A stretch of 40,727 nucleotides of DNA from a virus. Below the pieces are notes generated by a model. The model searched no databases and was not told where the DNA came from. It worked only from the letters and a program-made list of their open reading frames with translations. Below are positions 1 to 40,727 of the stretch, in pieces (position 1 is the first letter of the stretch; every line of letters begins with the position of its first letter). A program made the position numbers and the translations under genes. The stretch is taken from positions 1 to 40,727 of IMG/VR virus record IMGVR_UViG_3300043313_001282; one strand, given 5' to 3'.

Positions 1-336
1 CACGGTGATCAGCCCGTCGCCGGCAACAGCTTGGAACACGAACGCCAGGGATCGGTTCGCCTCGTCATAGTGAACCGCGAACGACGCGAGCGACAGCACG
101 CCGGGGGTGCCGAGAATGAGCTTGCGGAACAGGGAGCGGATCAGATCGAGGTTCGGCGTCTTGCCGAACACGTCGCGGTAGTAGGGAAACCCGAGCCGCA
201 GGTCGAGGAACCACTCGGTGATGAAAAACTTGAACCGCACGCTGAGCTTCTGCCGCGTGTAGGCTGCGCCACGGCGCATGAAGACCGTGCCGCCTTCGAG
301 CGCGAGGTCACCTCGTGGGATCGTGCGGATGACCAT
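1..336 (-). CDS. Baseplate protein, gp46/DUF2634-like (partial at left edge)
   Basis: Reading frame open from the ATG at 336 to the window edge, giving 112 residues without a stop. The start overlaps the TGA of the spike gene (ATGA), the usual coupling in this operon. The segment around residues 45-75 (LRLGFPYYRDVFGKTPNLDL followed by a Phe/Arg-rich helix and a TPGV turn) and the later pattern HYDE..RSLAF.F.A resemble the small Mu gp46-type baseplate family, which lies just before the baseplate J (gp47) gene in related phages. It probably contributes to the baseplate wedge. The gp47/J-like and tail-fibre genes would be expected further left, outside the window. Family call is by motif resemblance; the truncation is only the window boundary. 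Confidence 0.7.
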   Translation of the reverse strand, partial: MVIRTIPRGDLALEGGTVFMRRGAAYTRQKLSVRFKFFITEWFLDLRLGFPYYRDVFGKTPNLDLIRSLFRKLILGTPGVLSLASFAVHYDEANRSLAFVFQAVAGDGLITV

Positions 337-1001
337 CAGGGAAACTGAGCCTTCAGTTTTGAGCTTGAGATTGCTGCCGCGCTGAAGGCGCCAGCGAAGG
401 CCGTGAACGCAGCGCTAGCCCCACCCGCGCCGACCGCAACGGGAGCACTTGCTACGGCTATCACAGCAGCCGCAAGCGCTATTAGAAAAGCGTCTGCGGT
501 CATGACGGGTTGGCCCGGTGCTCCGGCCTCGCTGATGCGAAGACTGCCGCCGCTGGGCACTCCGATGACGGCCTCGCCGCTTGCGGGCGCGTCAGTGAAC
601 GCTTGCTTGTCGGGCGCCGCTGCAGGGATGGCGAACGGGTAGGAGAGCGAGGAGCGCCGCAGATCACCAGGCTCCGAGACTTCGCCCGTTGCGCGCCACT
701 GCGCAATCGCCGAGCTGTTGAATACGAGCCAAACGTGGTCGCCCACGGCGAGCGGAAAGTGGAGGTAGAACCCACCGCCGCGCGGCCAGGCCACGGGCAC
801 GTTCGGAATCACAGGCAGGTCTTCGAGGATGACGTTGCCGTCACTGTCCGGGATCGTGCCCCGCACGCAAGGCACCACGTCGGCGACCTGCTTGGCAGCG
901 TCGTACGTCTGCACGCGCCCCGGCATCGCTACGTGAAGCTCACCGAGGATCGCGTCGCGATGGTCGCCGAGGATTTCGGTCAGGTCTGGTTCGAGCGGCA
1001 T
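336..1001 (-). CDS. Baseplate spike, Gp138 N-terminal-domain type
   Basis: 221 aa. A longer frame is open upstream, but the ATG at 1001 overlaps the TGA of the hub gene (ATGA) and gives the family-typical start MPLEPDL. Residues about 20-110 read as the OB-fold domain of Gp138/Mu gp45-type spikes: MPGRVQTYDAAKQVADVVP, then a proline-rich stretch with PVIPNVPVAWPRGGGFYLHF and the beta strand GDHVWLVF. The C-terminal third is Ala/Gly-rich and hydrophobic (repeated AAA/VGAGGASAA) before a short basic end. The protein would form the trimeric membrane-piercing tip at the baseplate centre. It sits between the hub and gp46-like genes as expected. I see no metal-binding HxH tip motif, so the tip itself may be a separate protein. 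Confidence 0.8.
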   Translation of the reverse strand: MPLEPDLTEILGDHRDAILGELHVAMPGRVQTYDAAKQVADVVPCVRGTIPDSDGNVILEDLPVIPNVPVAWPRGGGFYLHFPLAVGDHVWLVFNSSAIAQWRATGEVSEPGDLRRSSLSYPFAIPAAAPDKQAFTDAPASGEAVIGVPSGGSLRISEAGAPGQPVMTADAFLIALAAAVIAVASAPVAVGAGGASAAFTAFAGAFSAAAISSSKLKAQFP

Positions 1002-1843
1002 CAGTACCGGTGTCCCTGCACATCGCAAAACCAATCCGAGCCGCCACGCTGCCCGGTCCACGTGCACTTCTCGACGCGGTAAGTGCCGTTTACAAACAAC
1101 GATTTGACGGTGACGAGCGACCCGCAATGGAGCCCGGCGATCATCAACGTCTTGGCCGAGAGCACGCCCTTGTGATCGACCGTCGGCGATTCGATCAAAC
1201 CCGTGTCGGACGACAGTAAAACGGCCGTGCCCGCGTTCGCCTTGTTGAGATCGAGAAACTGCAGCGCGCTGTCCTGGATGGAAACCTCGAGACCGGCAGA
1301 GCGCGCGAGGTCCGTCATGTGCGTAGCAACCGAGCCCGAGATGACGATGCCGGAGCTGAGGATCGATGAGCCCGCAATCTTGAGCTGGCTCACGACCTTC
1401 GCGAGGTTGCCTTCGCTCACACCGAGCGCTTTGGCCATGCCACGGAAAACCGTGTCGATGGACGACTGCGCGCCGAAGCTCACGTGCATGCGCGCGTTCT
1501 GCCAGCCTTGCTCGCCATCGCCCGAGGTGAGTTTAGTAACGAAATTCGGCCCGTCGCGCGTGGTCTGTACCGTGCGCAGATCACCGAGCCAGATCTGCGA
1601 AACCGCGTCGGTGTAGCCCGCGTCGATCTTGCACGGGACACCCGTGGTCGCCGGGTTCTTGGTCGGGTTGAGCTGCTGGAGCTGTTGCCGGTGGTCTTCG
1701 TTCAGGTTGTAGACCGTCAGCTCGCAGGTGTTAGGCGCAGGCTTGAGCGTCTTGACGACCGAAAACTCTACATCGAGTGCATCGAACTCGAGCGTGTCGA
1801 GCGTGACCTTGCACTGGCGACCAAACAGAATGTTGCTCGCCAT
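1001..1843 (-). CDS. Baseplate hub protein
   Basis: 280 aa, ATG start at 1843, two bases past the TGA of the plug gene. The N-terminus (LFGRQCKVTLDTLEFDALDVEFSV... then CELTVYNLNEDHR) and the central GDLRTVQTTRDGPNFVT, LTSGDGE segment match the beta-rich hub proteins found between the plug and the Gp138 spike in Mu-like and Pam3-like contractile tails. The role would be a trimeric hub that adapts the tube to the spike. No lysozyme or peptidase motif is visible. The assignment rests on position plus general resemblance. Confidence 0.7.
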   Translation of the reverse strand: MASNILFGRQCKVTLDTLEFDALDVEFSVVKTLKPAPNTCELTVYNLNEDHRQQLQQLNPTKNPATTGVPCKIDAGYTDAVSQIWLGDLRTVQTTRDGPNFVTKLTSGDGEQGWQNARMHVSFGAQSSIDTVFRGMAKALGVSEGNLAKVVSQLKIAGSSILSSGIVISGSVATHMTDLARSAGLEVSIQDSALQFLDLNKANAGTAVLLSSDTGLIESPTVDHKGVLSAKTLMIAGLHCGSLVTVKSLFVNGTYRVEKCTWTGQRGGSDWFCDVQGHRY

Positions 1844-1844
1844 G

Positions 1845-2180
1845 TCACAGGGAGCCGACCGGGAAATAGATGAGCTGCACGCGGAGGCCCTCGCCGAGTT
1901 CGTTCAGGCCGGGAGGCGTATCGTCGCCGCTGAGATCCATTGCTGACAGCTCGCCCCGGGGAACGCGCGTGTCGTAGTGGTAGGCCTGCAGCAGCGGCCA
2001 GTTGGCGACGAGCTTGAGCCCGGACAGGATCGGGATCTCCTCGCTGTCGGCTAGAGAGAGATACCAGCGGTCCTCACGTTGGCTGTAGCGAAACGTCAGG
2101 ACGTAGTCTCTGCCATCGAGCCGCGTCTTCTGCGTGTAGAACGGAACGCCGGGCGAGGTCGGCACGAGTAGGGATGGCAT
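1845..2180 (-). CDS. Baseplate plug protein (DUF6983-like)
   Basis: 111 aa. The sequence is characteristic: SPGVPFYTQKTRLDGRDYVL, YSQREDRWYLSL, GLKLVANWPLL and a C-terminal LGEGLRVQLIYF. Small proteins with this pattern are the plug subunits in the baseplate of short contractile-tailed phages such as Pam3, and they always lie between the Dit-like and hub genes, as here. It probably seals the tube lumen in the baseplate before contraction. Confidence 0.8.
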   Translation of the reverse strand: MPSLLVPTSPGVPFYTQKTRLDGRDYVLTFRYSQREDRWYLSLADSEEIPILSGLKLVANWPLLQAYHYDTRVPRGELSAMDLSGDDTPPGLNELGEGLRVQLIYFPVGSL

Positions 2181-2183
2181 TGT

Positions 2184-2999
2184 TCAACCCGGGACCAGGC
2201 CAGAAAAGTACGTCCACCCATGCTCGATGATCGATTGACGGTGGTCGTCGGCGTTGGCGTCGGGCTTCGGATGTTCCGCTCCCTTCGCTACGGGTGCGTT
2301 CGCGCGCACGACAGACGGTTTCGGAGCCGCAACACTCTGCGAGATTGCGATGCGGATCTGCTTGAAGTCGATCTGGAACTTCGCTGTCGTGCCATCCCCG
2401 ACTGCGCGCGGCTGGCTGAGCCTCGCGATCATCATGTCGGGGTAGTCGCGGAACGCGGTCTGAATCAGATCGAGTTGGACGTGCTGCGACTTGAGCAGGA
2501 GCAGCATCTCATACACGTCGCGCCCGCGGTTACGCGGCGATCCTTGTTCGAGTTGGTAGACAGCCGATGCCTTGGACTCGAACCGCGTCGTAGTGGTGAG
2601 CGTCGCCTTGGGCCCGCCCGTGAAGAGGCCCTTCAGCGCACCGATGCCAGCCTGAATCAACCCGCTCTCGGAGAGCTGAACGGGCACCGCGGGAATGTCG
2701 AGAGGGACCTGCTGCGTGCCCGGTGGCTTGACGCCATCGACCGTGATCGTTTGGCTGACAAATGAAACGTCAGCATCGAGCATCAAGCTCGGGACGCCAG
2801 AGACTATGGCCTCGATCGAAAGCAGCGCAGGCACGTCGCGCGCGTTGTCAGCTACGTTCGACCCGGCCTCGACCGGATGGTCCGTGATGTCGACCGAGTC
2901 GTCCTTGGTCTCTGAACTGATCGCGTCGAACTGCAGGGAGAGAGCCTCGCCACTATCCGGGTCAGTCCAAATGAGAAGGGTCTTACTGAGCGCCGTCAC
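2184..2999 (-). CDS. Dit-like baseplate/tail protein
   Basis: 271 aa. The GTG start at 2999 overlaps the tape-measure stop (GTGA). The N-terminal half carries the Dit-like signature (LQFDAISSETKDDSVDITDH followed by PVEAGSNVADNARDVPALLS and a GVPSL turn), a domain seen directly downstream of tape-measure genes in contractile phages. The middle part (YQLEQGSPRNRGRDVYEML) and FQIDFKQIRI resemble the remaining conserved strands. The last 45 residues are polar and probably flexible. It likely nucleates the baseplate around the tube base. Confidence 0.75.
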   Translation of the reverse strand: MTALSKTLLIWTDPDSGEALSLQFDAISSETKDDSVDITDHPVEAGSNVADNARDVPALLSIEAIVSGVPSLMLDADVSFVSQTITVDGVKPPGTQQVPLDIPAVPVQLSESGLIQAGIGALKGLFTGGPKATLTTTTRFESKASAVYQLEQGSPRNRGRDVYEMLLLLKSQHVQLDLIQTAFRDYPDMMIARLSQPRAVGDGTTAKFQIDFKQIRIAISQSVAAPKPSVVRANAPVAKGAEHPKPDANADDHRQSIIEHGWTYFSGLVPG

Positions 3000-4744
3000 G
3001 GACTACCGCCCTGCTTCTTCACCGCTGCCTGTGTCGCCAGCAGCGCAGCCCCGCCTTCAGTGCCGCCCTTCTTGATACCCTCCGTCGCACCTCCGGCTGC
3101 CGCGTCTGCCGTCTCCCACGGAGTGCCCGAAGCAAAATGCTGCTCGATCACCGTGCTGTACGTTTGCTTGATGTCGGTCGGCGCGACCGGCGGTCCGATC
3201 AAGGGTTGAGCGGCGACATTCCTCGCGTCGAGATTCTGATCACCGAGCCCGATCTGAGCACCGATGGCCTCGGCCTCCTTCAGACGCTCGTATGCGCGCG
3301 CGTAGTTCTCGGCCTTCGCTTTCGCGACGTTGTCAGTGCTCCCGGTACCAGGGCCTTCACGATCCGCCTGGTCGATCGTTTCCTTGCCGATGTCTTCGAG
3401 CCCGGGGATATGCGAGAGCAATTGCCCGACCGCTCGATAGCCCTGCTGCGGGATCCTATTCCAGAGGCCGTTGAACGTATCTTCAATCCAAGCGATGAGC
3501 AGATTGAAAGCGCCGCGGATGTCATCCCAGACGGCGTTGATTTGGAGGTTGAGCCCCTTCGCCAGCCCGACAACGACGCTGACGAAATTGCCGAACCCAC
3601 CGCTCATCGCTTGAACGCCGACGTAGTAGGCATCGATCCATGGCGCCCAAAACGTCTTATTGAACGTGCCAGTGTTTGCGTCGCGGATCTCGCCTGTCGC
3701 CGTCAGCCACTTCACCTTGAATGCAAAAGCATCAGCGCCCGCCAGCCGGAAGTCCGCGCTGATCGATTTGAAAAACGCCTGCACCGTGGCTGCGGAGCCC
3801 GGGCCGAAAACCTTGTTGATGAGATCGCCCGCGAGCGATTTGCCACCAGTCAGAAAAGTGATCGCGTCCTCGAGCAGCAGGAAACCAAGGACGATCGGCG
3901 CGATGCCGAGTAGAAGCGGCAGTAGCGCGGAGGCTCCCGCGAGCCCCATCGCAATCAACGCCGTCTTCATCAGGCTTGACTGCTTCACGATCGGGATGAG
4001 GCTCTTCAGCAAATCAATCCCGTTGTGCGTCCACTGCACGAGCATAGGCAACAGTGGCTTGAGCGCCTGAATCGCGAAGCCCTTGAAGCCGAGCTTCAGT
4101 CGGTCGACGTTGTCGTTGACCTCTTGCGCATTGTCGAGGAAGTCGTCATCGAAGCTCGCGCCGAGTTCGCCGACTTCGGCTCGCAGCTTCTTGATGCCTT
4201 CGGCGCCCTCTTGGAAGAGCGGCATCAGCTTGATCGCGCCCTTGCCGAACAGCGCCATCATGGTCGCCGTGCGCTTGGCCGGGTCCTGCATGGCGACCAG
4301 GCCGTCGGCGACGCCGTCGAGCAGCTCGATGGGCTCGCCGACTTTGCCGGTCGAGTCCTTGATGTTGACGCCGAGCGCTTTGAACGCATCCGCCGCAGGC
4401 CCGGCGCCCTTGCCGGCTTCGGCGACGTTTCGGTTGAACTTGGTAAAGGCGCCCGTAAACTCCTCAGCGGACGAACCCGAGAGCTTCGCCGCCCATTGCC
4501 AGCCCTGCAGATCGGCAGTCGAGACACTGAGTGCCTGCGATTGCTTCGCGAGCGCGTCAGCCGTCTCGAGGATCTCCGCGCCGAATTCGAGGATCTCTTT
4601 TGCGACGAATGCTTCGGCGACGAGGGGCCCGAATTTGACGAGCTTCTCGATCATTCCATTGATCGAGTTCTCGCCCTTCTCGACGCCCTTGTGATCGAAC
4701 TCGATCCCGAAGGACGCGATGATTTCTCGGAGAGCGCCGGACAT
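2996..4744 (-). CDS. Tape measure protein (short)
   Basis: 582 aa. ATG at 4744 directly follows the TAA that ends the frameshifted chaperone product. The N-terminal 100 residues (GEN..NGMIEKLVKFGPLVAEAF, then ADALAKQSQALSVSTADLQG) are typical of phage tail tape measures. Strong hydrophobic segments follow at roughly residues 255-300 (MKTALIAMGLAGASALLPLL and GIAPIVLGFLLLEDAITFL). The C-terminus is an Ala/Gly/Thr-rich helix. With the usual rule of about 0.15 nm per residue the tail would be near 90 nm (inference). The gene sits between the chaperone frameshift pair and the Dit-like gene, the canonical order. Confidence 0.85.
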   Translation of the reverse strand: MSGALREIIASFGIEFDHKGVEKGENSINGMIEKLVKFGPLVAEAFVAKEILEFGAEILETADALAKQSQALSVSTADLQGWQWAAKLSGSSAEEFTGAFTKFNRNVAEAGKGAGPAADAFKALGVNIKDSTGKVGEPIELLDGVADGLVAMQDPAKRTATMMALFGKGAIKLMPLFQEGAEGIKKLRAEVGELGASFDDDFLDNAQEVNDNVDRLKLGFKGFAIQALKPLLPMLVQWTHNGIDLLKSLIPIVKQSSLMKTALIAMGLAGASALLPLLLGIAPIVLGFLLLEDAITFLTGGKSLAGDLINKVFGPGSAATVQAFFKSISADFRLAGADAFAFKVKWLTATGEIRDANTGTFNKTFWAPWIDAYYVGVQAMSGGFGNFVSVVVGLAKGLNLQINAVWDDIRGAFNLLIAWIEDTFNGLWNRIPQQGYRAVGQLLSHIPGLEDIGKETIDQADREGPGTGSTDNVAKAKAENYARAYERLKEAEAIGAQIGLGDQNLDARNVAAQPLIGPPVAPTDIKQTYSTVIEQHFASGTPWETADAAAGGATEGIKKGGTEGGAALLATQAAVKKQGGSP

Positions 4745-5367
4745 TTATTTCGGGGGTGGCAGGTGCGCCTTGCGGTTCAGCTCATCGACCACGTCGAGCG
4801 CCATGTGCGCTTCGAGCAGGTCTTCCAAACTCCAGCGGTCTTCGAGGTCTTCCAACGTGACGTGCCCGCGCTCGTGCACGAGCGGTCGCCAGATGAACCA
4901 ATCGAGATCGTCTGGAACCGTTACGCTGACGGTGCCGGCTCCGCCGCTACGGGGGGCGGGGCGGGCGGAGTTGCGCCTAAAAAATTGGCAAAGTTCATTT
5001 TCAGGCAGGTCATCACCCAGTTGGTGAGGCCGCCGTAATCGCCCGCGAACAAGTCATCGAACTGCCCCTGCGTGCTGAGCGGGATCGGCATGTTCATCGC
5101 GGGCGTTTTGAACAGCGTGACCGCGCTGAACGACTCGCACAGCTCCTCGAACAGATCGAGCGGCATGTCCTCGAGCCCACGCAAAACAAGACCGATGACG
5201 CGCGTTTCCGCGTCGCCTCCGGTCTTGTCGTTTGCAAACGTATCGCGCAGCAGTGGGCCCAGGGACGTGACGAGCTTCTTGTAAAGCCGTCGGCCCTCGA
5301 CCGCACCGAGCTGCGTGATCGTAAACTGAGTTGTTCCGATAGATACTTTTTCGGTCTTCTTCGCCAT
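4745..5367 (-). CDS. Tail assembly chaperone, -1 frameshifted (GT-type) product
   Basis: Join of 5367..4978 and 4978..4745 on the minus strand, 207 aa. At codons 129-130 the mRNA reads AAT TTT TTA, so positions 4984-4978 form the slippery heptamer T TTT TTA. After a -1 slip, 77 further codons are open, ending in TAA immediately before the tape-measure ATG. The new tail contains VPDDLDWFIWRPLVHERGH, LEDLEDRWSLEDLLEAHMAL and DVVDELNRKA, a folded-looking domain with no start codon of its own. Seven bases after the heptamer is a perfect 7-bp GC stem (4964-4970 with 4939-4945). This matches the universal G/GT arrangement of tailed phages; expression is inferred, but the signal is plain in the sequence. 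Confidence 0.85.
4921..5367 (-). CDS. Tail assembly chaperone, unshifted (G-type) product
   Basis: 148 aa. The core (TQFTITQLGAVEGRRLYKKL, GLVLRGLEDMPLDLFEELCE, GQFDDLFAGDYGGLTNWV) is the pattern of tail assembly chaperones that lie between tube and tape-measure genes in myoviruses. The zero-frame C-terminus is a short Pro/Ala tail (GATPPAPPPV...) after the slippery codons at residues 129-130. The chaperone coats the tape measure while the tube polymerises. A longer product is made by -1 frameshifting and is listed separately. Confidence 0.8.
   Translation of the reverse strand: MAKKTEKVSIGTTQFTITQLGAVEGRRLYKKLVTSLGPLLRDTFANDKTGGDAETRVIGLVLRGLEDMPLDLFEELCESFSAVTLFKTPAMNMPIPLSTQGQFDDLFAGDYGGLTNWVMTCLKMNFANFLGATPPAPPPVAAEPAPSA
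4939..4984 (-). promoter_or_regulatory. Programmed -1 ribosomal frameshift signal
   Basis: Slippery heptamer TTTTTTA (4984-4978, in phase as T TTT TTA), spacer GGCGCAA (4977-4971, 7 nt), then CTCCGCC (4970-4964) pairing perfectly with GGCGGAG (4945-4939) across an 18-nt C-rich loop. Heptamer, spacer length and GC-rich stem all fit the standard -1 frameshift architecture. A pseudoknot through the C-rich loop is possible but not shown. Confidence 0.85.
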
Positions 5368-5427
5368 CTCTCGTTTCCCTCTCGAGTAGCAAACAGACGC
5401 GCCCGCTCAGGCGCGTTGAACTAGCGG

Positions 5428-5862
5428 CTAGTGCGAGCCGACGAAGCGCACCGGGTCGTGGACGATGAACTCCCACTTGGTCATGCCGGCTTCAGATGCC
5501 GCACCATCGTCAGGCCATTTCTTGATCAGCGCAGCGACGCTCGCCGTCTTCGAGGTGCCGTTGCGATCCTCGATGAACAGCGGCGAGGGCGAGCCGCCGA
5601 GCAGCAGGCTCGCATTGTGGATTGCCGAGAGCACCGCGTTGCCTGCAGAGGTTTGCAGCAAGGTCAGCTCGACCTCGACTGAGGTCGCTCCCGTCCACGA
5701 GAACACGCCCTCGCCATCGATGCCCTGTTGGTACGAGAAGGTGTCTTCCTTCTGCGTGATTTTCAGAAACTCGTCTTTGCCTTTGCCGGTCTCGATCGCG
5801 AGGCCGCCAAAGTTGAAAGTCCAAGCGTTCGCCGAGTAAACGGTTGACCGACTTGCAGGCAT
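5428..5862 (-). CDS. Tail tube protein (DUF3277-like)
   Basis: 144 aa. It lies between sheath and chaperone genes, the tube position. The beta-rich sequence (NAWTFNFGGLAIETGKGKDE, FLKITQKEDTFSYQQGIDGE, SVEVELTLLQTSAGNAVLSA, TKWEFIVHDPVRFVGSH) fits the DUF3277-type tail tube family of contractile phages. It would polymerise into hexameric rings inside the sheath. A 22-bp gap separates it from the sheath gene. Confidence 0.8.
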   Translation of the reverse strand: MPASRSTVYSANAWTFNFGGLAIETGKGKDEFLKITQKEDTFSYQQGIDGEGVFSWTGATSVEVELTLLQTSAGNAVLSAIHNASLLLGGSPSPLFIEDRNGTSKTASVAALIKKWPDDGAASEAGMTKWEFIVHDPVRFVGSH

Positions 5863-5884
5863 AGTGATCCGCTTTCCTCAGCTC

Positions 5885-7207
5885 TCAAACAGAGAGCGTT
5901 CCGCTGATTTTCAGGTTTTGGAGTGCACCGCTCAGGCGCGCGCTCCAGACGACTTGGTTCAGCGTGCGAGTGACGCGGTCGCTGACGTTCGTGTTGGCGA
6001 CGAGCGGCACGGTGACCGCCGGTGCAGGCGATAGCGCGAGACCGTTGTTCGGTGCGGTCTGGCCCTTTTTCAGAGTGCCGAGAACGGCGCCCTTGATCAT
6101 CGAGAGGCCCGAGTCCTCGTATGAGACCTTGGGGTTGTTCAGCAGCACCGAATACGAGTCGAGCTGCATCGTGACCTTGAGCCAGTCGACGAAGCGCGTT
6201 ACGTCGATGAACCGACCACTGGGCGTGTAGCCCTGATAGAAGATGTTCACGCCGCCTTGCCGCGTGTAGCGCGACCACTTCTTGTTCGTGAGCGCGACCT
6301 TTTCGCTCGCGTTCAGGTTGTCGACGCTGATGCCGGGATAGGTCTTGAACGCCGTCACAGCGCTGCCAGGCGAGAAGCTCAGAATGGACGCGAGTCCCGC
6401 CGCGTTGATCCACTCGGTGCCACCGATGGGTTGGTGGTAGATGCCCCACATGCGCGTGTACGCGAGCGCGAGCGTGACGGAGCCGATGTCACCACTGACC
6501 ACGCCCGGATTGACCAGGTCGCTGTCAGCGCTCTGCGGCTGAAAGATCTTCTGGTTCGACTCCGCGTAAGACGCTGCCGCTGCGTTGTACGCGAGCGAGC
6601 AGTTGGCGATGACGAAGCCGTACCAGGCGTTGTCCTCGGCAGCGATCAGCGCCATGTCTGCAGCAAACCCAGCGTCGGCCGTGATGTCCTGCACGCCGAG
6701 CCCGCGGTTGTACGTGTACGAAGGAATGGTGCCGGCGACCGTGGCCGTTGCGGTCACGAACGTCGTGCCGCTGGTGAACGTCACGCCCGTGCCGGACAGC
6801 GCGGAGAGCAACGCAACGAGCGCCGTGGTGATCGTGGTCGCCGTTGCTGCAGCGATCACCGTGTACGTCCAGGCGACGCCGTTGACGGTGCCGGAGTAGA
6901 TGAAGCCCTGCGTCGTGACGAGCGGCAGGAGCTTGATGATCTGCGTGGGCACGAGAGCGAGGCGCCCGACCTTGAACGTGCTCGGCGCGTTCGCTTGCGC
7001 GCAGAACGCCTTGCTCATCAGGTACAGCGGGTCGGTGACTAGAAAGCCATCGGCCAACAGATCTGCGGGCTGCGTGTACGTGCGCACACGATTGCTAATC
7101 CACGCAGTGTGATAGCCGACCAGCAACCCGGTATCGAAGCTCGCGCCGCTCGGCGCCGCGTCTTGAACCTGGATGTTTTCCAACACGATGTCGTCGAGAT
7201 CGGACAT
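5885..7207 (-). CDS. Tail sheath protein (DUF3383-like)
   Basis: 440 aa. The N-terminus (FDTGLLVGYHTAWISNRVRT, LADGFLVTDPLYLMSKAFCA, STFKVGRL) and the later WYGFVIANC, NQKIFQPQSAD, MWGIYHQPIGGTEWINAA and VDWLKVTMQLDSY segments match the DUF3383 sheath family of Mu-unrelated contractile phages. The C-terminus ends with paired strands that would bridge neighbouring subunits. Subunits form the contractile sheath around the tube encoded next. Length is normal for the family. Confidence 0.88.
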   Translation of the reverse strand: MSDLDDIVLENIQVQDAAPSGASFDTGLLVGYHTAWISNRVRTYTQPADLLADGFLVTDPLYLMSKAFCAQANAPSTFKVGRLALVPTQIIKLLPLVTTQGFIYSGTVNGVAWTYTVIAAATATTITTALVALLSALSGTGVTFTSGTTFVTATATVAGTIPSYTYNRGLGVQDITADAGFAADMALIAAEDNAWYGFVIANCSLAYNAAAASYAESNQKIFQPQSADSDLVNPGVVSGDIGSVTLALAYTRMWGIYHQPIGGTEWINAAGLASILSFSPGSAVTAFKTYPGISVDNLNASEKVALTNKKWSRYTRQGGVNIFYQGYTPSGRFIDVTRFVDWLKVTMQLDSYSVLLNNPKVSYEDSGLSMIKGAVLGTLKKGQTAPNNGLALSPAPAVTVPLVANTNVSDRVTRTLNQVVWSARLSGALQNLKISGTLSV

Positions 7208-7270
7208 GCCTCTTCCTTCGCAGCGGGCGAGCCGCTAGCGGGTGATTTGCCGAGAGCCGAAGGGGGCGAC

Positions 7271-7885
7271 TCAGCTAGTAACGGTCACAGCAAAGCTTGG
7301 CAGCAGCGCGGAGTCGTCCGTGTCGCGCACGCCAGATTGGATGATGATGGTCTGCACCCAACCGGTCGGAACGGGATCGACATCGCTCGCGACCATGGTG
7401 AGGATCACGTCCATCGAACCAATGGAGCGAACGCGCAGTTCGGAAGTCTTGGAAATGTCGCGGATGGTTTCCGCGCTCACGATGCCGACGTTGACGGCGA
7501 GCAGTGCGTCGATCGACCGACGGCGCGACAGCCGCGTACGGATGCGTTCGAGCGTTGCAGTGGCTGAGACACCGTCCAGGTTGTCGCTCACGTCGCAACG
7601 CACATTGAGCGTCACGCGGCGCAGCCCGTAGATGGTCTCTCTGAGTTGCTGGTAAAAAGGATCAGTGGGATCGGTGATGTATTCGAGCCGTCGATCGTCC
7701 TCGGCAATCGCGACCACCGTGGCAACACGCAGATAGAGCGCCTGACGAAACGTCGTGCTCGTGGCTTTGACCGCGCGGTCCTGCCACTCGCCAGACCAGT
7801 TCGTGACTGGCACCGCTTCGTTCGGTTGAGCCAGCGCCGTGAAGAGCCGAATCAAAGCGGGGTTGATAGTCGCCCAGCCGATCAT
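7271..7885 (-). CDS. Neck/tail terminator protein (LIC_12616-like)
   Basis: 204 aa. The ATG at 7885 overlaps the preceding gene's TGA (ATGA). Features seen: QALYLRVATVVAIAEDDRRL, NLDGVSATATLERIRTRLSR and a C-terminal VRDTDDSALLPSFAVTVT strand. This pattern is that of the phage neck terminator family (LIC_12616 type) that sits directly upstream of DUF3383 sheath genes. It would cap the tail tube for joining to the head. Confidence 0.72.
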   Translation of the reverse strand: MIGWATINPALIRLFTALAQPNEAVPVTNWSGEWQDRAVKATSTTFRQALYLRVATVVAIAEDDRRLEYITDPTDPFYQQLRETIYGLRRVTLNVRCDVSDNLDGVSATATLERIRTRLSRRRSIDALLAVNVGIVSAETIRDISKTSELRVRSIGSMDVILTMVASDVDPVPTGWVQTIIIQSGVRDTDDSALLPSFAVTVTS

Positions 7886-8364
7886 TCGTCTTCACCGTCG
7901 CCCTTGGTCACCTTGTGTCGAATGCTGGTCCAGAGCTGACCCGTATCGATGAGGGGCGTGGAGCTGCCCTTGCGTTCTACGGTCGCAGGAGAAAGCTCAG
8001 GCGCGATGCCCGACCGGATGCGCGCCTGCATCTCGGAGACGAGGAGTAGCCCCATTCGGTTCATCCCGATCTCCATGCTCGGCAGCGTGCCCTTGACGAC
8101 CGCCTTGCCGATCTTGCGCAGCCGCTCTCGGTTCTTGTCGATGTTCTCGTCCGAGTAGTCGCCGACGAACGAACGCGGCGGAATGCTATCGGTGCCGAAC
8201 TCCATGAAGTGCGCCACGTCGAGCACGGTCGTTCCGTCCTCTTCGGCCGCTGAGCCCTCGGCCTCGTGAATGCCGATCGTGCCGTGGATAGGCTCGGTCG
8301 CTTTTGCCAGCCGCTCCTTGAGCGCGTTGTAGCCGCGGTCGTGGTCTTTGATGTGACCGGCCAT
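7882..8364 (-). CDS. Head-tail joining / tail-completion protein (gp10-like)
   Basis: 160 aa. A longer frame is open, but the ATG at 8364 overlaps the stop of the DUF4054-like gene (ATGA). The C-terminal part (IPPRSFVGDYSDEN, GLLLVSEMQARIRSGIAPEL, SPATVERKGSSTPLIDTGQL) is the classic ending of HK97 gp10-like/neck completion proteins, where the IDTGQL loop is strongly conserved. It probably belongs to the connector that joins head and tail. Confidence 0.72.
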   Translation of the reverse strand: MAGHIKDHDRGYNALKERLAKATEPIHGTIGIHEAEGSAAEEDGTTVLDVAHFMEFGTDSIPPRSFVGDYSDENIDKNRERLRKIGKAVVKGTLPSMEIGMNRMGLLLVSEMQARIRSGIAPELSPATVERKGSSTPLIDTGQLWTSIRHKVTKGDGEDE

Positions 8365-8654
8365 CAGAGCACCGTAAAACCGACGGCCGACTCGCGGAGC
8401 AGGCGCATGTAGCGCGGCCAGTAAGGGCTGTTCGGTTTGCTCTGCGGGTCGGCTCCAGAGGTGAGCCGCAGGCTGTTGCCGGCGACTCCACTCCAAAGCA
8501 GATGCGCGCAAAGCAGACCCTGAGCCGCGTCAGCCTTTGCGCCATAGATCGTCACGTCGATGCTAAGCGCAGCTTCGGCCAGCGTTGACACCAAGAGCGG
8601 ACTGTCCGTCGTGGTGAACTCGGGATACCTAGCTAAAAACTGCGCGTAGTTCAT
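8364..8654 (-). CDS. Head completion/connector protein (DUF4054-like)
   Basis: 96 aa. The N-terminus MNYAQFLARYPEF, a helix AEAALSIDVTIYG, and AAQGLLCAHLLWSG fit the small helical DUF4054/gp6-like adaptor proteins that attach to the portal. It starts 5 bp after the previous stop and overlaps the next gene by ATGA. It is placed correctly between capsid and neck genes. Confidence 0.7.
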   Translation of the reverse strand: MNYAQFLARYPEFTTTDSPLLVSTLAEAALSIDVTIYGAKADAAQGLLCAHLLWSGVAGNSLRLTSGADPQSKPNSPYWPRYMRLLRESAVGFTVL

Positions 8655-8659
8655 GAGGC

Positions 8660-8881
8660 TCAGTGCTTCGGAGTCGCCTTCGGCTCAGGCGGTTTCCAGT
8701 CGCTTACTTGCGCGCCATCGATGACTTCGACTTTGACGAAGCCGTCTTTAGTAAGCCGCACGAGATGCGCGGCCACGGCCTCCGGCATGTCACTCTCGAA
8801 GTGGTTGGCCCCAGGTGTTAGGGACCAGCCCTGATCGGGCGAGGCCATCTGCACATTCGACTGCGAGGTGATGCGATACAT
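8660..8881 (-). CDS. Small virion-region protein of unknown function
   Basis: 73 aa, ATG at 8881. No recognised domain. It has a short beta-like start (MYRITSQSNVQMAS), a LTPGANHFESDMPEAVAAHL segment suggestive of a small head-tail accessory protein, and a Pro/Lys-rich tail (PPEPKATPKH). It lies 6 bp after the stop of the next upstream gene and 5 bp before the DUF4054-like start, so it is surely translated with this cluster. A role in head decoration or head completion is only a guess from position. Confidence 0.55.
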   Translation of the reverse strand: MYRITSQSNVQMASPDQGWSLTPGANHFESDMPEAVAAHLVRLTKDGFVKVEVIDGAQVSDWKPPEPKATPKH

Positions 8882-8887
8882 GAGCTA

Positions 8888-9181
8888 TCACCGCGGCGAG
8901 CGCGCGGGCTCCGCAGTCTTGAGCTTCTCTTCTTTTGGCTCGACCGCGTTGGCCTTTGCCGCGATGCGAGGCAGCCCATCGAGGGGCGGAATTTCTTCCG
9001 TCGTCTCGAGGATCGCCTGCTTGTCCTCGGCCATGATGCGGAAGCGTTTGAACACCTCCGCAGGCAGGTCGCTGATGTTGAAGTCGGTGGGCTCCAGGCG
9101 CTTGAGCGTGATGCCCTTCGTGCCGTCTTTTGGATCCGGGAAAAACAGATCCGACGCAGCGTTACTGGTGACTCGGATCAT
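8888..9181 (-). CDS. Small protein after the major capsid gene, unknown
   Basis: 97 aa. The start is the ATG at 9181, which overlaps the capsid TGA (ATGA); the longer open frame upstream is the shadow of the capsid gene. Seen: an N-terminal strand (MIRVTSNAASDLFFPDPKDG), then TKGITLKRLEPTDFNISDLP and a Lys/Glu/Ala-rich tail. Its N-terminal pattern weakly resembles the next protein (8660-8881), so the two may be related accessory or head-fibre-base proteins. No function is claimed. Confidence 0.6.
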   Translation of the reverse strand: MIRVTSNAASDLFFPDPKDGTKGITLKRLEPTDFNISDLPAEVFKRFRIMAEDKQAILETTEEIPPLDGLPRIAAKANAVEPKEEKLKTAEPARSPR

Positions 9182-10182
9182 GGCGTGAAGTCCGCGTAAC
9201 GGATGGCACTGGACTGGTAGACCTTCGCCCCGCCGCAGCGCGCGAGGCAGGGCACGATGAACTCCATCAGCGTGGGCTGCGGAGGGAGCTGCTCGAAGTC
9301 GAGCGGGATGACGCTCTCGAGGATCAGCTTGTCGTTCTTGTACGCAATCGCCCGATTCTTCGCACCGGCACCCGCGGCGGTCAGACGCCACCACTGCTTG
9401 ATGGTCTTGATGTACGGGTTGTTCGCCAGGAACCACGAGAGCACCGTCTTGTCGCTGACGTTCGAGATCGGCGTCTGCGCGAGCAGGTTGTACTCGTTCG
9501 GGGCAAACACGAACGTGTCCGGGATGAACTTTTGGTTCGAGCCGTTCACGATGGTGCTCGCCATCTGGTTCAGGTCGACGATCATCTGAGCCGCGGTTGC
9601 ACCGCTGAGCTGCGCCGTCGTTGGCGCGATGATGCCCTGCGCAATCACGTCCGCGTTGTTGACGATGCCCGTGCAGCCGATGTTCGACTGGCCCGTGCTC
9701 GAGGTGAGATCACCCGTGGCCAGCATTTCGTCGATGCCCGTCTCGATCGCTTGACGTGCCGCGTCCGCTTTCATGCTCGGCAAGTCGATGCCGAGACGCG
9801 CTGCCTCGCGCATGGTGTTGATGTCCCAGCCGTAGGCCGCGTCGACGTTGCGGACCTTGCCGGTGACTTCGTTCGCCACCAGATCGATGCGCGGGATGTC
9901 GGTGACGTTGTTGCCCGCGATGCGCGCGCGGCCCTTCCGGTCGTACACGCCATAGACGTACGTATCGGCGAACGGCGCGATATCCGTCGCGTTCGACATC
10001 ATGCTGCGACCGAGCAAGTCGGCGTACTGCACGGTGTAGACCGTTGAACGAACCTGCGTCAGTTGACGCTCGAGAAAGAGCGTCTCGTTCGCGTCGAAAC
10101 GCTGCATCAGTTCGACTCGAGCAGAGCGGTCGAACGCCCGGTTGCGGGAATCCATGTCCCGGATTTGCTGTGCACTCAACAT
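9178..10182 (-). CDS. Major capsid protein (DUF2184-like)
   Basis: 334 aa from the ATG at 10182; an in-frame GTG further upstream would add 29 basic residues and is unlikely. Segments ADLLGRSMMSNATDIAPFAD, YVYGVYDRKGRARIAGNNVT, AYGWDINTMREAARLGIDLP, ARQAIETGIDEMLATGD and FVFAPNEYNLLAQ match DUF2184-type HK97-fold capsid proteins. It is preceded by the cement and protease/scaffold genes. The 134-bp upstream gap holds an extended hairpin (separate entry), suggesting its own translational or RNA-processing control. Confidence 0.85.
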   Translation of the reverse strand: MLSAQQIRDMDSRNRAFDRSARVELMQRFDANETLFLERQLTQVRSTVYTVQYADLLGRSMMSNATDIAPFADTYVYGVYDRKGRARIAGNNVTDIPRIDLVANEVTGKVRNVDAAYGWDINTMREAARLGIDLPSMKADAARQAIETGIDEMLATGDLTSSTGQSNIGCTGIVNNADVIAQGIIAPTTAQLSGATAAQMIVDLNQMASTIVNGSNQKFIPDTFVFAPNEYNLLAQTPISNVSDKTVLSWFLANNPYIKTIKQWWRLTAAGAGAKNRAIAYKNDKLILESVIPLDFEQLPPQPTLMEFIVPCLARCGGAKVYQSSAIRYADFTP

Positions 10183-10260
10183 GGTAGTGGTCTCTCTGCG
10201 GACGTAAGTCCGCGTCTGGGCACGCAAGTCACCGGCGTGAACCCGAAAGGTTTTATGGAG

Positions 10261-10302
10261 ACGCGCCACGCACCGAGGGGAATCCCCAGTGCGTCAGCGC
10301 GT
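10261..10302 (-). promoter_or_regulatory. Extended hairpin in the capsid-gene leader
   Basis: Nested inverted repeats in the gap between cement stop and capsid start: ACGCG (261-265) with CGCGT (298-302), CGCAC (269-273) with GTGCG (289-293), and GGGG (277-280) with CCCC (284-287) around an AAT loop. No U-tract follows on the minus strand, so it looks like a leader structure or processing site rather than a terminator. Confidence 0.5.
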
Positions 10303-10316
10303 CAGCTGATCGGGAG

Positions 10317-10805
10317 TTACGGGAGGTTCAATTCCAACACAGCGACGGTGTCGAAGATGCCCGTCACGTAGTGCGCGTGCGGGATGGCAACGGCCTTCGC
10401 CGTGTCCGCGTCGGAGCGAATGCCGCCCGCCACGTTTCCGCCCGCTGCCGTGAAGCGCGCGAAGGGACCGAAGCCAGCGACGGCCGTGCCTTCCTCTGGA
10501 GTCACCCAGCAGCGGCCGCGACGCATGACGCGCACCGGGTCGCCGATGGCATAGCCGACACCAGCCGAGAGGCTGCCACCGCTTGGCTTCTCTTCATCGA
10601 GCAGAGCGATGCCGATGAGCGCTGCCGTTACGTCAGTCGTCAACCCAGGTACTGCGCAGTTCTCACCAACGATCGTGACGAACGCACCGAATGGAATGAC
10701 AGTGGTCGCGATGCGCGTATCGACCTGCATGTCGCTACAATCGTATTTCATCCCGGGCACGCCAGCCTTCGGAACGGTTCCAACGCTACTCTGAACACCA
10801 GCCAT
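10317..10805 (-). CDS. Capsid cement/decoration protein (Gp24-like)
   Basis: 162 aa. The ATG at 10805 has AGGAG eight bases upstream and is preferred over an open extension. The sequence is beta-rich: an early Met/Cys segment (GMKYDCSDMQVDTRIATTVI), IPFGAFVTIVG, ALIGIALLDEE, VGYAIGDPVRVMRRGRCWVT and a C-terminal strand AVLELNLP. This is the pattern of structural cement proteins that cover the capsid surface and are encoded next to DUF2184 capsids. It would stabilise the shell. Confidence 0.68.
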   Translation of the reverse strand: MAGVQSSVGTVPKAGVPGMKYDCSDMQVDTRIATTVIPFGAFVTIVGENCAVPGLTTDVTAALIGIALLDEEKPSGGSLSAGVGYAIGDPVRVMRRGRCWVTPEEGTAVAGFGPFARFTAAGGNVAGGIRSDADTAKAVAIPHAHYVTGIFDTVAVLELNLP

Positions 10806-10822
10806 AAATAGACTCCTGCATT

Positions 10823-10873
10823 CCCGGTATGGCCGGGCCCGTAAAGAATCGGTGCGCGCCGCGATTGGCGCGC
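10823..10873 (-). promoter_or_regulatory. Two hairpins between scaffold stop and cement start
   Basis: Perfect 7-bp stem GCGCGCC (854-860)/GGCGCGC (867-873) with a 6-nt loop, and CCCGG (823-827)/CCGGG (833-837) with a 5-nt loop. On the transcript the first is followed by ACCGATTCTTTACGG, a weak U-rich run. It could attenuate transcription or protect the downstream cement/capsid mRNA. Confidence 0.45.
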
Positions 10874-10917
10874 TGTTAGCGTTCACTGCGCATCACGCGC
10901 GAAACGCGGGAGACGGA

Positions 10918-11508
10918 TTACTTGACCGCGGACAGCCGCTGCTTTGCGTCGCGATCGTGCCAGGCGATCTGCGCCTTCGTGACATCGGAGAGGTTCTCCG
11001 TGTCCTTGGCATCGAGCTTGGTCGCCTCGAGGCTGCGCACGATCGCGTCCACGCTGTCGGTGCGGACGGTCGTCTTCTCGACCGATTCAAAACGCCCGCG
11101 CACGTAGTCGTCGGACTTGCCCACGTCGGAGAAGTCCTTGTTGTCGAGCTTGATCACGTCGACCATGATTTCGCGGTCGCTCTTGTCGTCGAGCTTCACG
11201 GCATCGCCGAGCACCGACTTGGCTTTGACGACCAGCGCAACGCGCGCAGAGACCTTTTCGGTCAGCGCCTTCGGATCGATCGCGGCGGCCAAGAGGCCCT
11301 GGGTCTTCTTGTGCTCGGTATCGAGAGCATCGAAGCGTCCCTGCAGCGCGTCCGTTGCGGCGACCGCAGCCTTCAGCTCTTCCTTCTTTGCGGCATGCTT
11401 CTCATCGAGCTTGGTCACGGCAGCCATGTGCATGGCTTCGATCTTCTCGACATGAGCCTCCGAGCCGAAATCGAAATCCTTGCCATCGAGCTTGATTTTC
11501 ACAGTCAT
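10918..11508 (-). CDS. Nested scaffold protein (internal start in protease gene)
   Basis: 196 aa, in frame with the protease, from an internal ATG at 11508. AGGAA lies eight bases upstream of this ATG, and the protein then begins MTVKIKLDGKDFDFGSE, the way free-standing phage scaffolds begin. The body is helical (EKIEAMHMAAVTKLDEKHAA, ALQGRFDALDTEHKKTQG) with a polar C-terminus. This mirrors lambda C/Nu3, where the scaffold is the independently translated C-terminal part of the protease. The internal start is inferred from the ribosome-binding site and the scaffold-like beginning. Confidence 0.55.
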   Translation of the reverse strand: MTVKIKLDGKDFDFGSEAHVEKIEAMHMAAVTKLDEKHAAKKEELKAAVAATDALQGRFDALDTEHKKTQGLLAAAIDPKALTEKVSARVALVVKAKSVLGDAVKLDDKSDREIMVDVIKLDNKDFSDVGKSDDYVRGRFESVEKTTVRTDSVDAIVRSLEATKLDAKDTENLSDVTKAQIAWHDRDAKQRLSAVK

Positions 11509-12648
11509 GATTTCTTCCTGTTCCTCGACGCACACGGCGTCGTTAGCGTCGAGGCGCAAACCAACGTCTGCGCGACTAGTGTTGGGCGCCAGCAGCGCCG
11601 TGTGGTTGTATCGAATGCCGCGCTGGATCGCGTCGTACGGTTCGCCGTTCCAGACGCCGGGGGTCTCGTCCATCCGGCACTGGTAGCCGAGCGAAACGTC
11701 GCTCAGCTCGCCACGGTCAATGCGGTCCGCCGTCGGCCCGTCTTGCACGCAGAGGTTTCCGGCAACGAGGGTCTTGCCGTCTTGCCGCACGTCCTCGGTA
11801 TGCCCGACCGTGTGGGCGCGGTACGTACCAGCGTCGAGCAGGCCACCGATGGAATAGGGATGCCCAACCGTGATAGGGGCGCCGCGCAGCGTCTCGAGCG
11901 AGTCGGCGTGGAACACTTCCTCCGGAAGGCGCAGTTCCCGGCGCACAGTGCCGTCCCCCTGGCGGTATCGAAGCACACCCGTCCGCGTCAGCGACGCCGG
12001 CACCCGAGCCCCACCCAGGGGCGTACGGGCCATCTTGTCGAGCTTGCCCCGCGCGTCGATGCGCATGACGACGGGCGCGGTCTCGTCGGCCTCGTCGGAG
12101 CGGCTGCGGCCCTTGGCCAGGTCCCTAAGTGGCGTCCTCTTCGTGGGGACGTTCTCGGCGCCTTTTCCCGGACGGCGATCTGCCGCGTCTCGGTTCTTCT
12201 GTTCCGTCGCGTGCCAGCGGTCGTCGGCCTTGCCTTTGCGCTCGACGACCTTCGCGTCTTTGGCAGCCTTGGCGTGCTCTTCGCTCTTGCCCTCGTGGTA
12301 GTCGCGCGCCTCTTTGCTGATGCCGTGCTCCGCGGCTGCTGCAGCGTGATCCCTGGCTGCGTATTTCTGAATAGCGGATCCGCCGTGTCGCCCCGCAGCC
12401 TTCGAGGTTTCGTTGGCCTTGTTGCCGAGGGCGGTCCCGCTGCCTCCGCTGCCACCGCCACTGCCACTGCTGCTGCCTCCGCCTCCACTGCCGAAGCGCC
12501 CGGCGTCATCGCGCTCTTGGTCTTCGGAGCCATCGAGCTTTTTGGCTTTCGGGGCCATCAGACCGGTGCCGTCACACGTGTCGCAATCGTCACCATTCGG
12601 CAGCTCGCCAGTGCCGTCGCACTCGTCGCACTTCACCATTGCGGCCAT
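10918..12648 (-). CDS. Prohead protease (DUF2213) with zinc-motif N-terminus and C-terminal scaffold
   Basis: 576 aa, ATG at 12648 with AGGAA upstream. Order of parts: residues 7-29, two CxxCxGTG motifs (C7/C10, C22/C25) like half a DnaJ zinc domain; 45-75, a DDAGRFGSGG entry and Gly/Ser linker; 80-190, a basic, Ala/His/Lys-rich helical region; 215-365, the DUF2213 protease core with ASLTRTGVLRYRQGDG, LPEEVFHADSLETLRGAPIT, VGHP (H263), LSDVSLGY (S319) and a conserved YNHTALL; from 381 on, a Lys/Glu/Ala-rich coiled-coil scaffold. The protease would cleave scaffold and capsid N-termini during head maturation. The zinc motif fused to the protease is unusual. The scaffold part probably also starts independently (separate entry). 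Confidence 0.82.
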   Translation of the reverse strand: MAAMVKCDECDGTGELPNGDDCDTCDGTGLMAPKAKKLDGSEDQERDDAGRFGSGGGGSSSGSGGGSGGSGTALGNKANETSKAAGRHGGSAIQKYAARDHAAAAAEHGISKEARDYHEGKSEEHAKAAKDAKVVERKGKADDRWHATEQKNRDAADRRPGKGAENVPTKRTPLRDLAKGRSRSDEADETAPVVMRIDARGKLDKMARTPLGGARVPASLTRTGVLRYRQGDGTVRRELRLPEEVFHADSLETLRGAPITVGHPYSIGGLLDAGTYRAHTVGHTEDVRQDGKTLVAGNLCVQDGPTADRIDRGELSDVSLGYQCRMDETPGVWNGEPYDAIQRGIRYNHTALLAPNTSRADVGLRLDANDAVCVEEQEEIMTVKIKLDGKDFDFGSEAHVEKIEAMHMAAVTKLDEKHAAKKEELKAAVAATDALQGRFDALDTEHKKTQGLLAAAIDPKALTEKVSARVALVVKAKSVLGDAVKLDDKSDREIMVDVIKLDNKDFSDVGKSDDYVRGRFESVEKTTVRTDSVDAIVRSLEATKLDAKDTENLSDVTKAQIAWHDRDAKQRLSAVK

Positions 12649-12661
12649 AAAACTCGTTCCT

Positions 12662-13525
12662 CTATTTTGAATCGTCGTCGACCGAGTTGTCGTTGCCCGC
12701 TTCGTCGTCGAGTTCGGGCAGCACGGGCGTCGGGACGCACCGACATTGGTAGTCCTCACCCGGCAGGTTCGTGTCGCCGTCGTCGTTCGTGACCGGAGGG
12801 TCGTCGTAACTAAAAGTCTGACCGTCGAGATCCTCGTGCGTCTTGCGCACACGCTCGTCACCGGTTGTGGTCCAGACGAACTCGGCGATGCCCGCCGCTG
12901 CCATACGCGCAGTCGTAATGTTCGAGTTGAGCTTTAGGACTTGGTCGCGCGCGATGAACTCGGCACGCGAACTAACGACGCCGCACCGGTCTTCGATCTG
13001 CTTGGCGATGGTCTCGTACGAGTGACCTTCGTAACCCGTAAGGATGTCACTCAGGATCTCGCGCTGCGTATCGAGCATCGACTTGACGAGGGCGACGTTG
13101 TCAGAACGCCAAGCCCGGATGCCTTTGTCGAGCGCCGGCTCTGCTTGGCGTAGCTTGATGCCAAGGCGTTGGAACTCGCCCTTCGAGTGCGCGACGTTCT
13201 TCTTCGCGGTCGAGATCTGAGCTGTGGCGAACTCGGTGCCGTCGGCGTACGCGGTGCCGTAACCACCGAGTGACTTGAGCGCCCCGCCATAGGGGCTGTC
13301 CGCATCAGTGCGCGTGTCGTCGGCCGGCCCGATGACCCGTCTTGCGATCGGAAGGAGCAGCTCCTGCGCGCGCGTACCCCAGCGGGCCGCCAGCTTCTTG
13401 AGAGCTAAAACGTAGGTAAGCTCGACCGCCCGCGGGGTCTGCGGAGAGCGGGCCCAGCGCACTGCTCTCGAGGGAACCTTCTTGCGCTTGCGCGCGCGGA
13501 TGCGCACAAGGCGAGCTGTTGCCAT
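12662..13525 (-). CDS. Minor head protein (MuF/SPP1 gp7-like)
   Basis: 287 aa, ATG at 13525. The N-terminus is very basic (RLVRIRARKRKKVPSRAVRW), the middle is helical, and the C-terminal part carries the MuF signature: RAEFIARDQVLKLNSNITTA, then EFVWTTTGDERVRKTHEDLD, GQTF and a final NLPGEDYQCRCVPTPVLPEL. MuF proteins are injected or portal-associated minor capsid proteins involved in head assembly. In related phages the gene directly follows the portal gene; here a three-gene reverse-strand cassette separates them. No obvious ribosome-binding site is visible. Confidence 0.82.
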   Translation of the reverse strand: MATARLVRIRARKRKKVPSRAVRWARSPQTPRAVELTYVLALKKLAARWGTRAQELLLPIARRVIGPADDTRTDADSPYGGALKSLGGYGTAYADGTEFATAQISTAKKNVAHSKGEFQRLGIKLRQAEPALDKGIRAWRSDNVALVKSMLDTQREILSDILTGYEGHSYETIAKQIEDRCGVVSSRAEFIARDQVLKLNSNITTARMAAAGIAEFVWTTTGDERVRKTHEDLDGQTFSYDDPPVTNDDGDTNLPGEDYQCRCVPTPVLPELDDEAGNDNSVDDDSK

Positions 13526-13638
13526 CTTGACAATATTCGGTTAGCTTCCGCTCGCCGGTTGGCGAAGCGTCTTGGCCGCAGCGACTCCCCCCTCGTGAAC
13601 GGTGAGCACTTCGTCGACCGGCACTTTGAAACTGAACC

Positions 13639-13755
13639 ATGCCGCCGTGTCCCGACAAGCTCGCCGAAATCGCATGGCTCGTGCGCGAGCTAGCCTGGCC
13701 CATCACCGCGGTGATCTGCGCTCTGATCCTGCGCAATGCGTGGAGGCAACGATGA
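13639..13755 (+). CDS. 38-aa membrane peptide, first gene of reverse cassette
   Basis: Reads MPPCPDKLAEIAWLVREL, then a hydrophobic stretch AWPITAVICALILRNAW long enough for one membrane span, and a basic end. Its TGA overlaps the ATG of the next gene (ATGA), which supports translation although no clear Shine-Dalgarno is seen at its own start. Function unknown; a small membrane anchor or exclusion peptide is possible. Confidence 0.4.
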   Translation: MPPCPDKLAEIAWLVRELAWPITAVICALILRNAWRQR

Positions 13756-14090
13756 ACAAGGCGGACATCGTGCGGATGCAAATCGAAGCGGACGCGGAGC
13801 TGGTTCGAATGATCCTGGAAGACGCGCTCGCCCTGAAGAGCCCTCACCCGAGCGGGGCGTTCGATGCAATCAAGCGGCTTGAAACCCTCGCGCTCTCCAT
13901 GGTGACGAAGTACCCACAGGGCAAGCTAACCGCCGACGACGAGGGCGAGACGCAGATCGCAATTACCGTCCAAGACAACGCCGTGATCGTTGCGTTCACA
14001 AAACCAATGAATTGGATCGGCCTCGACTACGATAGCGCCAAGACAATCGGCGAAGCGCTGCTCAGGCGCGCTGAAGAGATCAGACAATGA
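13752..14090 (+). CDS. Unknown protein, middle gene of reverse cassette
   Basis: 112 aa. The ATG at 13752 is chosen over an upstream GTG in the same frame because GGAGG lies at the right distance. Helical N-terminal half (DIVRMQIEADAELVRMILED, then GAFDAIKRLETLALSMV), then strands ETQIAITVQDNAVIVAFT, then a helix DSAKTIGEALLRRAEEI. The last part recalls the short Ala-rich helix seen in small phage proteins with a beta-beta-alpha end. It overlaps the following HTH gene by ATGA. Not recognised. Confidence 0.6.
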   Translation: MNKADIVRMQIEADAELVRMILEDALALKSPHPSGAFDAIKRLETLALSMVTKYPQGKLTADDEGETQIAITVQDNAVIVAFTKPMNWIGLDYDSAKTIGEALLRRAEEIRQ

Positions 14091-14560
14091 AGTCGAGGCC
14101 GTTCTCGGAAGACTTCATCAAGAGGGCACTGGTCACCTGGACGAGAATGGCGGCCGAGGGCAAAACGAATCTGCAGGTAGCAGAGCGCCTCGGCTGCCAT
14201 CCGAGCATGTTGCACTACTGGAACTCGATAGCGCCAGTGAAGGGCTGGCCCCTCGGCCCGGTCAGAAGGCAAGCAAAGCCGAAGAACGCCCGCCATCATT
14301 CGGAAGAATCCAAGCGCCGTGCCGTGAGCGCTCTGCTGAATCGCGGCGAGCTGACGGTCGCGGAAGTTGCACGGGGCCTCGGTGTGAGCATCGCGCTGCT
14401 TTACCGATGGATGCGCCTCAGCGGTGTCCCCAACACCAAGGTCGGGCACCTGCGCTCGAAGCAAGTCGATACGGAAATAGAACGCCTGGGGGCCAAGCGC
14501 GATCGGTTATTGGTGGAGGCCTCGGTGCTTCGACAGACGCTCGCCTTGCTCGCAGGCTAG
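14087..14560 (+). CDS. Tandem-HTH protein related to transposase OrfA-type domains
   Basis: 157 aa. Two transposase-like helix-turn-helix units in a row: residues about 6-50 (FSEDFIKRALVTWTRMAAEG then NLQVAERLGCHPSMLHYWNS) and about 70-112 (HHSEESKRRAVSALLNRGEL then TVAEVARGLGVSIALLYRWM). A leucine-rich helix follows (DTEIERLGAKRDRLLVEASV), as in IS3 OrfA proteins. No catalytic OrfB or inverted repeats are nearby, so it is probably a domesticated DNA-binding regulator. Its TAG (14558-14560) and the portal stop (14559-14557) overlap on opposite strands in a single CTAG, so the cassette is wedged in with no spare sequence. Confidence 0.65.
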   Translation: MKSRPFSEDFIKRALVTWTRMAAEGKTNLQVAERLGCHPSMLHYWNSIAPVKGWPLGPVRRQAKPKNARHHSEESKRRAVSALLNRGELTVAEVARGLGVSIALLYRWMRLSGVPNTKVGHLRSKQVDTEIERLGAKRDRLLVEASVLRQTLALLAG

Positions 14561-16425
14561 AGCTTGCCCGTCTTCAACAAGACGAACGCACGCTCGGCAT
14601 GGTCGAACGTCGACTTCTTCGGCAGCTTGACGATGCGGCCCGCCGAGTGCAGCTCCCACGCTTTGCCGCTCTTGACGAGCTGGGCCTGACCGTTGCCGAA
14701 CGTGTAGCCGCTGGCGGTCTTCTGCCACGATGGCATCGAGTCGATTGCGAGCTTGCCTGACGTGTCGGCACCGCCGCCCATCCACAGGTACTTTCCGAGT
14801 TCGTCGCGGTCACGGCTCGCAGGCGGGGCTGCTGGCATGTCCGGCATATCGGCGTCGTCGAAGCGCGCTGGTACGGTATCCCAGAGCTTGCCGTCGCGGC
14901 TCAGGGCATAGGAAATATCGCGGCTCTTGGGATACGCTTCATCGAACTTGCCGGCGGGCTTACCGAAACCACCACCGCCACCAAAGCCGCTCGGCTCGGG
15001 CGCCTCCGGCGTGCCCTCGCTCATCTTCGGCAGATCGATGTTGAGGGCCGCGTTGCGTGCCTCGACCGCTTCATCCGAGAGCCGGATGTCCTCGCCGAAC
15101 CCATCGCCACCAAAGCGAGCTAGCGCGACCTCCTCGGGCGTGAGCACGCCGGCAGTGACGTAGGCCGCATCGGCTTGCGCCATGCTGAAGCGCCGCGCCG
15201 CTTCGACGCTCGGCGTCTCCTTCCAGAGGCCGGGGAACTTCACCGAGATCGCATCGGGCTCGGCCTTCAGTGGCGACTCCTGCGTCGCCAACATGATCTG
15301 CGCGAGGTGTCGAAGACGCGGCGCGAGCCGGTTCTGCTGCAGCGCACGGATGCGATCGTAGAACCAGCGGAAGTCGGAGTCGCCAGTGGCGCTCATACCC
15401 GCGGGTGATTGACCCATCAGAATGGTCACCGGGATTTGCACGGCGGAGGCCAGCCGCAGCATGAGCTTGTCGAGCGCCTGCGGGATGCCTTCGTACGAGA
15501 GCTGTTGGCGGTCGAACGATTCGGCAGGGTCGCCGTCGTCGCTCGGGTCGCCCGCGTCGAGCACGAGGGCTTGGACGTTCGAGATGCGCTGACTGATGAG
15601 AGCCAGGCGCGCTTGGATCGCTGCTGTGTTACCGCTTGCGATGGCGGGCCCGAGCCCGTTCATCTTGAAGATGGGAAGGTTCCCATCCGTCATCATGAGT
15701 TCGAGCGAGTTCCAGCCGACGTTGTACTGCCGCAGCACTTCGTACGGCCGTTGCAGCACCGAGTAGTTCCAGGAGCCGAGCAGCACGCGCTCTCGAATGC
15801 CCGTCATGGCACCGCGAAAGATGATGAGCCGCGACTCGTGGATTACCTGCGTCGGTCCCGCATTCGCCGAAGCAGGCGTGACCAAGTAGGTCTCGACCTT
15901 ACCGAGCTTAGGGTTGCCCGGATCTTGGTAGTACGAGACGGGCCACAGCATGCGGCGATCAATCGGATAGAGGTAGGTGAGCGCCTTCGCCCGCTCCGGC
16001 ATGAGCGGCATCGATGCGGGTCGCCCGTCATCGCAGCCGATGATGCAACCGCCACCGCCGAACAGATCGCCCCAGGTCCAACCCTCTTGCAGCTTGCCGC
16101 GTGCGTCGATGTCGCGAAACTTCTCGGCGAGCCAATCGTTGACCACCGCCTCGTCGTCGATCTCAACCGCGAAGCCTTCACGGAATACCTCCTGTGGGAC
16201 CACGTCGACCATGCGCGCGGCCATCGCGTCGCCGTGATAGAGGTTCGCGCACTGCTGCGTGGTGAGCGGGAGCAGCGGCTGAAAGAAGCCGTATTGCGTC
16301 TTGTCTTTGGCGGTGCCGAAACCCGTCTGGTCGTTCTGCCAGGCGTCGTTACGGACCTGCAGCGCAGCGCTCGCAAGGGCCTCCGGGCCCATCTCAGCGA
16401 GGGCCTTGCCCATCTTGGTCGTCAT
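14557..16425 (-). CDS. Portal protein (DUF1073/Phage_portal_3-like)
   Basis: 622 aa, ATG at 16425. Recognisable segments: DKTQYGFFQPLLPLTTQQCA, ARMVDVVPQEVFREGFAVEI, FGGGGCIIGCDDGRP, SRLIIFRGAMTG, VGWNSLELMM, and QIPVTILMGQSPAGMSATGD followed by FRWFYDRI, all typical of the DUF1073 portal family of contractile and Mu-like phages. It forms the dodecameric DNA gate. After the conserved core (about residue 470) come a Gly-rich linker and a separate C-terminal domain (about 490-622) with two W..G..Y-type motifs and an end rich in Lys. That extension is not part of the usual portal core. Confidence 0.88.
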   Translation of the reverse strand: MTTKMGKALAEMGPEALASAALQVRNDAWQNDQTGFGTAKDKTQYGFFQPLLPLTTQQCANLYHGDAMAARMVDVVPQEVFREGFAVEIDDEAVVNDWLAEKFRDIDARGKLQEGWTWGDLFGGGGCIIGCDDGRPASMPLMPERAKALTYLYPIDRRMLWPVSYYQDPGNPKLGKVETYLVTPASANAGPTQVIHESRLIIFRGAMTGIRERVLLGSWNYSVLQRPYEVLRQYNVGWNSLELMMTDGNLPIFKMNGLGPAIASGNTAAIQARLALISQRISNVQALVLDAGDPSDDGDPAESFDRQQLSYEGIPQALDKLMLRLASAVQIPVTILMGQSPAGMSATGDSDFRWFYDRIRALQQNRLAPRLRHLAQIMLATQESPLKAEPDAISVKFPGLWKETPSVEAARRFSMAQADAAYVTAGVLTPEEVALARFGGDGFGEDIRLSDEAVEARNAALNIDLPKMSEGTPEAPEPSGFGGGGGFGKPAGKFDEAYPKSRDISYALSRDGKLWDTVPARFDDADMPDMPAAPPASRDRDELGKYLWMGGGADTSGKLAIDSMPSWQKTASGYTFGNGQAQLVKSGKAWELHSAGRIVKLPKKSTFDHAERAFVLLKTGKL

Positions 16426-16513
16426 TGGATTGCGATCGGTTCGTTCACTCTGCGCGGCATCGAAGCCTCAGCCATTGGCGCCTCGCGGGTACCGGCATGA
16501 AGCCCGCGAACGT

Positions 16514-16759
16514 TTAGGACTCGTCGGTATGGCGCCAGCAGTTTGCTTTCGCCGAGTTGACACTCACGTGGCAGGTCGAAGTTTGCCGCTCGAGTTGTCG
16601 ACCGTAGTTATCCGTCTTCGTGTCGTCGCCCGAAGCGAAGACCACGTTGATCGTGGGCGTGCTGCCCGATCCGAATACGTTGGTCACCAGAGCCTTGTGC
16701 TCGACTCGGAGCGAATCAATAAAGACGACGCTGTCGCCGACGATCAGATCCTTGTTCAT
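16514..16759 (-). CDS. Small protein between terminase and portal, unknown
   Basis: 81 aa. The ATG at 16759 is chosen because the longer frame overlaps terminase coding sequence. It begins MNKDLIVGDSVVFIDSLRVE, then HKALVTNVFGSG, INVVFASGDDTKTDNYGRQL and ERQTSTCHVS. Small beta-barrel-like proteins with this DSYGRQIERQTS pattern sit at the same place in other phages with this portal type. Function unknown; it may be an accessory packaging or virion protein. Confidence 0.65.
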   Translation of the reverse strand: MNKDLIVGDSVVFIDSLRVEHKALVTNVFGSGSTPTINVVFASGDDTKTDNYGRQLERQTSTCHVSVNSAKANCWRHTDES

Positions 16760-16814
16760 TCTCGATGCTCGCTTTCCGCGGCTGCTACGCCGCGCAGAGT
16801 GAGCGAAGTGATTG

Positions 16815-18182
16815 CTAGCTCGCCTTGGGTTGCGTCGACTTCTGCAACGCCGCGTACATGCGCGACATGCGCCCGGCTGCATGGAGCGCGAGCATCAGAG
16901 CCCAGGCGCTATCTGCGTGCCCCTTGGTGGTGCGCGGCGCGTCGTAACGCACGTTGCCCGCAGCCGTCACGATGCGGCGTATAGAGTAAACGTCGTCGCG
17001 CAGCGCCGGCATCTCGTCGATGCCGTTGAAGATGTACGACCGCGGCAACTGCAGCTCTTCGGTCTGCACCGCGTCGTAGAGACCCGTCGCGAGGTCTTCC
17101 TTCGAGGTCAGATTGAAGTCGACCTGCTCGACCTTCGACCCGTACGTGCGCTTCATGCGCTTGGCGGGAAAGATACCGAGGCCGGTCTTGTCGAGCGCGA
17201 GGCGCTGGCAGCCGTACGTGCCGATGGCCTTCGCTGCGAGCCGGTCGAGCAGGTCGTCGTCGGTGAGCTTGTGCGATTCGATGTGCACGAGCGTCCGGCG
17301 GTCGCCTTGGCGTTTGACGATCGCGAGGGTCGTGCGGTCGCGTTTCTCTCCGATGTCGAGCCCGCCGTAAGCAACGCCCTCGTCCGAGACGGTCTCGAAG
17401 AAGCGCCGCGCGAACAGGTCGCTCGGGATGTACTGCAGATCGTTGTCGAGGAACTTGCAGCGGAACCACTGGTCAAAGATGCGCGGGTCGCCCTTCGCCA
17501 TCGTCCAGCACTTGGCGAGATCGACGGGGTAGCCCTGTGCAATCGCGTCATCGAGCGTGACGAGGTAAGGCTTGTATCCGAGGATCTCGCCCTTCTGCAC
17601 GCCGGTCCACAGCTGCTCGAAGTCGTTGCCGATGCCGTTCGGCGTGGAGACTACACGGAGCCGTCCGCCGAGCGTCGTGACCGCCGCCGCCGCATCCCAG
17701 ACCTTCGCGGCGTGCGGCGCGTAAGCGTACTCATCCAGAACCATGTTGCCGGAGAAGCCGCGACCGCCAGTGCCTGGCAGCGCCATGATGCGGCCACCCG
17801 AGGCAAAGACGATTTCTTCCGCGTTCTCTTTGACGATCCGAGCGAGCGAGCAACCAAGCTGGACCAGCACGCGCGCGTGCCGCTTCGCATAGGTCAACAC
17901 CTCCTTCGCTTCGCGATCACCAACGCTGATGATCGTCGTCAGCTCCCCGTGTATTGCGCCCCAGAGGACGCCGACCGCTGCGGTCGTGTGACTGAAACCA
18001 GTCTGCCGAGCTTTCAGACAAATCGCGTAATCGCAGAGTTCTAAAAGCCAGGCGAGCTGGAAGCCTTTGAATGTCGAGAACCACGCACGGAGCGCAGCCC
18101 AGTCGTTCGGAGTTAGTACGCGCCGATACTTCAGCAGGCTCGGGTGCGCCCGATTCTGGATCTCGAGCAAGAGCTGCGGCAA
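16815..18182 (-). CDS. terL: Terminase large subunit
   Basis: 455 aa. The start at 18182 is TTG; no upstream ATG or GTG is in frame before the toxin-antitoxin region. ATPase part: a variant Walker A (KARQTGFSH, 57-65), Walker B MVLDEYAYAP (D150, E151) and the coupling motif VVSTPNG (178-184). Nuclease part with RNase-H-like acidic residues: D276 in YGGLDIGEKRD, D331 in LALDKTGLG, D424 in GHADSAWAL. It pumps and cuts DNA during packaging. Length is normal. The upstream region to TerS is occupied by a reverse-strand toxin-antitoxin pair, so it must depend on read-through or its own promoter. Confidence 0.9.
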   Translation of the reverse strand: MPQLLLEIQNRAHPSLLKYRRVLTPNDWAALRAWFSTFKGFQLAWLLELCDYAICLKARQTGFSHTTAAVGVLWGAIHGELTTIISVGDREAKEVLTYAKRHARVLVQLGCSLARIVKENAEEIVFASGGRIMALPGTGGRGFSGNMVLDEYAYAPHAAKVWDAAAAVTTLGGRLRVVSTPNGIGNDFEQLWTGVQKGEILGYKPYLVTLDDAIAQGYPVDLAKCWTMAKGDPRIFDQWFRCKFLDNDLQYIPSDLFARRFFETVSDEGVAYGGLDIGEKRDRTTLAIVKRQGDRRTLVHIESHKLTDDDLLDRLAAKAIGTYGCQRLALDKTGLGIFPAKRMKRTYGSKVEQVDFNLTSKEDLATGLYDAVQTEELQLPRSYIFNGIDEMPALRDDVYSIRRIVTAAGNVRYDAPRTTKGHADSAWALMLALHAAGRMSRMYAALQKSTQPKAS

Positions 18183-18187
18183 AGGGC

Positions 18188-18229
18188 GCTCAAACTTGTC
18201 AGGGTGGCAGTGTTCAGCTAGGTTTGAGC
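18188..18229 (+). promoter_or_regulatory. Putative autoregulated toxin-antitoxin promoter
   Basis: A perfect inverted repeat GCTCAAAC (18188-18195)/GTTTGAGC (18222-18229) brackets a candidate promoter: TTGTCA (18196-18201), 17 bp, TAGGTT (18219-18224). The antitoxin ATG follows at 18231, so the transcript would be nearly leaderless. The -10 match is weak. The arrangement suggests an operator bound by the antitoxin or toxin-antitoxin complex. Confidence 0.4.
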
Positions 18230-18230
18230 C

Positions 18231-18521
18231 ATGGAAGCTCTGAAACTAACCGTGGAAATTGATCGCGAGGACGACGGGCGCTGGATGGCCGACGTTCCCG
18301 AAGTCTCTGGCGCACACGCCTATGGCGACACCCGCGAGAAGGCCGCGCACAGCGCACTGGCGATTGCCTTCGTCGCGTTGGAAGGCGAGCAAAACGAGGA
18401 CCCGCCCTTCCGTCGCATGTCAGAAGCGGAACTGAACGAAGCGCTAGAAGAGGGCGAGCAAAGCGGCATAGCACCCGAGGGGGTTATCGAGCGCGTATTG
18501 CAACGAGCCCTCGGTCGCTAG
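18231..18521 (+). CDS. HicB-like antitoxin
   Basis: 96 aa. The N-terminal 55 residues (LTVEIDREDDGRWMADVPEV, then GAHAYGDTREKAAHSALAIA) are a HicB-type partial RNase-H fold. Residues 60-96 form an acidic linker (MSEAELNEALEEGEQSG) and a short helix rather than a recognisable C-terminal HTH or RHH domain. The stop TAG is followed directly by the toxin ATG with no gap, the tight coupling typical of type II systems. HicB proteins normally pair with HicA, an RNase; here the partner is ParE/RelE-like, which is unusual. It would neutralise the toxin and repress the promoter upstream. Confidence 0.72.
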   Translation: MEALKLTVEIDREDDGRWMADVPEVSGAHAYGDTREKAAHSALAIAFVALEGEQNEDPPFRRMSEAELNEALEEGEQSGIAPEGVIERVLQRALGR

Positions 18522-18836
18522 ATGCCGGTTCTTTACACGGAGCGCGCGGAAGCTGACCTAGATCAGATCGCCGCGTACACCCGAGACAAATGGGGAGCAG
18601 CGCAATGCGCCCGTTACGTCGAATCGATTGGCGGCTGCTGTCGGGCGCTGGCCGATGGATCCCTATCGGGTCGCATCCACAGCACCGAGTGGATCTACTT
18701 TCGCTACAGATGCCGCAAGCACGTCATCTTCTACAGGCACGTCGACCCAGCGACAGTGCTGATCGTTCGCGTCTTGCACCAGCGCATGCTTCCTGAGCTG
18801 CATCTCGCGAACGCCGAAGACTCGATCAGTCGGTAG
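18522..18836 (+). CDS. ParE/RelE-family toxin
   Basis: 104 aa. The sequence runs in the ParE order: YTERAEADLDQIAAYTRDKW, a helix QCARYVESIGGCCRALADG, a GRIHS turn, then strands FRYRCRKHVIFYRHVD, VLIVRVLHQRMLPELHL. These are the conserved strands and the C-terminal R/H motif of ParE-like toxins (gyrase inhibitors) or their RelE relatives (ribosome-dependent RNases); the sequence is closer to ParE. Its 3' end overlaps the TerS 3' end by 11 bp on the opposite strand. Likely a maintenance or anti-superinfection cassette expressed in the lysogen. Confidence 0.8.
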   Translation: MPVLYTERAEADLDQIAAYTRDKWGAAQCARYVESIGGCCRALADGSLSGRIHSTEWIYFRYRCRKHVIFYRHVDPATVLIVRVLHQRMLPELHLANAEDSISR

Positions 18837-19290
18837 CGTCCGGCAGCTCAGGATCCACGTCATCGCCGATGGGCTCTGCAGACTCGGATGCGTCGGAGAG
18901 CACCTTGTCGCCGAACGCTTCACGCACGAGGCGCGCGGCCTGCGCTGGCGTTGCGGCACCGCTGACCTCGATCATCTGCTGCACCTTGTCGCCCCAACGA
19001 TCGGGCGACTTGCGTGAGAGGATCCATGCAGCAGCGCGCCAGTCCTCGCGACTCGCCGAGTACAGCGTACCTACGTGACGGCTCTCCGCTGACGCCTCGG
19101 CCTCGAGCACGCGAGCAGCAAACGTCGCGTACGGTTCCTCTTCGCGGCTTGCGCCACGATGGAGCCATCTTCGCAATGTGCGTGCGTCGATGCCCGCCGC
19201 TGCCGCTGCCGTCTCTTGGTAGTTACCAAGCTTCAGCATGTTGACGATGCGGTCGGCTATCTCGGGCGTCAGTAGAAGTGGTGTGGGCAT
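18826..19290 (-). CDS. terS: Terminase small subunit
   Basis: 154 aa, ATG at 19290, three bases after the methyltransferase TAA. N-terminal HTH (TPEIADRIVNMLKLGNYQET, then AAAAAGIDARTLRRWLHRG), a helical oligomerisation segment (FAARVLEAEASAESRHVG), then REDWRAAAWILSRKSPDRWG, a motif common in small terminase and homeodomain-like phage proteins, and an acidic C-terminus (ESAEPIGDDVDPELPDATD). It recognises the packaging site and loads TerL. In most relatives TerL follows directly; here the toxin-antitoxin pair is in between. Confidence 0.8.
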   Translation of the reverse strand: MPTPLLLTPEIADRIVNMLKLGNYQETAAAAAGIDARTLRRWLHRGASREEEPYATFAARVLEAEASAESRHVGTLYSASREDWRAAAWILSRKSPDRWGDKVQQMIEVSGAATPAQAARLVREAFGDKVLSDASESAEPIGDDVDPELPDATD

Positions 19291-19293
19291 CGC

Positions 19294-20880
19294 TTACAGC
19301 GCGCCGGAACCAGCGTCGGCCCCAGCCGAGCGCGCGAAGTGTCCCCAGCGCTTGCGGATCACGTCGCAGTATTTCGGATCGAGCTCGATGAGACGTGCGC
19401 GCCGACCTTCCTTGGCTGCAGCGATCATCGTCGATCCTGAGCCTCCGAATGGATCGAGCACCGTAGCGCCGAGTTCGGAGCTGTTGCGGATGCAGTGCTG
19501 GATCAGCTCTGGAGGCTTCATCGTCGGATGTTCGGTCGAGCGCTTGGGGCGGTCGAACTCCAACACCGTGTCGAGGTTCCGCGCACCGCACCAGAAGTGC
19601 GGGCCATTCGGTTCCCAACCGTAGAAGATCGGTTCGTGACGATAGTGGTAGTCGCAGCGTCCCATCACGAACTGCTGCTTGACCCACGTCAGCGTGTGGC
19701 GCCAAACGCCAAGCTCACGGAGCACCGTACCAAACACGTGGAAGAGCGGACCAGCAGGCGACGCCACGTAGAACGCCGAGCCCGGACGTACATGCGCAAT
19801 GGCCATGCCGAGCGAATCGCGCAGCAGCTTCTCGAGGCCTGCCTCGTCGAGCGCATCGTTCTCGATGCGCAGCGCGTCCTTCGTCTTGCCGACGTAGGCG
19901 ACGCCATACGGCGGGTCAGTCCACACCAGGTCGACGCGCTCGTCGCCGAGCAGGCTCACCCAAACATCTGAGTTGGTCGAATCGCCGCAGACCAATCGAT
20001 GCGGCCCGAGTTCGTACACCGCGCCTGGCTCGCTGACAGGCTCGGCAGGTAACTCGATGTTCTCATCGTCGTCGCCATCGATCGGGTTGATGCGATCGAC
20101 GATGCGCTGCAGCCGTTCGCGCTCCTCGGCATCAAAGCCCGCGAGGTCAGCATCCGTGTCTGCGTACCCAGCGAGCAGCGCGGCAACACCGAGATCGTCC
20201 CACGTCGCAGTCTCGGCCAGCTTGTTGTCGGCGAGCGCGAACAGATGCGCGTCAGCCTCGTCGAGATCCATGAAGCGCACGGGCACGAGATCCATGCCGA
20301 TCTTCTCCGCAGCCAAAAGCCGCGTGTGCCCCGCGATGACTTCGTTGTCCGACCGCCGCGCGAGGATCGGATTGCCAAAACCGAAGCGGTTGATGGACGC
20401 CACGACTTGGTCGATCGCGTCTTCGTTGTGTCGCGGGTTCTTCGGCCAGGGCTTCAGCGTCGACCGCGGTACCCATTCGGCTGCAGGCTCCGCCGGGTCG
20501 CTCGCGCGCACGTGCACGCGCGTTGATCCGGACACCTCGGGCGTCTGCATTTCGGTTGCCTCGGTCACTTCGGAGGTTCGGGAGGCTTCAGGTGCTGCCT
20601 CGCGCGCGTTCCGAGTGTCCGAAAGCTCTGAGACTTCGGTGTCGCCGTCGCGCCCGAACGACTCATTGATCCGAACGAAGTCGTCGGCTCCGCTGGCTCT
20701 CTCGATGATCGGGATGCCCGCAAACGACAACGACGACCCACTCGGGTCGAACCCTGCCGGCACCGATGGACGGCTGGCACCACCAGCTCCGAGCGCGATC
20801 GACTCGGCGGCCTGCCAGACCTTCTCGGTCCGAGCCACCTCGACGAGCCGACTCGAGGGATTCGTAGGGCGCTTGGACAT
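19294..20880 (-). CDS. ParB-domain DNA methyltransferase (DNA modification methylase)
   Basis: 528 aa from the ATG at 20880; a GTG at 21060 in the same frame would add 60 low-complexity residues. Residues 1-130 are a disordered Ser/Glu/Ala-rich region. Residues 135-225 form a ParB/Srx-like domain (WVPRSTLKPWPKNPRHNEDA, GNPILARRSDNEVIAGHTRL). The methylase has motif IV TDPPY at 321-325 and motif I LDPFGGSGST at 475-484, i.e. the beta-type order of N4-C/N6-A enzymes. ParB-methylase fusions are common beside phage terminases and are thought to protect phage DNA from restriction. No partner nuclease is nearby, so it is an orphan. Neither start has a strong ribosome-binding site. Confidence 0.85.
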   Translation of the reverse strand: MSKRPTNPSSRLVEVARTEKVWQAAESIALGAGGASRPSVPAGFDPSGSSLSFAGIPIIERASGADDFVRINESFGRDGDTEVSELSDTRNAREAAPEASRTSEVTEATEMQTPEVSGSTRVHVRASDPAEPAAEWVPRSTLKPWPKNPRHNEDAIDQVVASINRFGFGNPILARRSDNEVIAGHTRLLAAEKIGMDLVPVRFMDLDEADAHLFALADNKLAETATWDDLGVAALLAGYADTDADLAGFDAEERERLQRIVDRINPIDGDDDENIELPAEPVSEPGAVYELGPHRLVCGDSTNSDVWVSLLGDERVDLVWTDPPYGVAYVGKTKDALRIENDALDEAGLEKLLRDSLGMAIAHVRPGSAFYVASPAGPLFHVFGTVLRELGVWRHTLTWVKQQFVMGRCDYHYRHEPIFYGWEPNGPHFWCGARNLDTVLEFDRPKRSTEHPTMKPPELIQHCIRNSSELGATVLDPFGGSGSTMIAAAKEGRRARLIELDPKYCDVIRKRWGHFARSAGADAGSGAL

Positions 20881-21122
20881 AGGATGGTCAGGGCGCCTGG
20901 TGAGGGGAACCCCTCTTCGGCCGGATCGAGACCCGGTGACCGCACCCAGGCTGCGCGGGTAGTCTTGGCTCGAGGGCGTTCCGCTCTCGGTTGGCGTGTC
21001 GCGGTTCGAGCCCGGGCTCCCTTCGCTTTCGGTCAGGTCCGCTGGGCTCGGCGCGTGCACGCATATAAGATCCCAACACGTCTCGAGGGTCGCTTCGGCC
21101 CTTTAGGTCGAGTTGGTCTTGG

Positions 21123-21311
21123 CTACCGAGCAAGTGACTGGAAGGCTTCGGGAAAGGCCACCATCAGGCGCTCCTCCGTGGTGCAATACCGACCGCCGCG
21201 CTTCATCAGCGCGCCCTCGCTCCGCAGCCAGCTTCTTGCGGCGCGCGTGCTCTTTCCGAGCATGCCGGCGACCTCGGCAGTCGAATAGTAGATATTTTTG
21301 CGCGCCCGCAT
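21123..21311 (-). CDS. Small HTH DNA-binding protein
   Basis: 62 aa from the ATG at 21311, with GAGGTG 8 bases upstream; a GTG at 21335 would add eight residues. Reads IYYSTAEVAGMLGKSTRAAR then SWLRSEGALMKRGGRYCTTE, a winged-HTH/MerR- or excisionase-like fold, ending in RLMVAFPEAFQSLAR. It follows the DnaJ-zinc protein with no gap to its stop. It may act as an activator for the late genes downstream, but that is only positional. Confidence 0.62.
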   Translation of the reverse strand: MRARKNIYYSTAEVAGMLGKSTRAARSWLRSEGALMKRGGRYCTTEERLMVAFPEAFQSLAR

Positions 21312-21335
21312 TTTCGCGGCACCTCGGAGGGCCAC

Positions 21336-22406
21336 TCAGCGGCCCCGTGCCCGTACGAAGAGGTGGGTGGCCGCGTTGGTCAACCCCGCCGCCATGAACC
21401 GCACAGCGAGGCGCTTGAGCGCAGCGTCGCCCCTTCCGGCCTGAACCGTGTTCCAGGCCCCCGCGGCCCGGGCGTACAGCTCCTGCGCCTGGTGGTTGGC
21501 GGCCAGCAGGAGCACCGTCCGCTCGCGCTTCGGCTGCGTTTTCTCGAGAACGGCCTGGACTCCGACCCGTTCCTGAGCCGTGAGCGTGATGTCCAGGGCG
21601 CTTTGGCCTTTCTTGGCTTCGCCCCAGCGCGACAGCTTCTTGCCGCTGGGGGTCAGCGCGTACAGCGCGAACAGGCGCCCGAAATCCTCGCGCCCCCAGC
21701 GGGCCCCAACGTCGCCGTAGTAGCACTCGAGCGCCACGAACAAGGCGGGAGAGCGGTTGTACACAGCCGCCAGCCTGCGGCTCGTGATGGCGAAGCGCGT
21801 GAGGGCCGTGTCGTCCGGCATCACGCCCGACGAGCTATCGGGAGCCGTGACCGGTGAGGCCGTCACAGGCTCCAGCCCGCTCCCCAGGCAGATCCCGCAG
21901 CGGGCCCGCGCAGCGCTCCATTTGACGCCGTTGCAGCCCGAGCACTTCGGTGCCCGCATCAGGCGCCGAGCCATGGAGGTTGAGCCGGTGCCGTGGCAAT
22001 CGTCGCACCAGCCACCGTGCTCAGCTCGAACCTCGTACGGAGCGACCACGCCCGAGCCCTGGCAGTCGTCGCAGACCTTCTTGCGCTCGCCAACCTCGCC
22101 CGACCCGTCGCAGCGCCGGCACCGCTTCGACATGGCAAACCCGCCGTCGTTCAGGATGCCCTCGCCGTGGCAACGCTCGCACGGCCCCGAGCTGAAACCA
22201 TCGAGCGTGATGCGCTGCAGCACCGCGCCGAACGTGCTGCGGTCGTAAATACTGAGGCCCTGACCGAAGTACCAGCTGAGGGCTGCCTCGTCGCCGGGGC
22301 TGATCACGTTCGGGTCGTCTACGGGGCGCAAGCGCCGCGGACGCGCACGTGGTTCGGCTTCGATCAGATCGAGAACTAATGCATTGCTTGTCTTTGAATT
22401 CGGCAT
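21336..22406 (-). CDS. Protein with six DnaJ-type CxxC zinc motifs
   Basis: 356 aa; ATG at 22406 with AAGGTG upstream. The N-terminal 70 residues are basic and variable. Residues 76-176 hold six CxxC pairs (76/79, 96/99, 112/115, 134/137, 155/158, 170/173), mostly as CxxCxGxG, enough for three zinc ribbons like an enlarged DnaJ cysteine-rich domain. There is no J domain or HPD motif. Residues 205-356 are helical (RFAITSRRLAAVYNRSPALF, GREDFGRLFALYAL, LTAQERVGVQAVLEK). It could be a nucleic-acid-binding regulator or a chaperone; DnaJ-like zinc ribbons also occur in DNA-binding proteins. Its place, between replication and packaging genes, fits a late regulator. Confidence 0.6.
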   Translation of the reverse strand: MPNSKTSNALVLDLIEAEPRARPRRLRPVDDPNVISPGDEAALSWYFGQGLSIYDRSTFGAVLQRITLDGFSSGPCERCHGEGILNDGGFAMSKRCRRCDGSGEVGERKKVCDDCQGSGVVAPYEVRAEHGGWCDDCHGTGSTSMARRLMRAPKCSGCNGVKWSAARARCGICLGSGLEPVTASPVTAPDSSSGVMPDDTALTRFAITSRRLAAVYNRSPALFVALECYYGDVGARWGREDFGRLFALYALTPSGKKLSRWGEAKKGQSALDITLTAQERVGVQAVLEKTQPKRERTVLLLAANHQAQELYARAAGAWNTVQAGRGDAALKRLAVRFMAAGLTNAATHLFVRARGR

Positions 22407-22459
22407 CTGGGCACCTTTCGACAACGGGTCGGTGTCGTGGTGCTCGTGTCCGAGTGCAC

Positions 22460-22497
22460 CCCCGGTCAGGTTTTCGATGGGCCTGACCGGGGTTTTT
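22460..22497 (+). terminator. Rho-independent terminator facing rightward
   Basis: Perfect 11-bp stem CCCCGGTCAGG (22460-22470)/CCTGACCGGGG (22482-22492), 11-nt loop, then TTTTT (22493-22497). The U-tract is on the + transcript. All nearby genes are on the minus strand, where the same hairpin is not followed by a U-tract, so this stops rightward (antisense) transcription or serves another role in leftward mRNA. Confidence 0.7.
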
Positions 22498-22503
22498 CTT
22501 TGT

Positions 22504-22695
22504 CTACGATGTCGCTCGCCCGTCCTCCCTATCGATAGCCTTGTGTCGCTCCCACCAAGCAGGCAGATCGGCAACGGACAATTCGGAGAGGGGCATCCGC
22601 GTGCGCTCCATCACGCGACACAGCTCACAGAGCAATCGCACCGCCTCGCTCGCGTGCTCGCGATCCCGATTTTCACGGCCATCGAAGCAAGGCAT
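22504..22695 (-). CDS. 63-aa protein, unknown
   Basis: ATG at 22695 with GGAG eight bases upstream, so expression is likely. Charged helix (DREHASEAVRLLCELCRVME) and LPAWWERHKAIDREDG; two Cys but no zinc pattern. It is the last gene before the 22460 hairpin. Not recognised. Confidence 0.55.
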   Translation of the reverse strand: MPCFDGRENRDREHASEAVRLLCELCRVMERTRMPLSELSVADLPAWWERHKAIDREDGRATS

Positions 22696-22715
22696 CTACT
22701 TTCTCCCTTTGGTCG

Positions 22716-23012
22716 TCATCGCTGAGGGACCAGCTCCAGCGTGCTCAGATCGTGCGAGCTGAGCCGATACGTCTCGTTAGCCGCCACGTGAGTTGCCATA
22801 AAAGCGAACAGATCGGCCTGCTGCAAATGCCGCTTGCCCGCTGCCTTCAGCCCTTGCACCGGGTCGTTACTCATCTGCTCGGTTGGCGCATCCGCAAAGG
22901 TCGCTTTCTGCGCCTCGTAGAACGCAGCGCGCTCTCGATGATGAAGCACCCGAGCTTCGAGGTGCGCCTTCAGCTCATCGGTCCGAATATCAAAGTGGAT
23001 GCCTTCGATCAT
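22716..23012 (-). CDS. 98-aa conserved phage protein, unknown
   Basis: ATG at 23012 overlapping the previous TGA (ATGA). Begins MIEGIHFDIRTDELKAHLEA, then RVLHHRERAAFYEAQKATFA, a MSNDPVQGLKAAGKRH segment and FMATHVAANETYRLSSHDL. I recall the pattern (IHFDI/ELKAHLEARA.HH.ERA.FY, MSNDP, ETYRL..DL) from small proteins in other phages and prophages, without known function. It is largely helical and likely cytoplasmic. Confidence 0.62.
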   Translation of the reverse strand: MIEGIHFDIRTDELKAHLEARVLHHRERAAFYEAQKATFADAPTEQMSNDPVQGLKAAGKRHLQQADLFAFMATHVAANETYRLSSHDLSTLELVPQR

Positions 23013-23686
23013 CGGCCCACCGCCTCGAGCGGCGTGCCCGCGCGCGTCCGACCGTTGCGGTACGTGATGTTTGCGACACGCCGGAACGTCTCCGGATCGG
23101 CCTCGAGCATGAGCTTCTGTGCTGCCATCGTGTCGGCTTCCGGTACGCCGATCGGGTGGATGCAATAAGACTCGACCACCGCATTGCTCTCGTCGACCAG
23201 CTTGACGTTGCCGGTTTGCCCTCGATCGATCCGGTACTTCTTGCCGGCGCTGTGCAGGTAGAAATGCCGATTGTCACGGAGCGACGCGCGCTGCTCGTCG
23301 GTGAGCAGCCGCTGCAAGAGCAGCTCGGCGCGCGCTTCGGCTTCGATGCGCCGTGCTTTTTCTTCCTGATACTTTGCTTCGGTCGCGCGCTCGTATTCCT
23401 CGTTGAGCCGACGCTCCTCGGCGGACATCTGACGACGGCGAGGGACCCTCTCGATAGGCCACTCTGCAGCACGATAGATGTGATCGATCCCCGTGGTCGC
23501 CGTTGCAGTCATGGCTCGCTGCCACATTTGCCAAATCTGATTGGTTGCCGATGTGTAGGTCGCCGTCGCCGTCGATGTCTCGACCCACAACGGCCAACAA
23601 GTGCTCGCCGTGATCGCGGTCCCGGTATACGTGCGGTCGTCGTTCAGGATGACCATCGTTTCCGCCGCACTGTAGTAATTGACCAC
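23009..23686 (-). CDS. 225-aa protein with GNV-type C-terminal domain
   Basis: GTG start at 23686 with GAGGGG upstream. The N-terminal 75 residues are Thr/Ala-rich and variable. Residues 80-125 are a basic coiled coil (MSAEERRLNEEYERATEAKY, then KARRIEAEARAELLLQRL). The last 100 residues hold LTDEQRASLRDNRHFYLHSA, KKYRIDRGQTGNVKLVDE, YCIHP and ADTMAAQKLMLEADPETFRR. This YRI-GxxGNV-CxHP-AQKLMLE module recurs in phage and bacterial proteins of unknown function, often beside the gene type found next (23690-23983). Confidence 0.65.
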   Translation of the reverse strand: MVNYYSAAETMVILNDDRTYTGTAITASTCWPLWVETSTATATYTSATNQIWQMWQRAMTATATTGIDHIYRAAEWPIERVPRRRQMSAEERRLNEEYERATEAKYQEEKARRIEAEARAELLLQRLLTDEQRASLRDNRHFYLHSAGKKYRIDRGQTGNVKLVDESNAVVESYCIHPIGVPEADTMAAQKLMLEADPETFRRVANITYRNGRTRAGTPLEAVGR

Positions 23687-23689
23687 GGG

Positions 23690-23983
23690 TCAGCCGCCCC
23701 TCATCTGCGGCACCATCAAAATCATCTTGCCCGCGCTCGGATCGAACTCGGTGATCTGCTCACCCGCCGAGCCCTCCGCGTTGACACGAAACGCCAGGTA
23801 GCCCCTCGCGCGCATGTCCGTGAACGTTCGGCGCGCGTTCTCCACCTCGGCATCGTTCTGCGGGTTCCAGATCGTTTTCGTGTCGCCCTCCTTGCCCATG
23901 ACGGCGATCTCGATGTCACCCGGCTCCATGCGCCGCGTCTTGCCCTTGCCGATGAACCCGATGACCTCTTGCTGTGCTTCCAT
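23690..23983 (-). CDS. 97-aa protein, companion of the GNV-type protein
   Basis: ATG at 23983 with GGGAG nearby. N-terminal strand GFIGKGKTRRMEPGDIEIAV; NDAEVENARRTFTDMRARGY; LAFRVNAEGSAGEQITEFDP; ends in MILMVPQMRGG. The FDP...VPQMRGG ending resembles short proteins encoded beside the preceding module in other phages, so the two may act together. Function unknown. Confidence 0.6.
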   Translation of the reverse strand: MEAQQEVIGFIGKGKTRRMEPGDIEIAVMGKEGDTKTIWNPQNDAEVENARRTFTDMRARGYLAFRVNAEGSAGEQITEFDPSAGKMILMVPQMRGG

Positions 23984-23992
23984 TTCTTCTCC

Positions 23993-24268
23993 CTAATTGT
24001 TGTCGTTCAGATCGGAGCGAGGAACGCTCCCCGAATATTTGACCTGTCCTTCACGGATGCCGTTGAGCGCGCGGAGCAAAACCGCCACCCGCCGGCGCTC
24101 GCCGTCAAACAGCAGCGCGAGCCCGTCGCTGCAGTAACGCTCACTCAGCGCAAGCCGCGCGACCAGATGCGCGTGCGCTTCCAGATCGCGATCGTTCAAG
24201 GACACGGCAATGTAGGAGTCGAGCGTGGCGGCGAACACGACGTTTTCGAGCAGCTCTTCGAGCGTCAT
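23993..24268 (-). CDS. 91-aa helical protein, unknown
   Basis: ATG at 24268, GGAGTG upstream. Two or three amphipathic helices (MTLEELLENVVFAATLDSYI, LNDRDLEAHAHLVARLALSE, RRRVAVLLRALNGIREG). Single Cys. No family recognised. Confidence 0.58.
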   Translation of the reverse strand: MTLEELLENVVFAATLDSYIAVSLNDRDLEAHAHLVARLALSERYCSDGLALLFDGERRRVAVLLRALNGIREGQVKYSGSVPRSDLNDNN

Positions 24269-24273
24269 ATCGA

Positions 24274-24510
24274 TCACTCCCAACCCCGCTCGCGCGCGAA
24301 GCTCCGGGCTGCTGCAAGCGAACGGAAAACCTGGTTCCAACAAGAATTGCCACAGACATGCCAATGGCTGCTGTTAGGTGAAACCCATTGATCCACGCTG
24401 CCGCACCACCACTCCAGCCCATCGATAGCCAAACGAGCAATAGACCAGTCGCTACAGCCCACTCGGACATAGGCAAATTGCGGTTGCTGACTCGACGTAA
24501 GCGCGTTCAT
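24274..24510 (-). CDS. 78-aa Trp-rich small protein
   Basis: ATG at 24510 overlaps the previous gene's TGA (ATGA); the stop is 5 bp from the next start. A competing frame on the same strand (about 24141-24476) reads as a membrane-like protein but lacks the coupling. Contains IDGLEWWCGSVDQWVSPNSS and HWHVCGNSCWNQVFRSLAAA, ending FARERGWE: many Trp and Cys, like a compact beta domain. Not recognised. Confidence 0.55.
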   Translation of the reverse strand: MNALTSSQQPQFAYVRVGCSDWSIARLAIDGLEWWCGSVDQWVSPNSSHWHVCGNSCWNQVFRSLAAARSFARERGWE

Positions 24511-25061
24511 TCTTCACTCTCAGATTTTCCCACCACGCGCGCGATCCTCCGCCTCTTCGGATGCTTCGCAATCGTGTCTTCGATGCGCCTGCGTGCGCGG
24601 ATCATCGCGTCCTTGAGCGCCACCTCCTGCTCAGCGTTGAGCCACTTGAATCCATGCGCCCAACCATCAACGGCGCGCTGCCCCTCCCAATCGCTCACCT
24701 CGGCGACCCGCCGCATCAGCTCCTCGAAATAGAGCACCGACTTCGGCTCGGGCGCTCCCTTGTGAGCGTTGCGCAGCCGCCCCTTGATGTTGCTCTCCTC
24801 GCGCTTCAGCTCGACGATGGAAGCCTCGAGTTCGTCGATTTTCTTTTGCTCCCACGTGCAGTGCTCCCACTTCATCGCGAGGCCAGCGAGCACGTCCCAT
24901 GGGTCGATCGCTTCCTTGCACGACCGGCAATAGACCGTGCGCGACCGCTGCCGCAACACCACGAACTGGTGCGAGCAATAGTTGCCGTGCGACCGATCCA
25001 TCGTGACCTTCGGATCGCCGAAGTCAGGCCGCACAATATTGTCGGTCTCGTCGGATTTCAT
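24507..25061 (-). CDS. Zinc-ribbon plus coiled-coil protein
   Basis: 184 aa, ATG at 25061 overlapping the next TGA. Residues 24-60 carry HGNYCSHQFVVLRQRSRTVY then CRSCKEAIDPWDVLAGLA, a Cys/His zinc-binding segment of the C-x-H...C-x-x-C kind often followed by DPW/DPF. A coiled coil follows (EQKKIDELEASIVELKREES). The C-terminal third (VSDWEGQRAVDGWAHGFKWL, RRRIEDTIAKHPKRRRIARV) is basic. A nucleic-acid or protein adaptor role is plausible, but nothing specific is shown. Confidence 0.62.
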   Translation of the reverse strand: MKSDETDNIVRPDFGDPKVTMDRSHGNYCSHQFVVLRQRSRTVYCRSCKEAIDPWDVLAGLAMKWEHCTWEQKKIDELEASIVELKREESNIKGRLRNAHKGAPEPKSVLYFEELMRRVAEVSDWEGQRAVDGWAHGFKWLNAEQEVALKDAMIRARRRIEDTIAKHPKRRRIARVVGKSESEE

Positions 25062-25588
25062 TGGCCACTCTTCTCCCGACCCCAACTCTGAACGAACGCG
25101 ACCTCTTGCCAGTCGCCATCGCACACCGTGTCGCTTATCTCCCAACTGAATACCGACGCTTGCTTGATGACATAGCCGTCACGATCGAAATCGTAGTCAA
25201 TCCGAATCGAGTCGGCCGCCCGCACGTCAATCAGACCGATCTCTACGACCACCGGCTGATCGGTGTCTCGCGGTGCTCTGTTGCGCGGGTACCACAGGTC
25301 CACGGAGAAGACCGACTCGCCGGCAGAATGTTGCCGCGTTCGATCCGAATCCAATCGAAATGGATTGACGGAGCAAATCACGTCGGCGCGGTCGTGATCC
25401 ATTTTTTCGCGGTCGTCATAGCCGCGCTCGTAGCCTAGATCCCAGCCTTCGGCACTTCTACTGAGCAGCGTGTCTCGCAGTTCGTTCAGCTCCGCTTCCT
25501 TCTCGGCGAGCTGCGCTGTGAGAAAAAACACGTACTCTAGCTCGGTATTGAGCCGACGCTGGTAATCCTCCACACGCTCCTCCGTCAT
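25058..25588 (-). CDS. 176-aa protein with GYDDR-KMD-DRADVI motif
   Basis: ATG at 25588 with GGAGGG upstream. N-terminal coiled coil (YQRRLNTELEYVFFLTAQLA, EKEAELNELRDTLLSRSAEG), then the motif WDLGYERGYDDREKMDHDRA DVI..VNP at about residues 49-76, then a beta-rich half (SVFSVDLWYPRNRAP, VVVEIGLIDVRAADSIRIDY, WEISDTVCDGDWQEVAFVQS). The motif recurs in the small membrane protein encoded two genes upstream (25737-25931), and the DNA is also similar there, so part of one gene was duplicated. Confidence 0.6.
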   Translation of the reverse strand: MTEERVEDYQRRLNTELEYVFFLTAQLAEKEAELNELRDTLLSRSAEGWDLGYERGYDDREKMDHDRADVICSVNPFRLDSDRTRQHSAGESVFSVDLWYPRNRAPRDTDQPVVVEIGLIDVRAADSIRIDYDFDRDGYVIKQASVFSWEISDTVCDGDWQEVAFVQSWGREKSGQ

Positions 25589-25737
25589 CTCGAAGCCCTC
25601 CGCAATTCAGTCCGCGCGCATGCAACATAGAGCAGCGTAGCGATGAGCCCGTACCAGAGCCAAAACGACTCGTGTCGCCGCAGGCCATGGATCGCCAACG
25701 CGAGATGGATCCCGATCAGGTAGTACCAAACCCACAT
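25585..25737 (-). CDS. 50-aa two-span membrane protein
   Basis: ATG at 25737 overlaps the previous TGA, and its own TGA overlaps the next ATG (ATGA), so translation is very likely. Reads MWVWYYLIGIHLALAIHGL, a short loop RRHE, then SFWLWYGLIATLLYVACA and a basic tail. Two hydrophobic segments, no signal or lipobox. Candidate holin, inhibitor or exclusion protein; nothing specific can be shown. Confidence 0.62.
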   Translation of the reverse strand: MWVWYYLIGIHLALAIHGLRRHESFWLWYGLIATLLYVACARTELRRASR

Positions 25738-25931
25738 CAAAACCTCGCAGCACGCACGTGCGGGTTGACGGTCTTGATCACGTCAGCGCGATCGAAGTCC
25801 ATCTTCTGACGGTCGTCGTACCCGCACGAGTAGCCGTCGTCCCATGCGGTTACGCGCTTGACGCGCGCGGCGATCATCGCGACCCACCAGCCGGCGTACA
25901 TCGACAGAAAAATACCCGCGGCAGTAACCAT
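25737..25931 (-). CDS. 64-aa membrane protein with GYDDR motif
   Basis: ATG at 25931, GGGAGG five bases upstream (the upstream in-frame GTG is less likely). N-terminal span AAGIFLSMYAGWWVAMIAA, basic linker RVKRV, then WDDGYSCGYDDRQKMDFDRA DVI..VNP. The cytoplasmic or periplasmic tail repeats the motif of the 25058-25588 protein. It could be a membrane tether for the same partner. Confidence 0.6.
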   Translation of the reverse strand: MVTAAGIFLSMYAGWWVAMIAARVKRVTAWDDGYSCGYDDRQKMDFDRADVIKTVNPHVRAARF

Positions 25932-26335
25932 CACAACCTCCCGTCGTGCGCGCGAAAATCCGGGATCGGTTCATGGTCGAGCGGCGAGTACATGTGCAGG
26001 CAGTACGGATGCAAGCTGTAGTATTGCGACTCGGGTGGGAGGTTCTGGATCGCCCGCCGCTCGGGGCCCATGAACAGATTCTTCGCCGCACGCAGATCAG
26101 CCCAGTCGGGCAGACGGCTTTGGCGCGAAACGCTGACATGGATCCAGAGCTGGCCGTCGACCTGCTCGACCTCGCCGATCACCGCAAGCCCACGAGCGCT
26201 GACCCAACACGCACCGTTGAGCATGGTTTGCCGCCGCGACCAGTGATCGGGCAGCACCCGAGGAAACACGCGCTCGGCTGCCTCGATGATCCGATCCTGC
26301 TCGTGCTTGCCGAGCATTTCAGCGAGCGCCTTCAT
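25931..26335 (-). CDS. 134-aa conserved phage protein (DUF7694-like)
   Basis: ATG at 26335 overlaps the macrodomain gene's stop. Residues 35-65: TMLNGACWVSARGLAVIGEV; then WIHVSVSRQSRLPDWADLRA, AKNLFMGPERRAIQNLPPES, QYYSLHPYCLHMYSPLDHEP. The HVS.SR..RLPDW..L...K..F.G..R.AIQ..PP...Y...H..C.H pattern is the DUF7694-like family of small phage proteins, widespread but of unknown function (family name given tentatively). Confidence 0.65.
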   Translation of the reverse strand: MKALAEMLGKHEQDRIIEAAERVFPRVLPDHWSRRQTMLNGACWVSARGLAVIGEVEQVDGQLWIHVSVSRQSRLPDWADLRAAKNLFMGPERRAIQNLPPESQYYSLHPYCLHMYSPLDHEPIPDFRAHDGRL

Positions 26336-26796
26336 ACGCGCTGCCCCTGATGCAGGTCGTAGACGGTCACGGGCACGCTTGCCGGCACGCTCTTATCGAT
26401 CAGAAGCGCGACCTGATCCCAGTCGCCGCCCGCAGTGCCGCAGCCGATGCGCGGCATGTGCAGGGATGCTCCGTGCGCCACGCAGTGGCTCCCAACCTCC
26501 ACGAGGCAAGCCTCGAGCGCCCAATAGTCGAGCGCCACGCGCTTTGCGATCGTCGGGAAGTCGTGCTGCGCGATCATGTTGGCGACCACGACGTTGGTCT
26601 CAACCACGACAAACTGCGTCTCGCCGAGCACTCGCCTGGACTGTGCCCTGTAGTCGCGCTCAGGGGCCTTCCAACGACGCGAGAGCGCGACCACGAAGCC
26701 GACGCCCCATGCGCCGCGGTCGTTGCACACGTGGCAGATCACGCGCGCACGATTGCCTTCTGGTCGAGTGGCGTCGCCCGTGACGTAACGGATCAT
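26332..26796 (-). CDS. Macrodomain protein (ADP-ribose-binding/hydrolysing)
   Basis: 154 aa, ATG at 26796 overlapping the previous TGA. Motifs of a compact macro fold: IRYVTGDATRPEG (residues 2-14), VICHVCNDRGAWGVGFVVAL (19-38), VANMIAQHDF, and the loop LHMPRIGCGTAGGDWDQVAL. This pattern is that of Poa1p/TARG1-like macrodomains, which bind ADP-ribose and remove it from DNA, proteins or ADP-ribose-1''-phosphate. In a phage it may undo host defence by ADP-ribosylation (for example DarT-type) or recycle NAD metabolites. Substrate not predictable. Confidence 0.8.
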   Translation of the reverse strand: MIRYVTGDATRPEGNRARVICHVCNDRGAWGVGFVVALSRRWKAPERDYRAQSRRVLGETQFVVVETNVVVANMIAQHDFPTIAKRVALDYWALEACLVEVGSHCVAHGASLHMPRIGCGTAGGDWDQVALLIDKSVPASVPVTVYDLHQGQRV

Positions 26797-27098
26797 TGTT
26801 TATTTTCCTCGTCGACTTCCTGCTCGTAGCGACTGAGCCCCGGATCCGGCGTGTCCATGGCCAGGCTCTGGTAGCGCCCGAGGCGCGGTACGCTGAGCGC
26901 CGGATGCTCTTCAATTTCATTCAGTCGATCCTCGACCGTTGCCTGGTATTCATCGAGCGCTTGGATCAGTGCGCCCAGGACAATATTGTCAGGAGGCAAC
27001 CCTGACTCGCCGAAGCTATCACGCCAATCGGGCAATGGGGATTTCTCGTGCGCCGCGTGCGCGAGTTCGACCAGGCGGTCACTCAGCCACTTCTTCAT
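26793..27098 (-). CDS. 101-aa protein after helicase loader, unknown
   Basis: ATG at 27098 overlapping the loader stop. N-terminal helices (KKWLSDRLVELAHAAHEKSP, NIVLGALIQALDEYQATVED) and a charged C-terminal tail. A perfect palindrome GACAATATTGTC lies inside (about 26979-26990), though it is explained by the DNIV codons. No family recognised; possibly a helicase-loader accessory by position. Confidence 0.55.
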   Translation of the reverse strand: MKKWLSDRLVELAHAAHEKSPLPDWRDSFGESGLPPDNIVLGALIQALDEYQATVEDRLNEIEEHPALSVPRLGRYQSLAMDTPDPGLSRYEQEVDEENKQ

Positions 27099-27784
27099 GG
27101 CTCACGTCCTGTGGCAGTTTTCCCGGGCGCGCGCGCGGGTTCCGGAGGGAACAGGTTGATCACCCGCCCGCGCCCCTTGCCTCCGGTTTCGAGCAGACGC
27201 GCGACGACGGCAGCGCCGTAGTGGGCGCGAAGCTCCGTCTTGGTTTTGCCTGTGCTGATGATGCTCGGACGGCAGGCGTTGTACCGATCGGCGAGTAGCA
27301 CCGAAATCTCGAGCGGGTCGGAGTCCCATCCAGCGTCGTCCAAAAACAGGAGCCGGCTGTTGCAAGATTGTATCAGCTCGGGCGGATCGCCTTGCCCCAG
27401 CCGGTGCGCCTTGCGGCACCCTGCCAGCTCTTCGGTTGCGAACCAGCGCATCCACCGGGCTTGGTCCCAAAGCTCGGCTGAGCGCACGCTAGCGGCCAGC
27501 AATCGCCGAAATAGGTAACCCATCGCGCTCGACTTGCCGAGCCGGGTCGGCCCCATGAGCAAGACGCTCCCGTCGCCCCAGGTCCAGGTCTTCGCGAGCG
27601 TGACCAGCTCGGGCGCATGGATCCGCGCCTCGAGTTCGGCCGCGTTGCCGGCCCGGACCAGCGCCGGTAAACGCGAAAGAACCTCGCGGGCTTCGGCATG
27701 CCGCTCGCGTTCGCCCTGCTCGTGATCATCGCCGAGATGCTCGGCGAGATCTGGGATCAATGCGTGAAAGTTCGTTCTTTTCAT
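27095..27784 (-). CDS. DnaC/IstB-type ATPase, helicase loader
   Basis: 229 aa, ATG at 27784 overlapping the initiator stop (ATGA). Walker A GPTRLGKS (78-85), Walker B RLLFLDDAG (144-152, D149/D150), sensor region VLLADRYN...PSIISTGKT. The short N-terminal part is helical and polar. Like phage lambda P or DnaC it would load the replicative helicase onto the origin, with the initiator encoded just upstream. The C-terminal end is Pro/Arg-rich. Catalytic features are intact. Confidence 0.85.
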   Translation of the reverse strand: MKRTNFHALIPDLAEHLGDDHEQGERERHAEAREVLSRLPALVRAGNAAELEARIHAPELVTLAKTWTWGDGSVLLMGPTRLGKSSAMGYLFRRLLAASVRSAELWDQARWMRWFATEELAGCRKAHRLGQGDPPELIQSCNSRLLFLDDAGWDSDPLEISVLLADRYNACRPSIISTGKTKTELRAHYGAAVVARLLETGGKGRGRVINLFPPEPARAPGKTATGREP

Positions 27785-28566
27785 CGTGGGGTCCCTAGGT
27801 GCGTGCCCTCGAATCCGGTCAGCCCGTGATCGCCCTGCATCGGTGCGCGCGTAGCCCGACGCACGCCCGGACCCTGCGGACCGAACCGCTTGGAGTTCCT
27901 GAGCCAAGTGCGCAACACGGCCGCCGCATCGGACTTCGGGTCCCGAAATTCGTGATCGCGAAGCAGGGCCAGCTGCTCGGCCAGGTCTACGCCTAGCTCG
28001 GCAGCCAGCGCTCGATGCGCATCCGTCGGTTCGAAGTCAGCCGGGAACTTTCGCCAGCGAGCTTTGGCTTTTGGTTTGGGCGGCGGTGCCGGAGGCGCCG
28101 ATCCGCTATCCGAGATCTCTGCTCTGCTCTGCTCTGTATCTGCTCTGCTAAGAGTGACAGAAAGTGACGCGAGGTGACCCGTGTGACACGGGGTGACGCG
28201 GGGTGACGCCTCCCCAAGTGCGTCAAGTCTGCGATTATCCCGGCTTTCCTTCTGCCGGAGTCGATCGTTCCGACGGCAGGTTTGTGCGTGCACGTACTTC
28301 GGCCACACGACCAGTCCATCACGGAGCACCCACGTACGGGTCTCGAGCAGGCGCGCAAGCCCGACCTGAACGACCGACGCTGGTAGCCTGGTGACGAGTG
28401 TGACCGCGTGTGACGGATCGTGGCCATCGCAGTCGAAAACGCCCGCTCGATCGAATTTGCCATGCAGCATGAGGGCGAGCACGGTCTGCGCCTCCCAGGG
28501 CAGCGCGCACCAGCTCACCGTGTCGCGAGTGAAGTAACGAACGTACTCCTCGTCCTCGTAATTCAT
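27781..28566 (-). CDS. Replication initiator (lambda O / replisome-organiser-like)
   Basis: 261 aa from the ATG at 28566, which overlaps the DnaA-IV stop; a GTG three codons upstream is less likely. N-terminal domain (about 1-105): YVRYFTRDTVSWCALPWEAQ, LALMLHGKFDRAGVFD, LARLLETRTWVLRDGLVVWP, a wHTH-like initiator fold. Residues about 110-170 form a low-complexity linker. The C-terminal domain (about 172-235: RWRKFPADFEPTDAHRALAA, LLRDHEFRDPKSDAAAVLRT) is the region replisome organisers use to bind the loader. The linker DNA carries the phased GTGAC array (separate entry), as lambda O carries its iterons. Confidence 0.75.
   Translation of the reverse strand: MNYEDEEYVRYFTRDTVSWCALPWEAQTVLALMLHGKFDRAGVFDCDGHDPSHAVTLVTRLPASVVQVGLARLLETRTWVLRDGLVVWPKYVHAQTCRRNDRLRQKESRDNRRLDALGEASPRVTPCHTGHLASLSVTLSRADTEQSRAEISDSGSAPPAPPPKPKAKARWRKFPADFEPTDAHRALAAELGVDLAEQLALLRDHEFRDPKSDAAAVLRTWLRNSKRFGPQGPGVRRATRAPMQGDHGLTGFEGTHLGTPR
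28116..28414. other. Candidate replication origin: phased GTGAC iterons in the initiator gene
   Basis: Cluster A: GTGAC on the + strand at 28154, 28164, 28174, 28183, 28193 and 28203 (10/10/9/10/10 bp apart). Cluster B: GTGAC at 28391, 28400 and 28410. Beside A lies a strand-biased run with CTCTG repeated four times in tandem (28117-28136) and again at 28143. The 9-10 bp step moves the reading frame each time, so the encoded amino acids do not repeat; the pattern is a DNA-level signal with one copy per helical turn. It covers the linker and part of the N-terminal domain of the initiator gene. Confidence 0.6.
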
Positions 28567-28871
28567 GAGGCGCACCCCGGGGCGAACTGCGCGAGCAGCT
28601 CGTCTGTTGCACTCTTGAACCAGGGATCATTCTTCATCAGGCGTGACGCAGAGTTCGTGCACGCCATGATGGTCGTGTGGTCACGGTTGAGCGCCGCGCC
28701 GATTTCACTGAAGCTCATGCGCGTGCATCCGCGAGCGACGTAGCAAATGCATTGACGCGCCTCGGCGAGGCCCTTCGTTCGAGCGCGCCCACGGATGTCG
28801 ACGGCAAGCACGTTGTACACGACCGCGACCGCAGCCACGATCTCCTCGATAGCTCGAAGCCGTGGAATCAT
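28563..28871 (-). CDS. Free-standing DnaA domain IV protein
   Basis: 102 aa from the ATG at 28871, overlapping the sigma-like gene stop (ATGA). Residues 22-85 follow DnaA domain IV: VDIRGRARTKGLAEARQCIC, YVARGCTRMSFSEIGAALN and the signature RDHTTIM (63-69). There is no AAA+ domain, Walker A or domain I. Domain IV binds DnaA boxes, so this protein could mark the phage origin, recruit host DnaA, or block host initiation. It is directly upstream of the initiator and loader genes. Confidence 0.82.
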   Translation of the reverse strand: MIPRLRAIEEIVAAVAVVYNVLAVDIRGRARTKGLAEARQCICYVARGCTRMSFSEIGAALNRDHTTIMACTNSASRLMKNDPWFKSATDELLAQFAPGCAS

Positions 28872-29215
28872 CGACTGCACCACCACTCGGCGAGCGGCAA
28901 ATCGCTCGCGGCGAGCGCCAAGAGCTGCATGCATGGATCGAGTTTGAGTTGCTCGAGAGCGCCGTCGACGATCTGTTGACACGCCTGTTTGGACACGTGC
29001 CCGATCTTGCCGATCTCCGCGCACGTCAGTTCGACGCCCTCGGTTACCTCGAAAGCCATGATGGCCTGCCAGTCGCACAAGCTGCGCGATCGGTGGTTGC
29101 ACGCCGACGAGCAGAACCGCGCCAGCTCGAACGCTCGCTTGGTCGGGTAGTGCCCACGGGTCATGACGCATTGGCACTCGATGAACTCGCAGTGCTTGGT
29201 GGCCAGCTCGATCAT
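28868..29215 (-). CDS. Cys-rich protein with sigma70-region-4-like HTH
   Basis: 115 aa, ATG at 29215 overlapping the previous stop. The first half has HCEFIECQC and a FCSSACNHRSRSLC cluster, likely one zinc site. Residues 60-95 read GVELTCAEIGKIGHVSKQAC then QQIVDGALEQLK, the order of a sigma70 region 4.2/sigma-like HTH. It could be a transcription activator for middle or late genes; alternatively a zinc-HTH adaptor with no sigma activity. Confidence 0.62.
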   Translation of the reverse strand: MIELATKHCEFIECQCVMTRGHYPTKRAFELARFCSSACNHRSRSLCDWQAIMAFEVTEGVELTCAEIGKIGHVSKQACQQIVDGALEQLKLDPCMQLLALAASDLPLAEWWCSR

Positions 29216-29532
29216 TTGAACATCTCGAGCTGACGCTGGACGGTCGGTGTCTTGGGGCGAGTCGGACGATGAGGCTTCTGCTTTTTAGGCTGCGAGCATT
29301 TGACGCCCTTGCATTTAGCGAGTTCGCGAAGTGCGATCAGATCTGCATCGGCCAGCCGCCAGAGTGGATGCTCGTTGCGTTTGCACTCGATGCCACCATG
29401 CACGAGTGAGAACGAGAACAGCCCAGCGGCTCCCGGGTAACGCACCTCCGCCCACGCGCCGCGCGAGCCGAGATCAACGAACACGCACGCCTTCTTGAGC
29501 CCCGAACCGTTGTTGATGATCGTGACGTTCAT
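29212..29532 (-). CDS. 106-aa protein with possible C-terminal clamp-binding motif
   Basis: ATG at 29532 overlapping the methylase stop. Beta-rich start (MNVTIINNGSGLKKACVFVD, GAWAEVRYPGAAGLFSFSLV), a middle WRLADADLIALRELAKC, then a basic Lys/Pro/Thr-rich tail that ends QRQLEMFK. QLEMF at residues 101-105 fits the beta-clamp-binding pattern QL(x)LF. That would link it to DNA replication or repair; it is a hint only. Confidence 0.55.
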   Translation of the reverse strand: MNVTIINNGSGLKKACVFVDLGSRGAWAEVRYPGAAGLFSFSLVHGGIECKRNEHPLWRLADADLIALRELAKCKGVKCSQPKKQKPHRPTRPKTPTVQRQLEMFK

Positions 29533-30389
29533 GGGTGCACCAATATTTCGCCAACGGCTCCGCGTTTGCCGCCGTTCGAGTTGATGTTTCTGCGCGCGGT
29601 AACGCTATCGATTTTCCACGGCGCGAAGATGCGCCGTGCTTCCGCCGTGTCCGAGTTGCTCAGCAACACGTAGGCGCCCTGCATGACGCCTTCCGCGAAT
29701 GAGATAGCGAGGCGCTCGTGGTCCGACACGTTGAACCCCTCGCGACAGTAGGCTCGGAAGTTTGCCGATTCGGACGCGGGCAAATAGGGCGGATCGAAAT
29801 AGGCCGCATCGCCCTCGACGAGTCGGATGGCAGCAAAGTCTTCGTGACGGATCTCGACGCCGAGCAGCGCCGACGACGCCGCCTCGAGGCCCTCGACATT
29901 GAGGATGCGCGGGCTCTTGTAGTCGCCGAATGGCACGTTGAACGCGCCCGATTTATTGACCCGGTAGAGCCCGTTAAAGCAGGTGCGGTTCAGATACAGA
30001 AAACGCGCGGCGCCCGAAGCTCCGGGACTGCGGAGCGCGAGCTTGCGCTGCTCATAGAAGTATTTCTCCGAGTGCTGCTGCTGATGCAGCCGCAGATGGT
30101 CGATGACCGCGGGCAAACGATCGCGGATTTGGCGGTAGGCGTTGACGAGGTCCAGGTTCATGTCGCCGATCACGGCGTGCGCAAATCGACCAGCATTGGC
30201 GAGCGCGAAGAACACCGCGCCACCGCCGACAAACGGCTCGTAATACGTGCCTATTTTTGCGGGTAAACGCGACAGAATGTCGGGCAAGAGCTGGCGCTTA
30301 CCGCCCGCCCATTTGACGAATGGCGCCGCCGCAAACGCCTGATCGGTCGCAACGACGGGGCACGCTTCAGCGCGATTGGATTGCTGCAT
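29529..30389 (-). CDS. dam: DNA adenine methylase (Dam/D12 class)
   Basis: 286 aa, ATG at 30389. Motifs: FVKWAGGKRQLL (24-35), motif I YYEPFVGGGAVFFAL (49-63), GDMNLDLVNAYRQIRD, FNGLYRVNKSGAFNVPFGDY and motif IV FDPPYLP (198-204). This is the alpha-type order of D12-class N6-adenine methylases, the family of Dam with GATC targets. In phages it protects against restriction and can time packaging or regulation. The target sequence cannot be read from motifs alone. A second methylase (beta type) is at 19294-20880. Confidence 0.88.
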   Translation of the reverse strand: MQQSNRAEACPVVATDQAFAAAPFVKWAGGKRQLLPDILSRLPAKIGTYYEPFVGGGAVFFALANAGRFAHAVIGDMNLDLVNAYRQIRDRLPAVIDHLRLHQQQHSEKYFYEQRKLALRSPGASGAARFLYLNRTCFNGLYRVNKSGAFNVPFGDYKSPRILNVEGLEAASSALLGVEIRHEDFAAIRLVEGDAAYFDPPYLPASESANFRAYCREGFNVSDHERLAISFAEGVMQGAYVLLSNSDTAEARRIFAPWKIDSVTARRNINSNGGKRGAVGEILVHP

Positions 30390-30391
30390 TT

Positions 30392-30757
30392 TTAGGTCGC
30401 TCTCAAACTCCGGAAGAACCGATCTACTTCCGAGATCGAATCAACGGTCAGAACGGGCACCCCGAATAGGGACGCCTTCGTGTGCCAGATCAGTTGTGTG
30501 TCGCGGCGCTTCTTGCCGATACCGAGACGCTTGGCTTCTATGCCAAAGAAGATCGTGCGTGTTCGTGCTCGCAGCACACCGAGAATATCTGGTGTGCCCG
30601 GCTCGCCGCTTTGGAAGTAGCGAGTCGTGCCGTCGCGATTGGCGATTGGCAGAGTCCCGGAGTTCGCGCGCCAGGCCCAGATGTCCTGCTGCGTTGCGCA
30701 GAAATTGAGGATCGCCGGGACGAGTCCTCCATCAGCGCGCGCGCGCTCACGCGGCAC
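30392..30757 (-). CDS. VRR-NUC domain nuclease
   Basis: 121 aa, GTG start at 30757 (start codon chosen by coupling; it overlaps the previous gene by 11 bp). Core: WRANSGTLPIANRDGTTRYF, QSGEPGTPDILGVL (catalytic D in GTPD), FFGIEAKR (E and K), RRDTQLIWHTKASLFGVPVL. This is a stand-alone VRR-NUC nuclease, a PD-(D/E)XK fold that cuts branched DNA in some families. Resolution of recombination or packaging intermediates is likely. Confidence 0.82.
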   Translation of the reverse strand: MPRERARADGGLVPAILNFCATQQDIWAWRANSGTLPIANRDGTTRYFQSGEPGTPDILGVLRARTRTIFFGIEAKRLGIGKKRRDTQLIWHTKASLFGVPVLTVDSISEVDRFFRSLRAT

Positions 30758-30992
30758 CCGAGGTGCCGTTGAACATCTTCTCTACGTCGTCGAGATCGAA
30801 TACACGCTGTCCGTTCGAGAGCTGGAAACAACGCAGTCGAAACCCGCGAAGCTCGATCACTCCGCAGTGCGTCGCCGAGACCGCTCCGGCCTCCTCGTCG
30901 ATAACCCCGAGCGTTCCAGGGATTGGCATCCACTCGATCTTCGAGAGCAGCGCGCCGATCGCTTCGGCGGCAACATCACGCACGGTTGTCAC
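30747..30992 (-). CDS. 81-aa protein, unknown
   Basis: GTG at 30992 overlapping the next gene upstream's stop (GTGA). Mixed alpha/beta: RDVAAEAIGALLSKIEWMPI, THCGVIELRGFRLRCFQLSN, GQRVFDLDDVEKMFNG. No zinc motif. Unrecognised, but the coupling makes it credible. Confidence 0.5.
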   Translation of the reverse strand: MTTVRDVAAEAIGALLSKIEWMPIPGTLGVIDEEAGAVSATHCGVIELRGFRLRCFQLSNGQRVFDLDDVEKMFNGTSGAA

Positions 30993-31207
30993 GTGCCCGC
31001 CGAGTCGGCGAGGGTGAGCAGCGCGTTCGCCCAGAACCGAGCCTGGGCTGCGCTCAAATGGAAGCTCTCGATGGGCTGGTTGAAACAGAGCTGAATGCGC
31101 CCATTTTCGACCCGCCCTGACATGAGGCCCGACGACGGCGGGAGGTGCTTGGGCCGTTTGGCCCGCTTAGCCCGCGCGTCAGCAATTGACGACACCGATG
31201 CGATCAT
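30989..31207 (-). CDS. 72-aa basic protein, unknown
   Basis: ATG at 31207 (ATGA with the preceding stop). Basic N-terminus (ARAKRAKRPKHLPPSSG), then RIQLCFNQPIESFHLSAAQA, RFWANALLTLADSAGT, which looks like a small helix-strand DNA-binding or adaptor fold. Not recognised. Confidence 0.5.
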   Translation of the reverse strand: MIASVSSIADARAKRAKRPKHLPPSSGLMSGRVENGRIQLCFNQPIESFHLSAAQARFWANALLTLADSAGT

Positions 31208-31533
31208 GGCGAGGCCTCCGTGGGTGGTAATTCGGTCGCAAACAGGCTGTCGCCCTGGAGGCCGCCTTGGTGGGCAGCGAGCAGGGCGACGCGAATCCGA
31301 CGAAACAGCTGCGCTTCGTCGCCGTCGTCCAAAAATAAAGTGTGCAGGGCATCGGCCCAGTCGTCGGCCCAGTCGACGCGCCGCTGAGGCTTGAACGGGG
31401 CCGCCTGAAAAAGTGAACGCATCCCGCCGCAGGGCATCCGCGGAACCGGATCGCCGGGCTGCCGCGCGACCAGATGGTCGGCGTACGACTCACCGCACCA
31501 CCTACATTTATCTTGATTATTTGAGCCGTTCAT
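31204..31533 (-). CDS. 109-aa protein with CxxC start, unknown
   Basis: ATG at 31533 (coupled to the next gene by ATGA). Starts MNGSNNQDKCRWCGESYADH, followed by CGGMRSLF, a possible zinc site of three Cys and one His, then a WADDWADALHTLFLDDGDEA helix. Unrecognised. Confidence 0.5.
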   Translation of the reverse strand: MNGSNNQDKCRWCGESYADHLVARQPGDPVPRMPCGGMRSLFQAAPFKPQRRVDWADDWADALHTLFLDDGDEAQLFRRIRVALLAAHQGGLQGDSLFATELPPTEASP

Positions 31534-31712
31534 GAACGCCCCGGCTGCTCGATGGGGCTCTGAAATGAGGACTCGTCGACCATCGGAACGCGCGGCCCGC
31601 GCGTCAGATGCCGATAGCAAAGGTGCCAACCTTGAAACGTATCCGCGAGGCACCTGGCGCCCCCCTCGAGGGCGCAACACTGCTCCACAGCTTCCGCTTG
31701 GCCGGTGGTCAT
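31530..31712 (-). CDS. 60-aa Cys-rich protein after integrase, unknown
   Basis: ATG at 31712 overlaps the integrase stop (ATGA). Contains EQCCALEGGARCLADTFQGW HLCYRHL, a small zinc-finger-like CC..C..H..C arrangement. Position right after the integrase suggests an accessory such as a recombination directionality factor, but its sequence shows no HTH. Confidence 0.5.
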   Translation of the reverse strand: MTTGQAEAVEQCCALEGGARCLADTFQGWHLCYRHLTRGPRVPMVDESSFQSPIEQPGRS

Positions 31713-33370
31713 CCCGTGGACTCCTCGTCGGCTGAAGCGAACGTGGAGCCGACTTCGATGGTGCCCGCGAAGGCGCGGTTGGCGAGCACTTGGCCGAGCA
31801 GATTTTCGATGCCCGCGCGCTCCGCCATGGCCACCAGCGAGGTCACCAAAGCGGCGGCAACCGGGTCGTTGGCCAGCGGGTCGGAAATGCCGCCGGAGTA
31901 TTCCGGCCCGCGTTCCGGAACCAGCCCCGTATTTTCCTGGTGTGTCGGACACACCAGAATCGAGTTTTTTTGGCCTTTTTCCGCGGAAAGTGGGCCTAAT
32001 GGGTTTGCTACTAAGTTCCGGGAATTAAGCCCAATTTCCCCGGTGAAAACCGGGGGTCGACGCACCGCCGACACACCATTCTCTTCGGCCGGTTTTTCGT
32101 TCGTCTCGGTCCGGCCGCCGAGAAGTTTTTCCGCTGTCACAGGCACCCGAGGCGCCTCATCTTTGGCGCCCGTCATCAGCCGCGTCTCGCGCGCCATGGT
32201 GCCAACCAACACCTCACCGTAGGAATGCTGTGTCGTCAAGATGTCCGAATGCCCGAGCTGGCTCTGGATGTACTCCAGCGTCCGCGGCTCGTAGCCCCAG
32301 GAGCCGTTCAGCATCGAGACCGCGTACGTGTGGCGCATGTAGTGGCTCGACAGCTTTTCGAGCCCGATCAGCTCCGCAAACGTCTCGAACCGGTCGACCC
32401 AGTTTGCCTGGTATCCGCCCCGCGGGCCGGCAAACACCCGGACCCGTTTGGGATCAGCGAATTTCTCCATGTACGCACGCCAGAACCCCAGGCCGGGCTC
32501 ATGCAGCTCCACCCGGCGTTCTTTTTTGCCCTTGGTCGGCGCGTGGTCTTTGCCCCCGTAGCGGACCATCAGATGGGGGTTGTGGTCGTCCAAGAACACG
32601 TCCTCCTGCTCGATCGACAGCAGCTCCCCCACCCGCATGCCCGAGCCGATGCCGCAACCGACCATGAGCCGCTCGCGCAACGTTAGCTCTTGACATTGGA
32701 ACAAATCTTTTTGTTGTTTCAGCGTCAAGTGCCGAATTTTCTTCGGCCCCTTTTTGGGCAGCACCAACCCCGGCCGACTTCGGGTCTTGCATTCGGCGGG
32801 GTTTGGATAGATGCCGGCGTGCAAAAACCCGGCACGCAATAACGCACACAGATTGTGGAGGAAGCTGCTGCTCAGCGGCCCGCCCCCTTGACTCTTGGCC
32901 GGGATGAGCACGCGATCGATCCAACGCTGGATGTCCGGCTGCCGAATGCTCGCGGCCGGCCACAGGAAAAACGGGCAGGAGGGTTGGTCGAGCCGCGTCT
33001 TCAACATCGACCGCCATTGCCTCACGACCTTGGCCGCCCCGACCCGCGAGCGCGTGCGGCGCGCGTCGATGTATTTGCGCTCGATCACTTCGTTCAGGTA
33101 GACCGAGAACGGCAGGCCATTGCGCACCTCGTGCACGCTCATGCCCTTCGTCACCATCAGCAAGAGCGCACGCTCGGCCTCGTCGTGCGATCGGAACGGC
33201 GGACCCACCGGCTGGCGGTAACGCGGATCCGTGCAGCCCTCGGGGCGTTTGCTGAGCGACTCGGGGAGCAGTGCTCGGTAGTGAGTGATCTCGCCCGTGC
33301 GACGGTTGCGAATGGCTCGCACAGTGCCGCCGTTGGTTTTGCCTTTGGGTTTAGGAGTAGCGCCGGTCAT
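31709..33370 (-). CDS. int: Tyrosine-recombinase integrase with long C-terminal extension
   Basis: 553 aa, ATG at 33370. N-terminal arm-binding part (RNRRTGEITHYRALLPESLS; RSHDEAERALLL), core-binding domain about 85-200, catalytic domain about 210-395. Catalytic residues: R246 (GMRVGELL), H343 and R346 (SHYMRHTYA), H374 (QLGHSDI), nucleophile Y384 (HSYGEV); a basic loop with several Lys lies near 270-285. After Tyr384 comes an unusual 169-residue extension (about 385-553), partly low complexity. The DNA encoding residues about 431-493 is dense in inverted repeats (separate entry). A similar layout, with attP inside the integrase gene, is known for Myxococcus phage Mx8. It catalyses integration and, with a directionality factor, excision. 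Confidence 0.9.
   Translation of the reverse strand: MTGATPKPKGKTNGGTVRAIRNRRTGEITHYRALLPESLSKRPEGCTDPRYRQPVGPPFRSHDEAERALLLMVTKGMSVHEVRNGLPFSVYLNEVIERKYIDARRTRSRVGAAKVVRQWRSMLKTRLDQPSCPFFLWPAASIRQPDIQRWIDRVLIPAKSQGGGPLSSSFLHNLCALLRAGFLHAGIYPNPAECKTRSRPGLVLPKKGPKKIRHLTLKQQKDLFQCQELTLRERLMVGCGIGSGMRVGELLSIEQEDVFLDDHNPHLMVRYGGKDHAPTKGKKERRVELHEPGLGFWRAYMEKFADPKRVRVFAGPRGGYQANWVDRFETFAELIGLEKLSSHYMRHTYAVSMLNGSWGYEPRTLEYIQSQLGHSDILTTQHSYGEVLVGTMARETRLMTGAKDEAPRVPVTAEKLLGGRTETNEKPAEENGVSAVRRPPVFTGEIGLNSRNLVANPLGPLSAEKGQKNSILVCPTHQENTGLVPERGPEYSGGISDPLANDPVAAALVTSLVAMAERAGIENLLGQVLANRAFAGTIEVGSTFASADEESTG
31892..32078. repeat. Inverted-repeat-dense region in integrase 3' end, possible attP
   Basis: Within about 190 bp: GCCGGA/TCCGGC (31892-31907), GTTCCGGAAC (31912-31921), CTGGTGTGTC/GACACACCAG around a single G (31937-31957), TTTCCGCGGAAA (31978-31989) and CCCCGGT-GAAA-ACCGGGG (32038-32055). 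The 9-mer GACACACCA occurs at 31948 and 32070 and inverted at 31938. The DNA is also locally less GC-rich. Repeated arm-type sites plus palindromes fit a phage attachment region; the crossover core itself cannot be fixed without the host site. Confidence 0.4.
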
Positions 33371-33651
33371 CGCTTGACCCTGCTGGCAATTTCGGCGTCT
33401 CGCAAGTAGCGCTCGGTGTTGGCCGATTCTTCGGGGGTGACGTTCTGGGGCACGATGAGCGGGCGGTATTTCGCCCGCGCCTGGCTGGGCAAGGTCGTGG
33501 TGCGCACGCCGACCGATTCGCCGTTGGCCAGCTCGTCGTACAGACTCGCCTCCTCCACCAAGAGCTGCGCCGCCTGCGCGTGGTTTTGCGCCTGCTGGTG
33601 TTTCACGCGCGCGAGCTTGGCGTACGCAACGTCGCGCGAGCCCTTGGTCAC
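33367..33651 (-). CDS. 94-aa basic protein before integrase, unknown
   Basis: GTG start at 33651, coupled to the previous gene by GTGA; a longer open frame upstream overlaps it and is discarded. Helical middle (KLARVKHQQAQNHAQAAQLL, VEEASLYDELANGE), then RAKYRPLIVPQNVTPEESAN and a basic end. The C-terminal third loosely resembles an Arg-rich DNA-binding end of directionality factors, but no HTH is clear. Next to the integrase it is the best positional candidate for an excisionase; unproven. Confidence 0.55.
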   Translation of the reverse strand: MTKGSRDVAYAKLARVKHQQAQNHAQAAQLLVEEASLYDELANGESVGVRTTTLPSQARAKYRPLIVPQNVTPEESANTERYLRDAEIASRVKR

Positions 33652-33845
33652 GGCAGCAACCTCGAGATCACGACGCGATCGGCTGAACGACGAAAAAACG
33701 CGCACGCGGCCACGAGCGCCTGCTCCTCGGTCTCGCTGCGAAATATTTTGCCGTGGTCGTGCGGCATGCCCTTCAACGCGCACCAGAACGCGGTGTTCTT
33801 CGGCGGAGCCTTTGCGAGGGCGAGCACGCGCTCCGGGGTCTTCAC
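33648..33845 (-). CDS. 65-aa protein, unknown
   Basis: GTG at 33845 coupled to the lysozyme gene's stop (GTGA), ending in GTGA with the next gene. Reads PPKNTAFWCALKGMPHDHGK, IFRSETEEQALVAACAFFRR, ADRVVISRLLP. The upstream extension of its frame is a shadow of the lysozyme gene. Unrecognised. Confidence 0.5.
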   Translation of the reverse strand: MKTPERVLALAKAPPKNTAFWCALKGMPHDHGKIFRSETEEQALVAACAFFRRSADRVVISRLLP

Positions 33846-34423
33846 AGCCGCCCCTGCAGCCGCTTGAACGTGGCCACGCGCTTTTCCTCGCCCTTGAACG
33901 GATCGCCGCAGCCGTGCCCCGCGTAGACGCGGAACGTGGCCAACGCCCAATCAGCACGGAGCGGCTTGCCCGCTGGAGAGCACGTGTAGAACGCGCTCCT
34001 CAGCGCACGCGCGGCATCGAGCGCCTGGACGTTGACATCGGTCGAGCCCCACTGGTCGTGGTTGTGCGCGTTGCGGTGCCGTTGCCAGAGACCCCAGGCG
34101 AGGCCGTGATCACACTCGAACGATTTGCACTCGCCTCGCGCGATGCGAGCGCTCAACGCCGACTCGTGCGCGGCGACCGCGAGCATCAGCGCGGCCCAGG
34201 TGCCGTTGACCTTCGGCACGGCGGCAACGGCCTGCGCGAACGCGAGGGCATCGACGGGCGGATCGGTCCTTGACTGCAGCGAGGTCTGCTCGTGGACTAG
34301 CCGTTCGACGAGCGTCGTTGGCCTCTCAGCGGCAAACGCGCAGGCGGAGAACAGCCAACCGATCAACGCCGCAGCGGCAAGACCGACGATCGTAATCCAG
34401 CCGACCCGCTCGACAGGTGTCAC
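33842..34423 (-). CDS. Exported lysozyme/lytic-transglycosylase-like protein
   Basis: 193 aa, GTG at 34423 overlapping the first HTH gene's stop. N-terminal export or anchor segment (VGWITIVGLAAAALIGWLFS) followed by ACAFAAE, a likely signal cleavage or poor lipobox site. The rest is a lysozyme-like fold: MLAVAAHESALSARIARGE with the probable catalytic Glu in AAHESA, CKSFECDHGLAWGLWQRHRN, then a final AGHGCGDPFKGEEKR segment. It would degrade peptidoglycan. No holin gene is adjacent, which fits an exported endolysin, or else a wall-opening protein made early. Its place just after the regulator gene, far from late genes, is odd. Confidence 0.72.
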   Translation of the reverse strand: MTPVERVGWITIVGLAAAALIGWLFSACAFAAERPTTLVERLVHEQTSLQSRTDPPVDALAFAQAVAAVPKVNGTWAALMLAVAAHESALSARIARGECKSFECDHGLAWGLWQRHRNAHNHDQWGSTDVNVQALDAARALRSAFYTCSPAGKPLRADWALATFRVYAGHGCGDPFKGEEKRVATFKRLQGRL

Positions 34424-34722
34424 GCAGCACCGCGAAGCTTTCGCGAAGGCACAGCATGTCCCCGGATGGGTTTGGTCGCACGGGCCGTGAGCTTCTTTTT
34501 ACGCGCCCTCGCCGTCTTAGGCACCACGATCTCCACGTCCCAAAGACGCCAACCGATGCCGAGGTTGTCCTCGAACCACGCGCGCTGCTCGAAGTTCGGC
34601 TTTCGCGCGCCCTTGAGGATGTGGCTCAGCTGGTAAGGCTGAATCTTCACCCGGCGTGCGAGCACGATTTTCGAACCATGCACGGTGACCGTTTTCTGCA
34701 ATTCCTCCGAGCCTCGGTTCAT
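34420..34722 (-). CDS. HTH regulator, first gene of the leftward operon (Cro/XRE-like)
   Basis: 100 aa, ATG at 34722. Residues 7-60: ELQKTVTVHGSKIVLARRVK, IQPYQLSHILKGARKPNFEQ, then RAWFEDNLGIGWRLWD, an XRE/Cro-type HTH with the usual recognition turn. The C-terminus is very basic (KTARARKKKLTARATKP). Divergent from the repressor gene across an 85-bp operator region, so it is the likely lytic-side regulator. Confidence 0.75.
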   Translation of the reverse strand: MNRGSEELQKTVTVHGSKIVLARRVKIQPYQLSHILKGARKPNFEQRAWFEDNLGIGWRLWDVEIVVPKTARARKKKLTARATKPIRGHAVPSRKLRGAA

Positions 34723-34807
34723 TGGCGGAAGCTATCACGTCGGACAATCTTGTCAAACGACCAATGCTTTGCTAATTCCTTGTCAGCCAGACAAGCTCTC
34801 TGATCCC
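34723..34807. promoter_or_regulatory. Divergent control region of the lysis-lysogeny switch
   Basis: Two inverted repeats of the half-site TTGTC: GACAA-TC-TTGTC (34743-34754) and TTGTC-AGCCA-GACAA (34780-34794, six-base arms CTTGTC/GACAAG at 34779-34795). Leftward: -35 TTGACA (34756-34751) with a weak -10 TAGCTT 16 bp on. Rightward: TTGTCA (34750-34755) with an extended TGCTAAT (34770-34776). Both promoters overlap the first palindrome, so one bound protein would control both directions. Confidence 0.55.
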
Positions 34808-35182
34808 ATGCCCAAGACACGCCCCTCCACTCCCGATCTCCCTGAACTCACCACTTTCCCGGGCCGACTGAAGTACGCCCGTGAACGTTGCAACATGACG
34901 CGACGAAAGCTGTCCGAGTTGACCGGCATAGATGCCCCACGCATCACCCGACTCGAGCAAGGGACCCGAGTGCAGGGCATGGGGGTCGCCACGACGATCC
35001 GTCTAGCGCGCGCCCTGAACGTGTCGCTGAGCTGGCTTGTTTTGGACGAGGGCGAGATCGGGCCCGTTATTCTTCGAGATCCCGGAGACGGTAGACGAAA
35101 GTCGAGCCGCGAAAGTCAGGTTGTTGTCCCGACACTTCGCAACCCCGTTGGAGACGGACGAAGAAAGCCCCGCCGCAAGTAG
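34808..35182 (+). CDS. XRE-family repressor (CI-like candidate)
   Basis: 124 aa, ATG at 34808. Residues 18-78: FPGRLKYARERCNMTRRKLS, ELTGIDAPRITRLEQGTRVQ, then GVATTIRLARALNVSLSWLV, a clear HTH_3 domain. There is no CI-type protease domain; the last 45 residues are Arg/Lys-rich with two GDGRRK repeats. It likely binds the TTGTC/GACAA sites upstream and maintains lysogeny, though the Cro-like side gene could be the repressor instead. Confidence 0.78.
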   Translation: MPKTRPSTPDLPELTTFPGRLKYARERCNMTRRKLSELTGIDAPRITRLEQGTRVQGMGVATTIRLARALNVSLSWLVLDEGEIGPVILRDPGDGRRKSSRESQVVVPTLRNPVGDGRRKPRRK

Positions 35183-35335
35183 CACCTGAGTCAGCTCTTC
35201 CAAAGAGCCGAAAACAACTGCGTCCGGTCGCCGCTCGCCCGCGCAATATAACGTCAGACGTAGCCCGTCTTTGTCGCGACTGAGTACGCCCAAATTCGGG
35301 AATCCTGCAACCGACCGATCCCGCTGTTTGCGCAT
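35003..35335 (-). CDS. Possible antisense gene over repressor 3' end, unknown
   Basis: 110 aa from the ATG at 35335; 180 bp overlap the repressor's 3' part on the opposite strand. The N-terminal half looks protein-like (FPNLGVLSRDKDGLRLTLYC, VVFGSLEELTQVLLAAGL), filling the otherwise empty 35183-35334 stretch. The rest lies antisense to coding sequence and is less convincing. If real it would oppose the repressor transcript. Confidence 0.3.
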   Translation of the reverse strand: MRKQRDRSVAGFPNLGVLSRDKDGLRLTLYCAGERRPDAVVFGSLEELTQVLLAAGLSSSVSNGVAKCRDNNLTFAARLSSTVSGISKNNGPDLALVQNKPAQRHVQGAR

Positions 35336-35437
35336 TCTTCGATCCGTATTCCCTTCGTGAGACGGACGCAATGAGCGCGAAAACTAAATAAACTCCGTTG
35401 CAATCCGCCTCGGTAGTGCGTCCCGGCGATTGGTTCC

Positions 35438-35465
35438 TTGACAATATTGGCTGTGTTGCAATAGT
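35438..35465 (+). promoter_or_regulatory. Candidate promoter for the rightward operon
   Basis: TTGACA (35438-35443), 16 bp, AATAGT (35460-35465), then ATG at 35474 within about a dozen bases. The -35 is part of TTGACAATATTGGC, an operator-like half palindrome (GACAATATTG). The same 11-mer TTGACAATATT is found at 13527 before the reverse-strand cassette. Confidence 0.5.
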
Positions 35466-35473
35466 CTCCAGCC

Positions 35474-35797
35474 ATGATCGGTGTGTCCAATCCGCGCCTG
35501 CCCTTCTGCGAGAATTGCGGCGACGAATTTCCAGACGAATGCATGAGCTACATCGTGCCGGGCCTCTGCGCCCTGTGCGCGATCCCACGCATCGCTGAGC
35601 AAGACCTCGAGCGCGCGCTCGATTTTCAGGCACTCAGCGCCGAATGGTTCGCAGTCGTTGAGACCGCGGACAAATACGCCGCACTCGAAGACTTGGGCGA
35701 AACGGTTCAGAGCGACGTAGACGAGCTGGCCAAGTGCGAGGCGCGCGCTGCGCGCTATGACGACGAACATCCCTACGAACCACGGATGGCATCGTGA
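35474..35797 (+). CDS. Small zinc-ribbon protein, first gene of the rightward operon
   Basis: 107 aa, ATG at 35474. Residues 12-35 hold FCENCGDEFPDECMSYIVPG LCALC, a Cys4 zinc-ribbon (C12/C15...C32/C35). The rest is acidic and helical (VQSDVDELAKCEARAARYDD). It is coupled to the next gene (GTGA). Probably a small regulator or adaptor; not recognised. Confidence 0.6.
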   Translation: MIGVSNPRLPFCENCGDEFPDECMSYIVPGLCALCAIPRIAEQDLERALDFQALSAEWFAVVETADKYAALEDLGETVQSDVDELAKCEARAARYDDEHPYEPRMAS

Positions 35798-36036
35798 GCC
35801 GGCGGTACCTCGTGCGCTGGGGCCACATGCATCGGCAAGAGAGCGTCGTGGAGACGTTCCCGATCGCGCTCGCCCTGTTCGTGCTGCACTACCAGGAGGA
35901 GGGCGGCGCCGTCGTGACGGGCGAGGGCTACGACTGCGACGCCGACGACGATGGATCCTTCGAGGTGAGTGACGGGCTCACCAGCGACGAGCGGGAGGCC
36001 ATCGAAGAGGTCACCCGCGAAGAGCGGGTCGCGTGA
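35794..36036 (+). CDS. 80-aa acidic protein, unknown
   Basis: GTG start at 35794 (GTGA overlap), GTGA overlap to the next gene. MSRRYLVRWGHMHRQESVVE, ALFVLHYQEEGGAVVTGEGY, then a very acidic tail (CDADDDGSFEV, SDEREAIEEVT). Acidic small phage proteins sometimes mimic DNA or inhibit host enzymes; nothing specific here. Confidence 0.5.
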   Translation: MSRRYLVRWGHMHRQESVVETFPIALALFVLHYQEEGGAVVTGEGYDCDADDDGSFEVSDGLTSDEREAIEEVTREERVA

Positions 36037-36233
36037 CTCGAGCCGACATCAAACAACGGCTGATCACGATCGGCCTGCTCGTGCGCGCGGGCAACCGCGA
36101 TGCCGCGATCCATTGCGAACGACAACTGCACGCCGATGTCCTGCGCGCGATTGCCGACGGCAAGGCCGGCACCGCCGAAGCCCGCGAGGCCCTGCGCAGC
36201 CTCGAACTGGAATTTCCAAGGAGTGCCGCATGA
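36033..36233 (+). CDS. 66-aa helical protein, unknown
   Basis: GTG start at 36033 (GTGA). Reads DIKQRLITIGLLVRAGNRDA, HADVLRAIADGKAGTAEARE, ALRSLELEFPRSAA, a compact helical bundle. Its TGA overlaps the exonuclease ATG, so it is part of the same coupled unit. Confidence 0.5.
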   Translation: MTRADIKQRLITIGLLVRAGNRDAAIHCERQLHADVLRAIADGKAGTAEAREALRSLELEFPRSAA

Positions 36234-37807
36234 TGGTTCTGGTCGATCTCGCCGCTATTTTTTACCGCAATTTCCACGGCTGCAAATCGTCAGGACCCGA
36301 GGCGTACGCCGTCACCCTTGAACAGATGCGAGCCCTCACCTACTCGCCCGACACGGTGGTGATCTGCTGCGAGGGCGGCAACCTCAAGCGCCTGGAATAT
36401 TTCCCGGCGTACAAGGCGCAGCGCGACCCGAAGCCGCCCGAGCTGCTCGAGGCCCTCGCCGAAATCATCGGGGAGCTGTCGACCTGGAACATCAACGTGG
36501 TCGCGGTCGACGGCTACGAAGCCGACGATGTGATCTACACGCTCGCCAAGCACGCGGCCGAGCCCGTACTGATCCTGTCCTCGGACAAGGATCTCTATGC
36601 CTGCGTCAGCGAGCGCGTGACGCTGCGCACGGCGACCGGCAAGATGGTCGGGCCCGCCGAGTGCGTCGAGAAGTTCGGCGTGCGCCCCGACCAGATCCGA
36701 GACTTCCTCACACTGACGGGCGACGTAGCCGACAACATCCCGGGCTGCCCCAACTGCGGGCCCGGGCGTGCGGCCTTGCTGCTCAAGCGCTTCGACACGC
36801 TCGACGCCATCAAGGCAGCGCCCATCCGCGAGATCGAAAAGATCCGGGGCATCGGAAAAACCACACTCTTCTCGCTGCGCGAATGGGATCCAACCATCGC
36901 GCGGCGCCTCACTCAGTTACTCGAAATCCCCGACCTCGTATCCGCACTCAAACCAGCATCCCCAGCAGCAGAAGGAATAGACACCATGGCCGACATGACT
37001 CAGATCGTTACCAGCCGGAAATCCGGACCCTTGAAAATCCTCGCCTATGGCCCCGAAGGCGTCGGTAAAACGCGCTTCGCGGCGTTCAGCACCAAGCCCA
37101 TCTTTCTGTGCGCGGAGAACGGCCTCAGCGCGCCCGATCTGCGCGACACGCCCGCGTTCCCGGCACCCGACAATTGGGAGGACTGCATGGCGGCGATCGA
37201 GTGGCTCCGCACGGAGAAACACGACTACCGCACGCTGGCGATCGATTCCCTCGACTGGCTGTACCAACTCGCCAAAACCGACGTGTGCCTGAAGATGAAC
37301 ATGACGATCGAAAAGTTCGAGGACTTCGGACGCGGCGAAAAATACACCTTCGACTACTGGGTCAAATTCAACGCGGCGCTCGACGCCCTGCAGGCCGAAC
37401 GCGCCCTGCACATCGTCGCCCTCGCACATTCGTCCACGAAGGTTTTCCAGAATCCGAGCGGCGAAGACTTCATGCGCTACCAGCTCGCGCTCGCCGACAA
37501 GGCCAGCGAACGGTGGAAGCAATGGCCCGACTTCCTGCTCTTCATGTCGCAAGAGATCTTCACCAAGAAAGGCAAAGACGAACGCAAGCACAAGGGCGAG
37601 ATGGGCGACCATCGGATCTTCACGCGCCGCACGGCAGCCTACGACGCGAAGAGCCGCATCCTCTTGCCGGAAGCCATCCCGTACGAAACCGAAAACCCCT
37701 GGCGCTCCTTCAGCGCGGCGGTCCGCGAAGCCTCGGCCCCTGCCAAGCCCGAGCTGGCCTCCACGACTGCAGCGGCAGCGAAGCCCGCTACGACCCAAGC
37801 GGCCTGA
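36230..37807 (+). CDS. Fused FEN-type 5'-3' exonuclease and RecA-like (Sak4-type) ATPase
   Basis: 525 aa, first ATG at 36230 with AAGGAG upstream. Residues 1-250: PIN/FEN 5'-3' exonuclease with D6, EADD (97-100), SSDKDL (117-122), TGDVADN (163-169) and the helix-hairpin GPGRAALLLKRF. Residues 253-525: AAA/RecA-like ATPase with Walker A GPEGVGKT (274-281) and Walker B LAID (336-339). This ATPase type is the Sak4-like recombinase of phages, working with an SSB; the SSB-like gene follows directly. No stop separates the two parts, but an internal ATG (36986) has its own ribosome-binding site (separate entry). It would process DNA ends and pair strands during replication or recombination. Confidence 0.82.
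   Translation: MMVLVDLAAIFYRNFHGCKSSGPEAYAVTLEQMRALTYSPDTVVICCEGGNLKRLEYFPAYKAQRDPKPPELLEALAEIIGELSTWNINVVAVDGYEADDVIYTLAKHAAEPVLILSSDKDLYACVSERVTLRTATGKMVGPAECVEKFGVRPDQIRDFLTLTGDVADNIPGCPNCGPGRAALLLKRFDTLDAIKAAPIREIEKIRGIGKTTLFSLREWDPTIARRLTQLLEIPDLVSALKPASPAAEGIDTMADMTQIVTSRKSGPLKILAYGPEGVGKTRFAAFSTKPIFLCAENGLSAPDLRDTPAFPAPDNWEDCMAAIEWLRTEKHDYRTLAIDSLDWLYQLAKTDVCLKMNMTIEKFEDFGRGEKYTFDYWVKFNAALDALQAERALHIVALAHSSTKVFQNPSGEDFMRYQLALADKASERWKQWPDFLLFMSQEIFTKKGKDERKHKGEMGDHRIFTRRTAAYDAKSRILLPEAIPYETENPWRSFSAAVREASAPAKPELASTTAAAAKPATTQAA
36986..37807 (+). CDS. Internal Sak4-like ATPase start within the fusion
   Basis: 273 aa, in frame with the fusion, from ATG at 36986. GAAGGAATAGACACC precedes it, an AAGGA ribosome-binding site nine bases from the ATG. 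The same stretch contains a TAG in another frame, as if the exonuclease gene once ended there and a small change opened the readthrough. Free-standing Sak4 proteins begin in the same way, so an independent ATPase is likely made. Confidence 0.6.
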   Translation: MADMTQIVTSRKSGPLKILAYGPEGVGKTRFAAFSTKPIFLCAENGLSAPDLRDTPAFPAPDNWEDCMAAIEWLRTEKHDYRTLAIDSLDWLYQLAKTDVCLKMNMTIEKFEDFGRGEKYTFDYWVKFNAALDALQAERALHIVALAHSSTKVFQNPSGEDFMRYQLALADKASERWKQWPDFLLFMSQEIFTKKGKDERKHKGEMGDHRIFTRRTAAYDAKSRILLPEAIPYETENPWRSFSAAVREASAPAKPELASTTAAAAKPATTQAA

Positions 37808-37861
37808 TCACTACCCGACACCCATCCAATCCATCGCAATTCCCTAGAAAGCAAATCCCCA

Positions 37862-38389
37862 ATGTTACCCGTATCCAACGACTATCAGGGCGAGATCATC
37901 TCGGCCGTGCTGAGCGAAGACCAAGGCCGCATCTCCGCGATCGTGCACGTGCGCCCCGACGGCAGTGCAGAGACCGCGCGCTGGCGCGGCACGTTCGATG
38001 AGACCGAAATCCGCAACGGCACGAACCAGGGCCGCCAGTGGGGCGAGATCACCGCCGAGTGCCTGGGCGAATTCGGCATCACCGATTTCGCGCGCATCGG
38101 AGACATGAAGGGCATGAAGTGCTCCTTCGGTATCAAGCACAGCCCCGGCAAGGACAAGGAGGGCAAGCCGAAGATCTGGGTCGAGGTGAATTTCATCCAC
38201 CCGATCCGAAACGTTAAGCCTGTGACTTCTCAGGGCTTGGCGAGCCTGAACCGGTTCAAGGGCGCAGCCCTCGCCGCTGCGCGCAAAACGAACGCACCGC
38301 GCCAGCAGGCGGCCCCTGCGGCCAGCAATCGGGGCGATGCCTACGAGCACGACGACTTCGCGGATTACGGCCCCGACCCGCTCGCCTGA
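37862..38389 (+). CDS. SSB-like / DUF669-type ssDNA-binding protein
   Basis: 175 aa, ATG at 37862. N-terminal beta-rich OB-like part (QGEIISAVLSEDQGRISAIV, TARWRGTFDET, FGITDFARIGDMKGMKCSFG, KIWVEVNFIHP), then a basic segment (SLNRFKGAALAAARKTNAPR) and an acidic end DAYEHDDFADYGPDPLA resembling the SSB tail that recruits partners. Its place right after the exonuclease/Sak4 unit matches the Sak4-SSB pairing in other phages. Confidence 0.7.
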   Translation: MLPVSNDYQGEIISAVLSEDQGRISAIVHVRPDGSAETARWRGTFDETEIRNGTNQGRQWGEITAECLGEFGITDFARIGDMKGMKCSFGIKHSPGKDKEGKPKIWVEVNFIHPIRNVKPVTSQGLASLNRFKGAALAAARKTNAPRQQAAPAASNRGDAYEHDDFADYGPDPLA

Positions 38390-38405
38390 ACGCTGAGACG
38401 AAAAT

Positions 38406-38445
38406 CACCCGCTTGTCTATTTGACAACAAATGATGAGCGGGTGA
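38406..38445 (+). promoter_or_regulatory. Hairpin with embedded TTGTC/GACAA site
   Basis: Arms TCACCCGCT (38406-38414) and AGCGGGTGA (38437-38445), perfect 9 bp, loop 22 nt, which contains TTGTC-N5-GACAA (38413-38427), the same half-site spacing as the 34780-34794 repeat in the switch region. It lies between the SSB-like gene and the next start. No U-tract follows. Confidence 0.5.
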
Positions 38446-38450
38446 GCCTC

Positions 38451-38475
38451 GGATCTCCACGCTACCCGGAGATCC
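38451..38475 (+). promoter_or_regulatory. Hairpin masking the ribosome-binding site of the next gene
   Basis: GGATCTCC (38451-38458) pairs perfectly with GGAGATCC (38468-38475) over a 9-nt loop. The GGAG inside the second arm is the Shine-Dalgarno of the ATG at 38481. In the folded state the site would be closed, so translation could be switched by a bound protein or by a passing ribosome. Confidence 0.6.
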
Positions 38476-38480
38476 ACCCG

Positions 38481-38786
38481 ATGCCACGCCCTGCCCGTAT
38501 TGTGACCGAAACCACTGGCCCGACCGCGGTAAGTGACCGCGGCACCAACGACACGAAGCCGCCCCGCACCCGCATCGTCAGCCCAGCGGTCCTGGCGGCC
38601 ACCTTGTACAATAAACTGCTCGAACTCGACGCAGCGGAGGCGGCTGAAATCGCCGCGATGACGCCCGCCGGCATTCGGGCCCGATACAAGGCGAAGCGGG
38701 AGAAGACGTGCGGGGGCTCGCCGCCCGACGTGCTGAAACTCCTGGAAAAGATGCGGGCTCCCGACCCGCCCGAGAAGAGCGAGTGA
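38481..38786 (+). CDS. 101-aa protein behind an RBS hairpin, unknown
   Basis: ATG at 38481, with GGAG nine bases upstream; the upstream TTG in the same frame would start inside the hairpin. N-terminal Thr/Pro/Arg-rich region (MPRPARIVTETTGPTAVSDR), then helical LAATLYNKLLELDAAEAAEI, AAMTPAGIRARYKAKREK, a Pro-rich end. It looks like a basic DNA-associated protein; not recognised. Confidence 0.55.
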   Translation: MPRPARIVTETTGPTAVSDRGTNDTKPPRTRIVSPAVLAATLYNKLLELDAAEAAEIAAMTPAGIRARYKAKREKTCGGSPPDVLKLLEKMRAPDPPEKSE

Positions 38787-38847
38787 CGGCCGCCATCGAA
38801 CATCGACGCATCGGCGCCGACGAATCCAACTAAGAGGAGATCGGTCC

Positions 38848-39513
38848 ATGCAATTCGAAACCATGAAACTCGATCCGCGCATCGCGCGCGTGCATTACGC
38901 CGACTATCGCGCACGCTGCGCGAAGAACCGCGAGGCGCGCAAAACGCGCATGACCGCCGAGATCAATAGCTGGAACAAGCACGAAGCCGCCAAACTGACG
39001 CAACTCGAGCAGGAGGACACGGAGCTGCTCCGTGCCTACAAGGCCCTGTGCAAAGGCGAGCGACTGGTCAACGTCGTCACGGCCGTGCGCGCGGCGGGCT
39101 TCGACGCAAAGCTCAAACTGCCGAAGCTCGCGATCTGTCGTGCCGACTACGAAAAGGTGGTGTTCTACACCGGGGGCAACGCCTACACGTCCCCGTTGCC
39201 GTACAAGCCCCTGCATAAAAAAGACAAGCCCTCGATCATCCCGACCGCAGCCTACGCGGCCGAGATCACCAACGCCGAGTGGCGGAAGAACCAGAATCTG
39301 CCGAGGCAAGCAACGGCCCTCGTGCCGAGTGTCCCGGCAGCGCTCCGCCCCGACGACCTCAGCAAATACTACATCCTGTGGGAGGCCGAATGGGACGCGA
39401 AGGCTCCCGTCGATCCGCTCCTCCTGTCGCGCGTGAACACCACCATGTTCGCCGTCGTCGCGCAGTGGGATCTAACTCCGCTGGAGCAGAGCATCCTCGA
39501 GGGGCGGCTATGA
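38848..39513 (+). CDS. 221-aa conserved protein, unknown
   Basis: ATG at 38848 with AGGAG upstream. N-terminal helical coiled coil (DYRARCAKNREARKTRMTAE, EAAKLTQLEQEDTELLRAYK), then ADYEKVVFYTGG, AEITNAEWRKNQNLP, and a C-terminal DDLSKYYILWEAEWDAKAPV, DPLLLSRVNTTMFAVVAQWD, LTPLEQSILEG. The ILWE..W...DP.LL..V...F.VVAQWDLT.lE ending occurs in other phage proteins I cannot name. Function unknown. Confidence 0.62.
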   Translation: MQFETMKLDPRIARVHYADYRARCAKNREARKTRMTAEINSWNKHEAAKLTQLEQEDTELLRAYKALCKGERLVNVVTAVRAAGFDAKLKLPKLAICRADYEKVVFYTGGNAYTSPLPYKPLHKKDKPSIIPTAAYAAEITNAEWRKNQNLPRQATALVPSVPAALRPDDLSKYYILWEAEWDAKAPVDPLLLSRVNTTMFAVVAQWDLTPLEQSILEGRL

Positions 39514-39818
39514 CGGAATCTGCTCCCTACGAAGCGCTCTTCAACGAGGCAAGCCACATTGCCGACGAGTTGAACACAGCGAACCATCAGCGATGCGCTC
39601 TGCTGACCTGGATCTGCGCGCTGAAGATGGCGGCAAAGCTCATCCAGGCCAAGCACGCCCACTTCCAGCCCGAGCAGGCCGCCAACCTCGCCGCCGAGAT
39701 CGAGCACATCGATGAGATCCTCGCGGAGATGACGATCCTTCTGATCCCAGGCCAGGCCGAGGGAAACATCGTGCGCGCGCACCGGATCAACAACACCGAA
39801 CCGCGAGATCGGTCGTGA
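39510..39818 (+). CDS. 102-aa helical protein, unknown
   Basis: ATG at 39510 overlaps the previous TGA (ATGA). Helices EALFNEASHIADELNTANHQ, RCALLTWICALKMAAKLIQA, AANLAAEIEHIDEILAEMTI. It resembles short helical phage adaptors but is not recognised. Confidence 0.52.
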   Translation: MTESAPYEALFNEASHIADELNTANHQRCALLTWICALKMAAKLIQAKHAHFQPEQAANLAAEIEHIDEILAEMTILLIPGQAEGNIVRAHRINNTEPRDRS

Positions 39819-40180
39819 GCTATTTCGTCACCTACAAGATCACGCGCCACGCAGAAGGCATCGAGGCCAAGGACGTGCCGGAAGGTGAGGGCGCAGCTCA
39901 TGCCGTGCTGATCGCTTCGATCATCTATCCGAAGAGCGGCGGGATGAGTGTCGAGATAACCTCCGGCGACGGGCGCACCGACAAGGCGCTCGATGACCTC
40001 GAGTATTTCAAGGTGTGGGCCATGCTGGCTCACGATCTCGCCAACAGCGCGACGCTGAGCGAGCCCAAACGGGAGCTGTGCGGACTGGTCCACGAAGTCA
40101 TCAAAACCGCCATCCTCACCGGCCGAGCCGAGGACGCGGCTGCCGCCGCCCGCGCAGCGTCAGGGGCAAAACCGTCATGA
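39815..40180 (+). CDS. 121-aa protein, unknown
   Basis: GTG at 39815 (GTGA overlap). Beta/alpha: SYFVTYKITRHAEGIEAKDV, AHAVLIASIIYPKSGGMSVE, ITSGDGRTDKALDDLEYFKV, and a helical end (RELCGLVHEVIKTAIL) followed by an Ala-rich tail. Unrecognised. Confidence 0.52.
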   Translation: MSYFVTYKITRHAEGIEAKDVPEGEGAAHAVLIASIIYPKSGGMSVEITSGDGRTDKALDDLEYFKVWAMLAHDLANSATLSEPKRELCGLVHEVIKTAILTGRAEDAAAAARAASGAKPS

Positions 40181-40365
40181 CGCCGCCTCGCCCACCACGA
40201 AGGCCCGCCTCCGGCAGCCGCATAAACCCCCAACCGGGCGTCCAAAGCCTGCCACAGCTCGACCTGGAGGCTCTGGCGGGCATCCGGCGCTGTCTCTGGT
40301 GCCGCATCCTAAACCCCCTGATCATCGCCCACGAGTGCCAGGCCTGCGGGGGGCTCAATCCGTGA
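40177..40365 (+). CDS. 62-aa protein with C-terminal zinc ribbon
   Basis: ATG at 40177 (ATGA). Pro/Arg-rich start, then CLWCRILNPLIIAHECQACGG, a CxxC...CxxC zinc-ribbon at the C-terminus. Another of the small zinc proteins in this rightward operon; function unknown. Confidence 0.55.
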   Translation: MTPPRPPRRPASGSRINPQPGVQSLPQLDLEALAGIRRCLWCRILNPLIIAHECQACGGLNP

Positions 40366-40697
40366 GCCCGGGCCTCGCCCGCCGGTTGTTGCGAACCTGC
40401 TATCAGCCGCTGCTCGGTGGAGGCGGGCTCGTGCTCATCGGCCATTTCTGCCCGGCGCTGATGTGGTTCTGCGATGCGTGCATTTTTGCTTTCACGGCAT
40501 TCATCCTCGGGCGCATTTGGGAGCAAAGGCGCGCGGACAAAATCATCGACGCAATGCACGCCGACGAACTCGAGCGCATGGAGAAGCTCGCCGCGCTCTT
40601 ACGCTGGAAGCTACACGGCGAGAGCAGCCCGTTCTCGATCGAGTTCGAGGGCGCGTTCGAGCAATTCAAGAACGACACCAATCGGGAGCTGAACTGA
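40362..40697 (+). CDS. 111-aa membrane protein, unknown
   Basis: GTG at 40362 (GTGA). Two hydrophobic segments LLGGGGLVLIGHFCPALMWF and CDACIFAFTAFILGRIW, then a cytoplasmic helical tail (KIIDAMHADELERMEKLAAL). Its TGA overlaps the next ATG. Could be a holin-like or exclusion protein, but the tail is long; no family recognised. Confidence 0.55.
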   Translation: MSPGLARRLLRTCYQPLLGGGGLVLIGHFCPALMWFCDACIFAFTAFILGRIWEQRRADKIIDAMHADELERMEKLAALLRWKLHGESSPFSIEFEGAFEQFKNDTNRELN

Positions 40698-40727
40698 TGT
40701 CGCAGAGCCCCGGGAAATACGACCAGG
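40697..40727 (+). CDS. Start of next gene, cut by the right edge
   Basis: ATG at 40697 overlaps the preceding TGA by one base. Ten codons remain (MSQSPGKYDQ). No product can be assigned. Confidence 0.35.
   Translation, partial: MSQSPGKYDQ

Follow-up and report, generated by a model that had tools for sequence, protein, structure and literature searches.

A helically phased GTNAC array inside an initiator gene as a predicted lambda-like replication origin of a phage

Why would the gene of a putative phage replication initiator carry a five-letter word repeated once per helical turn of its DNA? This question is raised by an IMG/VR virus record (IMGVR_UViG_3300043313_001282, positions 1 to 40,727), whose 40,727 bases, the whole stretch that we analysed, are called the window below. 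We propose, at a probability of about 0.8, that the array is the predicted replication origin of this phage: an intragenic, lambda-like origin whose GTNAC iterons would be read by the initiator encoded around them.

The array lies in a replisome-organiser-like gene on the minus strand (27781–28566), present in the list of open reading frames and with homologues that match PHROG replication-initiation families. The main array (28154–28207, minus strand) comprises six GTCAC in linker codons, at steps of 10, 10, 9, 10 and 10 bp, with GTGAC starting on the window strand at 28154, 28164, 28174, 28183, 28193 and 28203. A second cluster (28391–28414, minus strand) holds three copies at 9–10 bp steps, with window-strand starts at 28391, 28400 and 28410. 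The gene being on the minus strand, its own sense shows the unit as GTCAC and the iteron as GTCAC-N5; GTCAC and GTGAC are one pseudo-palindrome, GTNAC, seen from either strand. These positions are exactly those given by an earlier sequence-only reading of the window, and the CTCTG tandem repeat that it described beside the array is present (28117–28149, 6.4 copies). That reading had placed the whole array in the linker of the protein, which holds for the six main copies; the second cluster falls in codons of the N-terminal winged-helix-like domain.

The sequence-only reading also took the repeat for a feature of the DNA and not of the protein, and this is borne out. When we recoded the gene synonymously 20,000 times with the codon usage of the window, none of the recodings reached the seven phased steps (9–11 bp) found among the nine copies (mean 0.83, maximum 5). 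Elsewhere in the 40,727-nt window we found no further phased cluster of the GTGAC/GTCAC type. The GC skew of the window does not turn clearly at the array, which weighs against the origin reading.

We then compared the locus with its relatives. An alignment of nine N-terminal domains (A2) was too diverse for a collection scan, and an alignment restricted to the N-terminal domain (A4) was taken instead; it returned 49 viral and 3 genomic loci, and removal of near-duplicates left 46 homologues, the window included. As A4 was built from array carriers, the independence of this set from the array extends only to the way in which its members were retrieved. Another scan (A3), which gave near-identical copies of one protein, was kept out of the statistics. 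GTCAC ranks first of all 1024 pentamers in the set, with at least two steps of 9–11 bp in 25 of the 46 loci, the runner-up reaching 5. Distances between GTCAC copies peak at 10 bp (87 pairs), 20 bp (82) and 30 bp (46), and GTCAC and GTGAC lie 10 bp apart in 44 pairs, which places sites of both orientations on the same face of the helix. At least three GTSAC occur in 40 of the 46 homologues, at a mean of 6.5 per homologue in the linker region versus 0.83 in the upstream domain; N-terminal-domain clusters are also found in three homologues (L201, L204 and L224). L002, which at 61% identity is the closest relative found, has GTCAC every 10 bp and, after it, a tandem of the 5-mer CCTAG. To the question of whether relatives lose the spacing while conserving the protein, the answer is that the spacing is kept. 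Three homologues (L199, L237 and L238) have sparse or irregular arrays, which weighs against the origin reading.

Arrays in the 46 homologues are under selection at the DNA level. Run starts are found in each of the three reading frames, and the pentamer GTCAC is exact while the spacer bases vary. Rare codons are forced within the arrays: the serine codon TCA makes up 45% inside them versus 9% elsewhere in the same genes (p = 3e-22), and the arginine codon CGT 47% versus 7% (p = 3e-28). Some array-bearing initiators also carry an inserted domain, namely a MUG113/T5orf172 (GIY-YIG-like) domain between the basic helix and the array in L212, L229 and L231 (at about 3300–3680 of each locus) and a different one with an HNH-like look in L205; the array persists downstream of the insertion in all of these.

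Directly after the last GTCAC comes a tract that steps by 5 nt (28117–28149, minus strand; GCAGA/CAGAG in gene sense), a candidate unwinding or loading tract. Its self-identity at a lag of 5 is 0.48, versus about 0.26 in shuffled sequence, and it is locked in register with the array: position 2 of the unit is C in 153 of 189 cases across seven units, with the consensus G-C-Y-K-W. In other families the unit is AGAGA, CAGAG, AACAG or GATAAA. The tract is a local minimum of duplex stability. In 26 of 27 loci its first 40 bp are less stable than sequence lying further downstream (p = 1.5e-7), and in 23 of the 27 less stable than the codons of the N-domain. AT content in the tract region of the window is 49%, versus 36% in the gene.

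What kind of protein is encoded around the array? An AlphaFold2 model of the window initiator predicts an N-terminal winged-helix-like (wHTH) domain (residues 1–97, codons at 28276–28566, minus strand; pLDDT >90 across much of residues 20–90), a basic helix (residues 101–116), a disordered linker and a C-terminal helical domain (residues 170–232, 27871–28059, minus strand). The arginine-rich helix segment (residues 98–116, RRNDRLRQKESRDNRR, 28219–28275, minus strand) is a candidate reader of GTNAC. Searches of the window initiator against Pfam, PHROG and NCBIfam models gave no family match, which weighs against the origin reading, and a sequence search against known structures and a PDB fold search with it returned generic winged-helix matches only. 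Residues 174–238 share 36–37% identity with the initiator proteins of Vibrio phages such as X29, and a viral fold search with the window protein returns HTH, DUF1376-type and replisome-organiser phage proteins. Many array-bearing relatives match PHROG replication-initiation families, some of them O-like PHROGs, and the Pfam DnaT domain is found in 5 of 30 array-bearing proteins. The array thus sits, as had been supposed, inside a replisome-organiser-like gene, given the family matches of its relatives and the result of the fold search. In these matches the relatives resemble described phage replisome organisers and PHROG initiation proteins, some of which have a DnaT-like C-terminus, but among the latter we found none with a GTCAC array.

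The next gene of the operon (27095–27784, minus strand) encodes a putative helicase loader. The earlier assignment to DnaC/IstB receives weak support from profiles (PHROG DnaC-like loader, E = 0.01) and is helped by a visible P-loop (GPTRLGKS) and by the content of this slot in nine relatives sampled, where the next gene encodes DnaB in five and otherwise an IstB-like or other P-loop protein. On the upstream side, the neighbouring gene (28563–28871, minus strand) does encode a free DnaA domain IV protein (Pfam Bac_DnaA_C, E = 7e-18). Further upstream in the same replication gene cluster lies a D12-class N6-adenine methyltransferase gene (29529–30389, minus strand). Elsewhere in the window, a single 612-aa ORF (35969–37807, plus strand) fuses a 5'-3' exonuclease to a Sak4-like/AAA_24 domain.

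The layout extends well beyond this phage. Scanning for the exact pattern of four GTCAC spaced at 10 bp gave at least 120 stretches, and the spacers vary in 107 of the 120 listed. Of the 120 listed GTCAC stretches, 37 are placed behind a basic segment within an ORF of at least 150 codons, versus none of 70 CTGAC and 2 of 80 GTTAC stretches read. Because these control pentamers show that 10-bp arrays are not in themselves rare, our claim rests on the gene context and on the array-independent set and not on the number of arrays. Among 398 bacterial genomes of one phylum, the scan found only one array with varied spacers, in an initiator that was already known. Phage families of E. coli, Pseudomonas and Aeromonas have the GTCAC layout too. 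An N-domain array and a linker array, neither of them annotated in the records, are present in both Escherichia phage Evi and Pseudomonas phage phi1. In the deposited phi1 genome (KT887557.1; L434, 3512–4396), no CDS covers most of the array-carrying initiator gene. The array is not peculiar to the window phage: judging by these sequences, several initiator families whose N-termini are dissimilar share its pentamer and its layout. Profiles of the two largest N-domain types match only marginally (65% probability), so that these types may, but need not, share an ancestor. Searches of the open-access literature gave no description of GTCAC origins in phages, which is weak evidence of absence as most subscription journals fall outside that scope; the one lead to a GTCAC origin was MtrA. 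In the same literature we found no description of the pentamer, its pitch or a phase-locked 5-nt tract.

The scans also brought up arrays of other kinds. GTTAC or related 10-bp arrays lie within primase/helicase-like genes or at their beginning (L330, L355, L360 and L373) and are perhaps another class of intragenic origin. A recurring CTGAC 10-bp array (CTGACATCAACTGACATCGACTGACATTGACTGACAT) from the control scan lies outside long ORFs (L250, L252, L286, L295 and L315), as do GTCAC 10-bp arrays that follow a T-run (L026, L028, L047 and L057), with nearly the same sequence in several contigs.

How might such an origin work? We infer a path from binding of the array to melting of the tract and origin activity. 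Several copies of the initiator would bind GTNAC pentamers, one per helical turn and on one face of the DNA. The main array in the linker codons and the auxiliary array in the N-terminal domain codons would together build a cooperative, filament-like complex, whose end would coincide with the exact start of the weakly paired 5-nt repeat, in shared register. Strain would then open the tract and one strand would be kept there; the product of the next gene, the loader or phage DnaB, would be recruited as in the O-P-ori pathway of lambda. From the constant phase that array and tract keep, we suspect that the filament of initiators passes to the opening strand in steps of 5 nt. Bacterial oriC offers a parallel, with DnaA boxes followed by DnaA-trios, a short-step element in the unwinding region. 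The window locus likewise has double-strand sites followed by a short-step element, but its array is without DnaA boxes, its step is 5 nt and not 3, and its initiator is unrelated to full-length DnaA.

In phage lambda, the O iterons and an AT-rich tract lie in the middle of gene O and the helicase-loading gene comes next (PMC7466680). The window shares this plan, with its array inside the initiator gene, its predicted melting tract beside the repeats and a helicase-loading-type gene next, so that the lambda-O-like design put forward by the sequence-only reading stands as far as the layout goes; it does not extend to the iteron sequence or to O homology. The window unit is a 5-bp GTNAC per 10-bp turn (GTCAC-N5), whereas the lambda iteron is longer and of the CCCTCAAAAC..GAGGG type (PMC7466680); the melting tract of the GTNAC system is an in-register 5-nt repeat, often not strongly AT-rich; and the window initiator, unlike lambda O, matches no O family model. 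By the tests run here, the locus would be of the lambda design in its way of working but falls outside the lambda O family.

Which part of the protein would read the pentamer? Variant pentamers (GTTAC/GTAAC in L203, a mixture in L210, GACAC in L230) occur with the layout and tract kept, which argues for a phage-encoded reader. Two arginines (R104 and R109 in window numbering) are invariant in 41 homologues, and the same columns are invariant in a cross-family alignment of 30 proteins. An arginine-rich pattern precedes the array in 24 of 52 non-redundant array ORFs, versus 4% of downstream and 9% of shuffled upstream windows, a comparison that is descriptive because the pattern was picked after viewing these sequences. 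One family (L023, L029, L031, L037 and L061) is without the winged helix and has about 50–70 residues before the array, modelled as a short helix and one long helix with a basic end. Because the arginine-rich segment is common to the families, we tentatively propose the basic helix as the reader: a helix of the A-x-R-x-K/R-x-x-R type whose codons come shortly before the array. It is possible, though we hold this tentatively and would not bet on it, that one grammar, n repeats of GTNAC per 10-bp turn followed by a phase-locked 5-nt tract, operates across families and that the arginine-rich helix reads it in place of the N-domains.

Could the arrays serve something other than initiation by the encoded protein? 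They might be operators bound by an OmpR/MtrA-type response regulator of the host, tying the phage to the host cell cycle, with the initiator gene a mere carrier. MtrA does bind GTCAC-like direct repeats within the oriC of M. tuberculosis (PMC4285127), but MtrA boxes hold two copies each and are read by a host regulator, whereas the phage initiator genes carry 3–9 copies with a tract. Arrays of 4–9 copies that adjoin a phase-locked melting tract do not look like operators. The sharing of the layout by E. coli, Pseudomonas and Aeromonas phage families also speaks against a host regulator, as do pentamer variants within one protein family, and we find this account very improbable. A shade less probable still is that the free DnaA domain IV protein, or host DnaA, binds the array and leaves to the 27781–28566 product only the recruitment of the loader. 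The DnaA domain IV gene lies next door and its product has the DHTT signature, but the gene is missing beside almost all other array carriers, with one weak match (L243) among 52 fetched homologue loci, within the stretch fetched, and a search of 27000–29300 that allowed one mismatch gave no DnaA box. The sequence-only reading had cast this protein as a partner of the initiator, a role that these results do not favour; the gene is probably an accessory of the window's lineage.

The array might also be a partition, packaging or incompatibility site placed by chance in a replication gene, since centromere-like sites likewise use phased short repeats; the destabilised tract, however, is always on the same side of the array, the next gene is helicase- or loader-like and no plasmid match to the window DNA was found, leaving this account a very slim chance. 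We give the least credence to a protein-level or slippage origin of the repeats in a low-complexity linker (Val-Thr/His/Ser-Arg rich, EQSRA/PSLAV-type) with no function in the DNA. Initiator linkers are often of low complexity and slippage can yield 5-nt repeats, but 10-bp steps shift the frame, the forced rare codons and the exact pentamer among varying spacers point to the DNA, and synonymous recoding never recreates the array.

Taken together, our findings favour the array as an intragenic origin read by the initiator encoded around it. Most phage origins outside a few models are unmapped, and the word, its pitch and the tract would provide a rule for reading origins off the sequence, with the binding and melting steps becoming testable in E. 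coli and Pseudomonas phages. A further question is why one pentamer should serve initiators whose N-termini are dissimilar. The basic regions of bZIP proteins read the half-site TGAC; if the arginine-rich helix does read GTNAC, prokaryotes would have a basic-helix reader that resembles these regions in principle.
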